From contig NZ_CP101823.1 of NCBI RefSeq assembly GCF_024498175.1, positions 2,734,987 to 2,798,986 on the forward strand: a stretch of DNA of 64,000 nucleotides, read 5' to 3'. Positions 1-64,000 of this stretch are shown in pieces. Source of the DNA: Haloplanus salinarum (GTDB taxonomy: Archaea; Halobacteriota; Halobacteria; Halobacteriales; Haloferacaceae). Both the position numbers and the translations under genes were made by a program. The notes beneath the pieces were generated by a model. That model did not search any database and had not been told where the DNA came from. It saw only the letters and a list, made by a program, of their open reading frames with translations. How positions within the stretch are numbered: position 1 is the stretch's first letter; each line of letters begins with the position of its first letter.

Positions 1-623
1 TGGATCGTCCGCGCCCGCGTGCGAACCGTCTCGGCGTCGACGGCGTCGGCCCCGTCGGCGTCGGTACGGAGGCGGTCCGCGGTCCCGACGATCAGGTTGA
101 GCTTGTTGCGGAAGTCGTGACGGTGGACGCGGCTCAGGACGCTGAGTCGCTGGCGGAAGTCGTCGGCGCGACGGTGTTCGTCGGTGAGCTGTCGCCGGAG
201 GCGGCGCTGCCGGGCGTCGTAGAGGCCGACCAGCAGACCGAGGACGGCCCCGCCGGCCGCGACGTTGAGCAGGACGACCGGGAACGCGGCGGGATCGACG
301 GGGTCGGGGCCGAGCGCGAACAGGGCGCCGCCGATGACGGCGGCGAAGGCGAGCGTCCCGAAGAGGGTCCAGCCGCTGATCCGGAGCGCCGACTCGGCCA
401 GGCCGTAGCGGTAGACGCAGATGGCGCCGACGAAGAGGGTGGCCGCGAGGCCGAGCGGGACGACCAGCCCGAAGATCGAGCCAAGGCGGCCGGTCGAGTC
501 GAGGGCGGTCGCGGTGTGGACGGCGACGAAGGCCCACCCGAGGGCGACGAGGATGCCACCGCCGGCGACGGCGCGGGGGTCGGCGCCGCGGACGGCGTGC
601 TCCCGGAGCGGCCACTGGTCCAT
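1..623 (-). CDS. Membrane histidine kinase, N-terminal part (cut by window edge)
   Basis: Reading leftward from an ATG at 623, the protein opens with about four hydrophobic segments, then a short charged linker and a dimerisation/phosphoacceptor helix reading SRVHRHDFRNKLNLIVG. The His in that motif is the expected autophosphorylation site and matches the haloarchaeal 'LxRxLRHDxRNxLN' signature. The ATPase domain lies beyond base 1, so length and output cannot be judged. By family it would sense a signal at the membrane and phosphorylate a response regulator. It diverges from the adenosylhomocysteinase gene at 709. Its fold is close to that of the kinase at 1990-3507, so the two may be paralogues. 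Confidence 0.8.
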   Translation of the reverse strand, partial: MDQWPLREHAVRGADPRAVAGGGILVALGWAFVAVHTATALDSTGRLGSIFGLVVPLGLAATLFVGAICVYRYGLAESALRISGWTLFGTLAFAAVIGGALFALGPDPVDPAAFPVVLLNVAAGGAVLGLLVGLYDARQRRLRRQLTDEHRRADDFRQRLSVLSRVHRHDFRNKLNLIVGTADRLRTDADGADAVDAETVRTRARTI

Positions 624-708
624 CGTGTGGGCCTCGGCGACCACGATGAAATAACTTCCCGCCGTGGGGAGACGGTAGGGTTTTGCCACCGCTCGCGCAA
701 CGGGGCGT

Positions 709-1986
709 ATGACACGCACGATAGCCGAGCGCCTCGACGACCCCGCGAGCGCACGGGCCGCGGGGCGACGGAAGATGGACTGGGCGGAGGCCCACATGCC
801 CATCCTCGCCGAACTTCGGGAGTCGTTCGCCGCCGGGAAGCCGCTCGCCGGCGAGCGGATCGCCATGGCGATGCACGTCGAGGCCAAGACCGCCGTTCTG
901 GTCGAACTCCTCGCGGTCGGCGGCGCGGAGGTGGCCATCACCGGCTGTAACCCGCTGTCGACACAGGACGGCGTGAGCGCGGCGCTCCACGCCGTCGACG
1001 GCGTCACCTCCTACGCCGCCCACGGGGTCGACACCGACGAGTATTACGACGCCATCGAGGCCGTCGTCGGCGTCGATCCGACGATCACCGTCGACGACGG
1101 CGCCGACATGGTCACCCACATCCACGACGAACACCCCGACCTGATCCCCCAGCTCAAGGGCGGCTGCGAGGAGACCACCACGGGCGTCCATCGCCTGCGG
1201 TCGATGGCCGACGACGGCGCGCTGGAGTATCCGATGTTCGCGGTCAACGACACGCCGATGAAGACGCTGTTCGACAACGTCCACGGCACCGGCGAGTCCG
1301 CGCTCGCCAACATCGCGATGACGACGAACCTCGCCATCGCGGGCAAGACGATCGTCGTCGCGGGCTACGGCTACTGCGGCCGCGGCGTCGCCAAGAAGGC
1401 CGCGGGCATGAACGCCGACGTGATCGTCACGGAAGTCGACCCCCGGCGGGCGCTAGAGGCCCATATGGAGGGGTACGACGTGATGCCGATGCACGAGGCC
1501 GCGGGCGAGGGCGACCTCTTCGTGACGACGACCGGCAACCGCGACGTGATCACGCGCGAGGATTTCGAGCGGATGGAAGACGGCGCCCTGCTGGCGAACG
1601 CCGGCCACTTCGACGTGGAGATCAACCTCGAAGAACTGGACGAGATGGCCGTCTCGACCCGCGAGGTCCGCGACGGCGTCGAGGAGTACGAACTCCCGGA
1701 CGGTCGCCGACTGAACGTGCTCGCGGAGGGCCGGCTGGTGAACCTCGCGGGCCCGCTGTCGATGGGTCACCCTGTCGAGGTGATGGACCAGAGCTTCGGC
1801 GTCCAGGCCGTCTGCGTCCGCGAACTCGCCGTCAATCCCGACGCGTACGAGGCCGGCGTCCACGAGGTGCCCGACCGGCTGGACCGCGAGATCGCGGAGG
1901 TGAAACTCGACGCCGAGGGCATCGCCATCGACGCCCTCAGCGACGAGCAACGCGAGTACATGGACTCCTGGGACCACGGGACGTAG
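709..1986 (+). CDS. ahcY: S-adenosyl-L-homocysteine hydrolase
   Basis: The 425-residue product hydrolyses S-adenosylhomocysteine to homocysteine and a nucleoside, relieving product inhibition of methyltransferases; in archaea the preferred substrate may be S-inosylhomocysteine. The N-terminal half has the substrate-domain pattern (HVEAKTAVL near residue 57, GCNPLSTQD near 85). The Rossmann NAD site GYGYCGRG sits near residue 219. Asn and His residues typical of the family follow (TTTGNRDVI, ANAGHFDVEI, LAGPLSMGHP). Length fits the shorter archaeal form. A TTTTGCC-like promoter stretch lies about 20 bases before the ATG. It stops 3 bases short of the converging kinase gene. Confidence 0.95.
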   Translation: MTRTIAERLDDPASARAAGRRKMDWAEAHMPILAELRESFAAGKPLAGERIAMAMHVEAKTAVLVELLAVGGAEVAITGCNPLSTQDGVSAALHAVDGVTSYAAHGVDTDEYYDAIEAVVGVDPTITVDDGADMVTHIHDEHPDLIPQLKGGCEETTTGVHRLRSMADDGALEYPMFAVNDTPMKTLFDNVHGTGESALANIAMTTNLAIAGKTIVVAGYGYCGRGVAKKAAGMNADVIVTEVDPRRALEAHMEGYDVMPMHEAAGEGDLFVTTTGNRDVITREDFERMEDGALLANAGHFDVEINLEELDEMAVSTREVRDGVEEYELPDGRRLNVLAEGRLVNLAGPLSMGHPVEVMDQSFGVQAVCVRELAVNPDAYEAGVHEVPDRLDREIAEVKLDAEGIAIDALSDEQREYMDSWDHGT

Positions 1987-1989
1987 GGC

Positions 1990-3507
1990 TCACTCGGCCC
2001 GGTCGCGAAGCCGGCAGAGCCAGGCGTATCCGCCGCCGAAGACGACCCCCCAGATGAGATGGGCGATCAGCGACGGCACTTGCAGGTTCGGCACGGGCGC
2101 GGAGAGACCGACCGCGCGGAGCCAGAGCGGCATCACGACCCCCGCGGCGACCAGCCAGAGGGCGACCCCGTAGCCCACGGCGAGGGCGGAGAGCCGCCGG
2201 CCGTCCCCGTCGCGGACCCACGGCGCCGTCGCGGTCACGAACAGGAGCGCGAAGAAGACGCTGTGATACAGGTGGCTGATCCAGCCGACCGCGACGTTCT
2301 CGACGCCGTAGAGGGCACCGATGATCCCGAATTGTCCGGCGCCGAACTGGGTCACCAGCCCCATCGTGAGGCCGGCGATCAGGCCCGCGACCGCCCCACG
2401 TTCGAGCCGGTCCGGCGTGACGCCGAACCGTCGTTCGGCGGGCGCCCCCCGACGGAGCGCGACGGTCAGGGCGGTCCCGCGACCGTCGGCGACGGGCGTC
2501 TCCACGGTCAGGTCGCCGTCGACGTCGTCGAGCATGAGTCGCGCGAGCGCGAGCCCGAACCCCGACCGGGGGTCGTCCGCCTCGGGAGTCACCCGGTCGC
2601 GGACGAGGCGCTGCTGGGCGGCGGGCAGCCCCGGCCCGTCGTCGACGATGCGGACCCGGACCGGCCGGTCGGGGCCGGCGGCCTCGACGCGCACCCGTGC
2701 CGAGCCGTCGCCGTGGACGACGGCGTTCTCGATCAGGTGTTCGAACATGACAGCGAGGTGGTCGAAGCCGCACACGTCGACGTCCGGCACGTCGTCGACC
2801 TCGACGGTCGCCGACGGGTGGTCACGCCGCACCGTCTCGACGGCCGCCTCGACGTGCCGGCGCAGGGAGACCGGATACGGGTCGCCGGACTCGGTCAGCA
2901 GGCCGACCACGTCGATGGTGTCGTCGATGGCGTCGGCGTGCCGGTCGACGACGGCCCAGTCGTCGGCTCCCTCGTCGTCGGCGCCGCGGCCGCCGACCGA
3001 GGCGTACCCCCCGATGACGTTCACCTTGTTGAGCACTTCGTGACGCAGGAGGCGGTTGAGGACGGTCAGCCGGTCGGCCTGTCGGCTCACGTCCCGGCGG
3101 TGGCGCCGGAGGCCGACGGAGCGAACGCCGGTGAGCGTTCCCCCGACCGCGCCGGCGACGAGGGCGTTCGCGACCAGCCGCGCCTCGGTCGTCGAGGGCG
3201 AGACGGGCCAGACGGCCGCGTAGGTCAGTCCGACGACGGCCGCCATCGAACCGGTGCCGAGCAGACACCAGCGGGCCACGACGGCGGCCTCCGCGGCGTC
3301 GCGGGAACTCATCGCCAGCCCGAAACCGAAGGCCGTGAGGCCGAACCCGGCGACCAGGACCGGCGCCTCGCTGAGGAGGAATCCGACCGTGGACGCGTCC
3401 GGCCGGAGGGACTCGATGACCGTATATCGGGTCAGGACGTAGCCGACCGCCGCGATCACCAGCCCGCCGACGCTGAGCCGGGTCGGAGATCCGATCGAGG
3501 GCGTCAT
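1990..3507 (-). CDS. Histidine kinase with an extra C-terminal membrane domain
   Basis: The 505-residue protein has about four N-terminal membrane helices (residues 10-130), a phosphoacceptor motif NRLLRHEVLNKVNVIGG with His156, and an HATPase domain with the N-box (EHLIENAVVHGDG, about 262-274), a DDGPGLP loop and a GFGLALARLML G2 loop. After the ATPase domain it continues with about 130 residues forming roughly four more membrane helices (about 375-500), including VTQFGAGQFGIIGALYGVEN. Kinases usually end after the ATPase fold, so the catalytic core is probably held between two membrane domains. No response regulator gene is adjacent. The ATG at 3507 follows a clear intergenic gap. Confidence 0.85.
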   Translation of the reverse strand: MTPSIGSPTRLSVGGLVIAAVGYVLTRYTVIESLRPDASTVGFLLSEAPVLVAGFGLTAFGFGLAMSSRDAAEAAVVARWCLLGTGSMAAVVGLTYAAVWPVSPSTTEARLVANALVAGAVGGTLTGVRSVGLRRHRRDVSRQADRLTVLNRLLRHEVLNKVNVIGGYASVGGRGADDEGADDWAVVDRHADAIDDTIDVVGLLTESGDPYPVSLRRHVEAAVETVRRDHPSATVEVDDVPDVDVCGFDHLAVMFEHLIENAVVHGDGSARVRVEAAGPDRPVRVRIVDDGPGLPAAQQRLVRDRVTPEADDPRSGFGLALARLMLDDVDGDLTVETPVADGRGTALTVALRRGAPAERRFGVTPDRLERGAVAGLIAGLTMGLVTQFGAGQFGIIGALYGVENVAVGWISHLYHSVFFALLFVTATAPWVRDGDGRRLSALAVGYGVALWLVAAGVVMPLWLRAVGLSAPVPNLQVPSLIAHLIWGVVFGGGYAWLCRLRDRAE

Positions 3508-3617
3508 CGAACCCCTTGTTTACCGACGAGCGGGAGAAAGGTACCGTTCGAAATATCACGCGTGCGAGTCGGGCCGGCGGACGGGTGATTTAACTCGGGC
3601 CATCGCCCAGAACGGGT

Positions 3618-4040
3618 ATGTCCGCGAACCGCAAGGGTGACCGCCGGGAGCGCGAACTCGTCAACGAACTCGACGCGGCGGGGTTCGCGGTGATGCGCGC
3701 GCCCGCGAGCGGGAGCGCCACCGAGCGTGACCTCCCCGACGTGCTGGCCGGCGACGGCAAGCGCTTTTTTGCCATCGAGGCGAAATCCAGCGCCGGCGAC
3801 CCCATCTACCTCTCCGGCGAGGAGGTGGAGTCGCTGATCTACTTCGCGCGCAACTTCGGCGCCAACGCCCGGATCGCCGTCCGCTTCGACCGCGAGGACT
3901 GGTACTTCTTCCACCCCGGCGACTGCCACGTCACCGACGGCGGCAACTACCGGGTGAAAAAGGAGACGGCGCTCGCCGACGGCGAGGACCTGGCGGGGCT
4001 CGTCGGCCACTCGACGCAGGCGCGTCTCGACGACGCCTAG
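3618..4040 (+). CDS. hjc: Archaeal Holliday junction resolvase Hjc
   Basis: The 140-residue nuclease resolves four-way DNA junctions during recombination and fork repair. It begins [32 protein letters not shown], as Hjc does, with the early Glu and Arg residues of the active site. The PD-(D/E)xK centre is visible as [10 protein letters not shown] followed by FFAIEAKSS, supplying the catalytic Asp, Glu and Lys. Length matches the family (120-145). Its stop overlaps by 4 bases the stop of the converging SWIM-domain gene, so the two transcripts run into each other. Confidence 0.95.
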
Positions 4041-4726
4041 GCGGGGGTCGTCCGGGCACCGGCGTCGGCCCGGGGGTTCGGTCGGGACTCGGCGTCGGCG
4101 GTCCGGGGCGAGCGCAGCCGCGAGGCCGGGAAGGCGTAGGCGCGTACCGGCCCGTCGCGCTCGACGGCGTCGACGTAGACGGCCTCGAAGACGGGTTCGT
4201 GACGGCCGTAGTCGGCGTTCGAGGGGTAGTCGGCGACGAGCCGCCCCTCGTCGGTCTCGACGCGGTCGGCGCGTGCGCCCGTGGCGGCGACGACGAGGAG
4301 CCGGTCGCCCGTCTCCCGGTCGACGACGCGGTGGCCCGGGCGGCGGGCGTGACGCGCACAGAGCGACGGGCCACGGGTTGCGACGGGGACGAACGTCCGT
4401 CCGCCACAGACCGCACAGACGGCGGTCCGGCGTCCGGGCGGCGGGACCAGGCGGGCGGTGACTTCGAGGGCGACCCGGCGGAGGTGTTTACAGCGGGCGC
4501 CCCGGACCTCGTGGTCCGGGCAGGTGCAGGTCGTGGCGTCGAGGTCGACGACGTACGTCTCGCCCTCGCCGTCGGTCTCGACGGCGTACCGGCCGTCGCG
4601 GAGCGGCCGGACGGCCATGGCTTCGACGCGGGCGCGCCGGGCCCGACCGGTCGTGCCGGCGGCCGGGAGCGTGGTCTTGGAACGGGTGGCTGGCAGTGAC
4701 GCGGGTGTGTGTGCTGGGTGCGTCAT
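4037..4726 (-). CDS. SWIM zinc-finger protein
   Basis: The 229-residue product contains a SWIM motif, [15 protein letters not shown], giving the CxC...CxH zinc ligands after the typical lead-in of alternating strands ([12 protein letters not shown]). Two more Cys pairs follow (CAVCGG and LCARH), suggesting a second metal site. SWIM domains bind DNA or proteins; in haloarchaea such genes are common but mostly uncharacterised. I chose the ATG at 4726 because the in-frame extension upstream lacks SWIM-protein character. It overlaps the end of hjc; whether it shares a repair role with Hjc is only inference from position. Confidence 0.8.
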
Positions 4727-4933
4727 GGTGTGGGTGGAGTCGCCGTGATCGCAGGACTGCGGGGCGATCGGGAGCGTCGCGATCCCGGCGTGAAACCGGA
4801 TCGCTCCGTCGGCGACACTAGGGGCTCGATACACCTAAACCTTCGTCTCACGCGTTCTCTGAGGGAAATCACGGCGAATCGCTGACGGCGCGAGCATCGA
4901 AGCTCTTTTGCCGGGGCCGACGGATGCCCGAAC

Positions 4934-5131
4934 ATGGAACTCGAAGAGGGGATGGTCCGGAAAATCGCCATCTCCGTCGGCGCAGTGGGCGTTTTCGTCG
5001 CGCTCGTCGTCGGCATCGGCACCGCCTACAACGACGGCGGCCTCGGATCGACCGGCGGCCTGGCGCTCGTGGTCACCATCGCCGTGTTCATCCTCGCGAT
5101 GGCCGGGGTCGGCCTCTTTCTCGCGGACTGA
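4934..5131 (+). CDS. Small two-helix membrane protein
   Basis: The 65-residue product has an acidic start (MELEEGMVRK) and two hydrophobic segments (about 9-30 and 40-62) ending FLAD. It has the look of a conserved haloarchaeal small membrane protein, but I do not recognise a function. Two other frames are open here; this one is chosen because it alone gives a coherent membrane protein. It faces the primase large-subunit gene across a palindromic element. Confidence 0.7.
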   Translation: MELEEGMVRKIAISVGAVGVFVALVVGIGTAYNDGGLGSTGGLALVVTIAVFILAMAGVGLFLAD

Positions 5132-5172
5132 CGGGTCCGGACGGACCGTCGCGGGTCGTTCGCCCCGCCCTC

Positions 5173-5257
5173 ATACGGATTATTGTAACTGGTTGCCGGT
5201 GGTTCGCCGGACCGTCTCGGCGAACCACCGGTAATGACTTACAATAAACAGTATCAG
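5173..5257. repeat. Nested palindromic intergenic element, copy 1
   Basis: An outer inverted repeat (ATACGGATTATTGTAACT against GACTTACAATAAACAGTAT) encloses a perfect 14-bp inner one (CCGGTGGTTCGCCG / CGGCGAACCACCGG). Close relatives lie at 23473-23558 and 32699-32780. All sit between converging transcription units, and each ends with TATCAG, so that the stop codon TGA of the leftward gene (here primase) lies inside the element. It may act as a two-way terminator or be a mobile palindrome. Confidence 0.75.
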
Positions 5258-6339
5258 TCGTCGCTCTCGGACCGGTCGGCGTCGGCCACGGCCGCCGCGT
5301 AGTACCGACGCGGGTGGTCGATGGTCTCGCAGCGCTCGTCGGGGTTCACGCAGTCCCCGAACGTCGCCATCGTCGCACACGAGGGGGCCGGATACTGGCT
5401 GCCACCCCCGCCGTCGTCGGCGAGCACGGTCGCGCGGTAGGAGAGGTCGCCGTCGTCGAGGCCGGGCCACCGCTCGGCGATGGTGTCGGCGTCGAGGCCG
5501 AGCGAGACGAGGAAGGCCGTGGCGGCGAAGGCGGAGTGGGGTGGCAGGTCGCCGTCGGCCCGGTCGAGCAACGCCCGCATGCAGGGTGGGAACCGCTCGG
5601 GGGCGACGGTGTCGACGGACGGCAGGCGTTCGCGCTCGGCGAGGCGGTCCCGGAGCGCGGTCACGTCGTCGTCGAGGGCGGCCGCGAGGGCGTCGCCGCC
5701 GGCGCTCCCGCGAACCTCGAAGGGCAAGCCCGACGCCACCCGGCGGCGGACGGCCTCCCGGAGCAGTCGGTGGAGCTCCTCGCTCGCCACGGGCACCTCG
5801 CCGTCGGCCAGGTCGCGGTTGACCAGTCGCCAGTCCGCACCCCAGTCCGGATCGGTCAGGCGGAGGTAGGCCGTCACGTCGATGCGAAACGTATCGCGTC
5901 CGGGGTCGCCGCTCCCGTCCGCAACCCGCCGCACCGCCCCGTCGAGGTCGAACTCGTCGAGGAACGTCGGGAGGTCGGCCCGCGGCGTCGCGACGCTGCG
6001 CAGTTCCGCGTCGTCGGCCGCGAGGTCCGCCCGCAGGCGCTCGAAGGCCGTCTCGGCCTCCGCGTCGGCGTACTTCTCGACGGCCGCGCGGACGTCGACC
6101 AGCGAGACGAGGATGCGGGCGATGGGATACGAGAGGAGTTCGTCCCGGTCGCTCCAGCGTTCGGGCGTCTCGGAGGCGACGGTACCCGACATGAGCGCGC
6201 GTTCGACCCGTTCGCGGGCACGGTCGACGGCGGGGTCGCCCTCCGTGACCAGTCGGGGCGGGGAGATGTCCGCCTCCTGAACCGCCGCCCGCGCCGCGTC
6301 GAGGAAGGGATACCGGGCGTAGAGCGGGTCGGGACGCAT
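5254..6339 (-). CDS. priL: DNA primase large subunit
   Basis: The 361-residue regulatory subunit of the archaeal/eukaryotic primase carries an iron-sulfur cluster and, with PriS, makes RNA primers. It opens RPDPLYARYPFLDAAR, a classic PriL start, has the helical middle domain, and near the C-terminus shows cluster cysteines in FPPCMRALL, PSCATMATFGDC and RCETIDHP. The start at 6339 is chosen because the upstream extension to 6399 lacks conservation-like character. Its stop codon lies within the palindromic element. No priS gene is adjacent. Confidence 0.92.
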   Translation of the reverse strand: MRPDPLYARYPFLDAARAAVQEADISPPRLVTEGDPAVDRARERVERALMSGTVASETPERWSDRDELLSYPIARILVSLVDVRAAVEKYADAEAETAFERLRADLAADDAELRSVATPRADLPTFLDEFDLDGAVRRVADGSGDPGRDTFRIDVTAYLRLTDPDWGADWRLVNRDLADGEVPVASEELHRLLREAVRRRVASGLPFEVRGSAGGDALAAALDDDVTALRDRLAERERLPSVDTVAPERFPPCMRALLDRADGDLPPHSAFAATAFLVSLGLDADTIAERWPGLDDGDLSYRATVLADDGGGGSQYPAPSCATMATFGDCVNPDERCETIDHPRRYYAAAVADADRSESDD

Positions 6340-6431
6340 CGCCGAACGGTTGTGTAGCGGGGTGGATAAGCGCGACGGTCGGGGCAGCCGGGACCACACG
6401 ACCTAAGTTCGCGCCCGCACTGGAAGCGGTC

Positions 6432-7016
6432 GTGCCGACGTTCGACTACCCCTGTCCCGACTGCCGGGCGACAAACAGCCTCCACGATACGGATTGCCGG
6501 TTCGAGGGGACGCCGTGGGCGACGGTCGAGGCCGCCTACGTCGACGTGGTGGCGGTGCTCTCGGGGGGCGTAACCGACGCCGACGACCTCCCCGAACTGG
6601 TCGAGGAGTGGGGCCCGCTCCGGCAGGCGGCAGTCGAGCGACTCCGCCGCGACGGCCGGGTCGACGACGCCAACGACCGACTCCGCCTCCTGCCGGCCGA
6701 CGAGTACCGCGAGGCGGTGTCGGTCCCCACCCGCGAGCCGATCAAGACGGTCTACGAGCGCGGGAGCGTCCCCGGCTGTCACGACAACGCCGTCTTCGCC
6801 ATGATCGCGTGGTACGAGATGGTCGGGCTCTCGTGGCCGGAGACGAAGGAAAACGTCGTCGAGTGGCTCCGCGAGAGCGGGGCGTGGGACCGCGGCGGCT
6901 TCGAGGAGGCGAGCCCGGAGGCGCTGGTCGAGAAGAAACGCCACGTCTACGCGTCGGGCTACGGGTGGAAGGAGAAGGCCACGGCGGCGAAACGCGTCAT
7001 CGAGCGGAGTCTGTAA
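6432..7016 (+). CDS. Conserved haloarchaeal protein with N-terminal zinc motif
   Basis: The 194-residue product starts with GTG. A zinc-ribbon-like knot CPDCRATNSLHDTDC lies at residues 8-22, followed by helical and acidic sequence (VEEWGPLRQAAVERLRRDG) and a C-terminal part with conserved-looking aromatics (CHDNAVFAMIAWYEMVGLSW). I do not recognise a function. It is divergent from priL with only about 90 bp between starts, so the two may share a regulatory region; a link to replication is only suggested by position. Confidence 0.75.
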   Translation: MPTFDYPCPDCRATNSLHDTDCRFEGTPWATVEAAYVDVVAVLSGGVTDADDLPELVEEWGPLRQAAVERLRRDGRVDDANDRLRLLPADEYREAVSVPTREPIKTVYERGSVPGCHDNAVFAMIAWYEMVGLSWPETKENVVEWLRESGAWDRGGFEEASPEALVEKKRHVYASGYGWKEKATAAKRVIERSL

Positions 7017-7096
7017 CGCCCCCGTTCTCGGCGCGTGGGAACCCCGCCGAACACGTCGCACGTAGACATACTCCGTAACCCCGCACAGGTTGCCGT

Positions 7097-7252
7097 ATGG
7101 TATCGGGCGAGACGAGCGACCAGTCGGGAGAACCGTGACCCCAGCAACTGCTCGAGAGCCCGTGGTTACTCGCGGGGGCGGGGCTGCTGTATTTCACCCT
7201 CTCGTACATCGTCTGGGGGCTGATCGACCTGATGTCCGTCCAACCGGGATGA
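7097..7252 (+). pseudogene. Small oxidase-associated membrane protein with an in-frame stop
   Basis: From ATG 7097 the frame reads 13 residues, meets TGA at 7136-7138, then continues in the same frame as PQQLLESPWLLAG and one membrane helix ending SVQPG. Its final TGA at 7250-7252 overlaps the ATG pair of the next reading frame (ATGATGA), a translational-coupling arrangement. Position just before a cytochrome oxidase subunit II fragment suggests the small CbaD-like subunit of a ba3-type oxidase. A single base change would explain the stop; a sequencing error cannot be excluded. Confidence 0.5.
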
Positions 7253-7473
7253 TGAAGTCACCGATCGAACCGCCGGAAGGCGATTGGTGGAACGAGACGG
7301 TGAACAGACGCGAGACCATCTGGCTCGGCCTGTCGGGTGTCTGGGCCGTGACGCTGTTCGGCTGGATGGCCGGGTGGATGCAGTTCGGCGAGCAGAACCA
7401 GGTGGGCGAGACGCTGAAACTCTCCACCGCGGCCTACCGCGGGAAGGTGAACGCCTACAAGGGGTCGGCCGGT
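7249..7473 (+). pseudogene. Cytochrome c oxidase subunit II, N-terminal fragment
   Basis: About 75 residues survive: an entry segment with GDWWNETVNRRETIWLG, one hydrophobic helix, then FGEQNQVGETLKLSTAAYRG and KVNAYKGSAG. This resembles the N-terminal anchor of haloarchaeal oxidase subunit II. The periplasmic cupredoxin domain with its Cys/His copper ligands is absent; after about 7473 the frame runs into sequence that only makes sense in another frame. The gene is truncated and fused out of frame to the next fragment. No subunit I gene is nearby. Confidence 0.6.
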
Positions 7474-7874
7474 TCGGTCGCCGCCTCCCCACCGCCGGCC
7501 TCGCGCCGTTTCTCGTCGCCGTCGTCGTCCTCGGCACCGCCCCGACGGGACCCGTCGTCTTCGACTTCCAGTCGTCGCTGGCGGGGACGAGTGCGGACAT
7601 CGACCCCGACCTGCTCTGTACGAAGTCGACCGATGGCGGGGAGGCGGTGGTCCACTGTCACCCGACCGAATCCGAGGGCATCGATCACGTCGTCGTGATG
7701 AGCGGCGGCGAACCGGTCACCGTCGACCGCGATCCGCCGTTCGACTTCGACGTCCGCGAGGGCCAACTGACGACCGTCACCGGACAGAAGCAGTTCCAGG
7801 TCGTCCTCGAGGACGCCGACGGCAACACCGTCCGCCGCTACACCCGGACGCTGTCGATGGTGCCCGAGTCGTGA
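7474..7874 (+). pseudogene. Exported or membrane-anchored protein lacking its start
   Basis: In the frame ending at 7874 a hydrophobic leader appears (LAPFLVAVVVLGTAPTGPV) followed by about 100 residues of acidic extracytoplasmic character (DIDPDLLCTKSTDGGEAVVH, QFQVVLEDADGNTVRR). No start codon lies just before the leader. The nearest in-frame ATG (7284) would translate the oxidase fragment in a wrong frame, giving Arg-rich nonsense. The 5' end was probably lost in the same deletion that truncated the oxidase gene. Two Cys residues are present; the function is unknown. Confidence 0.5.
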
Positions 7875-7914
7875 CGGCCGAAAGTATTTGTCTCGTCCCG
7901 CACGTCCTGAGCGC

Positions 7915-8277
7915 ATGGTCTCCGATTCCACCCTCCACGCACTGCTCGGTGCCGTCGTAACGGTCGTCCTCTCGTTTATCCCCTTCTCGCCCGTCCTCGG
8001 GGGCGGCGTGGCCGCCTACCTGAACGAGGCCGACGCCTCGCAAGGACTCCGGGTGGGGGCGCTCTCGGGAATCATCGCGACGGTGCCGCTCGTCCTCTTC
8101 GGTCTGCTTCTCGTCTCCTTCCTCGGCTTTTTCGCCCTCGGCCTCCGGGGCGGTGCGGCCCTGGGGATCGGTGGCCTCCTCGTCGTCACCGTCTTCGGGC
8201 TGATCGCCGCCGTCTACACCGTCGGCCTGAGTGCGCTCGGCGGCTATCTCGGCGCGTATCTGGTCGACGAGCTGTGA
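7915..8277 (+). CDS. DUF5518-like four-helix membrane protein
   Basis: The 120-residue product is almost wholly hydrophobic, with four predicted membrane helices and glycine-rich turns (FSPVLGGGVAAYLNEADASQGLRVG). This pattern, with GGGVAAYL after the first helix, is that of the haloarchaeal DUF5518 proteins, whose role is unknown. The ATG at 7915 is preferred over an upstream in-frame start at 7888 because it directly begins the first membrane segment. It converges on the halorhodopsin gene 21 bp away. Confidence 0.75.
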   Translation: MVSDSTLHALLGAVVTVVLSFIPFSPVLGGGVAAYLNEADASQGLRVGALSGIIATVPLVLFGLLLVSFLGFFALGLRGGAALGIGGLLVVTVFGLIAAVYTVGLSALGGYLGAYLVDEL

Positions 8278-8298
8278 ACGGGGCGGGCTGGACGCCCG

Positions 8299-9114
8299 TC
8301 AGTCGTCGGCGAAGGCCCCGACGCCGCCGGAGACGGAGACGGCCGCCTCGTTGGCGGCGACCCACCGCAACAGCAGGAACGAGAACACGTACTTCGCCAG
8401 GACGTCGAGCGCGGAGTAGCCCCACGAGGTGAGCCCGACGGACTGCACGAGCGCGAAGCCCTCGACGCCGACGGCCCAGATGATCGGATAGCCGAGCCAC
8501 AGCACGACCGTGAGCGCCCGGAGCGTCCCGAAGATATCGCCCGTGCCGGCCGACGCCGCCGACCGCGGCCACTCGACCAGCAGGGCGTACAGGACGACGG
8601 CGAAGAAGGCACAGCTGATCGCGTAGAACAGCCACCGGGACAGGTACGACGAGGTGACCAAGGCCGCGGCGAGGCCGGTCAGGCACATCCCGACGTCCGC
8701 CGCGATGACCGCAAAGAGGCTCCCGACGTCGACGTCGGCGAGCAGTCCCAGCGCGAGCAGTATCAGCGGCGTCGACAGGGCCCACGTGAGATACCGACCC
8801 CACTGGCTCATCACCTCTTCCCCGGCCAATGCGTGCCCCGCCGGCATCTCGATGAAACCGACGGTCAACCCCGACAGCAGGCCGAGGTAGCTCGAAATCG
8901 AGACGAGCGGGATCATGAGCGTCGCGGCCCAGATGAGCCGGGGACGACCCCCGGAGACGTTCCGGCCCATGTACACGAACAGCAGCGTGGCGAACCCCGC
9001 CAGGGCGACGTTGACCCACAGCGAGGAACTGAGCAACACGTCGTTCTGTATCTGCGAGACCGCTTCCCCCTGTGTCTGGAGCAAGACGCCGAGTGAGCCG
9101 ATCGGATCGAGCAT
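8299..9114 (-). CDS. hop: Halorhodopsin (light-driven chloride pump)
   Basis: The 271-residue product is a seven-helix retinal protein. In helix C the motif RYLTWALSTPLILLA gives Thr110, Ser114 and Ala121 at the bacteriorhodopsin Asp85/Thr89/Asp96 positions, the TSA set of inward chloride pumps. The Schiff-base lysine is Lys241 in helix G (SALDVLAKYVF). Other family marks are the B-C loop EMPAGHALAGEEVMSQWGRY and helix F with LWLGYPIIWAVG. ATG 9114 is chosen over 9141. No opsin-related regulator or carotenoid gene is adjacent. It probably helps maintain turgor and membrane potential in light. Confidence 0.96.
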   Translation of the reverse strand: MLDPIGSLGVLLQTQGEAVSQIQNDVLLSSSLWVNVALAGFATLLFVYMGRNVSGGRPRLIWAATLMIPLVSISSYLGLLSGLTVGFIEMPAGHALAGEEVMSQWGRYLTWALSTPLILLALGLLADVDVGSLFAVIAADVGMCLTGLAAALVTSSYLSRWLFYAISCAFFAVVLYALLVEWPRSAASAGTGDIFGTLRALTVVLWLGYPIIWAVGVEGFALVQSVGLTSWGYSALDVLAKYVFSFLLLRWVAANEAAVSVSGGVGAFADD

Positions 9115-9259
9115 CGTACCCGGCGTACGTCCCGTACCCACAAATACCTGAAGACGATCCGACGATTTTACTCCGATCGTGTACTCGATGCGTCATCGAC
9201 CGGACGGGTCGGCGGGTCTCCCGGGTTCGGTGCTCGTCCCGCGTGATTCGAATCCCGCG

Positions 9260-9367
9260 AGGCGAACTCACACCGCGTTCTACGACGTACTCGAAGCGGA
9301 CGGGGAAGTCCGCGTGATCGGGATCGTGGACGTCGACGAGGCACACAAGCGCTACGGGTTCGATTGA
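9260..9367 (+). pseudogene. RelE-like toxin, C-terminal fragment
   Basis: Only the last 36 codons of a RelE-type toxin remain (RTHTAFYDVLEADGEVRVIG, then DVDEAHKRYGFD). They differ by a few residues from the intact toxin ending at 10207. The upstream join at 9261 is abrupt, next to a T-arm-like stretch TTCGAATCCCGCGA. It is part of the 308-bp direct repeat and probably the residue of a tandem duplication of the module. Confidence 0.7.
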
Positions 9368-9568
9368 ACGGGTACGTGACTGCGTTGGTCGGTTTCCCGA
9401 AAGAGATGGCTCCGTTCCGAAATACGGGATCCGAGTCCGACGGCCCTCGTATTCGAAACTTCGAAATAGCCCCTCTCTGCGGCCAAATTCTGACGTTCTG
9501 GTACTGCCACGGGCACGATGGGAGTCCCGCGAGCGACCGAAGGGAGCGAGAGGGACTACATCGTGGCG
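9261..9568. repeat. 308-bp direct repeat, copy 1
   Basis: This stretch matches 10101-10408 at a constant offset of 840 bases with few substitutions and no gaps that I could see. It spans the toxin 3' end and the noncoding sequence behind it. The constant offset points to an 840-bp tandem duplication later truncated on its left side. Confidence 0.85.
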
Positions 9569-9617
9569 TTCACACACGCCTCGCTGACGCTCGGCGGTGT
9601 TCACGGGCACGATGGGA
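9511..9617 (-). repeat. Two copies of the tRNA-Arg(TCT) 3' terminus
   Basis: GGGCACGATGGGA, the complement of the 3' end of tRNA-Arg(TCT), occurs at 9511-9523 and 9605-9617. A variant, GAGCACGATGGGA, lies at 10351-10363 in the second repeat copy. The first copy also forms an inverted pair (CGATGGGAGTCCC with GGGACTACATCG). They are probably scars of integration at the tRNA. Confidence 0.6.
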
Positions 9618-9723
9618 TCCGGTTCGCTGGCGATATGTAACCCCGATGGTAGCGAACGCAGTTCGTCCACCCAAACCTTTTGCCTGTAAGCGTTGTAAGG
9701 ATTGAACAGAGGTGTCGGCACGT

Positions 9724-9921
9724 ATGTCCAACGCCAGCAAACGAATCCCGGTCACTGAGGAGCGGTGGAAGGAACTGAACGAGCTCAAGGGGGCGGGCGA
9801 GACGTACGACGACCTGCTGAGAGAACTGATCCAGGAACACCAGCGTCGACAACTCGTCGAACGAGCGAAGGAGGTCCGTGAAGCAGACACTGACGAACTG
9901 ACGGCGCTCGATGAGTTATGA
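9724..9921 (+). CDS. RelB/VapB-like antitoxin
   Basis: The 65-residue product starts MSNASKRIPVTEERWKELNE, resembling a short ribbon-helix-helix DNA-binding segment, followed by an acidic helical tail (GETYDDLLRELIQEHQ) that would wrap the toxin. This architecture is common in haloarchaeal antitoxins. It overlaps the toxin start by 11 bases, implying coupled translation, and by family would also repress its own operon. Confidence 0.8.
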   Translation: MSNASKRIPVTEERWKELNELKGAGETYDDLLRELIQEHQRRQLVERAKEVREADTDELTALDEL

Positions 9922-10207
9922 GGTCCTCCTCGCGGAGGAAGCCCGTGAGTACGTCGCCGCGTTAGACGAGAAGAGCACACGCATCGTGAAGGACAATCTC
10001 CGGAAATTGGCGGACGATCCGTATCCGAGACCGGATTCGGGATCCGGTGACAAAGAGAAGCTGGTGATCGAGGGCGAGGAGCTGTATCGTCTGCATATCG
10101 GGCGAACTCACACCGCGTTCTACGACGTACTCGAAGCGAACGGGGAAGTCCGCGTGATCGAGATCGTGGACATCGACGAGGCACACAAGCGCTACGGGTT
10201 CGATTGA
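9911..10207 (+). CDS. RelE/ParE-superfamily toxin
   Basis: The 98-residue product has the RelE fold pattern: a start MSYEVLLAEEAREYVAALD, a basic helix (KSTRIVKDNLRKLADDPYP), a Gly-Asp loop, then strands with LYRLHIGRTHTAFYDV and a terminal DIDEAHKRYGFD. RelE toxins cut mRNA in the ribosome; ParE relatives inhibit gyrase, and the sequence alone does not separate them. The trailing Arg and Tyr fit the RelE type. The last third is duplicated at 9260-9367. Confidence 0.82.
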   Translation: MSYEVLLAEEAREYVAALDEKSTRIVKDNLRKLADDPYPRPDSGSGDKEKLVIEGEELYRLHIGRTHTAFYDVLEANGEVRVIEIVDIDEAHKRYGFD

Positions 10208-10408
10208 ACGGGTACGTGACTGCGTTGGTCGGTTTCCCGAAAGAGATGGCTCCGTTCGGAAATACGGGATCCGAGTCCGACGGCTCTCGTATTCGAAACT
10301 TCGAAATAAACCCTCTCTGCGGCCAAATTCTGACGTTCTAGTACTGCCACGAGCACGATGGGAGTCCCGCGAGCGAACGCAGTGAGCGAGAGGGACTACA
10401 TCGTGGCC
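10101..10408. repeat. 308-bp direct repeat, copy 2
   Basis: Partner of 9261-9568 at a constant offset of 840 bases. It includes the 3' third of the intact toxin gene and the noncoding sequence behind it, including a variant tRNA 3'-end copy at 10351. Confidence 0.85.
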
Positions 10409-10431
10409 GCGAACGACCGAAGGGAGTGAGC

Positions 10432-10494
10432 GGGCACGATGGGATTTGAACCACGGTCGCGGCGGAGCCGCTCCCTGATTCAAATCCCACGAGG
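10432..10494 (-). repeat. tRNA-Arg(TCT) 3'-end scar with inverted T-arm
   Basis: GGGCACGATGGGATTTGAAC at 10432-10451 copies the 3' end of the adjacent tRNA. It is followed by ATTCAAATCCCACGAG near 10479-10494, which pairs with it to form a hairpin. The same design appears beside tRNA-Val, tRNA-Arg(GCG) and tRNA-Met. It fits an attachment-site remnant of a tyrosine recombinase. Confidence 0.6.
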
Positions 10495-10532
10495 AGTTCG
10501 GCGGGCCTCGCTGTCGCTCGGCCACGCCGTCA

Positions 10533-10632
10533 CGGGCACGATGGGATTTGAACCCACGACCGTCGGATGGCTTCCCCCGCGGGCCGTCGGGGTTAGAAGT
10601 CCGACGCTCTATCCGGACTGAGCTACGTGCCC
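10533..10632 (-). tRNA. tRNA-Arg(TCT) with a 25-nt intron
   Basis: Read leftward from 10632 it folds with acceptor GGGCACG/CGTGCCC, D-arm GCTC...GAGC, anticodon stem TCGGA/TCCGA and T-arm GTGGGTTCAAATCCCAT. The loop CTTCTA|A carries anticodon TCT at 10597-10595. Between positions 37 and 38 a 25-nt insert (10593-10569) separates the stem halves; without it the tRNA is 75 nt. The position is canonical for archaeal introns removed by the splicing endonuclease. Introns in haloarchaea are best known in tRNA-Trp and elongator tRNA-Met, so this one is less usual. No CCA is encoded. Confidence 0.9.
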
Positions 10633-10733
10633 CCGTCGGCGAGAAGGCGGGGGGAGTCAAAAAACGGTTCGGCTCGGCGCCCAGCGGGCGGACACGACAG
10701 AGTATAAGGCCACGAGGCGGGTACGGGAGGTCG

Positions 10734-11285
10734 ATGAAGGTACTCGGCACCGTGGGGCTCCCCGGGAGCGGCAAGGGAGAGGCCGCCACGGTCGCACGCG
10801 AGGCGGGCGTGCCGGTCGTGACGATGGGCGACGTGATCCGGGAGGCGTGTCGCGACCGGGGGCTCGATCCGGACGAACACCACGGCACGGTGGCGACGGC
10901 GCTCCGCGAGGAGGAGGGCGAGGCGGCCATCGCCGAGCGGTCGCTCCCGCGGATCGAGGCGGCGCTTTCGGACGCGGAGACGGTCGTCGTCGACGGCCTC
11001 CGGTCGCCCGCGGAGGTGGACCGCTTCGAGGCGGCGTTCGGCGACGCGTTCGTCCTCGTGAGCGTCGAGGCGCCGTTCGAGACCCGGGCGTCGCGGCTGG
11101 CCGACCGCGGACGCGACGCCTCCGACGCCGACCGGGAGGCCCTCCGCGAGCGCGAGGAGCGCGAACTCGGCTTCGGGATGGGCGAGGTCATGGATCGGGC
11201 GGACGTGACCGTCGAGAACACGGGATCGCTGGCGGCGTTCCACGACCGGATCCGCGACCTGTTGGCCGTGGAGGTCGAACGATGA
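10734..11285 (+). CDS. AAA-family nucleotide-kinase-like protein (UPF0200)
   Basis: The 183-residue product has a P-loop at the very start (GLPGSGKGEA, residues 8-17), then VTMGDVIREACRDRG, where adenylate kinases bind the monophosphate, a catalytic-core stretch VVVDGLRSPAEV, and a LID-like Arg-rich helix. This is the archaeal UPF0200 family related to dephospho-CoA and adenylate kinases; the substrate is not established. ATG 10734 directly precedes the P-loop strand. Its TGA overlaps the next gene's ATG (ATGA), so the two are coupled. Confidence 0.85.
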   Translation: MKVLGTVGLPGSGKGEAATVAREAGVPVVTMGDVIREACRDRGLDPDEHHGTVATALREEEGEAAIAERSLPRIEAALSDAETVVVDGLRSPAEVDRFEAAFGDAFVLVSVEAPFETRASRLADRGRDASDADREALREREERELGFGMGEVMDRADVTVENTGSLAAFHDRIRDLLAVEVER

Positions 11286-11698
11286 TCCACCGGATCGACG
11301 TACGGGTGGTCGCACCCGTTCGCGACACGGAGGTGACCGACCGAGTGGCCGACGCGGTCCGCAACCTGTTCCCGAACGCCGAAATCGACGAGGAGCCGGG
11401 ACGGCTGGTGGCCGAGGCCCACTCGATGGAGGGGTTCTCCGAGCGCCTGCACGAACAGGAGATCCTCGACACCGCCCGGACGGAGTTCTTCCGGCGGGCC
11501 GACGACGACGGCTTCGCGTTCGCGCTGAAAAAGCAGGCGGCGTTCGAGGGCGTGATCAACTTCGCCGTCGGCAACCCGGACGAACTCGGCGACATCGAGG
11601 TACAGGTGACCGTCCACGAACCCGACGTGGAGGCGTTCGTCGACCACGTCGCACCGCCGACCGAGGAGGGGCGGCCGGTCGAACGCGACGACGGGTGA
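11282..11698 (+). CDS. RNA-binding protein of the archaeal COG1325/UPF0201 family
   Basis: The 138-residue product starts MIHRIDVRVVAPVRDTEVTD and contains HSMEGFSERLHEQEILDTAR and a C-terminal strand-rich part (GDIEVQVTVHEPDVEAFVDH). These are marks of the UPF0201 proteins, which resemble part of ribosomal protein L5 and are linked by others to RNA or the exosome. It overlaps the upstream kinase-like gene by 4 bases, an arrangement also seen in other archaea. The precise role is unknown. Confidence 0.82.
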   Translation: MIHRIDVRVVAPVRDTEVTDRVADAVRNLFPNAEIDEEPGRLVAEAHSMEGFSERLHEQEILDTARTEFFRRADDDGFAFALKKQAAFEGVINFAVGNPDELGDIEVQVTVHEPDVEAFVDHVAPPTEEGRPVERDDG

Positions 11699-11742
11699 GG
11701 GCGGCGCGGGGCTTTTTCGGCGTGCCGACCGAGAGCGGATCC

Positions 11743-12117
11743 ATGGAGTTCACCGTCTCGACCGACGCCCGCCTCGACGTGGTGGACGTGACCGACCGGG
11801 TGGCCGCGGCGATCCCCGACGACGCCGACGGCACCGTCACCGTCTTCGTCGAACACACCACCGCGGGCGTCGTCGTCAACGAGGCCGAACCGAACCTGCT
11901 CGACGACGTGGAGGCGTTCCTCTCGGATCTGGTGCCCGACGAGGGGTGGGCACACGACCGGCTGGACGACAACGCCGACGCACACCTGCGGGCGTTGGTG
12001 CTGGGCCCGGGGGAGACGGTTCCGGTGGTCGACGGCACCCCAGCGCTCGGCCGCTGGCAGTCCGTCCTGTTCGTCGAGTGCGACGGCCCCCGGGAGCGGA
12101 CGGTCCGGGTCGTCTAG
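11743..12117 (+). CDS. YjbQ/UPF0047 family protein
   Basis: The 124-residue product shows the family's signature: VTVFVEHTTAGVVVNEAEPN with the metal-binding His and Glu, ...DNADAHLRALVLGPGE, and GRWQSVLFVECDGPRERTV near the end. Family members include proteins with weak thiamine-phosphate synthase activity; the true role is unclear. ATG 11743 is preceded by a purine-rich stretch (GAGAGCGGATCC). It overlaps the end of the converging MgtE half gene by 4 bases. Confidence 0.88.
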   Translation: MEFTVSTDARLDVVDVTDRVAAAIPDDADGTVTVFVEHTTAGVVVNEAEPNLLDDVEAFLSDLVPDEGWAHDRLDDNADAHLRALVLGPGETVPVVDGTPALGRWQSVLFVECDGPRERTVRVV

Positions 12118-12671
12118 ACGAACCACAGGACCGCGAGGTAGAGCAGGACGACGCCGAGGACGTCACAGACGTTGGTGACGACGGGGATCACCACGTCGTC
12201 GGGATCGAGTTCGAACCGGTAGGCCGCGTAGGTGGCGACGACGGTGACGAGGACGGCGAGGACGGCGAGCGAGAGGCCGCTGGTGATCGAGACGGCGAGG
12301 ACGGTCGGGAGCGGCAGGTTCGTCGACCCGGCGAGCGCGGTCAGCCCCCACGCACCGAGGCCGACGAGCGGGAAGATGGAGGCCGCGAGCGCGACGGTAG
12401 CGACGGCGTTACCCGCGAACGTCTCGTCGTCGGCCGCGAAGGAGAGCGTCCCGAGGTGGAAGGCCGTCGAGAGCCGGGCCGCGAGGATGCTCCCGAGGTT
12501 GCCGGCGGTGCCGATGGTGACGGGCACGAGGACGAGCAGGGAGGGATAGCGCAGGAGCGTCGACTCGAAGCGCCCGAGGACGAGGCCGCTCCCGAGTTCG
12601 ACGAGGGTCAAAATCAGGAGGACGGGAAGCATCGCACGCGTGATGGCGCGGACGGACCACGTCGTCGACAT
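12114..12671 (-). CDS. MgtE-type divalent cation transporter, half-size protein 1
   Basis: The 185-residue product holds five membrane helices of the MgtE (SLC41-like) transmembrane domain and lacks the usual cytosolic N and CBS domains. VPVTIGTAGNLGSILAARLSTA resembles the pore helix with the Gly-Asn pair, and PVVTNVCDVLGVVLLYLA the last helix with the Asp that binds Mg2+. It directly abuts the start of its sister gene (ATG adjacent to the sister's TGA), so a heterodimer of two half-transporters is likely. Confidence 0.85.
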   Translation of the reverse strand: MSTTWSVRAITRAMLPVLLILTLVELGSGLVLGRFESTLLRYPSLLVLVPVTIGTAGNLGSILAARLSTAFHLGTLSFAADDETFAGNAVATVALAASIFPLVGLGAWGLTALAGSTNLPLPTVLAVSITSGLSLAVLAVLVTVVATYAAYRFELDPDDVVIPVVTNVCDVLGVVLLYLAVLWFV

Positions 12672-13253
12672 TCAGGCGGCCCCCAGGAGGAGCGCGACGG
12701 TTCGGACCGCGATCAGGAGAAAGAGGACGCCGAAGACGTCGCCGGTCGTCGTGACGAGGGGGCCGACGAGCGTGTCGGGGTTGTGACCGCGGCGGTAGCC
12801 GGCGAAGACGACGGCGACGACGACGGCGGTGAGCGTGACTCCCGAGAGGAGGCCGGCGACGAGGGCGATGCCGAGGAGTCGGCCGAGGCCGGCGACGGGC
12901 AGCCCGAGCGTCGAGAGGATGGCGACGGCCGCGGCGGCGGCGAACAGCGAGGTGGCGACCCCGTTGGCGAGGGCTGCGGCCGCCGCGGCGCGGAGGCGGC
13001 GGTCGCCGGCGCGGACCCGCGGCTCGATCAGTCCCTGGTGGAGGCCGGTCGCCAGCCGCGCCCCGAACGAGCCGTAGACGTTGCCGCGGGTGGCGAGCAG
13101 GGCGGGCACGAGGACGAGCAGGCCCTCGACGGTCTGGAGGTCCGAACGCATCCCGCCGAGGACGAGGCCGGCCAGCAGGCCGCCGACGAGGCTGGCACCG
13201 AGCGCCGGGAGTGCCTCGCGGTAGGCCTCGACGGCAACCTCCTGGACGCTCAT
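12672..13253 (-). CDS. MgtE-type divalent cation transporter, half-size protein 2
   Basis: The 193-residue product is parallel in plan to the preceding half: LVPALLATRGNVYGSFGARLATGL corresponds to VPVTIGTAGNLGSILAARL, and LVTTTGDVFGVLFLLIA to the final Asp-containing helix. The N-terminal helix GGLLAGLVLGGM follows a short amphipathic start. Full-length MgtE forms homodimers; here two different half domains from one operon probably pair. I chose ATG 13253 (MSVQEVAVEAYRE) over 13265. Transported ion: Mg2+ by family, not shown by sequence alone. Confidence 0.85.
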   Translation of the reverse strand: MSVQEVAVEAYREALPALGASLVGGLLAGLVLGGMRSDLQTVEGLLVLVPALLATRGNVYGSFGARLATGLHQGLIEPRVRAGDRRLRAAAAAALANGVATSLFAAAAAVAILSTLGLPVAGLGRLLGIALVAGLLSGVTLTAVVVAVVFAGYRRGHNPDTLVGPLVTTTGDVFGVLFLLIAVRTVALLLGAA

Positions 13254-13303
13254 CGTCGGAAGCAATGCGGGCCGGGATGAAAAGTCGGGGGGCCGGTCGA
13301 CGA

Positions 13304-14503
13304 CTACCGCGCGAGCGCGAGGCCGAGCACGATGACCGCCGCGAGGCCGAAGGCCACCGCGAGGACGCCGAAGGCGACGTCGAACGTCGACACGTCGGAG
13401 AGGTAGCCGACGACCGCGGGCGAGACGGCGCTCATGCCCAGCATCGACGTCCGCACGATGCCGAGCGTCCCGCCGACCACGTCGTCCGGGATGATCGCCA
13501 TGAGGTGGGCGTCGCGGCCGGGTCGAATCCCGTGGATCCCGACCCCGAGCGCGAGCGTCGCCGTCCCGACGGTGACGAGCCCGGTGCCCGCGACGAGCAG
13601 CGTGAGCAGCGCCGTGATCGCGAGCAGGAGGAGGGCCGCGATCACACGCAGGCGACCGAGTCGGTCGGCGACGTCGCCGGTGATCGGCTGGACACCCGAG
13701 ACGAGGAAGAAGCCGCTGTACAGCAGACCGGCCGCGCTGGCGTCGACGCCGGGTCGACTCTCCAGGAACAGCGGGAGGAAGGCGGTGACGCCGCTGACCG
13801 AGAACGCGATACAGACGGCAGCGACGGCGAACGCCGTCAGGGACGGGACGGTGAAGGCGTCGAGATAGGTCCGGAAGCCGGTGTCGTCACCGGTTTCGGG
13901 GATCGCACCCGCGTCGGGGAGACGGGCGGGCACGCGGAGGGCGAAAGCGCCCGCGAGGACGAGGCCGCCGAGGGCGGCTCCCAGGAAGAGCGACTGCCAC
14001 CGGAGCGCGGCCGCGAGGACGGTGACCACGAGAACGGGGGCGAGTGCCCCGCCGAATTCGCCGACGGTGCCCATCACGCCGAGCGCCCGGCCGGTCCGGT
14101 CGGGGTACACCGCCGAGAGGAGTGTGATAGCGACCGTCTTGTGGGCGCCGGTGCCGAGGCCGATACCGACGACGGCGACCGTCAGCAGGGCGTACTGCGT
14201 CGAGACGAACAGCGCGAAGGACGCCCCCGACGCCACGAGCGCGCCCGCGACGATGACGCGGACGACACCGATTCGGTCGGCCAGCGCACCGGAGGGGAAC
14301 TGCATCACGGCGTAGCCGGCCATCAGCGCCGAAAAGAGCGTCCCGAGTTCGGTGTTGGAGACGCCGTAGAGTTCCCGGAACGTCCCGAACAGCGGCGGAA
14401 AGGCGTACCGGAGGAACTTGGCCAGAAACCACAACAGCGCGGTCAGCGCGAGGACGTCGAGCGTCCGGAGGCGGGCAACCCACGGGTGATCGGCGTTCGG
14501 CAC
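13304..14503 (-). CDS. MFS transporter
   Basis: The 399-residue product has twelve predicted membrane helices. The loop 2-3 motif GALADRIGVVRVIVAG (GxxxDRxGRR type) lies near residues 72-87, and its second-half copy GDVADRLGRLRVIAALLL is near 274-291. The central loop GAIPETGDDTGFRTY separates the halves. It is a typical single-component efflux or uptake carrier; the substrate cannot be told. It lies 46 bp from the SRP54 gene on the same strand but is probably its own unit. Confidence 0.88.
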   Translation of the reverse strand: MPNADHPWVARLRTLDVLALTALLWFLAKFLRYAFPPLFGTFRELYGVSNTELGTLFSALMAGYAVMQFPSGALADRIGVVRVIVAGALVASGASFALFVSTQYALLTVAVVGIGLGTGAHKTVAITLLSAVYPDRTGRALGVMGTVGEFGGALAPVLVVTVLAAALRWQSLFLGAALGGLVLAGAFALRVPARLPDAGAIPETGDDTGFRTYLDAFTVPSLTAFAVAAVCIAFSVSGVTAFLPLFLESRPGVDASAAGLLYSGFFLVSGVQPITGDVADRLGRLRVIAALLLLAITALLTLLVAGTGLVTVGTATLALGVGIHGIRPGRDAHLMAIIPDDVVGGTLGIVRTSMLGMSAVSPAVVGYLSDVSTFDVAFGVLAVAFGLAAVIVLGLALAR

Positions 14504-14549
14504 GGCGCGTGTCTACGGACGGTCCCGACCAAAAATCCCGGGCCGTCGA

Positions 14550-15944
14550 TCAGCCGAACGGCCCCATGCCGCCCATGCCGCCCATGCCGCCGCCACCGTC
14601 GCCCTGCTGGAGTTTCTTCATCATCCGCTGCATGTCGCCGTCGCCCATCCCCTGGAACTGCTTGATCGTGCGTTCCATCATCCGGTGCTGTTCGAGGAGT
14701 TCGCGGATCGATTCCTCGTCGACGCCGGCGCCACGGGCGATGCGCTCGACGCGTTCCTGCCCGACGATGCGGGGGTTCTCGAGCTCCTCGTCGGTCATCG
14801 AGTCCATCGCCACGTCGAAGGTCCGCATCCGCTCTTGGGTGACGTCCATGGCGTCGTCGGGGAGCTGGTCCATCAGCCCGCCGCCCATGCCGGGGATCAT
14901 GTCCATCACCTGGTCCAGCGGCCCCATGTTGTTCATCGCCTCCATCTGCTTTTGCATATCCTTGAGGGTGAACGAGCCCTCCATGATGTCCTGCGGGTCC
15001 CAGTCGTCCTCCTCCTCGCCCGTCTCGGCCATCGCCCGCTCGACGCGCTCCGAGAGCTGTTTGAGGTCGCCCATCCCCAGCAGCCGGGAGATGAAGCCGT
15101 CGGGCTCGAAGCGCTCGATGTCCTGGACCGTCTCGCCGGTGCCGAGGAAGGCGATGGAGGAGTCGGTCTCGTTGACCGCCGTCAGCGCGCCGCCGCCCTT
15201 CGCGGTGCCGTCGAGTTTCGTGATGACGACGCCGTCGATGCCGATGGAGTCGTCGAACTGGCGGGCCTGCTCCTTGGCGCCCTGGCCGATGGCGGCGTCG
15301 AGGACGAGCAGGGAGCGGTCGGGGTCGACGACCGACTCGATCTCCTCGATCTCCGCGATCAGGTCGTCCTCGAGGGCGTGCCGGCCCGCGGTGTCGACGA
15401 TGTGGACGTCGGCGTCGGCGGTCGCCTCCAGCCCTTCGCGAGCGATCTCGACGGGGTCGTCGGAGTCGGGGTCGCCGTAGAACTCCACCTCGGCGCGGTC
15501 GGCCATCTGTTCGGCCTGATCGTAGGCGCCGGGCCGGAACGTGTCGGTCTGGATGACCGACGGGCGGAGCCCCTTCTTCGAGAACCACCACGCCATCTTC
15601 GCGGCGGAGGTGGTCTTGCCCGACCCCTGGAGGCCGGCGAGTAGGATGGTCTGTGGTTCGAGCGGCAGCTCCGTCGACTCCCCGATCAGGTCGACCAGTT
15701 CCTCGTAGACGATCTTCAGGACGTGATCGCGGGCGCTCGTGCCGCCGGGGGGTTCCTCCTCCAGCGCGCGCGTCTCGATCGAGTCCGAGAGGTCCATCAC
15801 GAGGTTCACGTCGACGTCGGCCTGGAGCAAGGAGCGCTGAATCTCCTTGACGACCTCCTGCACGTCGTCCTCGTCGAGCCGGGATTTCCCCTGCAGTTTC
15901 GAGAGGGTGCCGCGGAGGGAACTCCCGAGATCATCGAGTACCAT
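14550..15944 (-). CDS. srp54: Signal recognition particle 54 kDa protein
   Basis: The 464-residue GTPase binds 7S RNA and nascent signal sequences and docks with FtsY. The N domain starts [19 protein letters not shown]. The G domain has [16 protein letters not shown] (G1), [10 protein letters not shown] (G2), [12 protein letters not shown] (G3) and [11 protein letters not shown] (G4/G5). The methionine-rich M domain follows ([31 protein letters not shown]), ending in a Gly-Met tail [14 protein letters not shown]. Length is normal for archaea. A CAAAGGCTTTACC promoter-like stretch lies about 30 bases upstream. Confidence 0.97.
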
Positions 15945-16049
15945 TTGCCCGCCGCTACGCGCCGGCGCCGGTAAAGCCTTTGTTCACGGCGAACGGCCGG
16001 GCGTGGGGGCGGGAACGAGTATAAGTCACCCCGGTTCCAACGCGTGGCG

Positions 16050-17048
16050 ATGGACCGGCGCGCGTACCTCCGTGGGGCTCTGGCGGCGCTGACGGCCGCG
16101 TCGAGCGGTCTCGCCGGCTGTGCCGAGTCCGACGGGGCCGAGTCGACGACGGCGACGCCGACGGCCACGCCCGCGGCGACGACCGATCCCCCGACCGAGT
16201 CGGCGACGGCCACCCCGACGGCGACACCCACACCGACGCCCACCGTCGGGGAGCGGTCGCTCGACCCCTACCGGTCGTGGCTGGTGGCGCCCACGCCCGT
16301 CACACCACACACCTACGAGTTCACGCACCTCTCGCTGTCGGCGGTGCGGGCGGACGCCAGCGAGGCGTTCGCGGCGTCGCTGGATCGGTACTGGCGTCAA
16401 CGCACCGCGTCGTACTTCGGCGTCGAGGTGCCGGTCGACTCGCTCGACGCCGTCCTGACGGTGAACCACTCCCGCGTCGCCAACGAGTCCTACCGGGTCG
16501 CTGGCGGCTCGTTCGACACCGACGCGCTCCGGGACGCCCTCCGCGACGCCGGCTTCGCTGCCGACGGGTACGTCGACGACGTGGCGCGGTTCACCCGGAC
16601 CCGCGAGGGACGGATCAGGGCCGTCGGCCTCCACCCCGACGTGCTCGTCAGCATCGGGGCCGAGGAGTCGGCGACGGCGCCGCTGGCGACGGCCCTCGAA
16701 CAGCACCGGGCCGGCACGGTCCGCGTCGACGAGGACGAGGGCCTCGCCGCCCTCGTCGAGGGCTTCGGGACGGCCGACTTCGTCACGGGACGGGAACTCG
16801 AACCGGCCGACGCGGACTACCCGCTGAGCGACGCCGTCGCCACCGGCCGCCGCCTCGACGTCCGGGAATCGACGTCGTGGGCCGAGCGCACCTACGTCCT
16901 CCCGACGGACGCGACGGTCGACCGATCGGCCGTCGAGGAGGAGATCGACACCCGTCACGTCGGCCAACCGATCGAGGAGTACCGGCGCGAGGGCCGGTTC
17001 GTCACCGTCGCCGGCGAGGTGGAGAACTCCCTGATCCGGCTGCTGTGA
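16050..17048 (+). CDS. Secreted lipoprotein, function unknown
   Basis: The 332-residue product opens MDRRAYLRGALAALTAASSG with a lipobox (LAGC); the early Arg pair may mark Tat export. A Thr/Pro-rich linker follows (PTPTPTVGE), the usual haloarchaeal spacer between lipid anchor and folded domain. The remainder is a mixed alpha-beta domain, with SWLVAPTPVTPHTYEFTHL and paired repeats DSLDAVLTVNHS and RVAGGSFDTDALRDAL suggesting an internal duplication of a ferredoxin-like fold. I do not recognise a family. It is followed 40 bp later by a second, smaller lipoprotein. Confidence 0.8.
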   Translation: MDRRAYLRGALAALTAASSGLAGCAESDGAESTTATPTATPAATTDPPTESATATPTATPTPTPTVGERSLDPYRSWLVAPTPVTPHTYEFTHLSLSAVRADASEAFAASLDRYWRQRTASYFGVEVPVDSLDAVLTVNHSRVANESYRVAGGSFDTDALRDALRDAGFAADGYVDDVARFTRTREGRIRAVGLHPDVLVSIGAEESATAPLATALEQHRAGTVRVDEDEGLAALVEGFGTADFVTGRELEPADADYPLSDAVATGRRLDVRESTSWAERTYVLPTDATVDRSAVEEEIDTRHVGQPIEEYRREGRFVTVAGEVENSLIRLL

Positions 17049-17088
17049 CGCCAGAAGAGCCTTCACCCCGCATCGGCTACGCGGAGGC

Positions 17089-17430
17089 ATGTACACCAGA
17101 CGAGCGGCCGCGGGCCTCGGCGTCGCACTCCTGACGGGGGCCGCGGGCTGTAGTGCCCTCTCCTCGCCCGAACCGGCCGTCGTCGACACCGAGTTCGAGG
17201 GCGGCATCGACGCCCTGTTCGGCGAGAGCGACGTCCACGTCGTCGTCCGGAACGACGGCGCCGCCGGCGACGTCGAGGTGACGCTCGAACTGCTCGACAG
17301 CGAGGGGACCGTCCTCGTCGACGAGAGTCAGGTCGTCTCGTTCGAGGCCGACGAGCAAAAGCGCGTGACCTTCACCGTCGACGTCCCCGAGGACACCGAC
17401 GACGTCGAGGCGACGGCGAGCCCGGCGTAG
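17089..17430 (+). CDS. Small lipoprotein with an immunoglobulin-like domain
   Basis: The 113-residue product begins MYTRRAAAGLGVALLTGAAG with lipobox AAGC. The mature part reads like a single beta-sandwich of the FxLYD/CARDB kind: VHVVVRNDGAAGDVEVTLEL, LVDESQVVSFEADEQKRVTF, TVDVPEDTDDVEA. Such domains mediate binding at the cell surface. It is probably co-transcribed with the lipoprotein upstream. Confidence 0.78.
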   Translation: MYTRRAAAGLGVALLTGAAGCSALSSPEPAVVDTEFEGGIDALFGESDVHVVVRNDGAAGDVEVTLELLDSEGTVLVDESQVVSFEADEQKRVTFTVDVPEDTDDVEATASPA

Positions 17431-17551
17431 CGGCCGCGGGGTCGTCAGGGGTGGACCCGGGCGGGGCGACGGGTGACTCACCACGAGCGAACGGGGTGAG
17501 CGAGTGGGTCAAGGAGCGACCGACGGGAGCGACGCAGTACTTTTGCTCCAG

Positions 17552-17592
17552 CTTTTGCCGAGGGCTGGCGAAGCCAGCCCGCAGCGCAAAAG
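17552..17592. repeat. Strong nested stem-loop
   Basis: CTTTTGC pairs with GCAAAAG around a perfect inner stem GGGCTGGC-GAA-GCCAGCCC. It lies beyond the tRNA-Val scar, in the roughly 280-bp gap that follows the lipoprotein gene. It may be a terminator for that gene or part of the mobile scar. Confidence 0.6.
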
Positions 17593-17598
17593 GTGGAT

Positions 17599-17668
17599 GG
17601 GCTCGGGCGGATTCGAACCACGGTCACTCCGCTCGCCGTCGCTCGCTTCGTTCCCTGATTCGAACCGC
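17599..17668 (-). repeat. tRNA-Val 3'-end scar with inverted T-arm
   Basis: GGGCTCGGGCGGATTCGAAC at 17599-17618 repeats the tRNA-Val 3' end, 113 bp away. The paired arm TTCGAACCGCCC near 17660 makes it a hairpin. Together with the stem-loop at 17552 it fills the 17431-17710 gap, where no gene is visible. Confidence 0.6.
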
Positions 17669-17710
17669 CCTCGGGACGACGACCCGCTCGCTGTCGCTCG
17701 CGGGTTGTAG

Positions 17711-17784
17711 TGGGCTCGGGCGGATTCGAACCACCGACTTCGGCCTTGTAAAGGCCGCGTCATAACCAGCTAGACCACGAGCCC
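17711..17784 (-). tRNA. tRNA-Val(TAC)
   Basis: Read leftward from 17784 it has acceptor GGGCTCG/CGAGCCC, D-arm GTC...GAC with AGCTGGTTA, anticodon stem CGGCC/GGCCG, loop TTTACAA with anticodon TAC, and T-arm GGTGGTTCGAATCCGCC. There is no intron and no encoded CCA. Confidence 0.95.
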
Positions 17785-17870
17785 TCGTCGCGAACACCGT
17801 CCCCCGGCCGAATAACGGTTTCTGTCTCCACTCGCGAAACGCTTACCCTCGCGCGGCCGCGTCTGCAACC

Positions 17871-18422
17871 ATGCGCCGCCGCGTGCAGTACCTCGCCGTC
17901 GCCGTCGCCCTCCTCGCCGTCCTCGCGGGCTGTTCGGGCGGGGGTGGATCGGATCCGACGGCCACCGACACGCCGGAGCCGACCGCCACGGCCGCCGGGA
18001 CGACGGCGCCGGACACCCCGGTGTCGACGCCGGGAAGTAGCTACGAGACGACGACGGTCGACGTCGTCGACGAGAACGGGACACAGCTGGCGACGGTGGA
18101 GGTCTGGGTGGCCGACTCGTTCGTGAAACGCTACACCGGGCTGAGCGACACCTCGGCGCTCGAACCCGGGCAGGGGATGCTGTTCGTCCACGACAGCGAG
18201 GCACGGCACGGCTACGTCATGCGCGACATGGCCTTCCCGCTCGACATGGTGTTCGTGGCCGCGAACGGCACGATCACGACCATCCACCACGCCCCGGTGG
18301 AGGCCGACGGCGACCTGACGGAGTACTCGGGCCGCGCGAAGTACGTCCTGGAGGTACCGATGGGGTATACGAACCGGACGGGCATCGACGTGGGCGACCG
18401 GGTCCGGGTCGACGACGTGTGA
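17871..18422 (+). CDS. DUF192 lipoprotein
   Basis: The 183-residue product starts with a leader ending in LAVLAGCSGG (lipobox Cys20), a Thr/Pro-rich linker, then the DUF192 domain: VWVADSFVKRYTGLSDTSALEPGQGMLFVHDS, YVMRDMAFPLDMVFV, ITTIHHAPVEADGD, VLEVPMGYTNR. DUF192 proteins are small beta-barrels of unclear function, often exported. The match is good, with the family's GMLF and Asp-Met-Val-Phe motifs. It is a single gene between tRNA-Val and a short acidic protein. Confidence 0.9.
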   Translation: MRRRVQYLAVAVALLAVLAGCSGGGGSDPTATDTPEPTATAAGTTAPDTPVSTPGSSYETTTVDVVDENGTQLATVEVWVADSFVKRYTGLSDTSALEPGQGMLFVHDSEARHGYVMRDMAFPLDMVFVAANGTITTIHHAPVEADGDLTEYSGRAKYVLEVPMGYTNRTGIDVGDRVRVDDV

Positions 18423-18459
18423 TCGAAAGTCACAGGCCCGCGGTGCCCGAAGCGGGGAC

Positions 18460-18747
18460 ATGAGCGAGAGCGGACGCGACGCGGAGGCCGTCGAGGCGCT
18501 CGACGACCGCGAGGGGTGGCGCGCCGAGGGGTTCGCGGCCCGCGTTCACTACCGCGGCGAGGGCGATCGGTACGCCGTCGAGTACTACGCACCGAGCGAC
18601 TGCGTCCTCTACTGGAAGGTGAAAGGCGACGGGGAGACGGCGGTGCCGGTGGGGCGGGGGACGGTGCCCGACCCGCTCCGGGAGCGGGTACGCGTCGACC
18701 TCGACGCTGCGGGCGTCGACCCCGCGGTCGAGGGGCGGTCGCTGTAG
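18460..18747 (+). CDS. Conserved haloarchaeal protein
   Basis: The 95-residue acidic protein contains REGWRAEGFAARVHYRGEGD, DRYAVEYYAPSDCVLYWKVK and LRERVRVDLDAAGVDP. It is soluble, with no leader or membrane helix. It has the look of a family restricted to haloarchaea; the function is unknown. It lies 37 bp after the DUF192 gene and about 55 bp before the ABC exporter. Confidence 0.72.
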   Translation: MSESGRDAEAVEALDDREGWRAEGFAARVHYRGEGDRYAVEYYAPSDCVLYWKVKGDGETAVPVGRGTVPDPLRERVRVDLDAAGVDPAVEGRSL

Positions 18748-18802
18748 CGCGATACGGCGTCGACGGGTCAGCCTTTTGCTGTCGCGTCCCCGAATGGGAA
18801 CG

Positions 18803-20728
18803 ATGGACGTCCCCGCGGACGACGACCCCTTCGAGGAGCAGCGGGAGCGAACGGCGAACCCGATGCGGCGGCTGTTCGCCGAGTACGGCGAGGAGCGCCG
18901 TGGCGTGTTCGCGGTCGGCGTCCTCGCCAGCGTCCTGGCGCGCGTGCTCGACCTGTTGCCGCCGCTCCTGCTCGGCATCGCCGTCGACGCCATCTTCCTC
19001 GACGAGGGACCGTTCGGTCTGCCGCTGGTCCCCGACCGGTGGCTCCCCACCGATCCCGAGCGGCAGTTCTGGCTGATCGTCGGCATCGTCCTCTTCTCGT
19101 TTCTGGGGGGTGCCGCCCTCCACTGGGTGCGAAACTGGGGGTGGAACCGGTTCGCCCAGCACGTCCAGCACGCCATCCGGACGGACACGTACGACGCGAT
19201 GCAGCGGCTGAACATGACCTTCTTCGCCGACAAGCAGACCGGCGAGATGATGTCGGTGCTGTCGAACGACGTCAACCGGCTGGAGCGCTTTCTCAACGAC
19301 GGCCTGAACGCGGCGTTCCGGCTGGGCGTGATGGTCGTCGGCATCGCCGCCATCCTGCTGTGGATGAACCCACAGCTCGCCGTCGTGGCGCTCCTGCCCG
19401 TTCCCCTGATCGCCGTCTTCACCTACCGGTTCGTGAACACCATCCAGCCCAAGTACGCGGAGGTGCGCTCGACGGTCGGCCAGGTCAACTCGCGGCTGGA
19501 GAACAACCTCGGGGGTATCCAAGTCATCAAGACGAGCAACACCGAGAGCTACGAAGCCGAACGCGTCGAGGAGGTGTCCGGCGACTACTTCGACGCCAAC
19601 TGGGACGCCATCGAGACGCGGATCAAGTTCTTCCCGGGGCTCCGGGTGCTCGCGGGCATCGGTTTCGCGCTCACCTTCACCATCGGCGGGCTCTGGGTGT
19701 TCCGCGGCGAGGGCCCGTGGCTCTTCACCGGCACGCTCCGCCCCGGCGAGTTCGTCTCCTTCATCCTCTACACCCAGCGGTTCATCTGGCCGATGGCGCA
19801 GTTCGGGCAGATCATCAACATGTACCAGCGGGCGTACGCCTCCGCCGCCCGCATCTTCGGGCTGATGGACGAGGATGCCGGCATCGACGAGGCGACGGAC
19901 GCCACGGAACTGGTCGTCGACGAGGGCCGGGTCGAGTACGACGACGTGACCTTCGGCTACGAGGCGGAGGTCATCCTCGACGGCGTCTCCTTCGAGGCGG
20001 GTGGCGGCGAGACGGTGGCGCTCGTCGGCCCGACCGGCGCCGGGAAGTCGACGGCGCTGAAACTACTCCTGCGGATGTACGACGTCGACGACGGGGCAGT
20101 CAGGGTCGACGGGACGGACGTCCGCGACGTGACCCTCGCCAGCCTCCGGAGCGCTATCGGCTACGTCAGCCAGGAGACGTTCCTCTTCTACGGCACCGTC
20201 CGCGAGAACATCACCTACGGGACCTTCGACGCGAGCGACGAGGCGGTGCGGGCGGCCGCGGCGGCCGCGGAGGCCCACGAGTTCGTCACGAACCTGCCCG
20301 ACGGCTACGACACGATGGTCGGGGAGCGGGGCGTGAAACTCTCCGGTGGCCAGCGCCAGCGCCTCGCTATCGCCCGAGCGATGCTGAAGGATCCGGAGAT
20401 CCTGATCCTCGACGAGGCCACCAGCGACGTCGACACCGAGACGGAGATGCTGATCCAGCGGTCGCTTGACCGGCTGACCGCCGACCGCACCACGTTCGTC
20501 ATCGCCCACCGCCTCTCCACTGTGAAAGACGCCGACGGCATCGTCGTCCTCGACGGCGGCGAGGTGGTCGAGCAGGGGACCCACGAGGAACTGCTGGCGG
20601 CCGACGGCCTCTACGCCAGCCTCTGGGGCGTGCAGGCCGGCGAGATCGACGACCTCCCCGCGGAGTTCGTCGAGCGGGCGACCGAACGGGGCGCCCGGGC
20701 CGACGTGGACGTCGACCTGGACGATTAG
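18803..20728 (+). CDS. ABC exporter with fused permease and ATPase
   Basis: The product of about 641 residues joins a six-helix exporter permease (FFADKQTGEMMSVLSNDVNR is the coupling-helix region) to an ATPase domain with Walker A ALVGPTGAGKSTALK, Q-loop YVSQETFLFYG, signature LSGGQRQRLAIARAM, Walker B ILILDEATSDVD and H-loop IAHRLST. It is a half-transporter that should act as a dimer exporting lipids or drugs. The start is ambiguous: ATG 18794 and 18803 are both possible, and the second is chosen as directly preceding the acidic tail DVPADDDPFEEQ. Confidence 0.93.
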   Translation: MDVPADDDPFEEQRERTANPMRRLFAEYGEERRGVFAVGVLASVLARVLDLLPPLLLGIAVDAIFLDEGPFGLPLVPDRWLPTDPERQFWLIVGIVLFSFLGGAALHWVRNWGWNRFAQHVQHAIRTDTYDAMQRLNMTFFADKQTGEMMSVLSNDVNRLERFLNDGLNAAFRLGVMVVGIAAILLWMNPQLAVVALLPVPLIAVFTYRFVNTIQPKYAEVRSTVGQVNSRLENNLGGIQVIKTSNTESYEAERVEEVSGDYFDANWDAIETRIKFFPGLRVLAGIGFALTFTIGGLWVFRGEGPWLFTGTLRPGEFVSFILYTQRFIWPMAQFGQIINMYQRAYASAARIFGLMDEDAGIDEATDATELVVDEGRVEYDDVTFGYEAEVILDGVSFEAGGGETVALVGPTGAGKSTALKLLLRMYDVDDGAVRVDGTDVRDVTLASLRSAIGYVSQETFLFYGTVRENITYGTFDASDEAVRAAAAAAEAHEFVTNLPDGYDTMVGERGVKLSGGQRQRLAIARAMLKDPEILILDEATSDVDTETEMLIQRSLDRLTADRTTFVIAHRLSTVKDADGIVVLDGGEVVEQGTHEELLAADGLYASLWGVQAGEIDDLPAEFVERATERGARADVDVDLDD

Positions 20729-20764
20729 CCGGCGGTTGAAGTCCCCCGGCGACGAGAGTCCGGT

Positions 20765-21496
20765 ATGCACCTCAGCGACGTCACCTGGACGGACGTCCGC
20801 GACGCCGACACCGACCTCGCGCTGTTGCCGGTCGGGAGCACCGAACAACACGGCCCCCACGCGCCCCTCGGGACCGACGCGTACCACGCCGAGACGGTCG
20901 CCGAGGCGGGCGCCGACGCCTACGACGGCGACGTCGTCGTCGCCCCGACGGTTCCGGTCGGCGTCGCGGAGGAACATCGCCGGTTCGACGGCACCCTCTG
21001 GGTGTCGCCCGACACCTTCCGGGATTACGTCCGGGACGTGGTCGGGAGCCTCGCCCACCACGGTTTCGGCCGGGTGATCGTCGTCAACGGCCACGGGGGG
21101 AACGTCCCCGCGCTCGGCGAGGTGACGGCGACGATCAGTCGCCACGACGACGCCTACGCCGTCCCCTTCACCTGGTTCGAGGCCGTCGGCGACCACGGGA
21201 GCGAGATGGGACACGGCGGGCCGTTGGAGACGGCGCTGTTGCGCGCGACCCACCCCGAACTGGTGCGGGAGGGGCGGATCGACGCGGCCCGCGAGGGCGC
21301 GAGCGAAGCGTGGGGCGACTGGGTGCCGGGGACGGGGACGAACCTCGCCCACGACTCGGACGAGTTCACGGCAAACGGCGTCGTCGGCGATCCGGGCGCC
21401 GGCGACGCGGCGCTGGGCGAGGAACTACTGGAGTCGGCGGCCGATTCGCTCGCGCGACTGTTGACGGCGGTTTCCGAGCGGGACCCGTCGGCGTGA
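20765..21496 (+). CDS. Creatininase-family amidohydrolase (ArfB-like)
   Basis: The 243-residue product has the creatininase metal centre: LLPVGSTEQHGPHAPLGTDAY supplies Glu, His and Asp ligands, VNGHGGNVPALGE the second half, and EMGHGGPLETAL a further His/Glu. In archaea one branch (ArfB) removes formate from the pyrimidine intermediate made from GTP in riboflavin and F420 synthesis; sequence alone does not prove this activity. The pterin enzyme gene mptD lies about 0.5 kb downstream on the other strand. The gene ends exactly where the converging gene ends. Confidence 0.85.
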   Translation: MHLSDVTWTDVRDADTDLALLPVGSTEQHGPHAPLGTDAYHAETVAEAGADAYDGDVVVAPTVPVGVAEEHRRFDGTLWVSPDTFRDYVRDVVGSLAHHGFGRVIVVNGHGGNVPALGEVTATISRHDDAYAVPFTWFEAVGDHGSEMGHGGPLETALLRATHPELVREGRIDAAREGASEAWGDWVPGTGTNLAHDSDEFTANGVVGDPGAGDAALGEELLESAADSLARLLTAVSERDPSA

Positions 21497-21904
21497 TCAG
21501 TCCTCGCCGCCGTCGGCGTCGAGGTCCTGCAGCGACCCCCGAAGCTCCGGCACCGCGTTCGTGAGGTCGCTCACGTCGTCGTGGGTCGCCCGGATCGTCT
21601 CGATCAGCCCCTCCAGATCCTCGATGGCCGCCGCGAGGTCGGCGGCGTCGTCGAAGGCGTCGGCGCGTTCGCCCATCGTGTACCACTTCTTGGCCTGCCG
21701 GAGGTGTTCCTCGGCCTCGCCGACGTCGAGCGCCGACCGGAGGGCGTTGAGGACGCCGAGGACGTTGTCGGCCTCGGTCTCCCAGACCTCGTCGGCCTCG
21801 GGGAGTTCCGCGCGCGCCGCCGCGAGGTGCTCCTCGACGTCGTCGCGCATCTCCGCCGCGGCCTCGCCGAAGAGTTCGTCGTCGCTGAACGTCGTTTGGC
21901 TCAT
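21497..21904 (-). CDS. DUF5790-like acidic helical protein
   Basis: The 135-residue product is strongly acidic and predicted all-helical with heptad-like stretches (EEHLAAARAELPEADEVWE, EDLEGLIETIRATHDDVSDL). MSQTTFSDDELFGEAAAEMR is a start I associate with the haloarchaeal DUF5790 family. The function is unknown. Its stop codon abuts that of the ArfB-like gene with no gap, so transcripts must overlap. Confidence 0.78.
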   Translation of the reverse strand: MSQTTFSDDELFGEAAAEMRDDVEEHLAAARAELPEADEVWETEADNVLGVLNALRSALDVGEAEEHLRQAKKWYTMGERADAFDDAADLAAAIEDLEGLIETIRATHDDVSDLTNAVPELRGSLQDLDADGGED

Positions 21905-21984
21905 GACCGACGGTTCGCCGGCGTGTGAGTTAAACGCACGCCCGAAAGTGAAAGTGAAACGGCGGCGCGTCGGCCGCGTGTCCG

Positions 21985-22320
21985 CTACTCGACGTCGACC
22001 GGCCGCATCAGGGGGTAGCCGTCCGCCATCGTCATCTCGGTGCGGACGACGACGCCCTCGTACTCGATGCGCATCTCCACCTCCATGAACCGCCCCGTGA
22101 GTTCGACGTAGCCGTGGTCGTCGGCCGCCGCGGCCAGGGCATCCTCGTCGATATCGACGTCGACAGATTCACAGAACGGCTGGTTCTCGATGGCCTCGGC
22201 CATCGCGCGTTCGAGGCTCGCGGCGCTGTCGGGCGAGACGGGCGTGCCCGCGAACTGGTGGTAGAGCGATCCGAACTTGATGCCCGCCTCGAAGCAGGCG
22301 TGCTGGGCGTCGGTGACCAT
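21985..22320 (-). CDS. mptD: Dihydroneopterin aldolase, archaeal MptD type
   Basis: The 111-residue product matches archaeal MptD, which cleaves 7,8-dihydroneopterin in the pterin branch leading to folate- or methanopterin-like cofactors. Telling segments are CFEAGIKFGSLYHQFAGTPVS, LERAMAEAIENQPFCESVDV and the C-terminal VVRTEMTMADGYPLMRPVDV. Length is right for the family (110-125). It is unrelated to bacterial FolB. It is divergent from azf, with starts 88 bp apart. Confidence 0.9.
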   Translation of the reverse strand: MVTDAQHACFEAGIKFGSLYHQFAGTPVSPDSAASLERAMAEAIENQPFCESVDVDIDEDALAAAADDHGYVELTGRFMEVEMRIEYEGVVVRTEMTMADGYPLMRPVDVE

Positions 22321-22408
22321 GGCTGACCGTCGGTCGGGGGAGGGGAAGGCCTGTCGCCCGAGGCCGAATCGGTCCTTACTTGGTCCGGGTCGTTCCATTG
22401 ACGCCCGA

Positions 22409-23197
22409 ATGGACGACCCGGTGTTACTGACTGGCGCGGGGGGACGCGTCGGGCAGGCCATCCTGCACGGGATCGGCGAGGGCCACGAGTGGCGGCTGCT
22501 CGACCGGGAACCGCTGTCGGCGGACCGCCTCCCGCCGGGCGTGACCGACGACGACGTGATCGTCGAGGACGTGACCGACACGACGGCGATGACCGAGGCG
22601 ATGGACGGCGTCGGGGCCGTGATCCACCTCGCCGGCGACCCCCGTCCGGAGGCGCCGTGGAACTCGGTACTCGAGAACAACATCGACGGCACGCAGACGG
22701 TGTTCGAAGCGGCGGTCGACGCCGGCGTCGAGAAGGTGGCGTTCGCCTCCTCGAACCACGCCGTCTCGGCCTACGAGACCGACACGCGCACTCCCGACAT
22801 GTACCGAACCGACGACGACTACCGCCTCAACGGGACGGAACTCCCCCGTCCCGGCAACCTCTACGGCGTGAGCAAGGCGGCCGGCGAGACGCTCGGGCGC
22901 TACTACCACGACAGCGAGGGCCTCTCGGTGGTCTGTGTCCGCATCGGCAACCTCACCGCTGACCACCCGCCGCGCAACTACGAGCGCGGACAGGCGATGT
23001 GGCTCTCCCACCGCGACTGTGCCCACCTCTTCGACCGCTGTATCCGGGCCGACTACGGCTACGAAATCGTCTACGGCATCTCCGACAACGAACGCAAGTA
23101 CTACTCCATCGAGCGCGCCAAGGAGGTGCTTGGGTACGAGCCCCAGGACGATTCGGCGGCGTACACGCTCGCGGGCGAGCCGAGGGACGGGACGTAG
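22409..23197 (+). CDS. azf: NAD-dependent glucose-6-phosphate dehydrogenase (archaeal zwischenferment)
   Basis: The 262-residue member of the extended short-chain dehydrogenases has the NAD loop TGAGGRVGQAILHGIG at residues 7-22 and the catalytic Tyr/Lys as NLYGVSKAAGE, preceded by ASSNHAVSAYE. In haloarchaea this family oxidises glucose-6-phosphate at the entry of the oxidative pentose-phosphate pathway. The length equals that of the Haloferax enzyme as I recall it. Related sugar-epimerase or uronate dehydrogenase activity is the main alternative. Confidence 0.87.
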   Translation: MDDPVLLTGAGGRVGQAILHGIGEGHEWRLLDREPLSADRLPPGVTDDDVIVEDVTDTTAMTEAMDGVGAVIHLAGDPRPEAPWNSVLENNIDGTQTVFEAAVDAGVEKVAFASSNHAVSAYETDTRTPDMYRTDDDYRLNGTELPRPGNLYGVSKAAGETLGRYYHDSEGLSVVCVRIGNLTADHPPRNYERGQAMWLSHRDCAHLFDRCIRADYGYEIVYGISDNERKYYSIERAKEVLGYEPQDDSAAYTLAGEPRDGT

Positions 23198-23303
23198 TTT
23201 TCGGCGGTTCCGTACTCGGGACTGACGGAATCACACACCCTCGGGAGTCGGGTGTTCGGGGACCGTCGACGTCGTAGTCGTACAGGCCGTGAGTGGTCTG
23301 CAT

Positions 23304-23327
23304 CCGTCGGATGGCGTCCCCCGCGGG
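23304..23327. repeat. Fragment matching the tRNA-Arg(TCT) intron region
   Basis: 24 bases match 10560-10583 with one mismatch. In the tRNA these bases are the 3' half of the anticodon stem and most of the intron. The rest of the tRNA is missing. No gene is visible in 23198-23380. Confidence 0.5.
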
Positions 23328-23380
23328 GTAACCGACGCCGGGTGGCCAACCTACTTGTGTGCGAAGGCGCTCGTGTGCGT

Positions 23381-23464
23381 ATGGATCGCCAGCAGATCAT
23401 CGCTATCGTACTCGTGGGACTGATGGTGTTCTCGTCGCTCGCGTACGCCGTCTCGCTCTTTTGA
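23381..23464 (+). CDS. 27-residue single-helix membrane miniprotein
   Basis: The frame ATG...TGA encodes MDRQQIIAIVLVGLMVFSSL followed by AYAVSLF: three polar residues and one membrane-spanning helix. It begins after a purine-poor gap of about 180 bp and ends 9 bp before palindromic element 2. Such miniproteins are easily missed. Support is the coherent helix and position alone. Confidence 0.6.
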   Translation: MDRQQIIAIVLVGLMVFSSLAYAVSLF

Positions 23465-23472
23465 TGGCCGCT

Positions 23473-23558
23473 CATACGGATTATTGTAACTGGGTGCCGG
23501 TGGTGCGCCGAGACGGGCCGTCGAACCACCGGTACTGACTTACAATAAACGGTATCAG
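23473..23558. repeat. Nested palindromic intergenic element, copy 2
   Basis: ATACGGATTATTGTAACT faces GACTTACAATAAACGGTAT, with an inner pair CCGGTGGT/ACCACCGG. The right end supplies the TGA stop of the DUF309 gene. Compare 5173-5257 and 32699-32780. Confidence 0.75.
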
Positions 23559-24175
23559 TCGGCGTCGAACAGTCCGTCTACGTCCGCGTACTCCCGCTGC
23601 CGTCGCTCGACGTGGTCGGCGAGGCGTCGGTAGACCAGGCCACGGTCGGCGTCCGCGGTCACGAACTCCAGGAGCGTCGTGGTGAACAGGGTCCGCTCGC
23701 CACCCTCGATCTCCTCGCGGGCGAACCCGATCGCGAGGTCGACGACCGCCGGATCGTAGCCGTGTTCATCGGCCAGTGCCGTCGCGGCGGCCGCCGCCGC
23801 GTCGAACCGCAGGTCCGCGAGCGCGAGGGGTCGCCCCTCGTGGCGGATCGGCGGCGGTCGGCGGCGCTCGGCGACTTCGGGGTCGGCCGCGAGGGTCGCG
23901 AGCGCCCGGCGAATCGGCGCGACGGCGACGCCCCGGTACGGCGAATCGAGACCAGCGAGGTAGTCGCCGGCGCTCGCCGCGAGGCCGGCGGCACCGCTCC
24001 AGTTGCGGGTCCGGGCGTGGTGGATCGCCGCCGTGAACTGGATCAGGCCGTGGAGGAACCGCTCGTCGTCGGTGCCGTCCGAACGGTCGAGCCACACGTC
24101 CTCCCATGGGTCGTGGGCGGCGTGGTACTCGCCGCCGTTGTAGAGGGCGATTCCGGCACGCAGCGCCGCGTCCAT
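23555..24175 (-). CDS. DUF309 protein
   Basis: The 206-residue product carries the DUF309 core near the start: ALRAGIALYNGGEYHAAHDPWEDVWL, then DDERFLHGLIQFTAAIHHARTRNWSGA. The motif His-Glu/Asp-x-x-Glu-x-x-Trp with a second His cluster is the family hallmark and may bind metal. The C-terminal half (residues 110-206) is an extra helical region. The function is unknown. Its stop codon is inside palindromic element 2. Confidence 0.85.
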   Translation of the reverse strand: MDAALRAGIALYNGGEYHAAHDPWEDVWLDRSDGTDDERFLHGLIQFTAAIHHARTRNWSGAAGLAASAGDYLAGLDSPYRGVAVAPIRRALATLAADPEVAERRRPPPIRHEGRPLALADLRFDAAAAAATALADEHGYDPAVVDLAIGFAREEIEGGERTLFTTTLLEFVTADADRGLVYRRLADHVERRQREYADVDGLFDAD

Positions 24176-24249
24176 GCCCGCGGTTGGACACGGAGACGGA
24201 AAGTCGCGTCGTCGTAACGCACATACCCCGTCGAGTGGTATTGTATGAC

Positions 24250-24672
24250 ATGAACGAACCGAGCGGCGGAGACCTGACCGACGTCGAGCGCGAGGCGCTT
24301 CACGAGGTGGAACTGGGGGTCGAACACCTCCACCGGGCCCACGGCCACTTGGTCGCCTTCCACCACAGCACCGGGCGGGCGATGGATCACCTGGCGACCG
24401 CCGAGCGGCGACTCCGTGAGGCGGGCCACGAAGGGGCGGCGAACCGGCTACGCGACGAGTACCTCCCGCGGGGCGTGCTGCCGGCCTGCGACGACGAGGC
24501 GGCGGCCGGCCGGTGGTCGTACGACGTGCTGGAGACGTTCCAGGCGACGTTCCTCGAGGACGCGGTGGCGTTCGGCGAGGAGGTCCACGACCGGCTCGCC
24601 GACGGCCGACGGCACGTCGCCGAGCGACAGCAGGAACGGGAGTGGAAGGCACGGGCGCAGGACGGGGAGTGA
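24250..24672 (+). CDS. Conserved haloarchaeal helical protein
   Basis: The 140-residue product is mostly helical and His-rich: VEREALHEVELGVEHLHRAH, LVAFHHSTGRAMDHLATAER and a charged tail ending in EREWKARAQ. The regular helices and several His residues (HHSTG) suggest a four-helix bundle, possibly metal-binding, but no family is recognised. ATG 24250 follows an AT-rich stretch GTGGTATTGTATGAC, probably the promoter region shared with the divergent DUF309 gene. Confidence 0.72.
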   Translation: MNEPSGGDLTDVEREALHEVELGVEHLHRAHGHLVAFHHSTGRAMDHLATAERRLREAGHEGAANRLRDEYLPRGVLPACDDEAAAGRWSYDVLETFQATFLEDAVAFGEEVHDRLADGRRHVAERQQEREWKARAQDGE

Positions 24673-24754
24673 TCGCGGCTCGGGACTCACGGCTCCGCGT
24701 TCGCCGAGATGTTCGTTCGCCTCTCGCTACGCTCGGCGGGGTTGTGTCGGCCGC

Positions 24755-24950
24755 GTCCTGACGGAGTCCCACGCGAACGGCGAGGGACCGGCGGTCCCTC
24801 GGGCAGCCGGTGCGTAGCGCCGGCGACGGAAGGAGTAACCTGACGAAGTCAGGTCACGACTGAAGTGAACGTCCTGACGGAGATTTGAACCCGCCGAGAC
24901 GGTCGACCTCGCTTCGCTCGGCCGCTGCGTCTCGTCTGCTCAAATCTTCC
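24755..24950 (-). repeat. tRNA-Arg(GCG) 3'-end scars
   Basis: GTCCTGACGGAG, the tRNA 3' end, recurs at 24755-24766 and, extended to GTCCTGACGGAGATTTGAAC, at 24871-24890. The latter pairs with CTCAAATCTTCCGG near 24938 as a hairpin. These scars fill the 24673-25008 gap, which holds no gene I can see. Confidence 0.6.
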
Positions 24951-25008
24951 GGTGAGTTTTCCGCGGCACGGACGACTCGCTACGCTCGTCGTATTGTGCC
25001 GCTGAAAA

Positions 25009-25081
25009 CGTCCTGACGGAGATTTGAACTCCGGTCCCTGGCTCCGCAAGCCAAGAGGATAGTCCACTACCCTATCAGGAC
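25009..25081 (-). tRNA. tRNA-Arg(GCG)
   Basis: Read leftward from 25081 it has acceptor GTCCTGA/TCAGGAC, a D-arm with GGGTAGTGGACTATCC, anticodon stem TTGGC/GCCAG around loop TTGCGGA (anticodon GCG), and T-arm CGGAGTTCAAATCTCCG. There is no intron. Confidence 0.93.
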
Positions 25082-25205
25082 TCATTCCTCCATACCCGGG
25101 ATCGACATAAGACGGTTACGATCCGTGGCGGCGCTCGGCGGCGACGGTCAAACGGTGCTTTGAGGCTCCGGAAAGGGTATGGCCGCGCCGGGCGACGTGG
25201 GCGAC

Positions 25206-25658
25206 ATGGACCGACGGACCCTGCTCGGGACGGTGTCGCTGCTCGCGGTCGGCGGCTGTGCCGGACCGCCGGCCGAGCCGTCGCCGGCCGAGCCGTCGCC
25301 GGACGAGCCGCTCCGACTGAGCGACGCGTCGATCCGGGATACGGGGCGGTGTGACGACCCGGAGACGGCGTCGGTCGACGTCTCGGCGTCGCGGGTCCGG
25401 GTAACGGGGTGTGTGACGGGACCGAACGGGTGTTCGATCGCCAGTTTCGGTTCGGCGACGGTCGAGGGTTCCCGGTTGGTCGTGGTCGTGACGACGCGCC
25501 GCGACGCGCCGCCGGAGGTCTCCTGTACGGAGGCGCTCGTCCCCCGTGGTTACGTGGCGACGGTCGACCTGTCGAGCGGGCGGCCGCGGTCGGTGCGGGT
25601 GATCCACGACGCGGCGGGCGGGCGAGAGCGAGTCGCGGACGTGGCCGTGGATTCATAG
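25206..25658 (+). CDS. Lipoprotein, function unknown
   Basis: The 150-residue product starts MDRRTLLGTVSLLAVGGCAG; Arg-Arg before the hydrophobic run and the lipobox AVGGC indicate Tat export and lipid anchoring. A short repeat AEPSPAEPSPDEP links to a domain with four Cys residues beyond the lipobox (GRCDD, GCVTG, GCSIA, SCTEA), probably two disulfides. ATG 25206 is chosen over 25179 because the leader starts there. No family is recognised. Confidence 0.78.
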   Translation: MDRRTLLGTVSLLAVGGCAGPPAEPSPAEPSPDEPLRLSDASIRDTGRCDDPETASVDVSASRVRVTGCVTGPNGCSIASFGSATVEGSRLVVVVTTRRDAPPEVSCTEALVPRGYVATVDLSSGRPRSVRVIHDAAGGRERVADVAVDS

Positions 25659-25780
25659 GCGAAGGCGGGGGTATCGCGGGACGTGAGCCGCCATGGAAAA
25701 CGCCCGGAATCGGCGGATGAGACGGCGACGTTCGGGCAAGGACAACGCTTAACCGGAGGGTTCGCCTGTTGCACGGTACG

Positions 25781-27244
25781 ATGGGTGTAATCGAGGACGT
25801 CTACGAGGACCTCGACACCGACGTGGCGTTCGAGGAGTTCGAGGCCGCCGTCCACGACAAGGTCGAGCAGATGGGGGGGCTCGCCGACGAGGAGACGGCG
25901 GCGATGCTCATCGCCCACGAACTCGAGGACGAGGAGGTGAGCGGCGTCGCCGACATCGATCCCGGGATGGACGAAGTGAAGTTCCTCGCGAAGGTGATCG
26001 GGGTGGGCGACCTGCGGACGTTCGACCGCGACGGCGACGGCGACGGCGACGAGGACGGCGAGGACGCCGACGAGGGCCGCGTCATCAACGTCGACGTGGC
26101 CGACGGCACCGGTCAGGTGCGGATCTCCTTCTGGGACCGGATGGCCCAGTCGGTCGCGGACGGCGAGGTCGACGTCGGCGACGTGCTCCGGATCAAGGGC
26201 CGGCCACAGGAGGGGTACAGCGGCGTCGAGGTGAGCGTCGATCAGGCCGAGATCGACGAGGACGCCGAGGTGGACGTCGAGATCCGGGACACCTACCGGA
26301 TCGAGGACCTCTCGCTCGGCCTCTCGGACGTGAACCTGCGGGGCCGGGTGCTGGCGACGGACTCGGTCCGGACCTTCGACCGCGACGACGGCTCGGAGGG
26401 GCGGGTCGCCAACCTGACGCTCGGCGACGAGACGGGACGGATCCGGGTGACGCTGTGGGACGAGCGCGCCGACCGCGCGACGGAACTCGACGCCGGAACG
26501 AGCGTCGAGGTGGTCGACGGCTACGTCCGGGAGCGCGACGGCGACCTGGAACTCCACGTCGGCTCGCGGGGCGCGGTCGAGGAGATCGACGAGTCGATCG
26601 CCTACGACCCCGAGACGACGCCGATCTCCGATCTGGAACTCGGGCAGACGGTCGACCTCGCGGGCGGGGTCATCGAGACCGACCCGAAGCGGACGTTCGA
26701 CCGCGACGACGGGAGCGAGGGGCAGGTCCGGAACGTCCGACTCAAGGACGAGACGGGCGACATCCGGGTCGCGCTGTGGGGCGAGAAAGCCGACCTCGAT
26801 ATCGACCTCGCGGACTACGTCGTCGTCACGGACGTCGAGATCCAGGAGGGGTGGCAGGACGACCTCGAGGCCTCCGCAGGGTGGCGGTCGACGGTGACGG
26901 TGACCGATCCCCCCGAGGACGCCGCCGGGATCGACGCCGGCGGCGGGAGTGGCGGGGACGGGGGCAGCGACGGGAGTCCGGGGCTCGGTGCCTTCGGCGA
27001 CGGCGGTAGCGACGGCGGTGCCACCGGCGCCGACGCGGACGCCGACGTGACGGACGACGAACCGGCCGACGGCGAGACCGTCCAGTTCACGGGGACGGTC
27101 GTACAGGCGGGCGACCCGGTCGTCCTCGACGACGGGAGCGAGACGCGGAGCGTGGAGACGGACGCGGAACTGCGACTGGGGGAGGAAGTGACCGTGAGCG
27201 GACCGATCCGCGAGGGGCGGATCGACGCGGACGAGGTGTACTAG
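25781..27244 (+). CDS. RPA-like single-stranded DNA-binding protein
   Basis: The 487-residue protein has several OB folds in tandem. Repeated strands carry the motif RTFDRDDGSEGRVANL / KRTFDRDDGSEGQVRNVRL followed by DETGRIRVTLW, in three copies at roughly residues 75-130, 190-245 and 300-345. The N-terminal helical part (MGVIEDVYEDLDTDVAFEEF) and a Gly/Asp-rich spacer before a short C-terminal OB strand set complete it. It protects ssDNA in replication and repair. Haloarchaea have several RPA genes with partner proteins; no partner is adjacent, which fits the stand-alone RPA type. Confidence 0.9.
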   Translation: MGVIEDVYEDLDTDVAFEEFEAAVHDKVEQMGGLADEETAAMLIAHELEDEEVSGVADIDPGMDEVKFLAKVIGVGDLRTFDRDGDGDGDEDGEDADEGRVINVDVADGTGQVRISFWDRMAQSVADGEVDVGDVLRIKGRPQEGYSGVEVSVDQAEIDEDAEVDVEIRDTYRIEDLSLGLSDVNLRGRVLATDSVRTFDRDDGSEGRVANLTLGDETGRIRVTLWDERADRATELDAGTSVEVVDGYVRERDGDLELHVGSRGAVEEIDESIAYDPETTPISDLELGQTVDLAGGVIETDPKRTFDRDDGSEGQVRNVRLKDETGDIRVALWGEKADLDIDLADYVVVTDVEIQEGWQDDLEASAGWRSTVTVTDPPEDAAGIDAGGGSGGDGGSDGSPGLGAFGDGGSDGGATGADADADVTDDEPADGETVQFTGTVVQAGDPVVLDDGSETRSVETDAELRLGEEVTVSGPIREGRIDADEVY

Positions 27245-27290
27245 GAGGGGGTGAGTGCGGGGGTGGCGGACCGCCGTCGGCGATACCCGA

Positions 27291-29357
27291 TTACGGCGTG
27301 TAGGTCGCCTCCCCGTGGAGCGTGCCGGTCGGATCGTCGACCTGCAGTTCGACCGTCCGCGGATCGCCGGTGGTCGTGGTGTTCGGCGTGGTGTAGTCGA
27401 GGCGGTAGGTCGGGGCGGTGATCTCGTCGACGAGATCGGAGAGGATCACGTCGAAGTCGGCCGAGGCGATGTCGATCCACGTGCCGTCCACGAGATTCGC
27501 GACTTCCCGTTTGGTGATCTCGCCGTCCCCGAACGTGAGGTCGGTCGAGACCGCGTAGTAGGTGTATCCGCTGAGGTACCCCTCGATGTCGGATCTCGTG
27601 AGATCGGTGAAGGGTGCGTCCGTGCCCTCCTCATCGACGTGGCCCGAGGCGTCCGTGATGTCGATGATGATCCGCTGGGCGCCCGACCGGTACGTCGAGA
27701 GCGCCGTGCCGCTGTCGGGGGAGAGATTCCGCGTCGCCACGCCAAGCGCGTCGAGGTTGTCCTCCGGGAAATCGTCACCCCCGGTGGCGAAGAGACCGTT
27801 CACGGCGGTCTGAATCGCGTCGGAGTCGGACGTGAAGTCGAGGTCGGTCTCGACCGTGTCTTTGAAGCTGACCAGCGCGTAGCGGGCGTCGATACCCTCC
27901 GCCTCGACGTCGTCGATGAACGACGTGATCTGGGACTGGAGCGTGCTGATCTCGTCGCCCATGCTCCCCGTGTCGTCGAAGACGAACACGATGTCGGCTT
28001 GGCGTTCCCCGGGGTTGAACGTCGCCGTCACGTCCTGATCACAGCCGCCCTCACAGAGCGCGAAGTCCTCGGAGACGAGGTCGCCCGCGTTGCCGGCGGC
28101 GGTGTCGACACGCACGAACGTACTCAGGTCCGGGAACGCCGAGGCGTCCGTGTTCAGGATGGACACCTCCGGATCGGTGGAGACGGTCGTGTCGAAGCTA
28201 CACGGCTCGCACTCGGTGTCGACCGTCTGGTCGTTGTGACGGCACTGCTCGGTGTAGAAGCCGAGGTCGAACGAGACGGAGTCGCTCTGGATCTCGTTGG
28301 CGTGGTCGACCGGGAGCCACCACGAGAAGCCGATGCAGTGCTTGCTCCCCCCCGAGAAACAGTTGCGTCCCATGCCGCCGCCCTCCGACGCGGCGATGTC
28401 GCCGGTGAGGGGGATGCCGTCGCCCGAGGCGGCATCGGTGAGGAAGTCGGCGAGCGAACCGCCGGTGACGAGCCCCTCCGGACTGGTGCCGCGTTGCTGG
28501 ATGTTGTCGCAGTTGTCGTCGTACCACACGGCGACGCGGATCTCCTCCAGGAGTTCGACGTCGCTGTCGGGGATCGCCGACGTCTCGGTGACCACCTCGT
28601 CCGTCGGCCCATCCTCGTCGGGATCGTCCGCCTCGGACTCGGTGGTGCCGTTTTCCCGTGCCTCCTCGAGGTCGCCCGTCAGCCAGACGAACCCGGGGTT
28701 GTCGCACAGGTGGAAGCTGAACGTGACTTCGCCGTAGTCGCCCGGCTTGACGTCCTCGAGGTTGAGGAGGGGGAGCGGGCCGGTACCGTCCCCGTCGTCG
28801 ACGTCGTCGAACGTTGCCTCCCCCCGTCCCGACTCGCTCGAGTTGTTGAGCGTCCGGAGCGACTCGCTCGCGGTCGGGTCGCGGTCGTCGGGCACGTCCG
28901 CGAGGTCGCTGTCGGAGCCACAGATGGTCGTCGCGGCGTCCTGGATCCCGTCGTCGTCGGGGTCCGGATACGCCTCGATCGACGTGTTGTCCATGTATGC
29001 GTCGAGCGAGGAGTCGCCGTCGGTGCCGACCGAATCGTCGGATCGGACCCAGACGTCCGGCGAGGTGGATCCGATCGGGAAGGCCGTCCACGTTCCCGGA
29101 GTGCTGTCCGTCGGCGGCTCCATCCGCGTCTCGACCGACCCCCCGTCGACCTGTGTTTCGTCGGTCGACCAGTCGGAGTAGTGCTCCTCCCAGTCCATCT
29201 TCAAGTCGAGCGTCCCGGCCACCAGCTCGTTGTTCTCGAACGTTTCCTGATCGCTGAAGTACGCGCTGGTACCGAGGCCGGCACCCGCCGACGCGGCACC
29301 GATGGTACCGAGCGCGGCCAGCGCCTTCCGCCGTGAGAGTTCGAAGTCGTCGTTCAT
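27291..29357 (-). CDS. Secreted vWA-domain protein with TasA/CalY-like leader region
   Basis: The 688-residue product starts NDDFELSRRKALAALGTIGA, a leader running into YFSDQETFENNELVAGTLDL, the pattern of SipW-processed TasA/CalY-type matrix proteins. Residues about 45-400 are an acidic beta-rich region with at least seven Cys. A vWA domain (about 445-650) has the MIDAS-like DIVFVFDDTGSMGDEIST, TGGDDFPEDNLDAL and IIIDITDASGH. It is probably a surface or matrix protein in adhesion. A Shine-Dalgarno-like GGGGGTGG precedes ATG 29357. Confidence 0.8.
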   Translation of the reverse strand: MNDDFELSRRKALAALGTIGAASAGAGLGTSAYFSDQETFENNELVAGTLDLKMDWEEHYSDWSTDETQVDGGSVETRMEPPTDSTPGTWTAFPIGSTSPDVWVRSDDSVGTDGDSSLDAYMDNTSIEAYPDPDDDGIQDAATTICGSDSDLADVPDDRDPTASESLRTLNNSSESGRGEATFDDVDDGDGTGPLPLLNLEDVKPGDYGEVTFSFHLCDNPGFVWLTGDLEEARENGTTESEADDPDEDGPTDEVVTETSAIPDSDVELLEEIRVAVWYDDNCDNIQQRGTSPEGLVTGGSLADFLTDAASGDGIPLTGDIAASEGGGMGRNCFSGGSKHCIGFSWWLPVDHANEIQSDSVSFDLGFYTEQCRHNDQTVDTECEPCSFDTTVSTDPEVSILNTDASAFPDLSTFVRVDTAAGNAGDLVSEDFALCEGGCDQDVTATFNPGERQADIVFVFDDTGSMGDEISTLQSQITSFIDDVEAEGIDARYALVSFKDTVETDLDFTSDSDAIQTAVNGLFATGGDDFPEDNLDALGVATRNLSPDSGTALSTYRSGAQRIIIDITDASGHVDEEGTDAPFTDLTRSDIEGYLSGYTYYAVSTDLTFGDGEITKREVANLVDGTWIDIASADFDVILSDLVDEITAPTYRLDYTTPNTTTTGDPRTVELQVDDPTGTLHGEATYTP

Positions 29358-29667
29358 GTGTGCCACCCCCTTTCGGGGACGCTCACCGGTGGAGTCGAAC
29401 CACCGCCGACCGCCGGTCGCCGGAGTGAGCCTATCGTGTTACGACCACCCATACCCATAGCTAATCGTCACTTTGTGTCGGTTAATCCGGAGTTTTCCGA
29501 GCTAACGGTCGATTATCGGTCGGCGCACCGGCGGGCGACGTCGCCCGAAGATAACCCGACGGGAGCGGGGTGCACCACCACGACCGGCGGGTTCGGCGCG
29601 GCGACGGCGGCGACCGGCGCCGTCGATCGGGGTCCCGGCCGGCCGAACGCCACGCTGACGGAAAGGA

Positions 29668-29673
29668 TTATAC
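29668..29673 (+). promoter_or_regulatory. TATA-like box of the histone-deacetylase operon
   Basis: TTATAC, in the context AAAGGATTATACG, lies about 26 bases before ATG 29697. This is the spacing expected for a leaderless haloarchaeal transcript. The rest of the gap back to 29358 holds no gene I can support. Confidence 0.6.
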
Positions 29674-29696
29674 GCGCCACGGACGCCTATCGGAGT

Positions 29697-30128
29697 ATGA
29701 GCGTCGAGTTGCCGTTCGCCCCGGTGGACACGATCATCCGTCGGAACGCGGGCGACCTCCGGGTGAGTGCGGGGGCGGCGGAGGAACTCGCCCGGCGCAT
29801 CCAGGATCACGGGGCGGACCTCGCCGCCGACGCGGCCGACCACGCGACGGCGGACGGGCGAAAGACCCTGATGGCCGCCGACTTCGGCGTCGAGCAGGTC
29901 GTCGACAGGGAGTCGCTCGAACTGCCCGTTGCGCCCGTCGACCGCATCGCCCGGCTCGAAATCGACGGTCGCTATCGCGTGTCGATGGACGCACGGATCG
30001 CCCTCGCCGACATCCTCGAGGATTACGCCGACAACGTCGCGGCCGCGGCGGCGACGCTCGCGGATCACGCCGACCGGCGAACGATCCAAGCCGAGGACAT
30101 CGAGACGTACTTCGCCCTCTTCGAATAG
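29697..30128 (+). CDS. Archaeal histone doublet
   Basis: The 143-residue product has two histone folds end to end. The first starts LPFAPVDTIIRRNAGDLRVS and the second LPVAPVDRIARLEIDGRYRVS; each continues with the long alpha-2 helix (AAEELARRIQDHGADLAAD / ARIALADILEDYADNVAAA) and an RKTL/RRTI turn before the last helix. Haloarchaeal histones are such fused dimers, with acidic surfaces suited to high salt. Its stop is followed immediately by the ATG of a deacetylase gene, suggesting one operon. Confidence 0.93.
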   Translation: MSVELPFAPVDTIIRRNAGDLRVSAGAAEELARRIQDHGADLAADAADHATADGRKTLMAADFGVEQVVDRESLELPVAPVDRIARLEIDGRYRVSMDARIALADILEDYADNVAAAAATLADHADRRTIQAEDIETYFALFE

Positions 30129-31130
30129 ATGCAGTTCGGCTACACCGAAACCTGTCTCGGGCACGACACGGGCGAGCGGCACCCGGAGACGGCCGACCGG
30201 CTGCGGGCCATCCGACAGCAGCTCTCGCGCCGGCACGCCGTCGAGTACGTGGCGGCCGATCCGGCCTCGATATCGGCCGTCACCGCGGTCCACGACGAGG
30301 AGTACGTCGACGAGCTACGGGAGTTCTGTGCGAACGGCGGCGGGAACTGGGACCCCGACACCGTCGCCTCCGAGGGGACGCTGGACGCCGCGCTGGCGAG
30401 CGCGGGACTGGCACAGTGGGCCGCCGAGCGCGCCCTCGCGGGCGACGACGGCCGCCGGACGCCGTTCTCGCTCGGGCGGCCGCCGGGCCACCACGCCGTC
30501 GCGGACGACGCCATGGGCTTTTGTTTTTTCAACAACGCCGCCGTCGCCGCCCAGACGGTCATCGACGACGGGGCGGCCGACCGGGTCGTCATCTTCGACT
30601 GGGACGTCCACCACGGCAACGGGACGCAGGACATCTTCTACGACCGCGACGACGTGTTCTACGCGTCGATCCACGAGCAGGGGCTGTATCCGGGGACGGG
30701 CGACGCCGACGAAATCGGCTCGGGCGCGGGGGAGCGGACGACGTTCAACGTCCCTCTCGAATCGGGTGCCGGCGACCCCGACTACCTGCTCGCGTGGGAG
30801 ACGATCGGTGCGGCGGTCGAGCGGTTCGATCCGGACCTCCTGCTCGTCAGCGCGGGGTTCGACGCCCACCGTCACGACCCCATCTCGCGGATGCGCCTCT
30901 CGACGGAGGGGTACGCCCTCCTCACCGACGCGGTGCGGGAGACGGCCGACGCCGTCGGCGCCGGCCTCGGGTTCGTCCTCGAGGGGGGCTACGGTCTCGA
31001 CACGCTCTCGGAGAGCATCGCGACCGTCCACGAGACGTTCGACGGGCGGTCGCCGGTCGGGGACGACGACGAGCCGACGGCGGCGACCCGCGACCTGCTC
31101 GACGACCTGCGGGAGCGCCACGACCTGTAG
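30129..31130 (+). CDS. Histone deacetylase-family enzyme
   Basis: The 333-residue zinc deacetylase shows RPPGHHAVADDAMGFCFFNN (paired catalytic His), DWDVHHGNGTQDIFY (zinc Asp and His), SAGFDAHRHDP (second zinc Asp) and EGGYGLDTL (the loop usually ending in the transition-state Tyr). The start FGYTETCLGHDTGERHPE is the substrate-rim region. It probably deacetylates lysines on proteins; the start codon directly after the histone stop makes chromatin or other DNA-bound proteins plausible targets. It ends flush against the converging CCA-enzyme gene. Confidence 0.93.
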   Translation: MQFGYTETCLGHDTGERHPETADRLRAIRQQLSRRHAVEYVAADPASISAVTAVHDEEYVDELREFCANGGGNWDPDTVASEGTLDAALASAGLAQWAAERALAGDDGRRTPFSLGRPPGHHAVADDAMGFCFFNNAAVAAQTVIDDGAADRVVIFDWDVHHGNGTQDIFYDRDDVFYASIHEQGLYPGTGDADEIGSGAGERTTFNVPLESGAGDPDYLLAWETIGAAVERFDPDLLLVSAGFDAHRHDPISRMRLSTEGYALLTDAVRETADAVGAGLGFVLEGGYGLDTLSESIATVHETFDGRSPVGDDDEPTAATRDLLDDLRERHDL

Positions 31131-32480
31131 TCACGGGCCGGGATCGAAGTAGCGGGCGAGAGGGACGCCGAACTCGTCGGCCAGCGCGGCCACGTCGTCG
31201 CCGACCAGCAAGTCGTAATCCGCCTCCAGGGTCGTCTCGACGTGGGCGCCGAGTGCCACGTCGAAGATGGCGTCGCCCGCGAGGAGGTCCCGGGGCGTCG
31301 TGACCTCGCGCTCGCGTTCGACGACGTAGCGGTCGGCGTCGAGAAACGGGCCGTAGGTGTCGGTCCCGGCGTAGGCCTCGTAGAACCCGGTCGCGTGCTC
31401 GCGGACGTGAACCGGGGGGCCATCGTGGCGCTCGATGGCCGGGAGTTCGTCGACGGCGAGTTCGACCAGGAGGACCGCCCGTTCGTCGGCGAACGTCGCG
31501 GAACGGAGGGGGTCGAACCCCCGGCGTTCGAGTTCTCCGACGATTCCATCGAGGGACTTGCGAAGCTGTGGGTAGAGCTGGTCGTCCACGAGGTCCGGCG
31601 TCTCGAAGACGACGGCCACCGGGGTCGTGCCCCGGCGGTCGAGGTGGGCGCGGACCGCGTCGGGCTCCAGGGGGTCCGGCTCGGACGGGTGGAAGGGGTC
31701 CTCGCGGGGGTCGGCCAAGAACTCACGGGCGTGGTGCTGGAGGCGGGCCACGTTTTCGGCGGCGCAGACGGCGGCGACGTTGCGCTCCGGGTCGGTCGGG
31801 TCGACGACGACGAGCGGGTCGTCGAAGGTCGTCGTCCCGTGGGCTTCGGGGTCGTGCCGGACGGGCGGCTGCCAGTCGGCCGCGGCACGGAGGAGCGCCT
31901 CGAACCCACCGTACTCGAGGACGAGGAGTTCGGAGAGGTAGCCCGAAAAGCCGCGAGTCCGGAGGTCGCTGCCGTAGGCACCGATGCCGGTCAGGAAGGC
32001 CTTGAACAGGCGCACGTCCCGTTTCAGGTCGGGATCGAGGCGTTCCTGCAGGTAGGCGTCGTGGAAGGGTGTCCGGTCGACCGCCGACTGGATGGCCGTC
32101 GCGTCGTCGACATCGTAACAGGGGACGAGGTCGACGTCGAACCCCCGTACGTCGCCGGTGACGTAGGGGTGTTCGGCGTACTCCTCGTGGCCGTCGGGGA
32201 GGGCGGCGCGGCCGACGGCGAGCCCGTAGCGCTCCAGTTCGTCGCGTGCGAGGTCCGGCGGGAAACAGACGAAGAGGTCGATGTCGCGGTCGTCGGCGAG
32301 CCACGTGCCGCGGGCCGTCGACCCGACTTGGACGATCCTGGCGTCGACCGGTAGCTCCGAGAGGGCGTCCCGAACCCGAGCGGTCAGGTCGTCGACGGCG
32401 GCCCGGAGTCGCTCCCGCTCGGCCGGGGCGGGCGTCACGCGGTCGGCCACGCGCGAGAGCACCGCCTTCGAATCGCTCAT
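31131..32480 (-). CDS. cca: CCA-adding tRNA nucleotidyltransferase (archaeal class I)
   Basis: The 449-residue enzyme adds or repairs the 3' CCA, needed here because none of the tRNA genes in the window encodes CCA. The nucleotidyltransferase motif is VQVGSTARGTWLADDRDIDLFV, with the catalytic Asp pair DRDIDLF; the third carboxylate is in FDVDLVPCY. The archaeal middle domain (RLFKAFLTGIGAYGSDLRTRGFSGYLSE) and tail domains follow. Length is typical (about 440-460). Confidence 0.95.
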   Translation of the reverse strand: MSDSKAVLSRVADRVTPAPAERERLRAAVDDLTARVRDALSELPVDARIVQVGSTARGTWLADDRDIDLFVCFPPDLARDELERYGLAVGRAALPDGHEEYAEHPYVTGDVRGFDVDLVPCYDVDDATAIQSAVDRTPFHDAYLQERLDPDLKRDVRLFKAFLTGIGAYGSDLRTRGFSGYLSELLVLEYGGFEALLRAAADWQPPVRHDPEAHGTTTFDDPLVVVDPTDPERNVAAVCAAENVARLQHHAREFLADPREDPFHPSEPDPLEPDAVRAHLDRRGTTPVAVVFETPDLVDDQLYPQLRKSLDGIVGELERRGFDPLRSATFADERAVLLVELAVDELPAIERHDGPPVHVREHATGFYEAYAGTDTYGPFLDADRYVVEREREVTTPRDLLAGDAIFDVALGAHVETTLEADYDLLVGDDVAALADEFGVPLARYFDPGP

Positions 32481-32592
32481 GGAGGGGTCATCCGTCCGGT
32501 CGGGCGAAAGGGTGTCGGTCGCGTGTGACCGACCGACGGGGACCGGGTAAAAACGAAAGCCCTTTGAGGCGACTTCGACTATCGGAAATCGA

Positions 32593-32665
32593 GCCGTCGT
32601 AGCTCAGATGGTAGAGCACCTCGCTGTTAACGAGGTGGTCCCAGGTTCGAGCCCTGGCGACGGCG
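32593..32665 (+). tRNA. tRNA-Asn(GTT)
   Basis: Acceptor GCCGTCG/CGACGGC, D-arm GCTCAGATGGTAGAGC, anticodon stem CCTCG/CGAGG with loop CTGTTAA (anticodon GTT), and T-arm CCAGGTTCGAGCCCTGG. There is no intron and no encoded CCA. Confidence 0.96.
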
Positions 32666-32698
32666 CCTCCTTCGACGTTACCCGCGGAGTCCCCGACT

Positions 32699-32780
32699 CA
32701 TACTGTGTATTGTACGTCAGTACCGGTGGTTCGCCGGACTGTCCGAACCACCGGGACACAGTTACAATACTCCGTATCAG
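32699..32780. repeat. Nested palindromic intergenic element, copy 3
   Basis: Outer arms ATACTGTGTATTGTA and TTACAATACTCCGTAT enclose the inner pair CCGGTGGTTCG / CGAACCACCGG. It lies between tRNA-Asn and the converging gtrA-like gene, whose TGA stop it provides. It is more diverged than copies 1 and 2. Confidence 0.72.
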
Positions 32781-33202
32781 CCCTGCCACGTCCACCGCGA
32801 GTCGAGGACGTAGCGGTAGACTCCGCTGACGACGATACCCACGCCGTTGGCGACGAGGTAGGGGATGGTCACAGCGGAGACGAGGGCGTAGAGCACGCCG
32901 ACCTGGATCGGGATGGCCGAGCCACGGACGAGGTTCGTCCGCAGGAGTCCCCGGCCGTACTCGCGCCAGCCGTCGTGTCGGGAGTCGTAGAACGTCCAGC
33001 GGTTGTTCACGCCGTACTGGAGGATGATCGTCGTCTCGATGGAGAGGACCGCCGCGATCAGATACTGGACGTTCCCCCACTCGACGAGCGTGCCGAGCAG
33101 GGCCGTCTGGAAGCCGGCCGCGGCGGCACCGACGACGAAAAACCGGCGGATCTGTGGGGCCTCCGGACCGACCAGGATCGCCCGCAAGAAGCGCCTGAGC
33201 AT
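32777..33202 (-). CDS. GtrA-family membrane protein
   Basis: The 141-residue product has four membrane helices in the GtrA pattern: RRFFVVGAAAAGFQTALLGT, IAAVLSIETTIILQYGVNNRWTF (with the conserved Asn-Asn/Arg-Trp-Thr-Phe turn), then two more helices ending SGVYRYVLDSRWTWQG. GtrA proteins help move or bind polyprenyl-linked sugars at the membrane in cell-envelope glycosylation. The sulfatase-like gene that starts upstream (33205) is 2 bp away, so the two form an operon. Confidence 0.88.
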   Translation of the reverse strand: MLRRFLRAILVGPEAPQIRRFFVVGAAAAGFQTALLGTLVEWGNVQYLIAAVLSIETTIILQYGVNNRWTFYDSRHDGWREYGRGLLRTNLVRGSAIPIQVGVLYALVSAVTIPYLVANGVGIVVSGVYRYVLDSRWTWQG

Positions 33203-33204
33203 CG

Positions 33205-34632
33205 TCAGCGATAGCCGAGGGCTTCGAGTCGTGTCTCGATGCCCTCGTCGACGCCGGCCGCGGAGTCGTCGCGGTCGACCTCCTCCAGCATCGTCACGTG
33301 GTCGAGGACGGCCTCGCGGAGTCGGTCGCGAGCGGCGACGGCCGACGGGTCGTCGTCGTCCGCCAGGTCGGTTCGTTGCACGGGATCCGACCGGCGGTCG
33401 TAGAGCTCCTCCGCACCCGTCTCGGCGTTCCGGATGTAGACCCAGTCGGCGTCGCGGGCGCTCACCAGCAGGTCCCCCTCGTCGAGCGACCGGGGGATCG
33501 GTTGCTGGGTGACGTCCTCGCCGCGGACGGTGACCGTTACCACGGGGTCGTCCGGCGGTGCGACGTCGTCCCGGATCGTCGGAAGGAGACTCTCACCGAC
33601 CCACTCCGGCGCGGGGTCGACCCCGAGCAGGTCACAGACCGTCGGTGGAACGGCGTCGAGGCCGACGTGGTCGGGGACGCGGCCGGCCGGGAGGCCGGGA
33701 ACGTCGACCAACAGCGGGACCTGGACGAGTTCGTCGTAGAGCTTGGGATAGTGCGCGAGGTGGCCGTGGTCCATGAACTCCTCGCCGTGGTCGCCGGCGA
33801 CGACGACGGCGGTGTCGTCGGCGAGACCCGCGGCGTCGAGCGACGAGAGCAGGCGATCCAGGCTGTCGTCGACCTGTCGGACCGCAGCCTGATACAGGGC
33901 TCGCAGGTCGGCGAGGGTGCGCTCACCGACCGACCACCCCAGCCCGGTCCGGACGTGGGCGATCAGCATCCGTGCCTTGCCGACGCGGCGGTCGGTGATC
34001 TCCCGGAGGTACCGCGGCGCGGGGACGTACGGCGTGTGGGCGTCCATGTAGTGGACCCACAGGAAGAACGGCTCGTCGCTGTCCTCGACGAACGAGGTGG
34101 CCGCGCGCTCCACGTCCAGCATCCGCGAGGCGTCGGTGAAGGGTTTCTCGTCGCTGCCGCCGCGGAGGCGGTTCCCGGCCCGGCGGAACGGCGAGGTGAC
34201 GAGTTGGAGCCACGCCCCCCAGGTGGGGTGGGCGGCGACGAACTCGCCGGCGCGGCCGTCCGTGCCGCCGCCGACGAACGCGTCGAAGTCGTCGAAGCCG
34301 TCGTCGTACCCCCAGTGCTCGGTGAGGAAACCGTTGGCGGCGTTGAAGCCGCCGGTCGCGACGCCCGCCGATCGGAGCCGTTCGGCGAGGGTCGTGGTGC
34401 CGTCGACGCCGATCCGGCCGGTGTCGGCGAAGGCCGGCCGGGAGGCGAGGATCGACGGGAAGGACATCGGCGTCCAGTTGCCGTGAGCGAAGGCGTTCTC
34501 GAAGACGGTACCCCGGTCGGCGAGTTCGGCGAGTGTCGGCGTAGCGTACTCGCCGCCGTAGGGTTCGATGGCGTCGGCACGCAGGGAGTCCACGGTGACG
34601 AGAAGAACGTTGGGGACGGGCGTGTCTGTCAT
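33205..34632 (-). CDS. Sulfatase/alkaline-phosphatase-superfamily hydrolase
   Basis: The 475-residue protein begins NVLLVTVDSLRADAIEPYGG (first metal Asp), has NAFAHGNWTPMSFPSILASR where sulfatases place the modified Cys/Ser (a Thr or Ser is the candidate nucleophile here; no CxPxR), WVHYMDAHTPYVP and VVAGDHGEEFMDHG (metal Asp and His). It lacks a clear signal peptide. With GtrA next door it may modify envelope glycans or act as a phospho-sugar transferase. It belongs to the group common in haloarchaeal glycosylation clusters. Confidence 0.85.
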   Translation of the reverse strand: MTDTPVPNVLLVTVDSLRADAIEPYGGEYATPTLAELADRGTVFENAFAHGNWTPMSFPSILASRPAFADTGRIGVDGTTTLAERLRSAGVATGGFNAANGFLTEHWGYDDGFDDFDAFVGGGTDGRAGEFVAAHPTWGAWLQLVTSPFRRAGNRLRGGSDEKPFTDASRMLDVERAATSFVEDSDEPFFLWVHYMDAHTPYVPAPRYLREITDRRVGKARMLIAHVRTGLGWSVGERTLADLRALYQAAVRQVDDSLDRLLSSLDAAGLADDTAVVVAGDHGEEFMDHGHLAHYPKLYDELVQVPLLVDVPGLPAGRVPDHVGLDAVPPTVCDLLGVDPAPEWVGESLLPTIRDDVAPPDDPVVTVTVRGEDVTQQPIPRSLDEGDLLVSARDADWVYIRNAETGAEELYDRRSDPVQRTDLADDDDPSAVAARDRLREAVLDHVTMLEEVDRDDSAAGVDEGIETRLEALGYR

Positions 34633-34837
34633 ATGAGCGGTTGTCGGCGACAGCGATGGCCGTCGATGGAGCCGACCCGACACCGTCGACGACCGCTGTT
34701 ACCCCGAGTTTGAACGACGACCGTACTCAAGGTTTTGATCGTCGGCTGTCAACATCGGCGGGTGACGTGGAGCGATCCGGCGGACGGAAGACGGCGTCCG
34801 GCACGTTCAAGACGCCGGAGCGTGGACGAGCGTAGTA

Positions 34838-34946
34838 GGGCCCTTAGCTTAGTCCGGTTAAAGCGCCCGGCTCATACTGGCCCGCGACGGCACCGTCGCG
34901 GTCATGGGATACCGGGTGATCGCTGGTTCGAATCCGGCAGGGCCCA
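34838..34946 (+). tRNA. Elongator tRNA-Met(CAT) with a 34-nt intron
   Basis: Acceptor GGGCCCT/AGGGCCC, D-arm with AGTCCGGTTAAAGC, anticodon stem CCCGG/CCGGG, loop CTCATA|A with anticodon CAT, and T-arm GCTGGTTCGAATCCGGC. The intron occupies 34877-34910, between positions 37 and 38, and contains its own hairpin (CCGCGACGG/CCGTCGCGG). Mature length is 75. Introns in this tRNA are standard in haloarchaea. Its 3' end is the attachment site for the island that follows. Confidence 0.95.
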
Positions 34947-34947
34947 T
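34934..34947 (+). other. Attachment-site core within tRNA-Met
   Basis: CCGGCAGGGCCCAT recurs exactly at 40923-40936 and 41036-41049, and with 13 of 14 bases at 46773-46786. The longer match GGTTCGAATCCGGCAGGGCC (34925-34944) is shared with 41027 and 46764. These are direct repeats bounding the integrated DNA. Confidence 0.85.
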
Positions 34948-35258
34948 CCGGAGAACTCTCAGTTCCGGGCCGATTAGAAAACAGGCAATTCGAGGCTTCT
35001 AAGTCCTGTTTTCGGTGTTTCAACCACCATCGAGTAACCCCCGCTGAGACGAATGTCTACTGTTCGCCTGTTGGGGGACCTCGCCGTCGGGCGAAACTCC
35101 AACTCGAAAATAGCGCACGATTCCGCTCCGTCGCGAAGTCGTTCTCGGTTCGCTGGTCGGTCTCGCTGCATAGTCCAGTCGCTTCTCTCCCGGTAGTAGG
35201 TCGACACATGTCGCCCACCCACCACCTCACCCTCCCGTATAGGTGGTGTGTGCGGAGC

Positions 35259-35379
35259 GAGCGGCTGAGCGACCCTCCTTGTGGGGGTCCGAAGCCGCTC
35301 GACCTCGACCGTCCACCGCAAGCGGCGGAGCGGCCCCCTCACATGGGGGCCCGGAGCCGCGCACGCCGCCGATCGGCGG
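35259..35379. repeat. Stem-loop array in front of the replication initiator
   Basis: Three inverted repeats follow each other: outer arms GAGCGGCT/AGCCGCTC (35259-35300) around GACCC/GGGTC; GCGGC/GCCGC (35322-35360) around a perfect 7-bp GGCCCCC/GGGGGCC; and the palindrome CCGCCGATCGGCGG (35366-35379). The first two share layout and loop position. This is a plausible double- or single-strand origin for the HUH protein. The rest of 34948-35498 holds no gene I can support. Confidence 0.6.
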
Positions 35380-35498
35380 AGAGGCGGCGAACGAGATGCG
35401 GTGCGGTTGCCGTAGACTCCTCGGTATCGCCCAGTGACTGACTCGACCGGCCCGGTATCGGATCGGTCGCACGCCCTTCGTGAGTTGCTACTATACCG

Positions 35499-37550
35499 AT
35501 GAGTACCGCTGGCTCCATCTCCGACGGATGTAACACATCCCCCCTTAGTAACTACCTCCTCGAAGAGTTGGAGTCAGAGGGCCTGCTCGGCCGTGGGCAA
35601 TTACTCGATGGGTCATACACTGACCGCGATCAAGATCGCGCACGTCTCCTTCAACTGGTCGCAGAACACCCAGAGGGTATTATACGCTCTCGTCTCGTCC
35701 ATGTCGGACTATACGGAATCCGGCTCTACGGTACTGATCCGTGGCGAAACACCGCCGGGTTCGCTGACCTCGACTACTATAATGCGCAAGAGCGCCACGA
35801 CACGGCACTCGACAAGATTTCAGAGAAAACCTCGACCGTGAATCAGCTTGACGGTAGCGACTCAGAGTACCAGTTTACGTACAGATTTACGAAAGCCGCT
35901 GAGGAGGCCGATTTCGTCCGTCTCGAATCCTCAGGCTCGACAACTACCGTCCACCCGACACTGCGGCTTCTTGACTTGATTTCATCAGGCATTAGTGAAA
36001 CAGAGAATCCCGACGACGGAACAATCTCCGATCGTAATTTCGTTCGTAGAATGCTTTCCTCCGTAGATTCGCACCTTTCAGACGCTCAGAAAGCAGCTTC
36101 CGCTGAGGGACTTCTTCGTTACATCCGGCGCATCGATGACTATCGGCTGGCTTTCGATGTCCACGTTCGCTCTCGGAAAGGCACTGAGACGCGCAGGATG
36201 ACCAAGGAGTACAAGACTCGGTTCAACTCCGAGGATCGTCACGGCCGCTCGTTTGCACGGTTACAGGATTCACTAGACGCACGCACCGAGCCCGGCGCTA
36301 CTGCGGCCTTCATGACGGCCACAACTGATCCTAACCTACACGACTCGCTGCTCGATTCGATACAGAATATTAATCCGAATTTCCACCGGCTTCAGCAGTA
36401 CCTCTCTTCGGACCCGTCGACGAAAGATGATACTCGGAAAGTTGGTGTTCCCGGCTGGCGTCCGGACTTGGATGGCGAAGTTACCGGTCGGCCGCGTGAA
36501 ACGCTCGACTACCTGAAAGTCCTCGAATTCGCCTCCGGTGGTCTTCCACATCTGCATACGCTCTATTTCAACCCTCCGCGGCGCGAATCTGATGGGATGC
36601 CGTGGCTGATCGACAAAGGGGAGTTGTCGCAGAAATGGTCCGATTACGGGCAGGGTTCCATTGTCGACGTTCGGCCGCTGGTGTTTCGAGACGACCTCCG
36701 CCCAGCTGGTGACCCGGACGATCCCGATGACGACGGTCTTTGCCACCTCGTTCCGTATGTCGAGTCCTCACTTGAACAGATAGGCGCGTCGACGTTCATA
36801 CAAGGGTGTACCGAGGAGACAATCCTCAACTGGTACCGCCGAGAGCACGATCTCGATGGCGTACGATTCAATTCATCTGAGGGATGGGTCGACTGGTACC
36901 GCTACGGTGATAACGACCTCTCCCGCGAAGAGGCCGCGAAACGGGCCGGAAAGCACGATCTCGTCGATATGGAAGGCGATAATGAGGTTATTTTTCAGAA
37001 AACTGCTGGCTCATATCTCGGAAAGTATCTGAGTGCTACCTATGGGGCGCTTTCAAACGTGACTGAGTCGTTCGAAGACCGAGAAACGCTAACATCTGGA
37101 GAAGACGACTCGAAAGAGGCTGTCTGGAAACTGGCACTCTATTGGGCGACAGATAAGCAATTCTGGTCCACCTCACGCGGTATTGAGCGAGCAATTGATC
37201 CGGAAGATCAGGGGCTAGAAGATGATATTCGCGAGGCTGCTGAGTGGGCGGCTCAGGATACGGTCCTTAACCTATCTCATGCATACGCTGAAACGTGGGT
37301 TCATGAGCCCAATCTCGACGAACTCATCGAATCTGGTCGGGCACAGGCTACACTCCGCGAATTGGCTACCGACTACTGGATCTCGATTGATTACTGTGGT
37401 GCTTTCCCATACTGGGATATGCCTGTACAAACGTCACAAGCGGTGTCTCTGGAAATTCTCGAAGAGAATGTAAACGATCCAGATAGTCCCTCTATCGCCG
37501 AGGATGCTGATCGACCACCACCATTAGCACAGGTCTGGGGAGAAGCTTAG
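35499..37550 (+). CDS. HUH-endonuclease replication initiator (rolling-circle Rep)
   Basis: The 683-residue protein shows the three rolling-circle motifs in order: motif 1 FMTATTDP at residues 271-278, motif 2 GGLPHLHTLYF with the metal-binding His351 and His353, and motif 3 AGSYLGKYLSATY with candidate nucleophile Tyr506 (Tyr510 also possible) and Lys509. The N-terminal 250 residues include a possible winged-helix stretch (LLQLVAEHPEGIIRSRLVHVG). It would nick the element's origin and start rolling-circle replication, as in haloarchaeal small plasmids and pleolipoviruses. A stem-loop array lies 120 bp upstream. Base composition is lower in GC than the chromosome. Confidence 0.85.
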   Translation: MSTAGSISDGCNTSPLSNYLLEELESEGLLGRGQLLDGSYTDRDQDRARLLQLVAEHPEGIIRSRLVHVGLYGIRLYGTDPWRNTAGFADLDYYNAQERHDTALDKISEKTSTVNQLDGSDSEYQFTYRFTKAAEEADFVRLESSGSTTTVHPTLRLLDLISSGISETENPDDGTISDRNFVRRMLSSVDSHLSDAQKAASAEGLLRYIRRIDDYRLAFDVHVRSRKGTETRRMTKEYKTRFNSEDRHGRSFARLQDSLDARTEPGATAAFMTATTDPNLHDSLLDSIQNINPNFHRLQQYLSSDPSTKDDTRKVGVPGWRPDLDGEVTGRPRETLDYLKVLEFASGGLPHLHTLYFNPPRRESDGMPWLIDKGELSQKWSDYGQGSIVDVRPLVFRDDLRPAGDPDDPDDDGLCHLVPYVESSLEQIGASTFIQGCTEETILNWYRREHDLDGVRFNSSEGWVDWYRYGDNDLSREEAAKRAGKHDLVDMEGDNEVIFQKTAGSYLGKYLSATYGALSNVTESFEDRETLTSGEDDSKEAVWKLALYWATDKQFWSTSRGIERAIDPEDQGLEDDIREAAEWAAQDTVLNLSHAYAETWVHEPNLDELIESGRAQATLRELATDYWISIDYCGAFPYWDMPVQTSQAVSLEILEENVNDPDSPSIAEDADRPPPLAQVWGEA

Positions 37551-37835
37551 TGCTGCTTCAACTGTTGACTTGCAAGTCTCTCAATTGCTGTAGTGGTATA
37601 GGTGTGCAAGACTCAGAGGATTGAGCTCAGCACGCTGATCGTATTTATTTCGTGATGTTAGTGCTGAACTATCCGTATACCGAGTCGGCAGACTGAACGC
37701 TCAAAAATTAGGTCAGGCGTCCACAAAATATTAGATACTTAATAAATAAAGGGTCGGACTCGTCGCTAATTTACTCTTCACCGACGGAAAGAAGCTGTAA
37801 TATACTTGGATATTAGACGCAATAGTGAACATTAC

Positions 37836-38813
37836 ATGATTAGTTTCACTGAATGGCTCTCTGAGAGCGTCTCCACACTCCGGAATGGAGACCGATCACT
37901 ACCGGCACGGCTTCTACGGCCGGCTTATTATATTTATGTCGGTGGATTACTCACCCTCAACCAATACGTCACGTACGGGACGAATATTTACGATCGGGAG
38001 TGGGACGTGCTTCTCATCCTTGATGCCTGTCGAGTCGATGCATTACGCGAGGTTGCAGAAGAATATGATTTTATTACGGAAGTTGAATCGATGCGTTCCG
38101 TCGGAAGTACCTCTTTTGAGTGGTTAAGCCACACATTCACTACTGAATATCGAGATGAAATCAGCCGAACTGCCTATGTGACCGGAAATGCCTACTCTGA
38201 GCGAGTGTTCGGACAGGGTGGTGAAACTGGATCGGCCGCAATACCCTTTGGTCCAGCGGAGTACGACGTAGTCGCTCCCGACGAATTCGGTTATTTAGAG
38301 GAGGTATGGCGTGCCGACATATCCGATGAATGGATTGTTGGCGAGGGTGAACAGACTGGGCGGCATCCCCGATATATCACAGATCGAGCGATTTCCGTTA
38401 AACGTTCTATCGACCCGGAGCAATTGATGGTTCATTATATGTATCCACACGATCCGTTCCCATTAGCTGGAGAGGATCTCTATCGACCATTCGAGGCGCT
38501 TAAGTCCGGAACCGCCTCGCGGGAAGAAGTGTGGAATGCTTATCTTGATACGCTCCGCTTGGTTCTCGATAGCGTGGAACTGCTGTTAGAAAATATAGAT
38601 GCCGACCGTGTAGCAATCACTGCGGACCATGGCGAGGCGTTCGGTGAGTATGGCTTCTATCGACATGTTATCGGCTGTCCGATACCCTGTATGCGTCAAG
38701 TACCATGGGTCGAGACAGTAGCGACCGATGAGGCAACTTACGAGCCGACGGCACCTGCTCCTGAAAGCGATCTCGGCGTTGAAGAGCAATTAGAACACTT
38801 GGGCTATCTGTAG
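37836..38813 (+). CDS. Sulfatase-like hydrolase (alkaline phosphatase superfamily)
   Basis: The 325-residue product has a membrane-proximal N-terminal part, then WDVLLILDACRVDALREV (first metal Asp), a Ser-rich turn VGSTSFEWLSHTF (candidate nucleophile Thr/Ser), VHYMYPHDPFPLAG and ITADHGEAFGEYGFYRH (metal Asp/His). It belongs to the superfamily of the gene at 33205 but to a shorter branch. Cargo on the mobile element; it may alter host surface glycans. An AT-rich promoter-like stretch (TGTAATATACTTGG) precedes it; 37551-37835 has no gene. Confidence 0.75.
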   Translation: MISFTEWLSESVSTLRNGDRSLPARLLRPAYYIYVGGLLTLNQYVTYGTNIYDREWDVLLILDACRVDALREVAEEYDFITEVESMRSVGSTSFEWLSHTFTTEYRDEISRTAYVTGNAYSERVFGQGGETGSAAIPFGPAEYDVVAPDEFGYLEEVWRADISDEWIVGEGEQTGRHPRYITDRAISVKRSIDPEQLMVHYMYPHDPFPLAGEDLYRPFEALKSGTASREEVWNAYLDTLRLVLDSVELLLENIDADRVAITADHGEAFGEYGFYRHVIGCPIPCMRQVPWVETVATDEATYEPTAPAPESDLGVEEQLEHLGYL

Positions 38814-38955
38814 CGGGTGATTCAAATTGGAGGCTTTCGCGCTAAGTATGCGCTGTGTATCTTGCAGGGTTTCAAAAATATGAACTATATTTGGCAAGTT
38901 GATAGCGGGGTAGTGTACCTGCAAGTTCGGGGGTGAATCTACACTGAGTCTGTTT

Positions 38956-39306
38956 TTAGGGTGGTAGACCTTGTAGAATATAGCCCGCACCCAGCTTGGA
39001 TATTTTATATTTTCCTCGACTTTCTTTTTCAACTAATCCACCGGCGTTTAATGCATTCAGACGACGCGAAACCCCTGCACGGGACCGATCAATATTGTCC
39101 GCGATCACCGCCGGCGTGAGAGTGAGATTCGACCGCATCAAGACTAACAAAATGTCTCGATCGGTCTCTGTGATCCACTCGTAATCTTCTCGATCCTCCC
39201 TGAGCCACATCTCTTCTGCTTCAGAAAAATCAGGAACCCCATCTATGACTATCTCAGTAAATCTTTCAGGAATCTCGGGGTCGTCCTCTTCTTCGCTGTC
39301 GGCCAT
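38956..39306 (-). CDS. Winged-helix transcriptional regulator
   Basis: The 116-residue product has an acidic N-terminus (MADSEEEDDPEIPERF) and a winged-helix domain: ITETDRDILLVLMRSNLTLT, PAVIADNIDRSRAGVSRRLN, ALNAGGLVEKESRGKYKISK, ending LGAGYILQGLPP. This is the MarR/ArsR-like form common on haloarchaeal plasmids and viruses. It faces the sulfatase-like gene and diverges from the zinc-ribbon/integrase pair, so it may control their expression. ATG 39306 is preferred over the upstream in-frame start at 39360. Confidence 0.8.
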   Translation of the reverse strand: MADSEEEDDPEIPERFTEIVIDGVPDFSEAEEMWLREDREDYEWITETDRDILLVLMRSNLTLTPAVIADNIDRSRAGVSRRLNALNAGGLVEKESRGKYKISKLGAGYILQGLPP

Positions 39307-39506
39307 ATGACTTCGATCACCGCCTACACAAAAAGATGTTTCCCGTTGATTGACCTCCAAGTGCTGATCATTAATTAGTGATAAACACTAAGTGACCTCG
39401 GATTAAACTCGGTGCCTGAGAGCTACCTAGTCGGTCTGTGGTGATTCCGTAGGTCTGTGAGAAAGGCCGTGCTGGTACCACGGCCACGGTAGTTCTCGTG
39501 ACCAGT

Positions 39507-39818
39507 ATGCACGGAACCACCGCGGGGCTTTCCAGCCCCAAACAATCGGACGTATCGATCAGTGAAAACTCCGACGGGAATTGTTCCTACTGCGGAGATC
39601 ATGCAGATGGGATTGACGCACTCCGGCGGACAGCCGTCTGTCAACGTTGCGCCCGAATACTGTCTGAGTGGGGTCGCTGCAAGAACTGCAAGAAAACAAT
39701 CACTCCACAATCCCCCAATAGACTCCCGTTCTATGACCGACTTGTCCACGGTTACTTCGCCCACTTTCTGTCTGCCCATGTGGATCGCTCAGAATGGGGC
39801 CCTCAGGAGGAGCAATGA
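39507..39818 (+). CDS. Small zinc-ribbon protein coupled to the integrase
   Basis: The 103-residue product has two treble-clef-like knuckles, CSYCGDHADGIDALRRTAVC with QRCARI, and then CKNCKK, six to seven Cys in all. Its TGA overlaps the integrase ATG (ATGA), and the integrase Shine-Dalgarno AGGAGG lies within its 3' end. In SNJ2, small proteins co-transcribed with the integrase are needed for integration; this gene is a candidate equivalent. ATG 39507 is used; a GTG at 39498 is possible. Confidence 0.75.
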   Translation: MHGTTAGLSSPKQSDVSISENSDGNCSYCGDHADGIDALRRTAVCQRCARILSEWGRCKNCKKTITPQSPNRLPFYDRLVHGYFAHFLSAHVDRSEWGPQEEQ

Positions 39819-40852
39819 CCGACGACCTCCAGCCGCTCTCGCCACCCGAGGGCATCGAGATGTACCTCGAAGCTCGTCGCGACGAGTTGAGTGATGGAAC
39901 TCTGAGCGGTCAGAAGTACCGTCTTGATTCTTTCCTCCAATGGTGCAAGGAGGAAGAGCTAGAGAATCTGAACGAGCTTGACGGTCGCGATCTCTACCGG
40001 TTCCGTGTCTGGCGTCGAGAAGGCAACGGTGACGGTCGTGAGCCGATTACACAGGTGACCCTTCGAGGTCAGCTCTCGACGCTCCGTGCATTCCTCCGCT
40101 TCGCTGAGGAGGTCGACGCAGTTCGCGAAGGTCTTCGCGCGGACGTGCCGCTCCCGACAGTGAGTAGCGGCCAGAACGTGAGTGATACCACTCTTAGCCC
40201 CGATCGAGCGGGAGATATTCTGGAGTATCTGAATCGCTACCACTACGCAAGCCGTACACACGGGATTCTGCTCCTGATGTGGCACACCGGCGCGCGGGTT
40301 GGTGCGATTCGCTCGCTGGATCTTGCTGATGTCGATCTCAGTAACGATCGACCGGGTATTCAGTTCCGGCACCGTCCGGAGACTGACACGCCGCTGAAAA
40401 ACAAGGAGAAGGGGGAACGCTGGAACGCGATCAGTCCAAACGTGGCTCGGGTTCTTCAGGACTACATCGACGGACCACGCGAAGAGATGCGCGACGAACA
40501 CGGCCGTTCTCCGTTGTTTACCACCGAATACGGTCGTCCATCTCTGACCACGTTCCGAGATGCGGTGTATCGAGTCACCCGTCCCTGCTGGCGCGGGGCC
40601 GAGTGTCCGCACGATAGAGACCTGGACAACTGCGAGGCGACTGATCTGGTTCACGCGAGTAAGTGCCCCTCGTCTCGATCTCCGCACGACGTTCGGAGCG
40701 GTCGGGTGACTGCATACCGTCGCGAGGACGTTCCCCGACGAGTTGTCTCTGACCGGCTGAACGCGAGTAGCGATATCCTCGACGAACACTACGACCGTCG
40801 GAGTGCTCGTGAAAAGGCAGAGCAACGGCGCGATTACCTCAGAGACCTATGA
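39815..40852 (+). CDS. int: Tyrosine integrase, SNJ2-type
   Basis: The 345-residue recombinase has a SAM-like core-binding N-terminal domain (MYLEARRDELSDGTLSGQKY, residues 17-36) and a catalytic domain with Arg161 (HTGARVGAIRSLDL), Lys195/197 (TPLKNKEKGERW), His291 and Arg294 (SPHDVRSG) and nucleophile Tyr326 (ILDEHYDRRS). A Cys cluster (Cys258, 264, 273, 284) just before His291 looks like a zinc insertion and is typical of haloarchaeal integrases of this group. It lies 70 bp from the right attachment copy. The Shine-Dalgarno AGGAGG at 39806 supports ATG 39815. Confidence 0.93.
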   Translation: MTDDLQPLSPPEGIEMYLEARRDELSDGTLSGQKYRLDSFLQWCKEEELENLNELDGRDLYRFRVWRREGNGDGREPITQVTLRGQLSTLRAFLRFAEEVDAVREGLRADVPLPTVSSGQNVSDTTLSPDRAGDILEYLNRYHYASRTHGILLLMWHTGARVGAIRSLDLADVDLSNDRPGIQFRHRPETDTPLKNKEKGERWNAISPNVARVLQDYIDGPREEMRDEHGRSPLFTTEYGRPSLTTFRDAVYRVTRPCWRGAECPHDRDLDNCEATDLVHASKCPSSRSPHDVRSGRVTAYRREDVPRRVVSDRLNASSDILDEHYDRRSAREKAEQRRDYLRDL

Positions 40853-40922
40853 CGGATCAGGTTTCAACCCACCAGGGGAGCAGTAGAGAAGCGAGGGGTA
40901 GCGAAAGCGCAGTACGTCGCTC

Positions 40923-41049
40923 CCGGCAGGGCCCATGAGAACCGCCGAGCGACGGCGAGGCGTGTTCGAATACCCCCGCGGATTCGAAGCAGGGAGTGGA
41001 GCGGGCGACGCGAGCGGAACGACCGAGGTTCGAATCCGGCAGGGCCCAT
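40923..41049 (+). repeat. 113-bp unit bounded by two attachment cores
   Basis: CCGGCAGGGCCCAT at 40923-40936 and 41036-41049 encloses an inverted T-arm (CGGATTCGAAG... and ...GGTTCGAATCCGG). The unit has the same plan as the scars beside tRNA-Val and both tRNA-Arg genes. It may be the remnant of a second integration or a composite right end. Confidence 0.7.
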
Positions 41050-41526
41050 CCAGAGTTTACACGATTCTGAGCTAACGGATTCAACCGTGTGACTGCCTGA
41101 AACCCATATTTCCACTTTTGCCGAGCCGAACATAAATTTCTGGCAGTCTGGAGTTCAATCATACTGTGAATGCGGGTCGCCGCTGTCGTGCCTTCGTTGA
41201 TCACTGAGAGCGATACCCCCGTAATCATTCGCTCGTTGTGGGGGGCAACACGCGTTTGGAGCGCCGTTTCCCCTGTTATCCCTCTCTCGCTGTGGGGGCT
41301 CCACAGCTGCGAACTGCTAGTAGGTCACCACGGCGACGCATCAGATGTACACTGACTATCTGCCACGAATGGCGTGACCGATACAGAGGATGTAGTCAGC
41401 ACGGGGACTGCGTTATTTTCTCAAAATGAATCCTGAACCAACCGATAGAACTTGCCTGCGTAGTTATCGACCGTCTCGGATTGCCACCGAGAAATATCAG
41501 AAATACATCAAAACGGGTACCCTCCC

Positions 41527-41817
41527 CTACGCTAATAGTAATTCAGGGACCGATGCAAGGACACCGAGGAAGACAACGAAGGTACCGACGGCTAGCATTC
41601 GAAGTGTTCCTGCTGAACGTCGTCGGTCCGGTGGCAGCGACTCGGCGACTCCGGAGAATCCAAGCCCGATAGCAAAAAAGACGAAAAAGTCAGAAGCGTT
41701 GAGCACGACAGCAGTGTACACCCAAATAAGGAGGCAGATGAACGATAAGAACAACATGATGAGCCCCTTCCTTCGTCCATCTGGCTCACGGAACACCATC
41801 TGTGGAAGTGACTCCAT
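41527..41817 (-). CDS. Small membrane protein
   Basis: The 96-residue product has a short entry (MESLPQMVFREPDGRRKG) and three hydrophobic segments: LIMLFLSFICLLIWVYTAVV, FFVFFAIGLGFSGVAESLPP and MLAVGTFVVFLGVLASVPEL. It has the look of a haloarchaeal hypothetical family. The frame could extend to a TTG at 41922, but ATG 41817 is the natural start. Mobile-island cargo; function unknown. An opposite-strand frame here is Ser/Thr/Lys-rich and rejected. Confidence 0.68.
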   Translation of the reverse strand: MESLPQMVFREPDGRRKGLIMLFLSFICLLIWVYTAVVLNASDFFVFFAIGLGFSGVAESLPPDRRRSAGTLRMLAVGTFVVFLGVLASVPELLLA

Positions 41818-42159
41818 ATGTACCAGCAATAGTTCGGCCCTGTAAAGCGTGCGGATAACTGAAAACCGGCCTGTACTTTCTCTTTCATCTGCATCTTCCA
41901 CCGATCTATTTGCCAGCTCCAAATAGACACCACTGTTTCACTGTGCTCGGTAAGAGCTCCAATAATATGATACAAAATGAACGTACATGCTGAACGATTC
42001 GCGCAGGCGTCTTTACCGATACGAGCGCTGTATTCAGCAGCGTCCACAAGATCTCCTCAGTTTCTGTTAGTAGTGAGTTGCGAGATACAGAGAGTGAATT
42101 CAGCAATCAGATATGGTCTATGCCGAGCGAATTTTTCTATAGAACCACACATTCATAAT

Positions 42160-42510
42160 ATGGATTCCCGTGCTGGCGAAGCATCTTTGCTGACGCACCG
42201 TCTATGTCAGTCTATCACCAGAAAGAAACTCGAATCAGAGGTTAGACAACTTTATGAGCACCTTGCAGCGACCCGAGAGCGCCCCATCGAACGGGAAGCG
42301 AGCCGGTGGATCGGCGAAGCGGAGGCCATCACTGATGATCTGGTCGGCCCTGAGATCGCAGATCTCGATTCAAGTGTGATTCAAAATAGGATTGGACATG
42401 TCGCAGAACTACTCTCGAACATCGAAGGGACTGGCGATTCAACCGCCAACGAACACGTTGAAGCAGCCCGCGACCTCGCCACCACGATTCTGGAACCCAA
42501 CACGGAGTAA
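42160..42510 (+). CDS. Small helical protein
   Basis: The 116-residue product is soluble, acidic and helical: SITRKKLESEVRQLYEHLAA, REASRWIGEAEAITDDLVGP, VIQNRIGHVAELLSNIEGTG. I recognise a haloarchaeal flavour but no function. It sits between two copies of a TATTCAGCAG-containing sequence (42019-42040 and 42557-42579), suggesting it moved as a cassette. A TATA-like TTTTTCTATAG lies 25-30 bases upstream. Confidence 0.65.
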   Translation: MDSRAGEASLLTHRLCQSITRKKLESEVRQLYEHLAATRERPIEREASRWIGEAEAITDDLVGPEIADLDSSVIQNRIGHVAELLSNIEGTGDSTANEHVEAARDLATTILEPNTE

Positions 42511-42794
42511 TCAGAGTTTTGTAAAAACCATCGCTGATCCGTATGTACCTCTACAAGATACGCGCTCTGTATTCAGCAGGACTGCTGAAACCTATCACCA
42601 AGCGATGGTTTCAACAAGGCCGATCTGTTGGCGCACCCGCCAGGGAATCATAGTAATGTGAAACCAAGTCGAACATTTATAGATTTGCCAAGGGGCTGAC
42701 GAGAGGGGCTACCATCGTCGCTCCTTCTGTGGGTCTCCCTACGAGTAGTCCTAGTTGAGTCGTGTTGGTAGTGAAGAGCGCGATTCGGACCGGG

Positions 42795-43628
42795 TTACAC
42801 CGTGCGGTGTGTCTCTACTGTTTCTGGGGCGTATCCAGCCTTCTGCAGGTTCGTGAGGACTTGGTTGATGGTTTCGAGGGTGTCATACAGGTTTTCTGTG
42901 GTGCGGCCGCTGCTGAGAAACCCGTTGCTGTCAGTGTTCTCGACGAGGAGGTTGGTGTGGGCGACGTCGTTGCGTAGGTCAGTGACATCGTGAAGTCGGG
43001 AGTCTGCACCGCCTTTCGTCGAGAAGCCGCACGCTTGCCAGCAGGCTTCGACGCTGGTGACGATGGTTTCGAGCGTGGAGAATTGTGCGTAGTGGAGTTC
43101 GGCTAACGCGACGTTGGCGGCTTGTGCGTCTTCGTACCGGTCTTCGATGTCGTCAAGTTCGTCTGCGGTGACCGGCGTGGTTTTCCAGTCCGGTTTCTTG
43201 TCGAGGATGAGTTCGCGGAGGTGTTCTTCGAGGTAGGTGATGCGGTCGAAGAGGTAGATGCGCGCTGGGGCGGTGTTGAGATCGGCGCGGGTGAGGATAC
43301 CGGTGACGTGGTTGTGGCCGCCGAGAAAGTAGACTGGGTTCTCAATGAGTGCGGACAGGATGTCGGTGAACGAGGTGTCTCCGCTGATCATGTAGCCGAT
43401 GGTCAGTGGGGTGAGGTGGTCGTCGAGGGTATCGCCGTCGTCGTCGGTTGTGACGTCGTCTTTGTGGATGAATCCGATTGGGTCGTCGTTCGCGTAGACC
43501 GGGGCGGCGTCGTAGCCGTTCTCAGCGAGCCACTCGGCAGCGGTACTTGGTGGCGTATCATGTTGAAGATGCTCGACAGAGCGAGTGGCGAGTTCGGCTG
43601 CGGTGCAGTCGTAGAGATCGCGGGGCAT
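42795..43628 (-). CDS. CBS-domain protein with HEPN-like C-terminus
   Basis: The 277-residue product begins with a CBS pair (about residues 8-120: ATRSVEHLQHDTPPSTAAEW, DAAPVYANDDPIGFIHKDDV, HNHVTGILTRADL), modules that bind adenine nucleotides. The C-terminal half is helical and contains DLRNDVAHTNLL, where Arg219 and His224 fit the Rx4H motif of HEPN ribonucleases. This suggests a nucleotide-gated RNA-cutting or defence protein, an inference from motif and island location. ATG 43628 is chosen over 43703. It is divergent from the gene at 43740. Confidence 0.7.
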   Translation of the reverse strand: MPRDLYDCTAAELATRSVEHLQHDTPPSTAAEWLAENGYDAAPVYANDDPIGFIHKDDVTTDDDGDTLDDHLTPLTIGYMISGDTSFTDILSALIENPVYFLGGHNHVTGILTRADLNTAPARIYLFDRITYLEEHLRELILDKKPDWKTTPVTADELDDIEDRYEDAQAANVALAELHYAQFSTLETIVTSVEACWQACGFSTKGGADSRLHDVTDLRNDVAHTNLLVENTDSNGFLSSGRTTENLYDTLETINQVLTNLQKAGYAPETVETHRTV

Positions 43629-43709
43629 ATCGCTCGGTGGGGAGCCGAGGGTAGTCAAAATGAGGGTGAAGAAGTGAAGGGGAGAAGTGCCGATCCACCA
43701 CAAAATTAA

Positions 43710-43722
43710 TGTCTATAGGACA
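43710..43722. promoter_or_regulatory. Operator-like inverted repeat in a divergent promoter
   Basis: TGTCTATAGGACA is an inverted repeat (TGTC/GACA) in the 111-bp gap between two divergent starts, next to the AT-rich run TATATTTCTATTTAATTA. The position suits an operator for one or both genes. Confidence 0.4.
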
Positions 43723-43739
43723 TATATTTCTATTTAATT

Positions 43740-44096
43740 ATGCTTGAAGGGCATTTTGAATCGGCGGGGGCGAGTATCGAATACGGTGCTACTGGCTGCC
43801 TCTTCCCCGTCGATGAACTGGATGCGACAGTCCTCCAGTACCGAGATGCCCAGATCGCGCTCGACGATGTCAATGGATCAGATGTCATCGTCGTCGCCCC
43901 GACGAGTCTTGCAACCAGTTACTTCCTCACCCAGCACGCACTCACCGCAATCCCGGTCGACAGTCTCTCCACTGCGGTTCAGACCCAGCTCGCTAACGAA
44001 CTTGACGACCCCGTAGATACGTTCGAGCTCATCCAGATCGGCAAGTGGAACCGAGACAGTCCAAACCACTCGCTCACTGAATTCACGAGCGTCTGA
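43740..44096 (+). CDS. Orphan protein divergent from the CBS-HEPN gene
   Basis: The 118-residue product reads like a small alpha-beta domain (GCLFPVDELDATVLQYRDAQ, GSDVIVVAPTSLATSYFLTQ) with no leader or membrane helix. I do not recognise it. The divergent arrangement with a putative HEPN protein raises the possibility of a paired control or antitoxin role, without direct sequence support. Confidence 0.55.
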   Translation: MLEGHFESAGASIEYGATGCLFPVDELDATVLQYRDAQIALDDVNGSDVIVVAPTSLATSYFLTQHALTAIPVDSLSTAVQTQLANELDDPVDTFELIQIGKWNRDSPNHSLTEFTSV

Positions 44097-44147
44097 ACCC
44101 GGTCTGCAGACGCACAGAACCCAGAAATCCCCACCAAACGACTTCGA

Positions 44148-44417
44148 ATGACTGAGACACTCGCCGATGAGTATCCGGAAGCCGCCCCGTACATCCAGCA
44201 AGCTGTCGACGAACACGGCGAAGACTGGGTGCTGGAGAATTACTACCAGCAACTCTACCCGCTTGGGAGACTCATGAAGATGCCCGAAAAGGACGAACTC
44301 CCGTTCTACGACGCGGACAAGCACGACACGATGACGGAGAAGGAACGGATCGAAATGTATCAAGCGTGGGCCGAGTATCGAGAAAACCTCCGTACCGGAA
44401 CGAAACCTAACGAGTGA
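44148..44417 (+). CDS. Small acidic orphan protein
   Basis: The 89-residue product contains ADEYPEAAPYIQQAVDEHGE, DWVLENYYQQLYPLGRLMKM and EKERIEMYQAWAEYRENLRT. It is Tyr-rich, acidic and predicted helical. It follows the previous orphan by about 50 bp on the same strand and may be co-transcribed. No family is recognised. Confidence 0.55.
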   Translation: MTETLADEYPEAAPYIQQAVDEHGEDWVLENYYQQLYPLGRLMKMPEKDELPFYDADKHDTMTEKERIEMYQAWAEYRENLRTGTKPNE

Positions 44418-44460
44418 CTCCCACCCTACATTTTTCTCAGCGGTAGTTCTTGAGTGACGT

Positions 44461-44634
44461 ATGGATTTGGATCGGGCGTGTGGTGCCCTCCTTGGGCTAG
44501 CGTGTGGGGATGCGCTTGGCCGGCCAGTCGAGTTTACGTCTGCGTCGGAGATCAGTGCTAAGCACGGCCGGCTTGACGAGATGGTCGGGCACGGCACGTG
44601 GAACCAGCCAGCCAGGGTGAAAGTAGAATGCTAA
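44461..44634 (+). pseudogene. ADP-ribosylglycohydrolase (DraG family), N-terminal fragment
   Basis: The 57-codon frame starts MDLDRACGALLGLACGDALG, then RPVEFTSASEIS, the hallmark start of DraG-type hydrolases that remove ADP-ribose from proteins. The frame turns to unrelated residues after GHGTWNQPA and stops at TAA. The di-metal Asp motifs and the other 200 or more residues are missing. The break point suggests recombination between islands. Confidence 0.75.
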
Positions 44635-44671
44635 TCTGCAGTAGTGCGTGGCCGGTTTCGGCCTGTTGAGG

Positions 44672-44935
44672 ATGAATCTGATAACGAACGAAACAGAGTC
44701 TCGGACAGTTGAGTGGGCGACACCCACGCCAGGTGGTGGTGAGTATCTGGATACCTTGGTATTGAGCCGTGACCAAGCACGTGAGTATGGTGACGAGCTT
44801 ATGATGTCCTTACAGGTGGATGGAGGGATGCTGCAAGAGCGGGGGATAGATCCCGCTGAGCCGTTTGCGTGGAAGATTGAAGACGGGGAGTTGCTGATAA
44901 GCAAATCTCACGTCAATCGTTCGAAACCGTTGTAG
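44672..44935 (+). CDS. Orphan protein
   Basis: The product of about 87 residues contains TVEWATPTPGGGEYLDTLVL, REYGDELMMSLQVDGGMLQE and WKIEDGELLISKSHVNRSK. It could start at ATG 44648 or 44672; the latter is chosen. Strand-rich and acidic, unrecognised. It directly follows the DraG fragment and may be unrelated cargo. Confidence 0.5.
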   Translation: MNLITNETESRTVEWATPTPGGGEYLDTLVLSRDQAREYGDELMMSLQVDGGMLQERGIDPAEPFAWKIEDGELLISKSHVNRSKPL

Positions 44936-45121
44936 AGAGCGACCGAGGCGATGCCAAGTACGCCAATCAAGTACTAGACTACCGAGCGAGACGAAGGGTA
45001 GGCGACCCACGGTGGTGGTCGGTCGCGTCGATCGGAATCGAGACACTGGTCGTTCTCACGGTCGCTAGCGGTCATAGTGAGTCGTTTCTGCTGTCACCGA
45101 TTATATTCAGAGAACAATTCT

Positions 45122-45168
45122 CGAATAGCCTATTTCTAGTTAGCCTATTCTAGATTAGTCTATTCGAG
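45122..45168 (+). promoter_or_regulatory. Iterated operator-like repeats before the ATPase gene
   Basis: Three near-copies of TAGCCTATTCTAG occur (AATAGCCTATTTCTAG, TTAGCCTATTCTAG, ATTAGTCTATTCGAG) within 50 bases of ATG 45201. The spacing of about 14-15 bases and the AT content suggest a repressor-binding array. The remainder of 44936-45121 shows nothing else. Confidence 0.5.
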
Positions 45169-45200
45169 TGTTTTATTTGACTGGACGCCAGTCAGAGGAT

Positions 45201-46592
45201 ATGGAGCGCTTCGTGGATCGGGAGGACGAACTCGGCCGGCTTCGAGATTGCTATGCGTCGGATGACGCCGACATGGTCGTGATTTTCGGGCGTCGCCGTC
45301 TTGGGAAGACCGAACTCGTCCGTGAGTCACTGGAAGGCCGCGATGACGCCGTCCTGTACCAGGCAACTGAAACAACTCAACAGATCCAACTGGATGCGTT
45401 CGTGGACGTGGCGGCAGAGTCGTTTCCAGGAATCGACCGGATCGAGGATGAGTGGGAATCACTACTCGGGTATCTCGCTGACCAAGATGCGGTCGTCGTG
45501 CTGGACGAGTTCCCATACCTGATCGATGCCGACGAGAGCCTCCCATCGGTGATCCAGCGACTGTGGGATCAGGAGTTGCGTGACACTGGCGTGACCCTCG
45601 TCCTCATCGGATCCTCGATCAGTATGATGGAGGAGGCGACGCTCCTCGGGAACAGTCCGCTGTACGGCAGGTTCACTGAGAAGATCGATCTCCGGCAGCT
45701 CGATTTTGTCGCCGCGCGCACGTTCTTCCCCGAGAGCTATACCCCCGAACAACTGCTGCTCGCGTGGGGTGTGTTTGGCGGGACCCCGTACTACTTGGAC
45801 GGCGTCGAACTGGACGACGACCTCGGAACGGTCGTTCAGCAGTCGCTGCTGTCACGGCAGGGATTCCTGCACGACGAGCCGGAGTACGTGCTTCGCACCG
45901 AATTGACCGAGCCGAACCGGTACTTTGCCATTCTGAAAGCGATCGCGGCCGGGAACGCGACGTCGAACGAGATCGCGCAAACGATCGGGATCGACGGCAA
46001 GCAGATTTCGACGTACACGCAGAAACTGGAGCGGCTACGACTGGTCGAACGTGAGGTGCCGGTGACGGAGGACAAGACGAAGTCACGCCGCGGACGGTAC
46101 CGGATTCTCGATCCGTTGTTCAGGTTTTGGTTCCGGTTCGTCTACGGCAACGAAGACCGGTACGAGCGGTTGGGCGTCGACGCCTACGAGACGGTCATCG
46201 AACCGGAGCTTGCGGACTTCGTGAGTCGGGAGTTCGAAAACCGCTGTCAAGCCATCCTTCCTGAGTTCTATCCCGATCTGAGGTTCACCGATATCGGCCG
46301 CTGGTGGTACAACGAGTACGAGGTGGACGTGGTTGGGTTCGCTGCAGACGGGACGATGGTGACGGGGGAGTGCAAGTTCACGTCCGCGCCGCTCGATTAC
46401 AGCGCGCTCGCCTCGCTCGAAGAGCATACTGAGGAGATTCGATGGTCGCCCGATGGGAGCGAAGTCAAGCACGAGTATGCCCTGTTCGCCCGAAACGGGT
46501 TCACACAATCCGTTCGGGATGCAGCGGCCGACCGCGACGATCTGCGGTTGTTCGACCTCGAGCGGATCGTCGACCCAAGGGCGTCGCACTAG
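45201..46592 (+). CDS. Archaeal ATPase with DUF234-type nuclease-like tail
   Basis: The 463-residue protein starts MERFVDREDELGRLRDCYAS and has Walker A VIFGRRRLGKTEL and Walker B AVVVLDEFPYLID (STAND/MNS-type archaeal ATPase), a winged helix (NEIAQTIGIDGKQISTYTQK) and a C-terminal domain with NEYEVDVVGF and TGECKFT that fits a PD-(D/E)xK centre. Such proteins are widespread on archaeal mobile elements and suspected in defence or DNA transactions. ATG 45201 is preferred over GTG 45168, which falls in the repeat array. It is near the right island boundary. Confidence 0.85.
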   Translation: MERFVDREDELGRLRDCYASDDADMVVIFGRRRLGKTELVRESLEGRDDAVLYQATETTQQIQLDAFVDVAAESFPGIDRIEDEWESLLGYLADQDAVVVLDEFPYLIDADESLPSVIQRLWDQELRDTGVTLVLIGSSISMMEEATLLGNSPLYGRFTEKIDLRQLDFVAARTFFPESYTPEQLLLAWGVFGGTPYYLDGVELDDDLGTVVQQSLLSRQGFLHDEPEYVLRTELTEPNRYFAILKAIAAGNATSNEIAQTIGIDGKQISTYTQKLERLRLVEREVPVTEDKTKSRRGRYRILDPLFRFWFRFVYGNEDRYERLGVDAYETVIEPELADFVSREFENRCQAILPEFYPDLRFTDIGRWWYNEYEVDVVGFAADGTMVTGECKFTSAPLDYSALASLEEHTEEIRWSPDGSEVKHEYALFARNGFTQSVRDAAADRDDLRLFDLERIVDPRASH

Positions 46593-46763
46593 AGGAGTCG
46601 AAGGGTTCGAGGTCGGTCATCATTGGTCTGTCTGGGTGAAGGCGACAGAGGACGAATTCAAACCACGCAGTACAGCGACTGAAAGCGTTAAAATCGCTTG
46701 CTGGCAGGGGACGAGTTTCTGGATACGCCCCGGCAGGCTCCATCCCACTTTTTACTCGGTCGC

Positions 46764-46785
46764 GGTTCGAATCCGGCAGGGCCCA
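46764..46785 (+). other. Distal copy of the tRNA-Met 3' end (attachment site)
   Basis: GGTTCGAATCCGGCAGGGCC followed by CA matches the tRNA-Met T-arm and acceptor exactly over 22 bases, nearly 12 kb from the tRNA. It marks the right end of the second island. The flanking 46593-46880 region holds no gene. Confidence 0.8.
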
Positions 46786-46880
46786 CCCCACCGTTTCCTC
46801 GATCGCTCCGTCGCCGTCGACCGGCTTCGAGGCCTGTGATCACCCTGACGAAAGGGTGGTCGTCCTCGTCTCTCCACCCA

Positions 46881-47330
46881 TCACCGATCGTCGAACAGCG
46901 CTTGGAGGTCGTCCCGGAGGTAGACGATGTCGTCGTAGCGGTCGCCTTTCGCCTTCGCGAGCGCGTTCGACAGGACGTTGCCCAAGGCGTCGGGAACGTC
47001 CGCAATCTCACTCGGCGGCGTGGGCCGGTCGTTTTTGACCATATCTATCACCTCGAACGGTTGGCCCTCGAACGGTGGTCGTCCCGTGAACAGTTCGTAG
47101 AAGACGGCGCCGAGTTGGTAGACGTCGGTGATGTCGTCGGTGGACCCGTACGCGTCGTCGAACTGTTCGGGAGCGGCGTACGCCACCGACATGCCTTCGA
47201 CGCTTTTGGAGTGTTCGAGCAGGTGTTTCGAGAGTCCCCAGTCGGCGACCTTCGGCACGTCCCACGCGTCCGCGACGGAGCGAAACAGGACGTTCGCCGG
47301 TTTCAGGTCGAGATGGGCCACCCCGCGAGG
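46881..47330 (-). pseudogene. Ser/Thr protein kinase, C-terminal fragment
   Basis: About 150 codons remain: the catalytic loop RGVAHLDLKPANVLF, the metal motif VADWGLSKHL (DWG in place of DFG), a substrate-rim YAAPEQFDDAYGSTDDITD, then DVYQLGAVFYELFTGRPPFE. The entire ATP-binding lobe is missing; upstream of 47330 the frame is Arg-rich nonsense. The fragment lies just outside the island's right end, so it was probably broken by island insertion or deletion. Confidence 0.8.
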
Positions 47331-47639
47331 GGTGTGGCGTGTTCGGCGTCCGGTCGGACGCGGTATCCGCTTGCGCCGTGCATCCCATCCGTCTCGGAGA
47401 GACAGCGGGGATGCCCCCAGTCGCCGGTTTCCCGGCGTCCGGGCACGGGCCGTGCCATCGGCCTGCCTGCCTTTCGTGCCACGGTGAGCGAGCACAAGCG
47501 GGCGAGGGTCGCTTTTTACCTGCCGTGTCACCACGGCCTCGGAGGCGCCCTCTCGGGAACGGTGTAGTAGCCTTCGTCGTCCGGGCGGACCCCAATCCAA
47601 CCGCCAGTTTTTGCCCGTTGTGCTTGACCACGGATACGC

Positions 47640-47720
47640 TGTCCGAGGGCTTAATTCCGGGTGGATACGACGAAGCTGTCGGATTCATCCCCGCGCTAAA
47701 ACACGGCGCTTTCCCCTCGA
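47640..47720. other. Possible decayed IS200/IS605-type right end
   Basis: The stretch with GGATTCATCCCCGCGCTAAA and CACGGCGCTTTCCCCTCGAA resembles the hairpin end of haloarchaeal TnpB-carrying elements. No transposase remnant is convincing in 47331-47769. The assignment is from memory of such ends and is weak. Confidence 0.25.
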
Positions 47721-47769
47721 ACTTCCGTAACGAGTTTCGACGGAACTGCACCGTATGGAGTGTGAGCAA

Positions 47770-48370
47770 ATCTCACGTGGGGAAGTACGTTCGCCCCCAT
47801 CGGGACGGCGTGGCGTTGTTCACGATCGACACGCAGAACGACTTCACGCGGCCGGGCGCTCCGGCGGAGGGCGAGGGCACCGCCGAGGCGGTGTCGCGGA
47901 TGCGGCGTCTCGTGGAGGCGTTCCAGGGGGCAGGAGCGCCGATCGTCCGCGTCGTGCGCCTGTACGAGGCCGACGGATCGAACGTCGGCCAGTGTCGGCG
48001 GGCGGGGATCGAATCCGGCGCGGGAGTCGTCCGGCCCGGAGGGCGCCGAACTGGCCGTGGAGTCGAAGCCGTCCGCGGACGTGCGCCTGGACGCCGATCG
48101 ACCGTTGCGAGGAGAGTGTATAGTAGCGATTGAAACTGTTTGCCCAGCCGATCGTACGCAGTACTGCGATCGGCCGTGCAATGACTTTCAATCGCTACTA
48201 TAGGCGGTGGGGCCCGCGGAGTGGACCGCGTACAAGCCTCGGTGGAGTGCTTCCCGCCGGACGAACCTCGACGACTTCCCCGCCGCCCGGTCGATCGACA
48301 CCGTGGTCGTCCGTGGCTGTCACTTCCCGGACTGTCCGCGAGCGACGAGTTGGCGGACATCGGCGTGGCG
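47770..48370 (+). pseudogene. Isochorismatase-like hydrolase split by a palindromic element
   Basis: The first part reads VALFTIDTQNDFTRPGAPAE (catalytic Asp region) through GAPIVRVVRLYEADGSN, then slips frame near 48036, where about two bases are lost before GAELAVESKPSADVRLDADR. An 84-bp palindrome (48119-48202) interrupts it. Downstream, GPAEWTAYKPRWSASRRTNL and VVVRGCHFPDCPRAT (catalytic Cys) continue, and a further frame slip gives SDELADIGVAVWETADVVG. The family hydrolyses amides or isochorismate. The gene is dead by at least two frameshifts and one insertion. Confidence 0.8.
48119..48202. mobile_element. 84-bp palindromic miniature element
   Basis: Perfect 17-bp terminal inverted repeats TATAGTAGCGATTGAAA/TTTCAATCGCTACTATA flank an inner hairpin (CCGATCG...CGATCGG around GCAGTACTGC). 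It carries no coding capacity. Its presence inside a recognisable gene shows it was inserted; TATA or TA may be the target duplication. Confidence 0.8.
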
Positions 48371-48545
48371 GTGTGGGAGACCGCGGACGTCGTCGGATGG
48401 CTGTCGGGGGAGAGAGTCCGGCTGCCACGCCGATACCGTCGCGCGGCTGTCGTCGATCAGGTGGCGTGGTACGCCCGAAAGGGAGGGTCGACCGAAGCGC
48501 GGTTTTTGGCAACTCGCCCCCGGATCCGATCCGGTTCGCCGACTC

Positions 48546-49034
48546 TCAGTACCGGAGGACGGCGTCGGCGATACCGGCGGTCTGTCCGAGGCCGACCAGC
48601 GCGACCCCGACGAGCGTGAGCGACGGGGCGGCGGCGTAGACGACCGCACCGACCGCGGCGACCGTGCCGCCGCCGAGGTACGCCGGCGCCGGACCGTCGA
48701 TGGCGCGGCCGGTGTGGAGCAGTCCGAGCGCCGGGAGGCCCATCCAGGCGTACAGGGAGACGGCGAGGAGGGGATCGCGGCCCGTGACGAACCCGGCGAC
48801 GCCGAGGACCGTCGCGGCGAAGCCGACGACGACGATCGTCCGCCACGTCCGGAGGACGCCGGTGGACATTTCGGACCACCCGGTGATGGCGAACGTCGCC
48901 AGCAGGGCGGCCATCACGACGTGGGCGACGAACATCGCGTGGGCCGAGACGAGGTCGGCGTGCGCGCCGGCGACGACGATCCAGGCGAGGGGGACGAGCA
49001 GTCCGGGGCCGGTCTCGCGGAGGCGACGGAACAT
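48546..49034 (-). CDS. Membrane protein
   Basis: The 162-residue product has about five hydrophobic segments, starting MFRRLRETGPGLLVPLAWIV and including AMFVAHVVMAALLATFAITG, TIVVVGFAATVLGVAGFVTG and VGAVVYAAAPSLTLVGVALV. His residues in the first two helices (HADLVSAHAM) may bind a ligand. It has the look of a haloarchaeal family of unknown role. It is divergent from the Cas4-like gene, with starts about 80 bp apart. Confidence 0.72.
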   Translation of the reverse strand: MFRRLRETGPGLLVPLAWIVVAGAHADLVSAHAMFVAHVVMAALLATFAITGWSEMSTGVLRTWRTIVVVGFAATVLGVAGFVTGRDPLLAVSLYAWMGLPALGLLHTGRAIDGPAPAYLGGGTVAAVGAVVYAAAPSLTLVGVALVGLGQTAGIADAVLRY

Positions 49035-49115
49035 GGCGGGGTGTGGGGCGGGCGTCGCAAAGAACGCTGTCGTCGCGGACGAGGTTCAAGTAGGATCGGG
49101 CGGCCACGGACGTCC

Positions 49116-49781
49116 GTGATCGCGTTCTCGGCGCTCGCCCGGGCGGCGTACTGTCCGCGTCAGCACTACTACGCCGAGCACGACGAGGAGGCTGATCGAC
49201 CGCCCCCGGCGGCCCGCGAGCGGCAGTTGCTCGCCTTCAGGTATCCGGAACTCAGGGCGGCGGACGACGCGACGTTGTCGGCCGAACCGATCGAGCCCTC
49301 GCCGGCGGCGTACCGCCGTGTGCTGGATCGGGTGGCCGAGCGGGCGGACTGGGCGGAACTGATCGACCCCGCGGCCCGCGAGGTGGTGCTGGAGGGGCGG
49401 GAGTGTCGGGGTGTGGCACACAAGCTCCTGTCGGGGGACGGACCGCCGACGCCGACGTTCGTCTCGCCGGGGCGACCGCCGGAGCAGGGGGTGTGGCGCC
49501 CCCAGCGGGTGCGGGCGGTGGCGATGGCGAAGGCGTTGGCGTGGGAGCGCGAACGCGAGGTGCCGTCGGCGCTGGTGGAGTATCCCGCCCACGGCGTCGT
49601 CCGGCGGGTCGAGCTGACGACGCGGAACAAGGCGGCGTTCCGGCGGACGGTCCGGACGGTGCGAGGGATGGAGGGGCCGCCGCCGCGGATCGACGACGAG
49701 TCCAAATGCGAGGCCTGCGAGTACCGCGAGGAGTGTGGCGTCCGGTCGCGGTCGCTCCGGTCGTTGCTCGGCCTCGGTTGA
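49116..49781 (+). CDS. Cas4/Dna2-like protein with degenerate nuclease motifs
   Basis: The 221-residue product (GTG start) has the Cas4 cysteine arrangement: one Cys near the start (ARAAYCPRQHYYAEH) and three at the end (KCEACEYREECG), suiting an iron-sulfur cluster. The RecB-type core is altered: where Cas4 has Gly-x-x-Asp then Glu-x-Lys, this reads GVAHKLLSGDG and TFVSPGRPPEQG, so catalytic Asp, Glu and Lys seem lost, while a helix like the QxxxY motif (PQRVRAVAMAKAL) lacks the Tyr. No cas genes or repeats are nearby. It may bind DNA ends without cutting. Confidence 0.75.
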   Translation: MIAFSALARAAYCPRQHYYAEHDEEADRPPPAARERQLLAFRYPELRAADDATLSAEPIEPSPAAYRRVLDRVAERADWAELIDPAAREVVLEGRECRGVAHKLLSGDGPPTPTFVSPGRPPEQGVWRPQRVRAVAMAKALAWEREREVPSALVEYPAHGVVRRVELTTRNKAAFRRTVRTVRGMEGPPPRIDDESKCEACEYREECGVRSRSLRSLLGLG

Positions 49782-49783
49782 GC

Positions 49784-50356
49784 CTACGGGAGCCACGCCT
49801 CGATCTCGTCGGCCATCGCGCCACGGCGGTGGATCACGCCGCGGTCGGGGTCGACGACGGTGCTCTCGGTGCCGGGCGTCTCGCCGCCGTCGACGACGAC
49901 GGCCACCCCGTCGCGGACCCGGGGATCGAGGTCGGCGACGCGGGTGACACTCGACGCACCGGAGCGGTTGGCGCTGGTGGCGGTCAGCGGCGGCGTCCGG
50001 TCGAGGAGCGCGAGCGCCGTGTCGTGATCGGGGACGCGCACGCCGACGCGATCGCGGCCGGCGGTGAGCGCGTCGGGCAGCGTCGGCCGCCGTTCGACGA
50101 CGACGGTGACGGGGCCGGGGAGAAAGCGGCGCATGAACCGCTCGGCGCGGTCGGTCGGCCGGGTGTGTTCGAGCGCCGCGTCGACGTCGGGAACGCCGAG
50201 GGAGAGCGGCTTGTCCCGCGGCCGGTCTTTCAGGGCGAACACGCGTTCGACGGCGTCGGGATCGGTGGCGTCGGCGCCGAGGCCGTAGACCGTCTCGGTG
50301 GGGTAGACGACGGCCCGGCCGTCGCGGACGGCGGACGCGGCGTCGTCGAGCGCCAT
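49784..50356 (-). CDS. Threonylcarbamoyl-AMP synthase (Sua5/YrdC family)
   Basis: The 190-residue enzyme makes threonylcarbamoyl-adenylate for t6A in tRNAs decoding ANN codons. Key segments are GRAVVYPTETVYGLGADATD, FALKDRPRDKPLSLGV (the KxR...KP phosphate-binding motif), RFLPGPVTVVVERR and TATSANRSGASS. It is the YrdC domain alone, without the Sua5 extension. Its ATG overlaps the stop of the redoxin gene by one base, so the three leftward genes form a coupled operon. Confidence 0.92.
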   Translation of the reverse strand: MALDDAASAVRDGRAVVYPTETVYGLGADATDPDAVERVFALKDRPRDKPLSLGVPDVDAALEHTRPTDRAERFMRRFLPGPVTVVVERRPTLPDALTAGRDRVGVRVPDHDTALALLDRTPPLTATSANRSGASSVTRVADLDPRVRDGVAVVVDGGETPGTESTVVDPDRGVIHRRGAMADEIEAWLP

Positions 50357-50868
50357 CAGTCGACGAGCGCGCGGATCTCGCGTTCGAGGTCGTCGTACGG
50401 CGGGAAGTCCGGCCACTCCTCGGCGACCCACGCGTACTGGACGGTGCGGTCCGTATCGATCAGGAAGGTGGCGGGACGGGCCTCGGCGACGCCGGCCATC
50501 CCGTCGAGGTCGTGGGCGACGCCGTAGGCCTCGGCGACGCCGTTCGCGGGGTCGGAGAACAGGTCGAAATCCATGTCCCGCTCCTCGATGAGTCGCTTGT
50601 GGGCGTACGGCGTCGAGATGGAGACGCCGACGACGGTGCAGTGGTCGCCGAGTTCGCGGTCCCGGAGTTCGTTCCAGATGTACGTCGCGGGGAAGGAGCC
50701 GTCCATCGGGTGGAAGACGAGACAGACGGGACCGTCGGCGGTCAGCGCGGAGAGGCTGGCGTCCTCCCAGAACTCGGCGTTGACGAGGGGGCGGGTGAAG
50801 TCGGGCGCCTCGTCGCCCTCGGCGACGTGGTCGGTCGGGGGGAGGTCGACGACCTCGAAGTCGACCAT
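50356..50868 (-). CDS. Redoxin-domain protein without a peroxidatic cysteine
   Basis: The 170-residue thioredoxin-fold protein has GDEAPDFTRPLVNAEFWEDA, CLVFHPMDGSFPATYIWNEL, VGVSISTPYAHKRLIEERDM and ATFLIDTDRTVQYAWV, the layout of AhpC/BCP peroxiredoxins. The usual PxxxTxxC site reads HPMDGSFPATY, with no Cys, so classic peroxidase chemistry is unlikely; the one Cys precedes the strand. It is the middle gene of an operon with the glutaredoxin-like gene (overlapping by one base) and Sua5. Confidence 0.82.
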   Translation of the reverse strand: MVDFEVVDLPPTDHVAEGDEAPDFTRPLVNAEFWEDASLSALTADGPVCLVFHPMDGSFPATYIWNELRDRELGDHCTVVGVSISTPYAHKRLIEERDMDFDLFSDPANGVAEAYGVAHDLDGMAGVAEARPATFLIDTDRTVQYAWVAEEWPDFPPYDDLEREIRALVD

Positions 50869-51155
50869 CAGTCGGCACCCCCCGTGGCGTCGACGAGTCC
50901 ATCGCCGTACGTCGATTCGAGGTAGTCGACGACGTTGGCGGATTCGGACATCGTCACGCCGGTTCGCTCGTCGACGATGGCGGGGACGGGACGCGACCCC
51001 GCGACCCGCTTGACGACGTCGCGTTCGGAGTGCATGGGTTCGACGAACCGCGACGTGTACTCGAGGTCGAGAGCCTGGAGCGTCCGGACGACACGCTCGC
51101 AGTACGGACACGCCTGCAGGCGATACAGGGTGATCGGGGGGTCCTCGTCGGACAT
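50868..51155 (-). CDS. Glutaredoxin/GST-N-like protein
   Basis: The 95-residue thioredoxin-fold protein has a redox site ACPYCERVVRTLQALDLEY (CPYC at residues 16-19), a cis-Pro stretch SRPVPAIVDERTG and SESANVVDYLESTYGDG, which resembles the glutathione-S-transferase N-domain. Haloarchaea use gamma-glutamylcysteine rather than glutathione, so that thiol is the probable partner. It is the first gene of the three-gene operon. ATG 51155 follows a purine-rich gap. Confidence 0.87.
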   Translation of the reverse strand: MSDEDPPITLYRLQACPYCERVVRTLQALDLEYTSRFVEPMHSERDVVKRVAGSRPVPAIVDERTGVTMSESANVVDYLESTYGDGLVDATGGAD

Positions 51156-51257
51156 GGACACGCGTAGGGCTGGCGACGGCCTAAGCCCTTCGCTCGGGCG
51201 ACGAGGCGGCGTGAGGGCAACGCTTAATTCGGGGCCGTGAGTAGGGAGAGTAGTTCC

Positions 51258-52637
51258 ATGGGTTTGTCGCCGACAGCGAGCGCCGCGGGAGTCGGACATC
51301 CGGCACAGATCACCGACGTCGTGCCAGTGACCGATACGACCGTCACCATCGGCGGATCGATCGCGATCCTCGTGTTGATCGGTCTGTCGGCGTTTTTCTC
51401 CTCCTCGGAGATCGCCATGTTCTCGCTCGCCCGGCATCGGGTCGAGGCACTCGTCGAGGACGGCGTCCCCGAAGCCAGGGCGGTACAGGAGCTGAAATCC
51501 GACCCCCACCGACTGCTGATCACGATCCTCGTCGGCAACAACATCGTCAACATCGCCATGTCCTCCATCGCCACGGGGCTCTTTGCCATCTACCTCTCCC
51601 AGGGGCAGGCGGTGCTCGCCGCGACCTTCGGGATCACGACGCTCGTCCTCCTGTTCGGGGAGAGCGCGCCGAAGTCCTACGCGGTCGAGAACACCGAGTC
51701 GTGGGCGCTGCGGATCGCCCGGCCGCTCAAGTATTCGGAGTTGGTCCTCATGCCGCTGGTGATCGTCTTCGATTACCTGACCCGGGTCATCAACCGCGTG
51801 ACTGGGGGACGGTCGGCCATCGAGACGACCTACGTCACCCGCGACGAGATCCAGAACATGATCCAGACCGGGGAGCGCGAGGGTGTCATCGAGGAGGAGG
51901 AACGCGAGATGCTCCAGCGCATCTTCCGGTTCAACCGCACCATCGCCAAGGAGGTGATGACGCCGCGACTGGACATGACCGCGGTCCCGAAGGACGCCGA
52001 CATCGACGAGGCCATCGAGACCTGCGTCCAGAGCGACCACGAACGCATCCCGGTCTACGAGGGGAACCTCGACAACATCATCGGCGTCGTCACCCTGCGT
52101 GACCTCATCCGGGAGAAACATTACGGCGAGGGGGACGGCGACCTGATCGACGTGGTCCAGCCGACCCTCCACGTCCCCGAGTCGAAGAACGTCGACGAAC
52201 TCCTGGAGGAGATCCAGGAGAACCGGATGCGGATGGTGATCGTCATCGACGAGTTCGGCACCACGGAGGGGTTGATCACGCTGGAGGACATGGTCGAGGA
52301 GATCGTCGGCGACATCCTCGAGGGCGACGAGGAGGAGCCCTTCGAGTTCGTCGACGACGACGTGGTGATCGTCCGCGGCGAGGTCAACATCGACGAGGTG
52401 AACGAGGTGCTGGGTCTCGATCTGCCGGAGGGCGAGGAGTTCGAGACGCTCGCGGGCTTCATCTTCAACCGCGCCGGGCGTCTGGTCGAGGAGGGCGAGA
52501 CCATCGACTACGACGGGATCACGATCCGGATCGAGCAGGTGGACAACACCCGGATCATGAGCGCGCGAATCACGATCCACGACGAGGAAGACGACGAGGG
52601 GACCGCCGAGGAGACCGAGGCGGAGGTCGAGGGATAG
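51258..52637 (+). CDS. CNNM/HlyC-CorC family membrane protein with CBS domains
   Basis: The 459-residue protein has an N-terminal DUF21 domain of about four helices (SAFFSSSEIAMFSLARHRVE, with the conserved Ser-Ser-Glu and LFGESAPKSYAV), a CBS pair (VMTPRLDMTAVPKDADIDEA to VIDEFGTTEGLITLEDMVEE) and a C-terminal CorC/HlyC domain (FEFVDDDVVIVRGEVNIDEV). Relatives move or regulate Mg2+ or Co2+, often sodium-coupled. ATG 51258 is used. It is a single-gene unit divergent from the redoxin operon. Confidence 0.92.
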   Translation: MGLSPTASAAGVGHPAQITDVVPVTDTTVTIGGSIAILVLIGLSAFFSSSEIAMFSLARHRVEALVEDGVPEARAVQELKSDPHRLLITILVGNNIVNIAMSSIATGLFAIYLSQGQAVLAATFGITTLVLLFGESAPKSYAVENTESWALRIARPLKYSELVLMPLVIVFDYLTRVINRVTGGRSAIETTYVTRDEIQNMIQTGEREGVIEEEEREMLQRIFRFNRTIAKEVMTPRLDMTAVPKDADIDEAIETCVQSDHERIPVYEGNLDNIIGVVTLRDLIREKHYGEGDGDLIDVVQPTLHVPESKNVDELLEEIQENRMRMVIVIDEFGTTEGLITLEDMVEEIVGDILEGDEEEPFEFVDDDVVIVRGEVNIDEVNEVLGLDLPEGEEFETLAGFIFNRAGRLVEEGETIDYDGITIRIEQVDNTRIMSARITIHDEEDDEGTAEETEAEVEG

Positions 52638-52655
52638 GTCGGGAGCGTCGGCCGA

Positions 52656-53822
52656 TCAGAGCGCGTCGATGAGGGTGAAGGCGGCGAAGGCGACGACCAG
52701 CGCGAGGACGAGCGACCCGATCCACGCGAGCACCGTATAGAGCATCTTGCGGCGGCTGACGCCGCTGCCGCCGGCGGCGTAGCCGGACCCGATGATCGCC
52801 GAGACGACGATCTCGTTGAACGAGACGGGGATGCCGAAGGCGACGGCCGCCTGTGCGATGGCGAAAGAGGGGATGAGCGCCGCGATGGACCGCCGCGGGC
52901 CGAGCGAGGAGTAGTCCTGTGCGAGCGCCTTGATCATGCGCGGGGCGCCGGTCCACGAGCCGAGCAGGAGGCCGAACCCGCCGCCCGCGAGCACCGCCGG
53001 CAGGGGGATCGCCAGGTCGTCGAGCAGCGGGACGAGGGGGCCGATGGCGAGGCCGACCTGGCTCCCGCCGGCCGAGAAGGCGACCAGGCCGCCGAGCGTG
53101 AGCAGGAACCGCCGCTGGGTCGCCTCGGGATCGGTGACCAGTCCCCGGAAGAGAACGGCGGTCACGAGGAGCGCACAGGCGAGAGCGACGGCGGGCGTGC
53201 CGCCGGGGACGCCCGTCCCGAGGGTGCCCGCGATGGAGCCGGCCCCGCCGGACGGGCCGAGCAGGGCGAACTCGATGGTGGCCACGAGGGCGCCGACGAG
53301 GCCGCCGAGGGGGGCGATGACGTACCGTTCGGGGACGGAGGGCGAGCGGAGGAGTCGCGCGGTGCCGTAGGCGATGCCGCCGCCGACGAAGGGCGTGAGC
53401 ACCCACAGCGTCGTGATCTGTCGGTACTTCGCCCACGCGGGGTCGCCGCCGAGGGCGAGGCCGACGCCGACGACGGCGCCGGTGACGGTGAAGGCGGTGG
53501 CGATGGGGTAGCCGGTGAAGACGCCGATGGCGACGAGGATGGCCGCGGTGAGCAGGCCGACGATGGCGGCGGTGGCGGTCAGCGAGACGCCGCCGATCAA
53601 CTCGGTGCCGACCGCCTGGGTGACGTTCGCCCCCTGGAGGACGGCGCCGGCGAAGCCGAGTAACCCGACGACGAACCCGGCCCGCATCACCGAGATGGCG
53701 TTCGCACCCACCGCGGCGGCGAACGGCGTCGACCCCGAGGAGCCGGCGCCGATCGCCCACGCCATGAAGAGACTCGCCAGTGCGGCGACCACGAACGTCA
53801 GCAGCGTTCCGGTAGCGACCAT
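52656..53822 (-). CDS. PiT-family inorganic phosphate transporter
   Basis: The 388-residue product has ten to twelve membrane helices in two repeats. N-terminal FAAAVGANAISVMRAGFVVG corresponds to the GANDVANA signature (here degenerate), and TELIGGVSLTATAAIVGLLT and C-terminal FGIPVSFNEIVVSAIIGSGY, AAGGSGVSRRKM match the second half. Family members couple phosphate uptake to H+ or Na+. Many PiT genes have a PhoU-like partner; none is adjacent here. The gene converges on the CBS-domain gene with an 18-bp gap. Confidence 0.85.
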   Translation of the reverse strand: MVATGTLLTFVVAALASLFMAWAIGAGSSGSTPFAAAVGANAISVMRAGFVVGLLGFAGAVLQGANVTQAVGTELIGGVSLTATAAIVGLLTAAILVAIGVFTGYPIATAFTVTGAVVGVGLALGGDPAWAKYRQITTLWVLTPFVGGGIAYGTARLLRSPSVPERYVIAPLGGLVGALVATIEFALLGPSGGAGSIAGTLGTGVPGGTPAVALACALLVTAVLFRGLVTDPEATQRRFLLTLGGLVAFSAGGSQVGLAIGPLVPLLDDLAIPLPAVLAGGGFGLLLGSWTGAPRMIKALAQDYSSLGPRRSIAALIPSFAIAQAAVAFGIPVSFNEIVVSAIIGSGYAAGGSGVSRRKMLYTVLAWIGSLVLALVVAFAAFTLIDAL

Positions 53823-53885
53823 CGGTTCGTGCCGTTCTGGGAGAGGGGGGTACTAAGGGGTACCGGGCGACGGACGAGCGATCGG

Positions 53886-54047
53886 TTAGCGGTAGCCCTC
53901 GTCGTAGCCCTCGCGGAGCGAGAGGAGCGTCCGACGGACCAGCAGGTAGCCGAAGAAGACGAGCAGCAACATCAGCCCCGCCAGCGCGAGGAACACCGGG
54001 TCCCCGAGGAGTCCGGAGAGCTGAAGCGTGACGGCGGAATCCGACAT
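53886..54047 (-). CDS. Small single-helix membrane protein
   Basis: The 53-residue product starts MSDSAVTLQLSGLLGDPVFL, has one long hydrophobic helix (LALAGLMLLLVFFGYLLVRR) and a charged tail REGYDEGYR. ATG 54047 is chosen because the upstream extension adds only random residues. Function unknown. It follows the phosphate transporter start by about 60 bp on the same strand and could be transcribed with it. Confidence 0.68.
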   Translation of the reverse strand: MSDSAVTLQLSGLLGDPVFLALAGLMLLLVFFGYLLVRRTLLSLREGYDEGYR

Positions 54048-54175
54048 GGGACGAGGGTCGGACGGATCGCACAAAGCCGTTTCGCCACGTCTGACAGAGT
54101 CAAATGAGCCTTTGAGCCTACGATGTTTATATCATGTCGTCGGACGTACCGGTAGTTGCGTGGTCCCCCGACCCC

Positions 54176-54318
54176 GCTTCGGCCCTCCACTCCGACGCTT
54201 CGGCCCTCCACTCCGACGCTTCGGCCCTCCACTCCGACGCTTCGGCCCTCCACTCCGACGCTTCGGCCCTCCACTCCGACGCTTCGGCCCTCCACTCCGA
54301 CGCTTCGGCCCTCCACTC
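54176..54318. repeat. 21-bp tandem repeat, about seven copies
   Basis: The unit GCTTCGGCCCTCCACTCCGA + C starts at 54176 and repeats every 21 bases with no visible variation until the last copy. It keeps frames open on both strands (ASALHSD rightward, EWRAEAS leftward). It lies just past the phosphodiesterase stop. It is not a CRISPR: there are no spacers. Confidence 0.95.
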
Positions 54319-54335
54319 GTGTTTCCCGACGACGG

Positions 54336-54899
54336 TCAGTCCCGCAGCGGCACCCGGATCCGTTCGATCACGTCGCCGTCGGGCGTCCGGACGACGCCGA
54401 CGAGTCCCGACGCCGGACGGTCGACGTCCCGAACCACCGCCGGGAGGTCGTCGTCGACGCCCCAGAGTTCGGCGTGGCCGGGGCGGTTCCCGCGGGGGTC
54501 GGCGTGGCTCCCCGGGTTGAGGAGGGTCGGCCCGCCGTCGTCGGCGTCGACGACCGTCGGCCGGTGGGTGTGTCCCGAGACGACGAGTGCGGCGCCGCGC
54601 TCCCGCCCGAACAGCGAGAGCCCGGTCGCGCCGCCGCGTTCGGTGTGGGTGACTGCGACCGGAACGCCGGCATAGGTCGTCGAGGCGGCCGCCGGCAGTC
54701 GTGCGCTGACGGCCTCGACGTCGGCGTTGCCGTGGACGGCGACCAACCGGTCGGCGGCCGCGCGGAATGCGTCGAGGACGGCCGGCGTCGTGAAGTCGCC
54801 GGCGTGGATCACGAGGTCGGCGGCGTCGACGGCCTCGCGCGTCCGCCCGGTCAGGTGGGGGTCGTCGGCGCCGTGAGTGTCGGAACAGACGACGAGCAT
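54336..54899 (-). CDS. YfcE/MJ0936-type phosphodiesterase
   Basis: The 187-residue calcineurin-like enzyme begins MLVVCSDTHGADDPHL (Asp and His metal ligands), then VIHAGDFTTPAVLDAF, VAVHGNADVEAV (Asn ligand), VAVTHTER and LVVSGHTHRPTVV (paired His) and LLNPGSHADPRGN. Length matches the family (160-190). It hydrolyses phosphodiesters; the physiological substrate is unknown. A seven-copy 21-bp repeat follows its stop. Confidence 0.93.
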   Translation of the reverse strand: MLVVCSDTHGADDPHLTGRTREAVDAADLVIHAGDFTTPAVLDAFRAAADRLVAVHGNADVEAVSARLPAAASTTYAGVPVAVTHTERGGATGLSLFGRERGAALVVSGHTHRPTVVDADDGGPTLLNPGSHADPRGNRPGHAELWGVDDDLPAVVRDVDRPASGLVGVVRTPDGDVIERIRVPLRD

Positions 54900-54975
54900 G
54901 GCCCGAGGGAGGGGCCGCGCCGACAACACGGTTGCGGTCGGAAGGTTGAATCGGGGGCCGGCCGAGTGAATCGAT

Positions 54976-55917
54976 ATGGCCGGCAGCAAGTCCGTGGTCC
55001 TCGCCGCGCTCGTCGCGAACGGCGCCATCGCGGTGCTGAAGTTCGGCGCCTTCCTGCTCACCGGGAGCCCGTCGATGCTCTCGGAGACGTACCACTCCAT
55101 CTCCGATACGGGCAACCAGGTGTTCCTCCTGATCGGCATCCGGTACAGCGCCAAGCAACCGAGCCGCGGCCACCCCTTCGGGTACGGGAAGGCGCAGTTC
55201 TTCTACAGTTTTCTGGTGTCGGTCCTGCTGTTCGGCATCGCGGGCTGGGAGAGCCTGAAACACGGCTACGACGCCATCCGACACGGCCACCAAGCCACGC
55301 CGGGGACGGTGACCATGGCGGGCGCTACCTTCGATACCGTCTACGTGAGCGTCGCCGTCCTCCTCGGCGCCATCGCCTTCGAGACCTACGCGTTCGTGAA
55401 GGCGAACGCCGAACTCCGGCGGCAGATGGAGGAGTACGGCTGGACGAACCTGGTCGAGGCGTTCCGGTCGACGAGCGACGTGACGACGCTCACCGCGTTC
55501 ACCGAGGACGCCATCGCCCTCGGCGGCGCCGCCCTCGCGCTCGTGGGGATCGTCCTCTCGCGGGTGACGGGCAACCACATCTACGACGCCGTCTCCGCGG
55601 CGCTCATCGGCCTCCTCCTGATGGGCTTCGCGCTCGCGTTGGCGTGGGAGAACAAGCGCCTCCTGCTCGGCGAGAGCGTACCGGCGGACCTCGGCGACGA
55701 CTTCGAGTCGCTCATCCGGGAGCATCCGGGCGTGACCCACGTCGACCGGTTCCGGACGATGTTCGTCGGGCCGGCCGAGATCCTGGTCACCGCCGACGTG
55801 AGCTTCGGGGACGGCCTCGACACGACGGCCCTCGACGAAGACATCGGCCGCATCGAGGAGAAACTCCGGGAGCGCGACGACCGGGTGGAGTTCGTCTACG
55901 TCGAACCCGAGCTGTAG
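54976..55917 (+). CDS. Cation diffusion facilitator transporter
   Basis: The 313-residue product has six membrane helices: SVVLAALVANGAIAVLKFGA, then SPSMLSETYHSISDTGNQVF with the His/Asp metal site of helix 2, and in helix 5 FTEDAIALGGAALALVGIVL with an Asp. The YSAKQPSRGHPFGYGKAQFF loop is diagnostic of the ZnT9-like branch. A C-terminal cytosolic ferredoxin-like domain (LIREHPGVTHVDRFRTMFVG) follows. It exports Zn2+ or a similar ion in exchange for H+. It converges with the threonine aldolase gene at 6 bp. Confidence 0.93.
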   Translation: MAGSKSVVLAALVANGAIAVLKFGAFLLTGSPSMLSETYHSISDTGNQVFLLIGIRYSAKQPSRGHPFGYGKAQFFYSFLVSVLLFGIAGWESLKHGYDAIRHGHQATPGTVTMAGATFDTVYVSVAVLLGAIAFETYAFVKANAELRRQMEEYGWTNLVEAFRSTSDVTTLTAFTEDAIALGGAALALVGIVLSRVTGNHIYDAVSAALIGLLLMGFALALAWENKRLLLGESVPADLGDDFESLIREHPGVTHVDRFRTMFVGPAEILVTADVSFGDGLDTTALDEDIGRIEEKLRERDDRVEFVYVEPEL

Positions 55918-55922
55918 GGGGT

Positions 55923-56951
55923 CTAGTCCGCCGACTCGACGACGGCCGCGATCCGATCGAGCGCCAGCGAGACGTCCGTCCGGTCGACGTCGAGGTGGGT
56001 GCAGAACCGGACGGTCGTTCCGCCGAAGGGGACCGCACCCACGTCGCGGGCCGCACAGGCGTCGACGAACGCCGCGGCGTCGAGGCCGGTCCCCGCGACG
56101 TCGGCGACGACGATGTTGGTGTCGGGCGTCGGCGCCGACACGCCGTCGAGGGCGTCGAGGCCGGCGGCGAGGCGTTCGGCGTTTTCGTGATCCATCGCGA
56201 GGCGGTCGCGGTTCGCGAGCGCCTCCAGGCCGGGCGCGGCGACGATGCCGGCCTGGCGCATCCCGCCGCCGTGGCGTTTCCGCTCCCGGCGGGCCGCCGC
56301 GACGAACGCCTCGCTGCCCGCGAGCATCGACCCGACCGGCGCGCCGAGTCCCTTCGAGAGACAGAAGAGGACGGAGTCGACGGGGGCGACCATCTCCGCC
56401 GGGTCGGTATCGAGGGCGACGCAGGCGTTGAACAGGCGGGCGCCGTCGAGGTGGACCGGCACGTCGTGGTCGTGGGCCGCCGCGGCGGTCTCGCGGACGC
56501 GCTCGACGGGGACGGCCACGCCGCCGCGGGCGTTGTGCGTGTTCTCCAGCCAACAGAGGTCGGTCCCCGGGCGGTGGAGGTCCCGCTCGTGGCAGTGGGC
56601 GTGGATCTGCTCGGGTGGGGGGACGGCCCGGTCGCCGGCGTCGACGGTGCGGGTCTGGAGGCCGGCGTTCGTCGCGAGGCCGCCGAGTTCCCAGCGGACG
56701 ACGTGAGCCTCGCTATCGACGAGGACCTCGCTCCCGTGGTCGGCGTGGACCGAGGCCGCGACCTGGTTTCCCATCGTCCCCGTCGGGACGAACAGGGCGG
56801 CCGCACAGCCCACGACGTCGGCCGCCCGCCGCTCGAGTTCGTTCACCGTCGGATCGTCGCGGTAGACGTCGTCGCCGACCGCGGCGTCGCGGGCCGCGTC
56901 GCGCATCGCGTCGGAGGGTGCCGTCACCGTGTCGGAACGCAGGTCGATCAT
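55923..56951 (-). CDS. Low-specificity L-threonine aldolase
   Basis: The 342-residue PLP enzyme splits threonine (or allo-threonine) into glycine and acetaldehyde. It starts MIDLRSDTVTAPSDAMRDAA, has LFVPTGTMGNQVAASVHADH, LENTHNARGGVAVP, HLDGARLFNACVAL (Asp contacting PLP nitrogen) and the Schiff-base lysine in FCLSKGLGAPVGS. Length and motifs are fully typical. The related beta-eliminating lyase fold is the only alternative. Confidence 0.93.
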   Translation of the reverse strand: MIDLRSDTVTAPSDAMRDAARDAAVGDDVYRDDPTVNELERRAADVVGCAAALFVPTGTMGNQVAASVHADHGSEVLVDSEAHVVRWELGGLATNAGLQTRTVDAGDRAVPPPEQIHAHCHERDLHRPGTDLCWLENTHNARGGVAVPVERVRETAAAAHDHDVPVHLDGARLFNACVALDTDPAEMVAPVDSVLFCLSKGLGAPVGSMLAGSEAFVAAARRERKRHGGGMRQAGIVAAPGLEALANRDRLAMDHENAERLAAGLDALDGVSAPTPDTNIVVADVAGTGLDAAAFVDACAARDVGAVPFGGTTVRFCTHLDVDRTDVSLALDRIAAVVESAD

Positions 56952-57090
56952 GACCCGAGTCCGGGGGCCGGCGTGAAAAGCGTGCGGTCGGCGGGGCAGC
57001 CAAGCAGCCGACGGCCGAGCAGGGACGCGTACCCCGCGGCCCCGAACAGCGCGAGGAGGTCGCCGCCGACGGCCGGACGACCGCACGACG

Positions 57091-57393
57091 TCACTCGGAC
57101 CGGGGCGCCAGGACGATCAGGGCGACGCTCGGCTCGACGGCCCGGGGTGAGATCTCCTGCTCGCCCTCGAAGCGGGCGATCTCGCCCGCCGTCAGGTCGT
57201 GTGTCCGGTCGCCGAGTTGCAACTCGACTTCCCCCTCGACGAGGTAGAGGACGATGTCGCGCCCGGGGTGAGAGTGGGCTGGAACCGACTCGTCCGCATC
57301 GAGGGAGAGTCTGACCGTCTTCGGCTCCCGGTCGGGGAAGACGTTCGCGTGGGGCTGTCCGTCCAGTTCGTCGAGGGTATGCATCGTGGTCAT
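57091..57393 (-). CDS. Small cupin protein
   Basis: The 100-residue single-domain beta-barrel has the cupin motif as VPAHSHPGRDIVLYLVEGEV and, later, LTAGEIARFEGEQEISPRA. The two His of HSHPGRD would bind a metal; the last ligand His of motif 2 is replaced (EISPRAVEP), so metal affinity may be weak. ATG 57393 or 57384 is possible. It lies 94 bp after the small membrane protein gene on the same strand. Confidence 0.85.
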   Translation of the reverse strand: MTTMHTLDELDGQPHANVFPDREPKTVRLSLDADESVPAHSHPGRDIVLYLVEGEVELQLGDRTHDLTAGEIARFEGEQEISPRAVEPSVALIVLAPRSE

Positions 57394-57487
57394 TGTGAGT
57401 GGGTTGATCGCCGTCGTTCGTCGACTGGCGGTTCGCGTGCGGTGGCCGACGGGACGGCCGCCGGTCCGGAATCGGTGTCGGTCGTCG

Positions 57488-57739
57488 TCACGCCGACTCA
57501 CCCCGACAGACGTCACAGCCGATCGACCAGACGGCGATGATCGCGACGACTGCCGGGACGTGGGCGAGCACCAGCAACGGGAGGACGAGCCGACCGAGCC
57601 CGAGGCTCTGCCCCAGCGTACGAACGCCGGACCCGAAGACCGGAAGGGAGAGGAGCGCCGAGAACGTCACCGCGGCCCTGATCGTGATCGACCGCTCGTC
57701 CAAGGCGTGCCGGAGGTGGCGGAGGTGGCTCCGGATCAC
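57488..57739 (-). CDS. Small membrane protein with C-terminal CxxC
   Basis: The 83-residue product (GTG start) has an Arg/His-rich N-terminal helix (SHLRHLRHALDERSITIRAA), two membrane segments (VTFSALLSLPVFGSGVRTLG and LVLPLLVLAHVPAVVAIIAV) and a tail GCDVCRGESA with a CxxC motif. It is not recognised. The DtxR-like palindrome at 57798-57815 is centred about 65 bp upstream, so metal-controlled expression is possible. Confidence 0.6.
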   Translation of the reverse strand: MIRSHLRHLRHALDERSITIRAAVTFSALLSLPVFGSGVRTLGQSLGLGRLVLPLLVLAHVPAVVAIIAVWSIGCDVCRGESA

Positions 57740-57797
57740 GGCGCTACCACCCCGATCGGGGGGCCGAGACGCCCGGTCGCCCGCTCCGATCCGCTCG

Positions 57798-57815
57798 TTT
57801 TAGGCTGGCCTAAAA
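57798..57815. promoter_or_regulatory. Perfect DtxR/IdeR-like palindrome
   Basis: TTTTAGGCTGGCCTAAAA consists of two 8-bp arms around TG. It resembles the operators of DtxR-type metal-dependent repressors (core TTAGGC...GCCTAA), a family that regulates iron genes in haloarchaea. It lies between the small CxxC protein (leftward) and the frameshifted gene ending at 57874. Confidence 0.65.
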
Positions 57816-57873
57816 TCATGCGGATGCGACTGCGCGGGGCTGTCGGAAAAGCGTTGGCGCGAACATGTTCTAG

Positions 57874-58229
57874 TCAGGCCACGCACCTCCCGGCGTCGCC
57901 GTCGGCCGCCGGACAGCGCCCGAGACAGGCCGAATCGACGAGTCCCCGGAGGCGAGCGATGCCGTCCTGCGGGAGCGCCACCCCGATGTCGAAGGCCGTC
58001 TCGTCGTCGAGGGACGTCTCCAGCATCGAGTCGAAGAAGCCGACGACGAGGTACCGGCGGACGTACGGGAGCGCCTCGCCGCCCACGACGTCCGCGGGTT
58101 CGAGGCGGGCCGGACGTTCACCGGCGACGTGGGCGACGCGGGGCGCCACCACTTCTCGACGTGCGGACCCGCGGCGACCACCAGTCCTCCGTCGTCGAGT
58201 GAGGGCGCGACGGGAACGTCGTTCGGCAC
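57874..58229 (-). pseudogene. Unrecognised gene with a frameshift
   Basis: From a GTG at 58229 the frame reads PNDVPVAPSLDDGGLVVAAG and then PHVEKWW. At the GTGGTGG run near 58150 coding character shifts to another frame: RVAHVAGERPARLEPADVVG, ALPYVRRYLVVGFFDSMLET, GVALPQDGIARLRGLVDSAC, ending LGRCPA...CVA. Together they make a protein of about 118 residues with a Cys-rich tail. The frames are joined only by a one- or two-base slip, so this is either a recent pseudogene or a sequence error. It is divergent from another frameshifted gene 35 bp away. Confidence 0.5.
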
Positions 58230-58264
58230 GACCCTTTCGCGGGCGGCGGCGGGAGGTCCGGTCG

Positions 58265-58644
58265 ATGACGGACAGTTACGACGACCTGCCGCTGGTCTAC
58301 GCCTGTTCGGGCTGTTCGAGCGCCGCACGGATGGCGAACGACCTCGCGGTGCGACTCGACCACGAGCGGCTGGCGGAGATGTCCTGTATCGCGGGCGTCG
58401 GGGGCGACGTGGAGCCGCTGGTGGCCACCGCGACGGCGGACCGGCCGACCTCGTCGTCGACGGCTGTCCGCTCGAATGCGCCCGGAAGAGCCTGGAACGA
58501 CACGACGTGACGCCGGATCGCCACGTGAACCTCGCCGAGCGAGGGGTCCCCAACGAGTATCACACCGACTACGACGGCGAGCGGGCGGCGGCGCTGTTCG
58601 ACGACCCGACCGAGACGGTGGCGGAACTGGAAGCGACCGCCTGA
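58265..58644 (+). pseudogene. DGC-domain zinc-binding protein with a frameshift
   Basis: The first frame starts MTDSYDDLPLVYACSGCSSA, continues ARMANDLAVRLDHERLAEMS and CIAGVGGDVEPLVATATADR; after a one-base deletion near 58448 coding resumes as DLVVDGCPLECARKSLERHD, then VTPDRHVNLAERGVPNEY. The CSGCSS, DGC and PLEC motifs identify the DGC family, which probably binds zinc. Both halves look well conserved, so the lesion is recent or an assembly error. Confidence 0.75.
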
Positions 58645-58650
58645 GCGGCC

Positions 58651-58884
58651 CTACTCCTTCGGGAGCCGCGCGACGAACTCGTTCTGGCCGACGCGGTCGA
58701 CCGTATACCCCTCGGCGTCGAAGGAGTCCACTTCGGCGTTCATCTGGTGGTACAGCGGCGTGGGTGCGTGGTCGTTGACCAGCGTCAGCGCCTCGCCGCT
58801 CTCCAGTTCCTCGAACGCATCGAAGATCTTCGGATGGCGTTTCGGCGGCGGAATCTCGCGGAGGTCGAGTCGTCGTTCGGTCAT
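58651..58884 (-). CDS. DUF2249 protein
   Basis: The 77-residue product has the DUF2249 signature: LDLREIPPPKRHPKIFDAFE, ELESGEALTLVNDHAPTPLY, HQMNAEVDSFDAEGYTVDRV. This is a TusA-like fold without the sulfur-carrying Cys; the family is often encoded near iron-sulfur or nitrogen-oxide metabolism genes. It converges on the frameshifted DGC gene with a 6-bp gap. Confidence 0.9.
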   Translation of the reverse strand: MTERRLDLREIPPPKRHPKIFDAFEELESGEALTLVNDHAPTPLYHQMNAEVDSFDAEGYTVDRVGQNEFVARLPKE

Positions 58885-58975
58885 CGCAGTGTAGCCGTGG
58901 GCGGGACGCCGTGTGACCCTTACCGCGAAGGCCTTCGGGTCGGGCCGGTGGCGGCCCGGGACGTCACCCGGCGGC

Positions 58976-59155
58976 TCACCCCGCCCGACCGCCCTCGACC
59001 GTCCGGCGGACGCTCCGGAGCGACTTCCCGAGGAAGTAGCCCACGAGTGCCCCGAGCAGGCCGGTTTCCGGGCTGCCGAGGGCGAGGCCGGCGACGCCAC
59101 AGAGCGCGCCGAGGGCGAGTCCCGGGCGGGCGGCGAGCGACGACGGCGGGAGCAC
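58976..59155 (-). CDS. Small glycine-zipper membrane protein
   Basis: A 59-residue frame from GTG 59155 reads MLPPSSLAARPGLALGALCG, VAGLALGSPETGLLGALVGY, FLGKSLRSVRRTVEGGRAG: two small-residue-rich hydrophobic segments and a basic tail, like a glycine-zipper protein. The start is uncertain because the frame stays open further upstream. Function unknown; support comes from composition and its place between two small membrane-protein genes. Confidence 0.5.
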   Translation of the reverse strand: MLPPSSLAARPGLALGALCGVAGLALGSPETGLLGALVGYFLGKSLRSVRRTVEGGRAG

Positions 59156-59210
59156 GACGCCACCTCCGTTCCGGAGGGCGGAGAGCGTTCGGGCGAACCG
59201 GTTCGCGTCC

Positions 59211-59345
59211 CTAGACGAGCGAGAAGATCAGGAACGGGAGGACGAAAAGCAGGACGAACAGGGCGAGGAGACCGAGGCCGTAGCTGACGGCCGTGGCGGC
59301 GCCGGCGGTCCACGCGGGGTGATCGAACCGATCGAGGGAAACCAT
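59211..59345 (-). CDS. Small single-helix membrane protein
   Basis: The 44-residue product MVSLDRFDHPAWTAGAATAV runs into one long helix (SYGLGLLALFVLLFVLPFLI) ending FSLV. ATG 59345 is 110 bp from the divergent oxidoreductase start. It is conserved-looking but of unknown function. Confidence 0.62.
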   Translation of the reverse strand: MVSLDRFDHPAWTAGAATAVSYGLGLLALFVLLFVLPFLIFSLV

Positions 59346-59459
59346 GGCGGCGATACGACCACCCGACCCATAGTAGTGACGTCGACCAAGTGGGTGCGAC
59401 GGCCCATCGTCGCCGGTTCGTAGCAACATTTATTCCGGGATTCGAGAACGTCTCTAGTC

Positions 59460-61586
59460 ATGGCCGTCCAAGGCACCGTAACCAGACCGACGTTCTGGGG
59501 CATCGGACACGTCGGCGAACTCGTCTTCTACCTGCTCTCGGCCGTCGCGATCCTGACGTTCGCGTACGGCGTCTACCGGCGAATCGAGCGATACACCACC
59601 GGGCAGGCGGACCGGATCGACCGGCTCGACGACCTGCCGCGCCGGGTCGTCGACGCGGCGCGGGTGGTCCTCTCGAACCGGACGCTCCTCGACCGCGACG
59701 TCGTCGGCGGGCTCATGCACGCGTTCATCATGTGGGGATTTCTCACACTGCTGATCGGGACGACCATCCTCGCGGTCGACATGGATATCTGGACCAAGCT
59801 GTTGGGCCAGCCCTCCTTTTTCGTCGGCGACTTCTACCTCTCGTACTCGCTGGTGATGGACGCGATGGGGCTGCTGTTCGTCGTCGGTCTCGGGGTCGCG
59901 CTCTACCGGCGGTACGCCGCCCGGAAGTGGCGGCTGTGGGGGAAACACACGGGGCTGGAGGACGACCTCTTCGTCTGGGCGCTCTTCCTCCTCGGCGTCG
60001 GCGGCTACCTGACCGAGGGGGTTCGCATCCTCGGCACCGGCTTCCCGTCGTTCGAGACGGTGAGTTTCGTCGGCTGGTTCGTCGCCGAGGTGCTGGCCGC
60101 CGCGGGGATGAGCGCGGCGACGGCCGAGGCGGTCTACCCGGCGGTCTGGTGGTCACACTCGCTGCTCGCGCTGGCGTTCGTCGCCGCCCTCCCCTACGGC
60201 AAGCCGTTCCACATGCTCTCGTCGTACGCCAACGTCGTGACCCGCGACGAGAAGGCGGGCGCGCGCCTCCCCGGGATCCCCGCCGACCTCGACGCCGACA
60301 CCGGCGCCGAGGCCGTCGAGGACTTCACCTGGAAGGAGCTGCTCGATCAGGACGCCTGCACCAAGTGTGGCCGCTGTTCGTCGGTCTGTCCGGCCGAATC
60401 CTCGGGCCGCCCGCTCGACCCGCGGGACGTGATCCTCGACCTGAAGGCGTACCGCGAGCAGGTGGAGGCGGGCGAGAGCGAGGAAGTCGACATCGTCGCC
60501 GACGGCGGGACGAGCGTCATCGCCGCCGAGACGATGGAGTCCTGCATGGCGTGTATGGCCTGTATGGACGCCTGTCCGGTCGAAATCGAACACCTCACCT
60601 CCTTTACGCGCATGAACCGCCAGCTCACGGACCAGGGCGACGTCGACTCGAACGTCCAGGACGTGTTCGACAACGTCATGCGGAAGGGCAACACCTTCGG
60701 CGAACGCCCCGAGGAGCGCGCCGACTGGACCGACGACCTCGACTTCGAGGTCGCGGACGCCCGCGAGACGGACGTCGAGTACCTCTGGTACGTCGGCGAC
60801 TACCCGAGCTACGACGAGCGGAACAAGCGGGTGGCCCGCTCGCTCGCTCGGCTCCTCGAACGCGCCGACGTCGACTACGGCATCCTCTTCGAGGACGAGA
60901 AGTACGACGGCAACGACGTCCGCCGCCTCGGCGAGGAGTTCCTCTACGTCGACCTCGCCGGCCACCACGTCGAGCAGTTCGAGGCGGTCGACCCCGAGGC
61001 CATCGTCTGTACCGACCCGCACTCGTACAACACGTTCGCAAACGAGTATCCGGAAGTCGAATACGAGGAGTTCGCGGACGACCCGCTGATGGAGTTCGAC
61101 TACGACGGCGAGTGGAACGCCGACGGCGCGGTCGACGTCCTACACTGGACCCAGGCGGTGGAGGAACTGGTCGCCGAGGGCGCCCTCGGCCTCGCGGGCG
61201 ACGAACTCGACTACACGGTCACCTACCACGACCCGTGTCACCTCGGCCGGTACAACGACGAGTACGAGGCGCCGCGGGAACTCATCCGGGCGACGGGGGC
61301 GACCCTCGCGGAGATGCCCCGGAACCGCGAGGACGCCTTCTGCTGTGGGGGCGGCGGCGGCGGCCTCTGGATGGACCACGACGAGGAGACCAAGCCGAGC
61401 GAGGAGCGGATGCGCGAGGCACTCGAAGATACGGACGCGGGCGACGCCGTCGAGAAGTTCGTCGTCGCCTGTCCGATGTGCATGACGATGTACGAGGACG
61501 GACGTAAGACCGGCGGCTACGAGGACGACATCGAAATCGTCGACGTCGCGGAACTGCTCGTCGAGGCGGTCGAAGGCGCCGACTAG
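59460..61586 (+). CDS. HdrD/GlpC-like iron-sulfur oxidoreductase with membrane domain
   Basis: The 708-residue protein fuses a NarI-like membrane domain (about residues 15-240, six helices) to two [4Fe-4S] sites (CTKCGRCSSVCPAE and CMACMACMDACPVE, about 301-370) and a C-terminal CCG-type domain with YHDPCHLGRYNDEYE and FCCGGGGGGLWM. The first CCG half looks degenerate (IVCTDPHSYNTFANEY). It should pass electrons between the quinone pool and a soluble donor, possibly the electron-transfer flavoprotein in fatty-acid oxidation as for FadF-like proteins; no etf gene is adjacent. Its end overlaps the converging gene by 4 bp. Confidence 0.9.
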   Translation: MAVQGTVTRPTFWGIGHVGELVFYLLSAVAILTFAYGVYRRIERYTTGQADRIDRLDDLPRRVVDAARVVLSNRTLLDRDVVGGLMHAFIMWGFLTLLIGTTILAVDMDIWTKLLGQPSFFVGDFYLSYSLVMDAMGLLFVVGLGVALYRRYAARKWRLWGKHTGLEDDLFVWALFLLGVGGYLTEGVRILGTGFPSFETVSFVGWFVAEVLAAAGMSAATAEAVYPAVWWSHSLLALAFVAALPYGKPFHMLSSYANVVTRDEKAGARLPGIPADLDADTGAEAVEDFTWKELLDQDACTKCGRCSSVCPAESSGRPLDPRDVILDLKAYREQVEAGESEEVDIVADGGTSVIAAETMESCMACMACMDACPVEIEHLTSFTRMNRQLTDQGDVDSNVQDVFDNVMRKGNTFGERPEERADWTDDLDFEVADARETDVEYLWYVGDYPSYDERNKRVARSLARLLERADVDYGILFEDEKYDGNDVRRLGEEFLYVDLAGHHVEQFEAVDPEAIVCTDPHSYNTFANEYPEVEYEEFADDPLMEFDYDGEWNADGAVDVLHWTQAVEELVAEGALGLAGDELDYTVTYHDPCHLGRYNDEYEAPRELIRATGATLAEMPRNREDAFCCGGGGGGLWMDHDEETKPSEERMREALEDTDAGDAVEKFVVACPMCMTMYEDGRKTGGYEDDIEIVDVAELLVEAVEGAD

Positions 61587-62152
61587 CGAGCCTCGGCGTT
61601 CCCCATCGCCCGGTCGCGCGCGTCGTCGGCCCGGACCTCGATCTCCGCGGTTCGCTCCTCGATCACCGCGACGAACGAGGGGTCCGCGATCCGATCGAGG
61701 TTGTGTCGGGCGGTGCGAAGCGACGCGTGGAGCGCCGCGTCCACCAGCAGGACGCCAGTGACGGCGTCGGCGACGGCGGTGGGGCTCCCCCGTTCCGTCA
61801 CGTCGACCGCCAGTTCGAGGACGGTCAGACACGCCTCGGCCGTCGTGATCGGGACGCCGGTGGCCCGCTTGAGGCCCGCTTCGTCCGGGCCGTCGGCCGC
61901 GGCGAACAGGCCGTCGACGACGGCCGCGTCCGCCGCGGCGAGGTCGCTGAGGTGGTCGCGCTCGGTCCGGAGGTCGTCGCGCACGTCGGCCAGCGTCCCC
62001 CCCGTCGTATCGGCGGAGTGGACACAGACCATCTCGCACAGCGCCGTGCCGAGGGCGCCGGCGACGGCGGCGCCGGTCCCGCCGGCGGGCGCCACGCGGG
62101 CGGACGCGACGTCGTCGAGGAACCGGTCGAGCGCTCGCGTGTCGAGTGTCAC
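61583..62152 (-). CDS. Cyclodeaminase/cyclohydrolase family (FchA/FTCD-like)
   Basis: The 189-residue four-helix-bundle enzyme has VASARVAPAGGTGAAVAGAL near the start, the family's folate-site glycine motif, then LCEMVCVHSA and KRATGVPITTAEACLTVLEL. Relatives are methenyltetrahydrofolate cyclohydrolase or formiminotetrahydrofolate cyclodeaminase; either serves one-carbon metabolism. Length is slightly short but complete. It diverges from the aminopeptidase gene. Confidence 0.87.
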   Translation of the reverse strand: MTLDTRALDRFLDDVASARVAPAGGTGAAVAGALGTALCEMVCVHSADTTGGTLADVRDDLRTERDHLSDLAAADAAVVDGLFAAADGPDEAGLKRATGVPITTAEACLTVLELAVDVTERGSPTAVADAVTGVLLVDAALHASLRTARHNLDRIADPSFVAVIEERTAEIEVRADDARDRAMGNAEAR

Positions 62153-62310
62153 CGTATCCGTCGGGTTCGCGTCGCCGGCACGTAAGCGGTTCGCGTGGGC
62201 GCTGTGCGAAGGCGGGCGACGTCCGTGGTTCGCGAGCGAACCGGTCGGCCGCGGCCTCTACCACGGGCGGACTCCGAAAGGCTTTGCCGCCCGCGACGGA
62301 ACGGCCGTGC

Positions 62311-63399
62311 ATGGACCCGCGCATTCGCACGCACGCAGAGATCATCGTCGACCACTCGACGCGGATCGAGGCCGGCGACGACGTGGTCGTCAGCATGCCG
62401 GCGGTCGCCGAGGACCTCGCGGTCGCGCTCCACGAGGTGCTCGGCGACCGGGGGGCGAACCCGGTGTACCTGAACAACTCCGAGCGGGCGAGCCGGGCGT
62501 ACCTCCGCGCGAGCGACGACGAGGGCTTCGAGACGCCCGCCCACCAGCTCGCGCTCTACGAGGAGACGGACGCGGCCATCATCGCTCGCGGGGGGCCGAA
62601 CGCCTCCGAGCAGAGCGACGTGACCCCCGAGACCAACGCCGCCTACCGCCGGGCGATGCGGCCCGTCCTCGACGAGCGGCTGGGGACGCGCTGGTGTCTC
62701 ACGCAGTTTCCCTCCTCCGGGCACGCCCAGCTCGCGGGCATGAGCACCGAGGCGTACGAGAACTTCGTCTGGGACGCCGTCACGCTGGACTGGGACGAAC
62801 AGCGCGAACACCAAGCGCGGATGGTCGACATCCTCGACGGCGCCGACGAGGTGCGGATCCGGAGCGGCGAGGGGACGGACGTCCGGATGTCGGTCGCGGG
62901 CAACCCCACGCTCAACGACTACGGCGAGCACAACCTCCCCGGCGGCGAGGTGTTCACCGCGCCGGTCAAGGAGTCCGTCGAGGGCGAAGTCCACTTCGAC
63001 ATGCCCCTCTACCGGAAGGGCAAGGAGATCGAAGGGGCGCGAATCCGGTTCGAGGACGGGAAGGTCGTCGGCCACAGCGCCGAGCGCAACGAGGCGGTGC
63101 TCACGGGGATTCTGAACACCGACGAGGGGGCGCGCTACCTCGGCGAACTCGGCATCGGGATGAACCGCTCCATCGACCGGTTTACCTACAACATGCTGTT
63201 CGACGAGAAGATGGGCGACACCGTCCACATGGCGGTGGGGAACGCCTACGCGGACACCGTCGGCGAGGAAAACGAACGCAACGAGAGCGCCGAACACGTC
63301 GACATGATCGTCGACATGTCCGAGGACTCGACCATCGAGGTCGACGGCGAGGTCGTCCAGCGGAACGGAACTTTCGTCTTCGAAGAGGGCTTCGAGTAG
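62311..63399 (+). CDS. M29-family aminopeptidase
   Basis: The 362-residue metallopeptidase resembles AmpS/AmpT. Motifs are DEVRIRSGEGTDVRMSVAGN, HNLPGGEVFTAPVKESVEGE (Glu ligand), LGELGIGMNRSIDRFTYNML (Glu ligand and catalytic region) and GDTVHMAVGNAYADTVG (His ligand). The usual GNxxTLNDYGEHN-like turn is present. It removes N-terminal residues from peptides in the cytosol. ATG 62311 is 8-10 bases after a weak GGCCG stretch. It is a stand-alone gene. Confidence 0.9.
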   Translation: MDPRIRTHAEIIVDHSTRIEAGDDVVVSMPAVAEDLAVALHEVLGDRGANPVYLNNSERASRAYLRASDDEGFETPAHQLALYEETDAAIIARGGPNASEQSDVTPETNAAYRRAMRPVLDERLGTRWCLTQFPSSGHAQLAGMSTEAYENFVWDAVTLDWDEQREHQARMVDILDGADEVRIRSGEGTDVRMSVAGNPTLNDYGEHNLPGGEVFTAPVKESVEGEVHFDMPLYRKGKEIEGARIRFEDGKVVGHSAERNEAVLTGILNTDEGARYLGELGIGMNRSIDRFTYNMLFDEKMGDTVHMAVGNAYADTVGEENERNESAEHVDMIVDMSEDSTIEVDGEVVQRNGTFVFEEGFE

Positions 63400-63477
63400 C
63401 GGGTCGGCCCGACGTGGCCGCGTCCGCGGACGGTCCCCCGACGTAGCTTTTTGTCGGCGACGGACGTCGCGGGTCGT

Positions 63478-64000
63478 ATGTCACGCACGGGGGAGAAAAA
63501 CCGGTGGCTCATCGCCGCCTCGGCGATGCTGATCCACCTGTCCATCGGCTCGGTGTACGCCTACAGCGTCTACCAGCGGCCGCTCCAGGAGACCCAGGGG
63601 TGGACGGTCGGTGACGTGACGCTCGGTTTCACCGTCGCCATCTTCACCCTCGGGCTGTCGACGGCGCTGTTGGGTCGGTACGTGGAGCGGTACGGCCCGC
63701 GGATCTCGGGGCTCGCCGCGGCCGTCGCCTTCGCCGGCGGGACGATGCTCGCCGGCGTCGCCGTCCGGGTCGGGAGCCACGTCGGGTTCGTGATGACCTA
63801 CGGCGTCGTCGCGGGCGTGGGACTCGGCCTGGGCTACATCAGCCCCATCTCGACGCTCGTGAAGTGGTTCCCGGACCGGCGGGGTCTGGCGACGGGCCTC
63901 GCCGTCATGGGGTTCGGCGCCGGCGCGCTGGTGACCGGGCCGCTCGCGAACCACCTGATCGAGGCGACGGACATCCCGACGACGCTGTTCGTCCTCGGGG
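63478..64000 (+). CDS. MFS transporter, OFA-like (cut by window edge)
   Basis: The 174 visible residues begin MSRTGEKNRWLIAASAMLIH and include five helices. GSVYAYSVYQRPLQETQGWT and the loop 2-3 stretch LLGRYVERYGPRISGLAAAV, then GLGLGYISPISTLVKWFPDR and RGLATGLAVMGFGAGALVTG, match the oxalate/formate antiporter branch of the major facilitator superfamily. The rest lies beyond 64000. The transported anion is unknown. Confidence 0.85.
   Translation, partial: MSRTGEKNRWLIAASAMLIHLSIGSVYAYSVYQRPLQETQGWTVGDVTLGFTVAIFTLGLSTALLGRYVERYGPRISGLAAAVAFAGGTMLAGVAVRVGSHVGFVMTYGVVAGVGLGLGYISPISTLVKWFPDRRGLATGLAVMGFGAGALVTGPLANHLIEATDIPTTLFVLG

Follow-up and report, generated by a model that had tools for sequence, protein, structure and literature searches.

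The attC sites of integrons are single-stranded and carry a GTTRRRY core. SNJ2-type elements (betapleolipoviruses) use tRNA 3′ ends and duplicate a core of the tRNA tail. Passages of PMC8371274 describe the site used by SNJ2 as very short and report that XerA binds stem-loops. In haloarchaeal genomes, partial tRNA remnants located by full tRNAs are tied to prophages in passages of PMC3119063, which give tail duplications of 22 and 43 bp, and excerpts of PMC9897764 let partial tRNAs arise from element integration. Where these published accounts touch on such fragments, the relevant passages treat them, at most, as remnants of integrated elements and mention neither hairpins nor loop families, arrays or turnover. 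Passages of PMC3119063 also deal with PATEs, SMRs and MITEs of haloarchaea, which are small, non-coding and palindromic. PATEs and SMRs make no target duplication according to these passages, MITEs are transposon-derived with terminal inverted repeats, and none of the three is stated there to be tRNA-specific.

The units described here are, judging from those passages, likely the same phenomenon as the partial tRNA remnants. They share small size, palindromic sequence and lack of genes with PATEs, SMRs and MITEs, but carry a tail duplication and thus do not qualify as PATE/IS200-605 derivatives, and no common terminal inverted repeat is apparent among them by eye. The units resemble attC sites in that their hairpins are imperfect and fold better on one strand, the paired stem and some unpaired positions being conserved and the terminal structure being variable. 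As in integrons, tandem arrays of different cassettes share a core (13 of the 51 unit-bearing loci of three genomes hold more than one unit, and several of these arrays are mixed). However, the units are gene-free, their core is the tRNA tail (GTTCRAA) and not the attC consensus, and no integron integrase was identified. SNJ2-type elements, one of which is present at a tRNA-Met gene studied here, differ by a 14-nt core, a hairpin-free attP and a gene-bearing body of kilobase size, and they insert between tRNA and unit. A literature search outside subscription papers found no title describing such units, and the gain, loss, exchange and reordering of the modules among related species suggest that they are small mobile or recombining DNA of a kind not described before.

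Units Beside tRNA Genes in the Window

The window, i.e., the whole stretch of DNA that was analyzed, comprises 64 kb (positions 2734987-2798986) of the 3.45-Mb chromosome of the haloarchaeon Haloplanus salinarum, referred to as the own genome. Its relatives carry labels (G002, G005, G006 etc.), with G006 being the sister species. Along the tRNA strand, a unit is composed of the tRNA tail (DR1), a hairpin (H1), an inverted T-arm (IR), a loop and a second tail copy (DR2). The following features were identified:

10533..10632, minus strand: tRNA-Arg(TCT) with intron (Rfam RF00005, 60.7 bits; not called by ARAGORN); its tail is DR1; the anticodon TCT is taken from the sequence-only reading
10431..10532, minus strand: Arg(TCT) unit with H1, IR, type A loop (motif 10446-10480) and DR2 (10431-10452); period 102 bp
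10350..10430, minus strand: second module of Arg(TCT), of another class, with inverted acceptor core, hairpin and an imperfect tail copy of ~14 nt at 10350
17710..17784, minus strand: tRNA-Val(TAC) (ARAGORN and Rfam)
17598..17709, minus strand: Val unit with H1 (~17676-17709), IR (~17658-17675), type A loop (motif 17613-17660) and DR2 (17598-17621); period 113 bp
25009..25081, minus strand: tRNA-Arg(GCG) (ARAGORN and Rfam)
24868..25008, minus strand: Arg(GCG) unit with loop family D and DR2 (24868-24890); period 139 bp; the sister species lacks it at the orthologous position
24754..24867, minus strand: second module of Arg(GCG), named Z, ending in a 13-nt tail core (24754-24766); its ortholog in the sister species lies directly after the tRNA
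34838..34946, plus strand: tRNA-Met (CAT) with intron (Rfam)
34947..40922, plus strand: SNJ2-type integrated element between tRNA-Met and Met unit, absent from the sister species
39794..40852, plus strand: SNJ2-type tyrosine integrase, 68.8% identity to the SNJ2 integrase over 100%
40923..41048, plus strand: displaced Met unit with 13-nt core (40923-40935), H1, IR, type A-like loop and DR2 (41027-41048)
46764..46785, plus strand: another full-length copy (the third) of the tRNA-Met tail, following a decayed stretch that resembles H1

At Arg(TCT), Val(TAC) and Arg(GCG) the last 22-24 bases of the tRNA region are present as exact second copies, and in the Met unit the first tail copy is reduced to a core of ~13 nt. 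The four extra copies of a tRNA's own tail named in the sequence-only reading all exist, but the Met unit, which had been placed beside its tRNA, lies 6 kb away from it. The inverted T-arm said to be paired with each copy was found between the copies at the two Arg genes and Val, the Met unit shows the same layout, and the period of 113 bp claimed for both Val and Met could be confirmed. That each unit is tailored to its tRNA holds for the exact tail copies and only in part for the IR: compared beyond the shared T-loop, the IR ranked its own tRNA within the top 5% in 13 of 40 units (2 expected) and within the top 20% in 23 (8 expected). A control with foreign T-arms yielded 435 matches in 1360 comparisons and is uninformative, because the T-loop is common to tRNAs.

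With Rfam 15 at gathering scores, tRNA alone was matched in the window and no other RNA family. ARAGORN additionally called a tRNA-Val(GAC) at 11818-11911 without Rfam support, which is probably false. The kinase gene adjoining tRNA-Arg(TCT) has its closest named match in Haloplanus ruber (90%).

Frequency of Tail Copies

In the own genome, 17 of 44 tRNA genes are followed, at a distance of 91-182 bp, by a further copy of their own 3′ end (last 19 nt, at most two mismatches, 600 nt searched). No match was obtained in 1594 cross-tRNA pairs, in which the tail of one tRNA was searched in the downstream 300 nt of another, or in the 44 upstream stretches. Two distant haloarchaea, from each of which 30 of 43 tRNA loci were taken (one contig-edge locus was dropped from the second), showed tail copies at 13/30 and 15/29 loci, with 0/750 and 0/674 matches in the cross controls. 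About 40-50% of the tRNA genes examined in these three genomes bear modules.

Furthermore, exact 18-mers repeated at a distance of 80-220 bp were searched in ~410 kb of own sequence picked around tRNAs. This resulted in 29 rows, 21 of them flagged as tRNA tails, one more located inside a tRNA array and seven elsewhere; six of these seven are 120-123-bp periodic repeats at one place, which are probably coding. The own-tail counts against their controls and this survey rule out chance or coding repeats as the source of the units.

Loop Families, Arrays and Folding

At most three mismatches being allowed, 68 units were found at the 51 loci of the three genomes, and an IR within 2/10 mismatches is present in 46 of them. 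The units are mostly 91-182 bp long and consist almost completely of hairpin sequence without genes (read by eye), with H1 often beginning with a T-run (by eye). Type A, which is the most frequent loop of the own genome, has the form TCAGGGA - stem-loop - GACCGTGG. Further loop families, named by eye, are CCCTG...CTCCGG, xxAGA...GCGTGG, CACGCGA...CGCAATCGG and CCCAG...CGTGG. The mixed arrays comprise the order D-A-D with identical D modules at Gly-TCC and X-Y-X at His and Val-CAC. Two units at tRNA-Lys genes of the own genome (2326505-2326578 and 3267887-3268000) have near-identical H1 and IR and belong to different loop families.

Pairing and covariation, the latter tested for type A alone, were analyzed in a set of 33 type A hairpins, all different and equally long. 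In this set 97.0% of the cells are paired compared to 80.1 ± 1.6% after shuffling, and the covariation score is 0.473 compared to 0.169; neither value was reached in any of 500 shuffles. All five variable pairs show two-sided changes. Among 108 different type A sequences, 94 have Watson-Crick pairs at both positions adjoining GGGA/GACC, compared to 27 on average and 41 at most when the partners were shuffled 1000 times. Of the stem positions that follow, two are for the most part purine-purine when read on the tRNA strand, and at the third purine-purine and Watson-Crick are about equally frequent.

Of 44 loops and 44 H1, 39 and 36, respectively, fold more stably on the tRNA strand than on the complementary one when RNA parameters are used, and 36 and 29 when DNA parameters are used. 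The fold z-scores are modest (means of -1.16 and -1.73, RNA sense), and the sense-strand stability test fails to separate RNA from single-stranded DNA. As an indicator of the strand, G-T and A-C mismatches were counted (9 vs. 3, in short stems), and a census of hairpin loop types for RNA vs. DNA gave a scattered picture.

Turnover Between Related Species

The units turn over between related species. Between the own genome and G006, 40 tRNAs were matched, with four own tRNAs lacking a counterpart and two own Ala copies mapping to one locus. A unit is present in both species at three of them, in the own genome only at 14, in G006 only at one and in neither at 22. The single G006-only case is Met, where the own unit is displaced. 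At Arg-GCG, Phe and Leu-GAG the bases past DR2 of the own genome align with those past the tRNA of G006, so that filled and empty sites are directly comparable; they differ by one tail copy. An empty site can also come from a deletion between DR1 and DR2.

The tRNA-Val locus is syntenic in all 12 members of the genus, and its units comprise at least four loop families, with the same H1 and IR bearing different loops in four species. No unit is found there in G006, and in G005 and G008 only H1 is left, which looks like loss. At Arg-GCG the modules occur in the orders X-Z, Z-X and Z-X-Z or as Z alone, X is missing in 4 of 12 species (by eye), and all four sister pairs of the tree differ. When DR2 was compared with the tRNA variant of its host, it was closer to the host's own variant in nine cases, tied in three and closer to the variant of another species in three. 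At the tRNA-Val locus of G002, ~10 kb of inserted genes directly follow a truncated unit, and no second full tail copy was found there.

Relation to Integrated Elements and Integrases

The circle junction (attP) of SNJ2 has a core of ~14 nt, and no inverted T-arm hairpin was seen in it. In the own genome the SNJ2-type element lies between tRNA-Met and the unit. In G006, tRNA-Met is followed by a unit whose loop and H1 differ from those of the own genome and by the same downstream flank, without an element. That the unit is the end of an SNJ2-type element is ruled out by this junction and by the element-free unit of the sister species. Wherever both tRNA and unit were found (Met and the traced loci), a large element sits between them. 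Four tail copies form an array 19 kb away from tRNA-Gly(TCC), past a long (~41-nt) tail duplication.

In addition, 60 genomes of the family were searched for integrases, and at seven of 30 loci taken from this search a unit hairpin was found within 1.5 kb. Five of the seven were followed in 40 kb of context each, and the unit lies beyond the stretch which divides it from its tRNA. The hairpins beside these five integrase genes had been considered as element ends; each turned out to be a unit beyond the element. No recombinase could be tied to the units in the 30 loci sampled. In a hand count over 42 genomes, 37 have an SNJ2-type integrase, and 24 of these contain type A; of the five without the integrase, one contains it. 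Among 2.9 million viral contigs the pattern is present in one stretch, next to tRNA-Glu. Based on the location of elements between tRNA and unit, the SNJ2 junction and this scarcity in viruses, the units behave as chromosomal features that are displaced by elements and not as parts of them.

The earlier proposal of solo attachment-site scars is not supported for the integrase family seen here, whose attP is free of the hairpin and whose element lies between tRNA and unit. Its alternative, a class of miniature units, is in better agreement with presence and absence, exchanged loops, mixed arrays and changed order at orthologous tRNAs, so that this interpretation as a whole is partly supported. 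Beside the SNJ2-type element of the window, ~3.8 kb of low-GC DNA (41252-45081) missing in the sister species represents a second insertion, and no tRNA-tail copy bounds its left side.

Distribution Across Haloarchaea

The type A motif was detected in 182 of 292 genomes of the class and in 60 of 77 genera, and the reversed pattern gave no match in the same survey. All 12 genomes analyzed from the genus have it, as do 28 of 53 members of the order, and none of 241 genomes of the same phylum outside the order. Loop families are found again at many different tRNAs throughout the class. In G014, which has no type A, 13 of 30 tRNAs still carry units of other loop families. Thirty type A loci of the class survey were read, and a same-strand tRNA is located just upstream in 29 of them. 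Within the genus, the tRNA directly precedes the unit at 26 of 30 loci. Three of the remaining four sit 6-16 kb past their tRNA with an inserted stretch between, and the array of the fourth comes after a long 3′ half of a tRNA, the tRNA not being reached within 19.5 kb.

Units fixed at the same tRNAs everywhere, without empty sites, had been named in the sequence-only reading as speaking against mobility. At tRNA-Arg(TCT) of named haloarchaea a unit was found at 25 and none at 26 of 51 scorable loci (80 loci in total, 28 of which had no such tRNA found and one a short flank), which disagrees with such fixation.

Proposed Mechanism and Alternative Explanations

Recombination at the tail copies on folded DNA, similar to attC, would best explain the units, because tails bound them, they replace one another, their order and combination change, and a structured loop has been retained throughout the class. 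The cassette, consisting of H1, IR, loop and tail copy, starts right after one tail copy and ends in another. It may be excised, inserted or exchanged by site-specific recombination at these copies, whereby the tRNA would always be restored, as with tRNA-targeting integrases. The hairpin formed by IR and DR2 would serve as the folded single-stranded attachment site, and the recombinase would act in trans, being supplied by resident elements or by the host. Larger elements would insert at the same tail and push the cassettes outward. With a confidence slightly short of even, the units are regarded as discrete non-coding cassettes resident at haloarchaeal tRNA 3′ ends, which recombine at tRNA-tail copies and in which the folded tRNA-sense strand is the selected feature. 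More speculative, and on balance doubtful, is the wider idea of a gene-free integron-like haloarchaeal system, in which folded, mutually exchangeable hairpin cassettes stand in arrays, take the tail of nearly every tRNA as core, are recombined via the folded sense strand and are kept class-wide as selfish or host-used mobile non-coding DNA. If the units are recombining cassettes, they would form a new class of non-coding mobile DNA and a natural test bed, outside bacteria, for folded-site recombination, and they would confound every method that delimits integrated elements by duplicated tRNA ends.

The units could also belong to a structured host RNA, read through from the tRNA as 3′ trailer or terminator, inherited vertically and often lost, with loops passing from one tRNA locus to another through gene conversion over the short homology of the common T-arm. 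Their position on the same strand directly after the tRNA, the purine-purine mismatches on the sense strand of the type A stem and the T-run at the beginning of many H1 agree with this, and the higher stability of the sense strand, more pronounced with RNA parameters, is no less compatible with an RNA role than with a cassette. Such RNAs would represent an unrecognized layer in haloarchaeal tRNA maturation. However, units are missing from about half or more of the tRNAs per genome, 14 tRNAs of the sister species lack the unit of their own-genome counterpart, order changes and mixed arrays occur, the window holds no Rfam family besides tRNA at gathering scores, and the retention of a full tail copy is unexplained by a trailer role, so that this explanation is considered rather unlikely.

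Lower still is the probability assigned to short tandem repeats that arise without a dedicated enzyme, by replication slippage or by double fold-back template switching at palindromes by tRNA tails. The DR-IR-DR layout, the palindromic H1 and loops, a 47-bp tandem array in G009 and periodic arrays of near-identical units are in line with such a process, which does not account for the restriction to tRNA tails instead of any gene end, for a type A loop with paired 5′ and 3′ motifs recurring in 60 genera, or for arrays of differing families and reordered modules. Least probable of all appear scars of larger tRNA-integrated elements, in which an internal deletion left the two ends, H1 and IR-loop-tail. 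Although elements do integrate at these tails, the tail copies, at 20-26 nt, have a length that tRNA integrases also produce and partial tRNAs are usually taken as element ends in passages of PMC3119063 and PMC7921747, the SNJ2 attP has no hairpin, elements lie between tRNA and unit in the traced cases, viral contigs gave a single match, and random internal deletion would not yield uniform compact units in three genomes.

A Second Module Class and Further Observations

A second class of modules, with a tail core of 13-14 nt, was found at Arg-GCG, Arg-TCT and Gly-CCC. By an exact 12-mer it was detected at 2 of 44 own tRNAs, with no match among 1812 cross controls. Its tail core is similar in length to that of the SNJ2 integrase, and this class could be tied to that enzyme family.

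At the tRNA-Val locus of G009 (L130), the 47-bp array consists of four tandem copies of the type A loop with single T-arm palindromes between them, as if the loop alone had been multiplied. Finally, the same 50-nt type A loop is located at tRNA-Arg(CCT) across families and genera (L133, L142, L150, L156, and L157), and the flanking IR differs in some of these loci.

Follow-up and report, generated by a model that had tools for sequence, protein, structure and literature searches.

The window, that is, the whole stretch of 64,000 nt that was analysed (G000:C1:2734987-2798986), is part of the chromosome of the haloarchaeon Haloplanus salinarum. It contains a tRNA-Met gene with an intron, which is not called by ARAGORN under default settings, and after it a small element, here termed E1, with genes for a replication protein (Rep), a cargo protein, a divergent winged-helix (wHTH) regulator, a small CxxC protein and a tyrosine integrase (Int). 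A second island lies further downstream (Table 1).

Table 1. Features at the tRNA-Met locus, in window coordinates
Feature	Position	Strand	Basis or remark
tRNA-Met with intron; 3' end is the integration site	34838-34946	+	Rfam tRNA 57.8 bits; ARAGORN with introns allowed: tRNA-Met (cat)
attL core CCGGCAGGGCCCAT	34934-34947	+	Exact repeat; relative G135 has the empty site
Leader; right half of an ORF predicted in the circular form only	34948-35441	+	Comparison with L071
GC-rich hairpin block (GGCCCCC-TCACAT-GGGGGCC and neighbours), candidate replication origin	35315-35390	+	Just upstream of Rep
Rep, 683 aa, HRPV-2/6/Halfgib1-type rolling-circle initiator	35499-37550	+	phrog_12863; HLH and YxGKY motifs
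Cargo: 335-aa alkaline-phosphatase-superfamily (sulfatase/PglZ-like) protein, likely start 37836	37806-38813	+	Distant Pfam matches
Divergent wHTH regulator, virion-less clade	38956-39360	-	MarR_2/HTH_20 above cut-off; phrog_2440; tree
CxxC (zinc-ribbon-like) protein, likely start 39507	39498-39818	+	Upstream of Int, overlapping
SNJ2-type tyrosine integrase, 345 aa	39815-40852	+	R161, H291, R294, Y326 conserved
attR core, true right end of E1	40923-40936	+	About 70 bp past Int stop; G135 empty site
113-bp unit ending in a copy of the tRNA-Met 3' end	40937-41049	+	Chromosomal, predates E1, outside the element
Second island, no integrase, no virion gene	41050-46772		Between the 41036 and 46773 att copies
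CBS-domain protein	42795-43703	-	Second island; weak match to a defence-candidate model
ATPase_2/DUF234 protein	45168-46592	+	Second island; PADLOC PDC-S27 match, E=8e-42
Fourth att copy, right end of second island	46773-46786	+	13/14 nt of core

A repeat search of the window finds the 14-bp sequence CCGGCAGGGCCCAT in exact copies at 34934, 40923 and 41036, as reported in a first-pass annotation of this DNA, which overlooked the fourth copy at 46773; there, the 19-nt tRNA end recurs at 46767-46785 with 19/19 nt. At up to two mismatches, 0.76 matches to CCGGCAGGGCCCAT would be expected by chance, and the 19-mer tRNA end TCGAATCCGGCAGGGCCCA occurs six times at up to three mismatches, against a chance expectation of 0.06. 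The same annotation had placed the element at 34934-41049. Its left end holds, while its right end has to be moved to 40936. The tRNA-Met is present in 11 of the 11 same-genus relatives searched, and one of these, G135, which lacks E1, has a precise empty site in which the window sequence from 40937 on has its counterpart (93% over 128 bp) immediately behind an uninterrupted tRNA-Met. The insertion therefore spans 34934-40936, about 5,989 bp plus the core, and has att copies and an intact integrase gene. The 41036 copy was ruled out as attR, since G135 has the 113-bp unit without E1. Between 35 and 47 kb the GC content is 48-60%, compared with about 70% in the surroundings, so that the low-GC region exceeds the element first reported. 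The sequence from 41050 on directly follows the tRNA in genomes G391 and G393, where parts of 41050-46618 recur, including a 92% match to the second-island ATPase gene next to tRNA-Met in G393; the region thus consists of at least two separate islands, and the shared chromosome resumes near 48.5 kb.

Repeated tRNA ends are also seen elsewhere in the window. In the units at 10533-10632, 17710-17784 and 25009-25081, all on the minus strand, and at 40937-41049, the last 14-22 nt of a tRNA recur 102-139 bp downstream as exact or near-exact copies, and the stretch between the two often includes an inverted T-arm copy, so that the unit can form a hairpin. Among 40 distinct tRNAs from the fetched loci, a copy of this sort is present in the 300 bp downstream of five and upstream of none. 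Perhaps these are attachment-site units for tRNA-targeting integrases. In G289, a relative without the element, tRNA-Met is directly followed by six 123-bp units in perfect tandem (L101; G289:C1:3218500-3219900, from about 279), each of which ends in the tRNA-Met 3' end, so that attachment sites are lined up in series there. A 36-nt inverted repeat at 48119-48202 (86%, 12-nt loop), close to where the low-GC region ends on the right, is likely to be of a dispersed, MITE-like kind, since G173 and G135 have a similar palindrome after the att unit.

With regard to replication, the profile search proposed in the first-pass annotation placed Rep in phrog_12863 (E=3.6e-180, residues 8-666), a full-length similarity to the alphapleolipovirus Reps of the HRPV-2/6 type. 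It is 42% identical to the Reps of HRPV-2/6, 40% to that of Halfgib1 and 80-86% to Reps in Halobellus. An SNJ2-type Rep was considered and rejected, as the three betapleolipovirus Reps searched, those of SNJ2, HHPV4 and HRPV-9, gave no match to the window Rep. Describing E1 as SNJ2-like is hence right for its integrase but not for its Rep, and it is Halfgib1 that comes closest in layout. The length of 683 residues given earlier for Rep is correct; as for the HUH class that went with it, the motifs HLH (351-353) and YxGKY (506-510) are invariant in the 16 Reps aligned, the Pfam family REP_ORF2-G2P matches weakly (E=0.01), and the predicted structure, with a pLDDT of 46, is too poor for checking the HUH fold. 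Among plasmids, one weak match to Rep was found, in Thermococcus prieurii, in agreement with the reported resemblance of one alphapleolipovirus Rep family to pTP2-like plasmids (PMC10599561).

The hairpin block upstream of Rep is kept both in L071, a virion-less locus of Halobellus clavatus, and in the provirus L070, and from its position and conservation it is a candidate replication origin. When attL and attR are joined in silico, int comes to lie directly upstream of rep on the same strand, and an ORF spanning attP is created, with 193 codons in the window (start at about 40850) and 96 codons in L071. ORFs of this kind have been described from pleolipoviruses that integrate (PMC7911831). 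The leader of L071 holds the attP-spanning ORF, an AbrB-like gene and a CxxC gene as separate units. A deletion of about 540 bp in the window leader would appear to have fused the attP-spanning ORF to the 3' end of the CxxC gene, with loss of the AbrB gene and most of the CxxC gene, and the E1 copy may be impaired.

The integrase is 68.8% identical to those of SNJ2 and HHPV4 at 97-100% coverage, and its catalytic residues (R161, HDVR291-294 and Y326) are invariant, so that the R...HxxR...Y pattern is kept; it is thus of the SNJ2 type by sequence relationship, catalytic residues and tree. The attachment site has the corresponding traits, namely a tRNA 3'-end target, a 14-bp core and an att copy about 70 bp past the int stop, a spacing which is similar in L071 and in another virion-less locus, L048, and amounts to 63 bp in Halfgib1. 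The stop of the CxxC gene overlaps the Int ATG (ATGA at 39815); both this overlap and the divergent winged-helix gene had been recognised in the first-pass annotation. The CxxC protein has relatives in Halobellus rufus (L081, 63% identity) and in L071 (59%). As a homologue of SNJ2 Orf2 or of the Halfgib1 counterpart it was rejected, with none detected by BLASTP, and it is equivalent to them by position only. The statement that accessory proteins are needed for SNJ2 integration has to be withdrawn, since these proteins boost integration without being required for it (PMC8371274). Rep and Int are both intact genes, and their dN/dS values (Rep 0.07-0.10, Int 0.10) indicate purifying selection, which speaks against long-term decay.

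Virion genes (VP3-like, spike, ORF6/ORF7 and ATPase) were not found between 34000 and 50000 of the window in a six-frame tblastn with the proteins of seven pleolipoviruses, queries that do detect virion genes in about 20 other loci. Domain and profile searches of the E1 proteins gave no match to virion families either, and the earlier claim that spike and other virion genes are missing is borne out, this absence being one of homology, with genes called by ORF length. Among 391 Halobacteria genomes, sampled at one genome per species, Rep matches occur in 61, and 40 Rep loci were fetched and scored for Rep, Int, att copies and virion markers. This search for the same gene order, likewise suggested at the outset, yielded 14 loci besides the window with Rep, Int and matching att copies, 5.5-8.7 kb in size and free of virion markers; the rest comprises about 20 full or near-full proviruses and a few fragments. 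The common layout is tRNA-attL-Rep-cargo-wHTH(-)-Int-attR, and 13 of the 15 virion-less loci, window included, adjoin a tRNA found by ARAGORN. Named members are found in Halobellus clavatus, H. rufus and H. captivus, and a more distant one in Salinibaculum litoreum. The closest relative, that of Halobellus clavatus (L071/L083; Rep 86%, Int 91%), likewise sits at tRNA-Met, so the virion-less form at this tRNA occurs in a second genus too. In public contigs no clear free circular copy was seen, a 5.6-kb H. rufus contig having neither terminal overlap nor an intact att core. Three outcomes that the first-pass annotation had named as speaking against it, namely a lack of relatives, an integrase outside the SNJ2 group and overlooked virion genes, did not come about.

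The gene in the slot between rep and the regulator had been described as a sulfatase, of which a distant match to the alkaline-phosphatase superfamily remains (Sulfatase E=0.0036, PglZ E=0.014, both short of the Pfam cut-off). A paralogue with 74-75% identity resides in a host polysaccharide cluster together with glycosyltransferase, flippase and sulfatase genes, so that a host-derived gene from a haloarchaeal surface-glycan or polysaccharide locus is the likely source. A full sulfatase gene (33205-34683, minus strand, E=1e-36) lies directly upstream of tRNA-Met; it is not closely related to the E1 cargo, and its nearness is probably coincidental. The other virion-less loci carry a KAP NTPase, a type IIG restriction-methylase, a GmrSD pair, DUF4145/HEPN proteins or a STAND-like TPR ATPase, as well as several cargo proteins without any match. 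Defence-like cargo is present in about half of the virion-less loci, and the slot is a place to seek new archaeal defence genes. Pleolipoviruses bear defence-type genes too, Halfgib1 a cytosine methylase and HHPV4 a restriction enzyme (PMC10101028), and the type of cargo therefore fails to separate viruses from virion-less elements.

The trees of Rep, integrase and regulator tell different histories. On the Rep tree, the virion-less state requires seven changes, at least six of them forced, and virion-less Reps interleave with those of local viruses. The integrase tree requires five changes and includes two purely virion-less clades; the integrases of the window, L071 and L048 form a virion-less clade (100/99) beside SNJ2/HHPV4. 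The wHTH tree, built on only about 100 columns, groups ten virion-less regulators at 100/97; one other sequence, doubtful and on a long branch, intrudes into this clade. The idea of a wHTH type wholly missing from viruses was rejected, both types being one broad family. Forcing the Reps of the window, L071 and L048 together is rejected (AU p=1e-84), as is forcing together those of the ten-member integrase clade (AU p=3e-5). Furthermore, where one genome has both a virion-less element and a provirus, what the two have in common is mainly Rep with as much as 280 bp of upstream sequence (77-85% nt). Since the regulators form approximately one virion-less clade while the Reps interleave with those of local viruses, Rep appears to have been exchanged, and we infer a virion-less chassis that swaps its replication module with viruses while its regulator and integrase remain in lineages of their own. 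An exchange between plasmids and viruses, as proposed for Pleolipoviridae, thereby becomes directly testable.

These histories bear on whether E1 is a decayed provirus, a Halfgib1-like pleolipovirus whose virion block was deleted and which is now a passive remnant. The gene order of E1 is colinear with that of Halfgib1 minus the virion block, the left leader is shortened relative to L071, and the interleaved Reps with their repeated changes of state are also what decay would predict. Notwithstanding, decay seems decidedly improbable, given the selection acting on Rep and Int, the precise att core and empty site, the identical virion-less form at tRNA-Met in a second genus, the tblastn search, by which no fragment of a virion gene is left in E1, and the regulators and integrases that fall in virion-less clades with independently varying cargo. 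The earlier wording that the element "keeps only" replication and integration genes, which implied loss from a virus, does not agree with this placement of E1 in virion-less lineages with an exchanged Rep.

A satellite, which would replicate by its own virus-type Rep and be packaged in the vesicles of a resident or superinfecting pleolipovirus, is a possible but unlikely alternative. It would explain why Rep and the upstream hairpin block are common to viruses (74-85% nt) when most other sequence is unrelated, and E1-type cargo resembles that of phage satellites; to our knowledge, no packaging signal has been described for the pleolipovirus family, which counts against it. Halobellus clavatus contains a full provirus (L082, Rep 84%) and a virion-less element (L083, Rep 86%) in one genome, and this pair offers a natural test of the satellite question. 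A complete provirus is likewise present in the host of the window, beside tRNA-Tyr (G000:C1 near 2,486,000-2,498,000; about 3263-15200 of L152, G000:C1:2483000-2502900); it has the VP3, spike, ORF6, ORF7 and ATPase genes and an SNJ2-type integrase, and after it comes a further integrase and wHTH set, which is partial. However, the Rep of this provirus is of the unrelated DUF1424 type, integrase-gene sequence is all that the provirus shares with E1 at a meaningful E-value, and IMG/VR contigs hold no virion-less relative, the three loci found there all being viruses. A strong pleolipovirus ATPase is found in 6 of 14 virion-less genomes versus 45 of 391 (p=0.0025), but the most affected genus does not show the excess (3/6 vs 9/21, p=0.52), which is also weak in the other genera (p=0.03), in statistics with one genome per species, no tree control and an incomplete genus list. 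Once split by genus, co-residence was rejected as proof of a satellite; the data are compatible with one and do not demonstrate it. Slightly more doubtful is the broader proposal that virion-less elements in general are pleolipovirus satellites, in which a regulator-integrase chassis would repeatedly take the Rep and origin of a local virus for copying and packaging and repay the host with anti-virus cargo. If true, archaea would have their own equivalent of PICI/P4-type satellites, living on vesicle-like viruses.

The integrative plasmid is favoured over the satellite, and E1 (34934-40936) is probably an integrative rolling-circle plasmid related to pleolipoviruses, belonging to a maintained virion-less lineage rather than being a recent wreck. 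In such a plasmid, the integrase would recombine the 14-bp core at the tRNA-Met 3' end for insertion or excision, and the divergent wHTH regulator probably represses int and holds the integrated state. In the circle, int would read over attP into the Rep region, so that full expression of Rep is probably coupled to excision. In SNJ2, the assembly of a replication operon on excision has been shown (PMC13107129), and by analogy E1 may have a switch of this kind. Rep, as its family, its motifs and the conserved hairpins suggest, would then nick the origin in the hairpin block and start rolling-circle replication. The single slot between rep and the regulator would carry exchangeable cargo, here a predicted phosphatase/sulfatase-fold enzyme and in relatives restriction, KAP/STAND NTPase or HEPN-like genes, and transfer between cells would need something that E1 does not encode, be it mating, vesicles or virus particles. 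A genomic island, whose Rep and Int would serve the maintenance of the cargo only (addiction or defence) with no real extrachromosomal life, is very improbable: the other island at the same tRNA-Met does have defence-type genes, but a conserved Rep and hairpin block would be of no obvious use without a circular phase, and an attP-spanning ORF that exists only in the circle is present in both the window and L071. The plasmid would also provide a small natural replicon for haloarchaeal genetics.

Among known systems, Halfgib1 (MW344766), a Haloferax provirus at tRNA-Arg (PMC7911831), is by gene order the closest virus in layout, with att-Rep-...-wHTH(-)-CxxC-Int-attP, the same Rep and Int families and a tRNA site; it differs in its 16.3 kb, its VP3, spike, ORF6, ORF7 and ATPase genes and identities of only 40% for Rep and 60% for Int. 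The betapleolipoviruses SNJ2 and HHPV4 share with E1 the integrase (69%), a small CxxC or accessory gene overlapping int, the divergent wHTH and a similar int-att spacing, whereas their Rep is non-homologous, they have virion genes and 15-17 kb, and SNJ2 Orf2 has no detectable homology to the CxxC gene. The pL6-family plasmids of Haloquadratum are likewise virus-related replicons of about 6 kb without spike genes (PMC11431627, PMC5974055); unlike E1, they are episomal, lack an integrase and have a betapleolipovirus-type replicase. Most similar in kind are two tRNA-Ala elements of about 6.5 kb that encode an integrase and a replicase of the alphapleolipovirus type but no spike, and that a 2024 paper on the pL6 family termed a possible group of integrative plasmids (PMC11431627). 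They agree with E1 in size, tRNA bound, integrase near a short tRNA repeat, replicase type and lack of a spike, and differ in the tRNA used (tRNA-Ala versus tRNA-Met) and in an R6-type ATPase, which is not recognised in E1. An element of Salinibaculum litoreum at tRNA-Ala (L087) was recovered here as well, with a Rep of the same family, 40% identical to that of E1. E1 has the features of those two elements and thus belongs to a kind already described, to which the present analysis adds the number of members, the regulator clade, the exchange of Rep and the cargo slot: pleolipovirus-type replication and integration modules without virion genes are far commoner than the two reported, with at least 15 loci in the sample.
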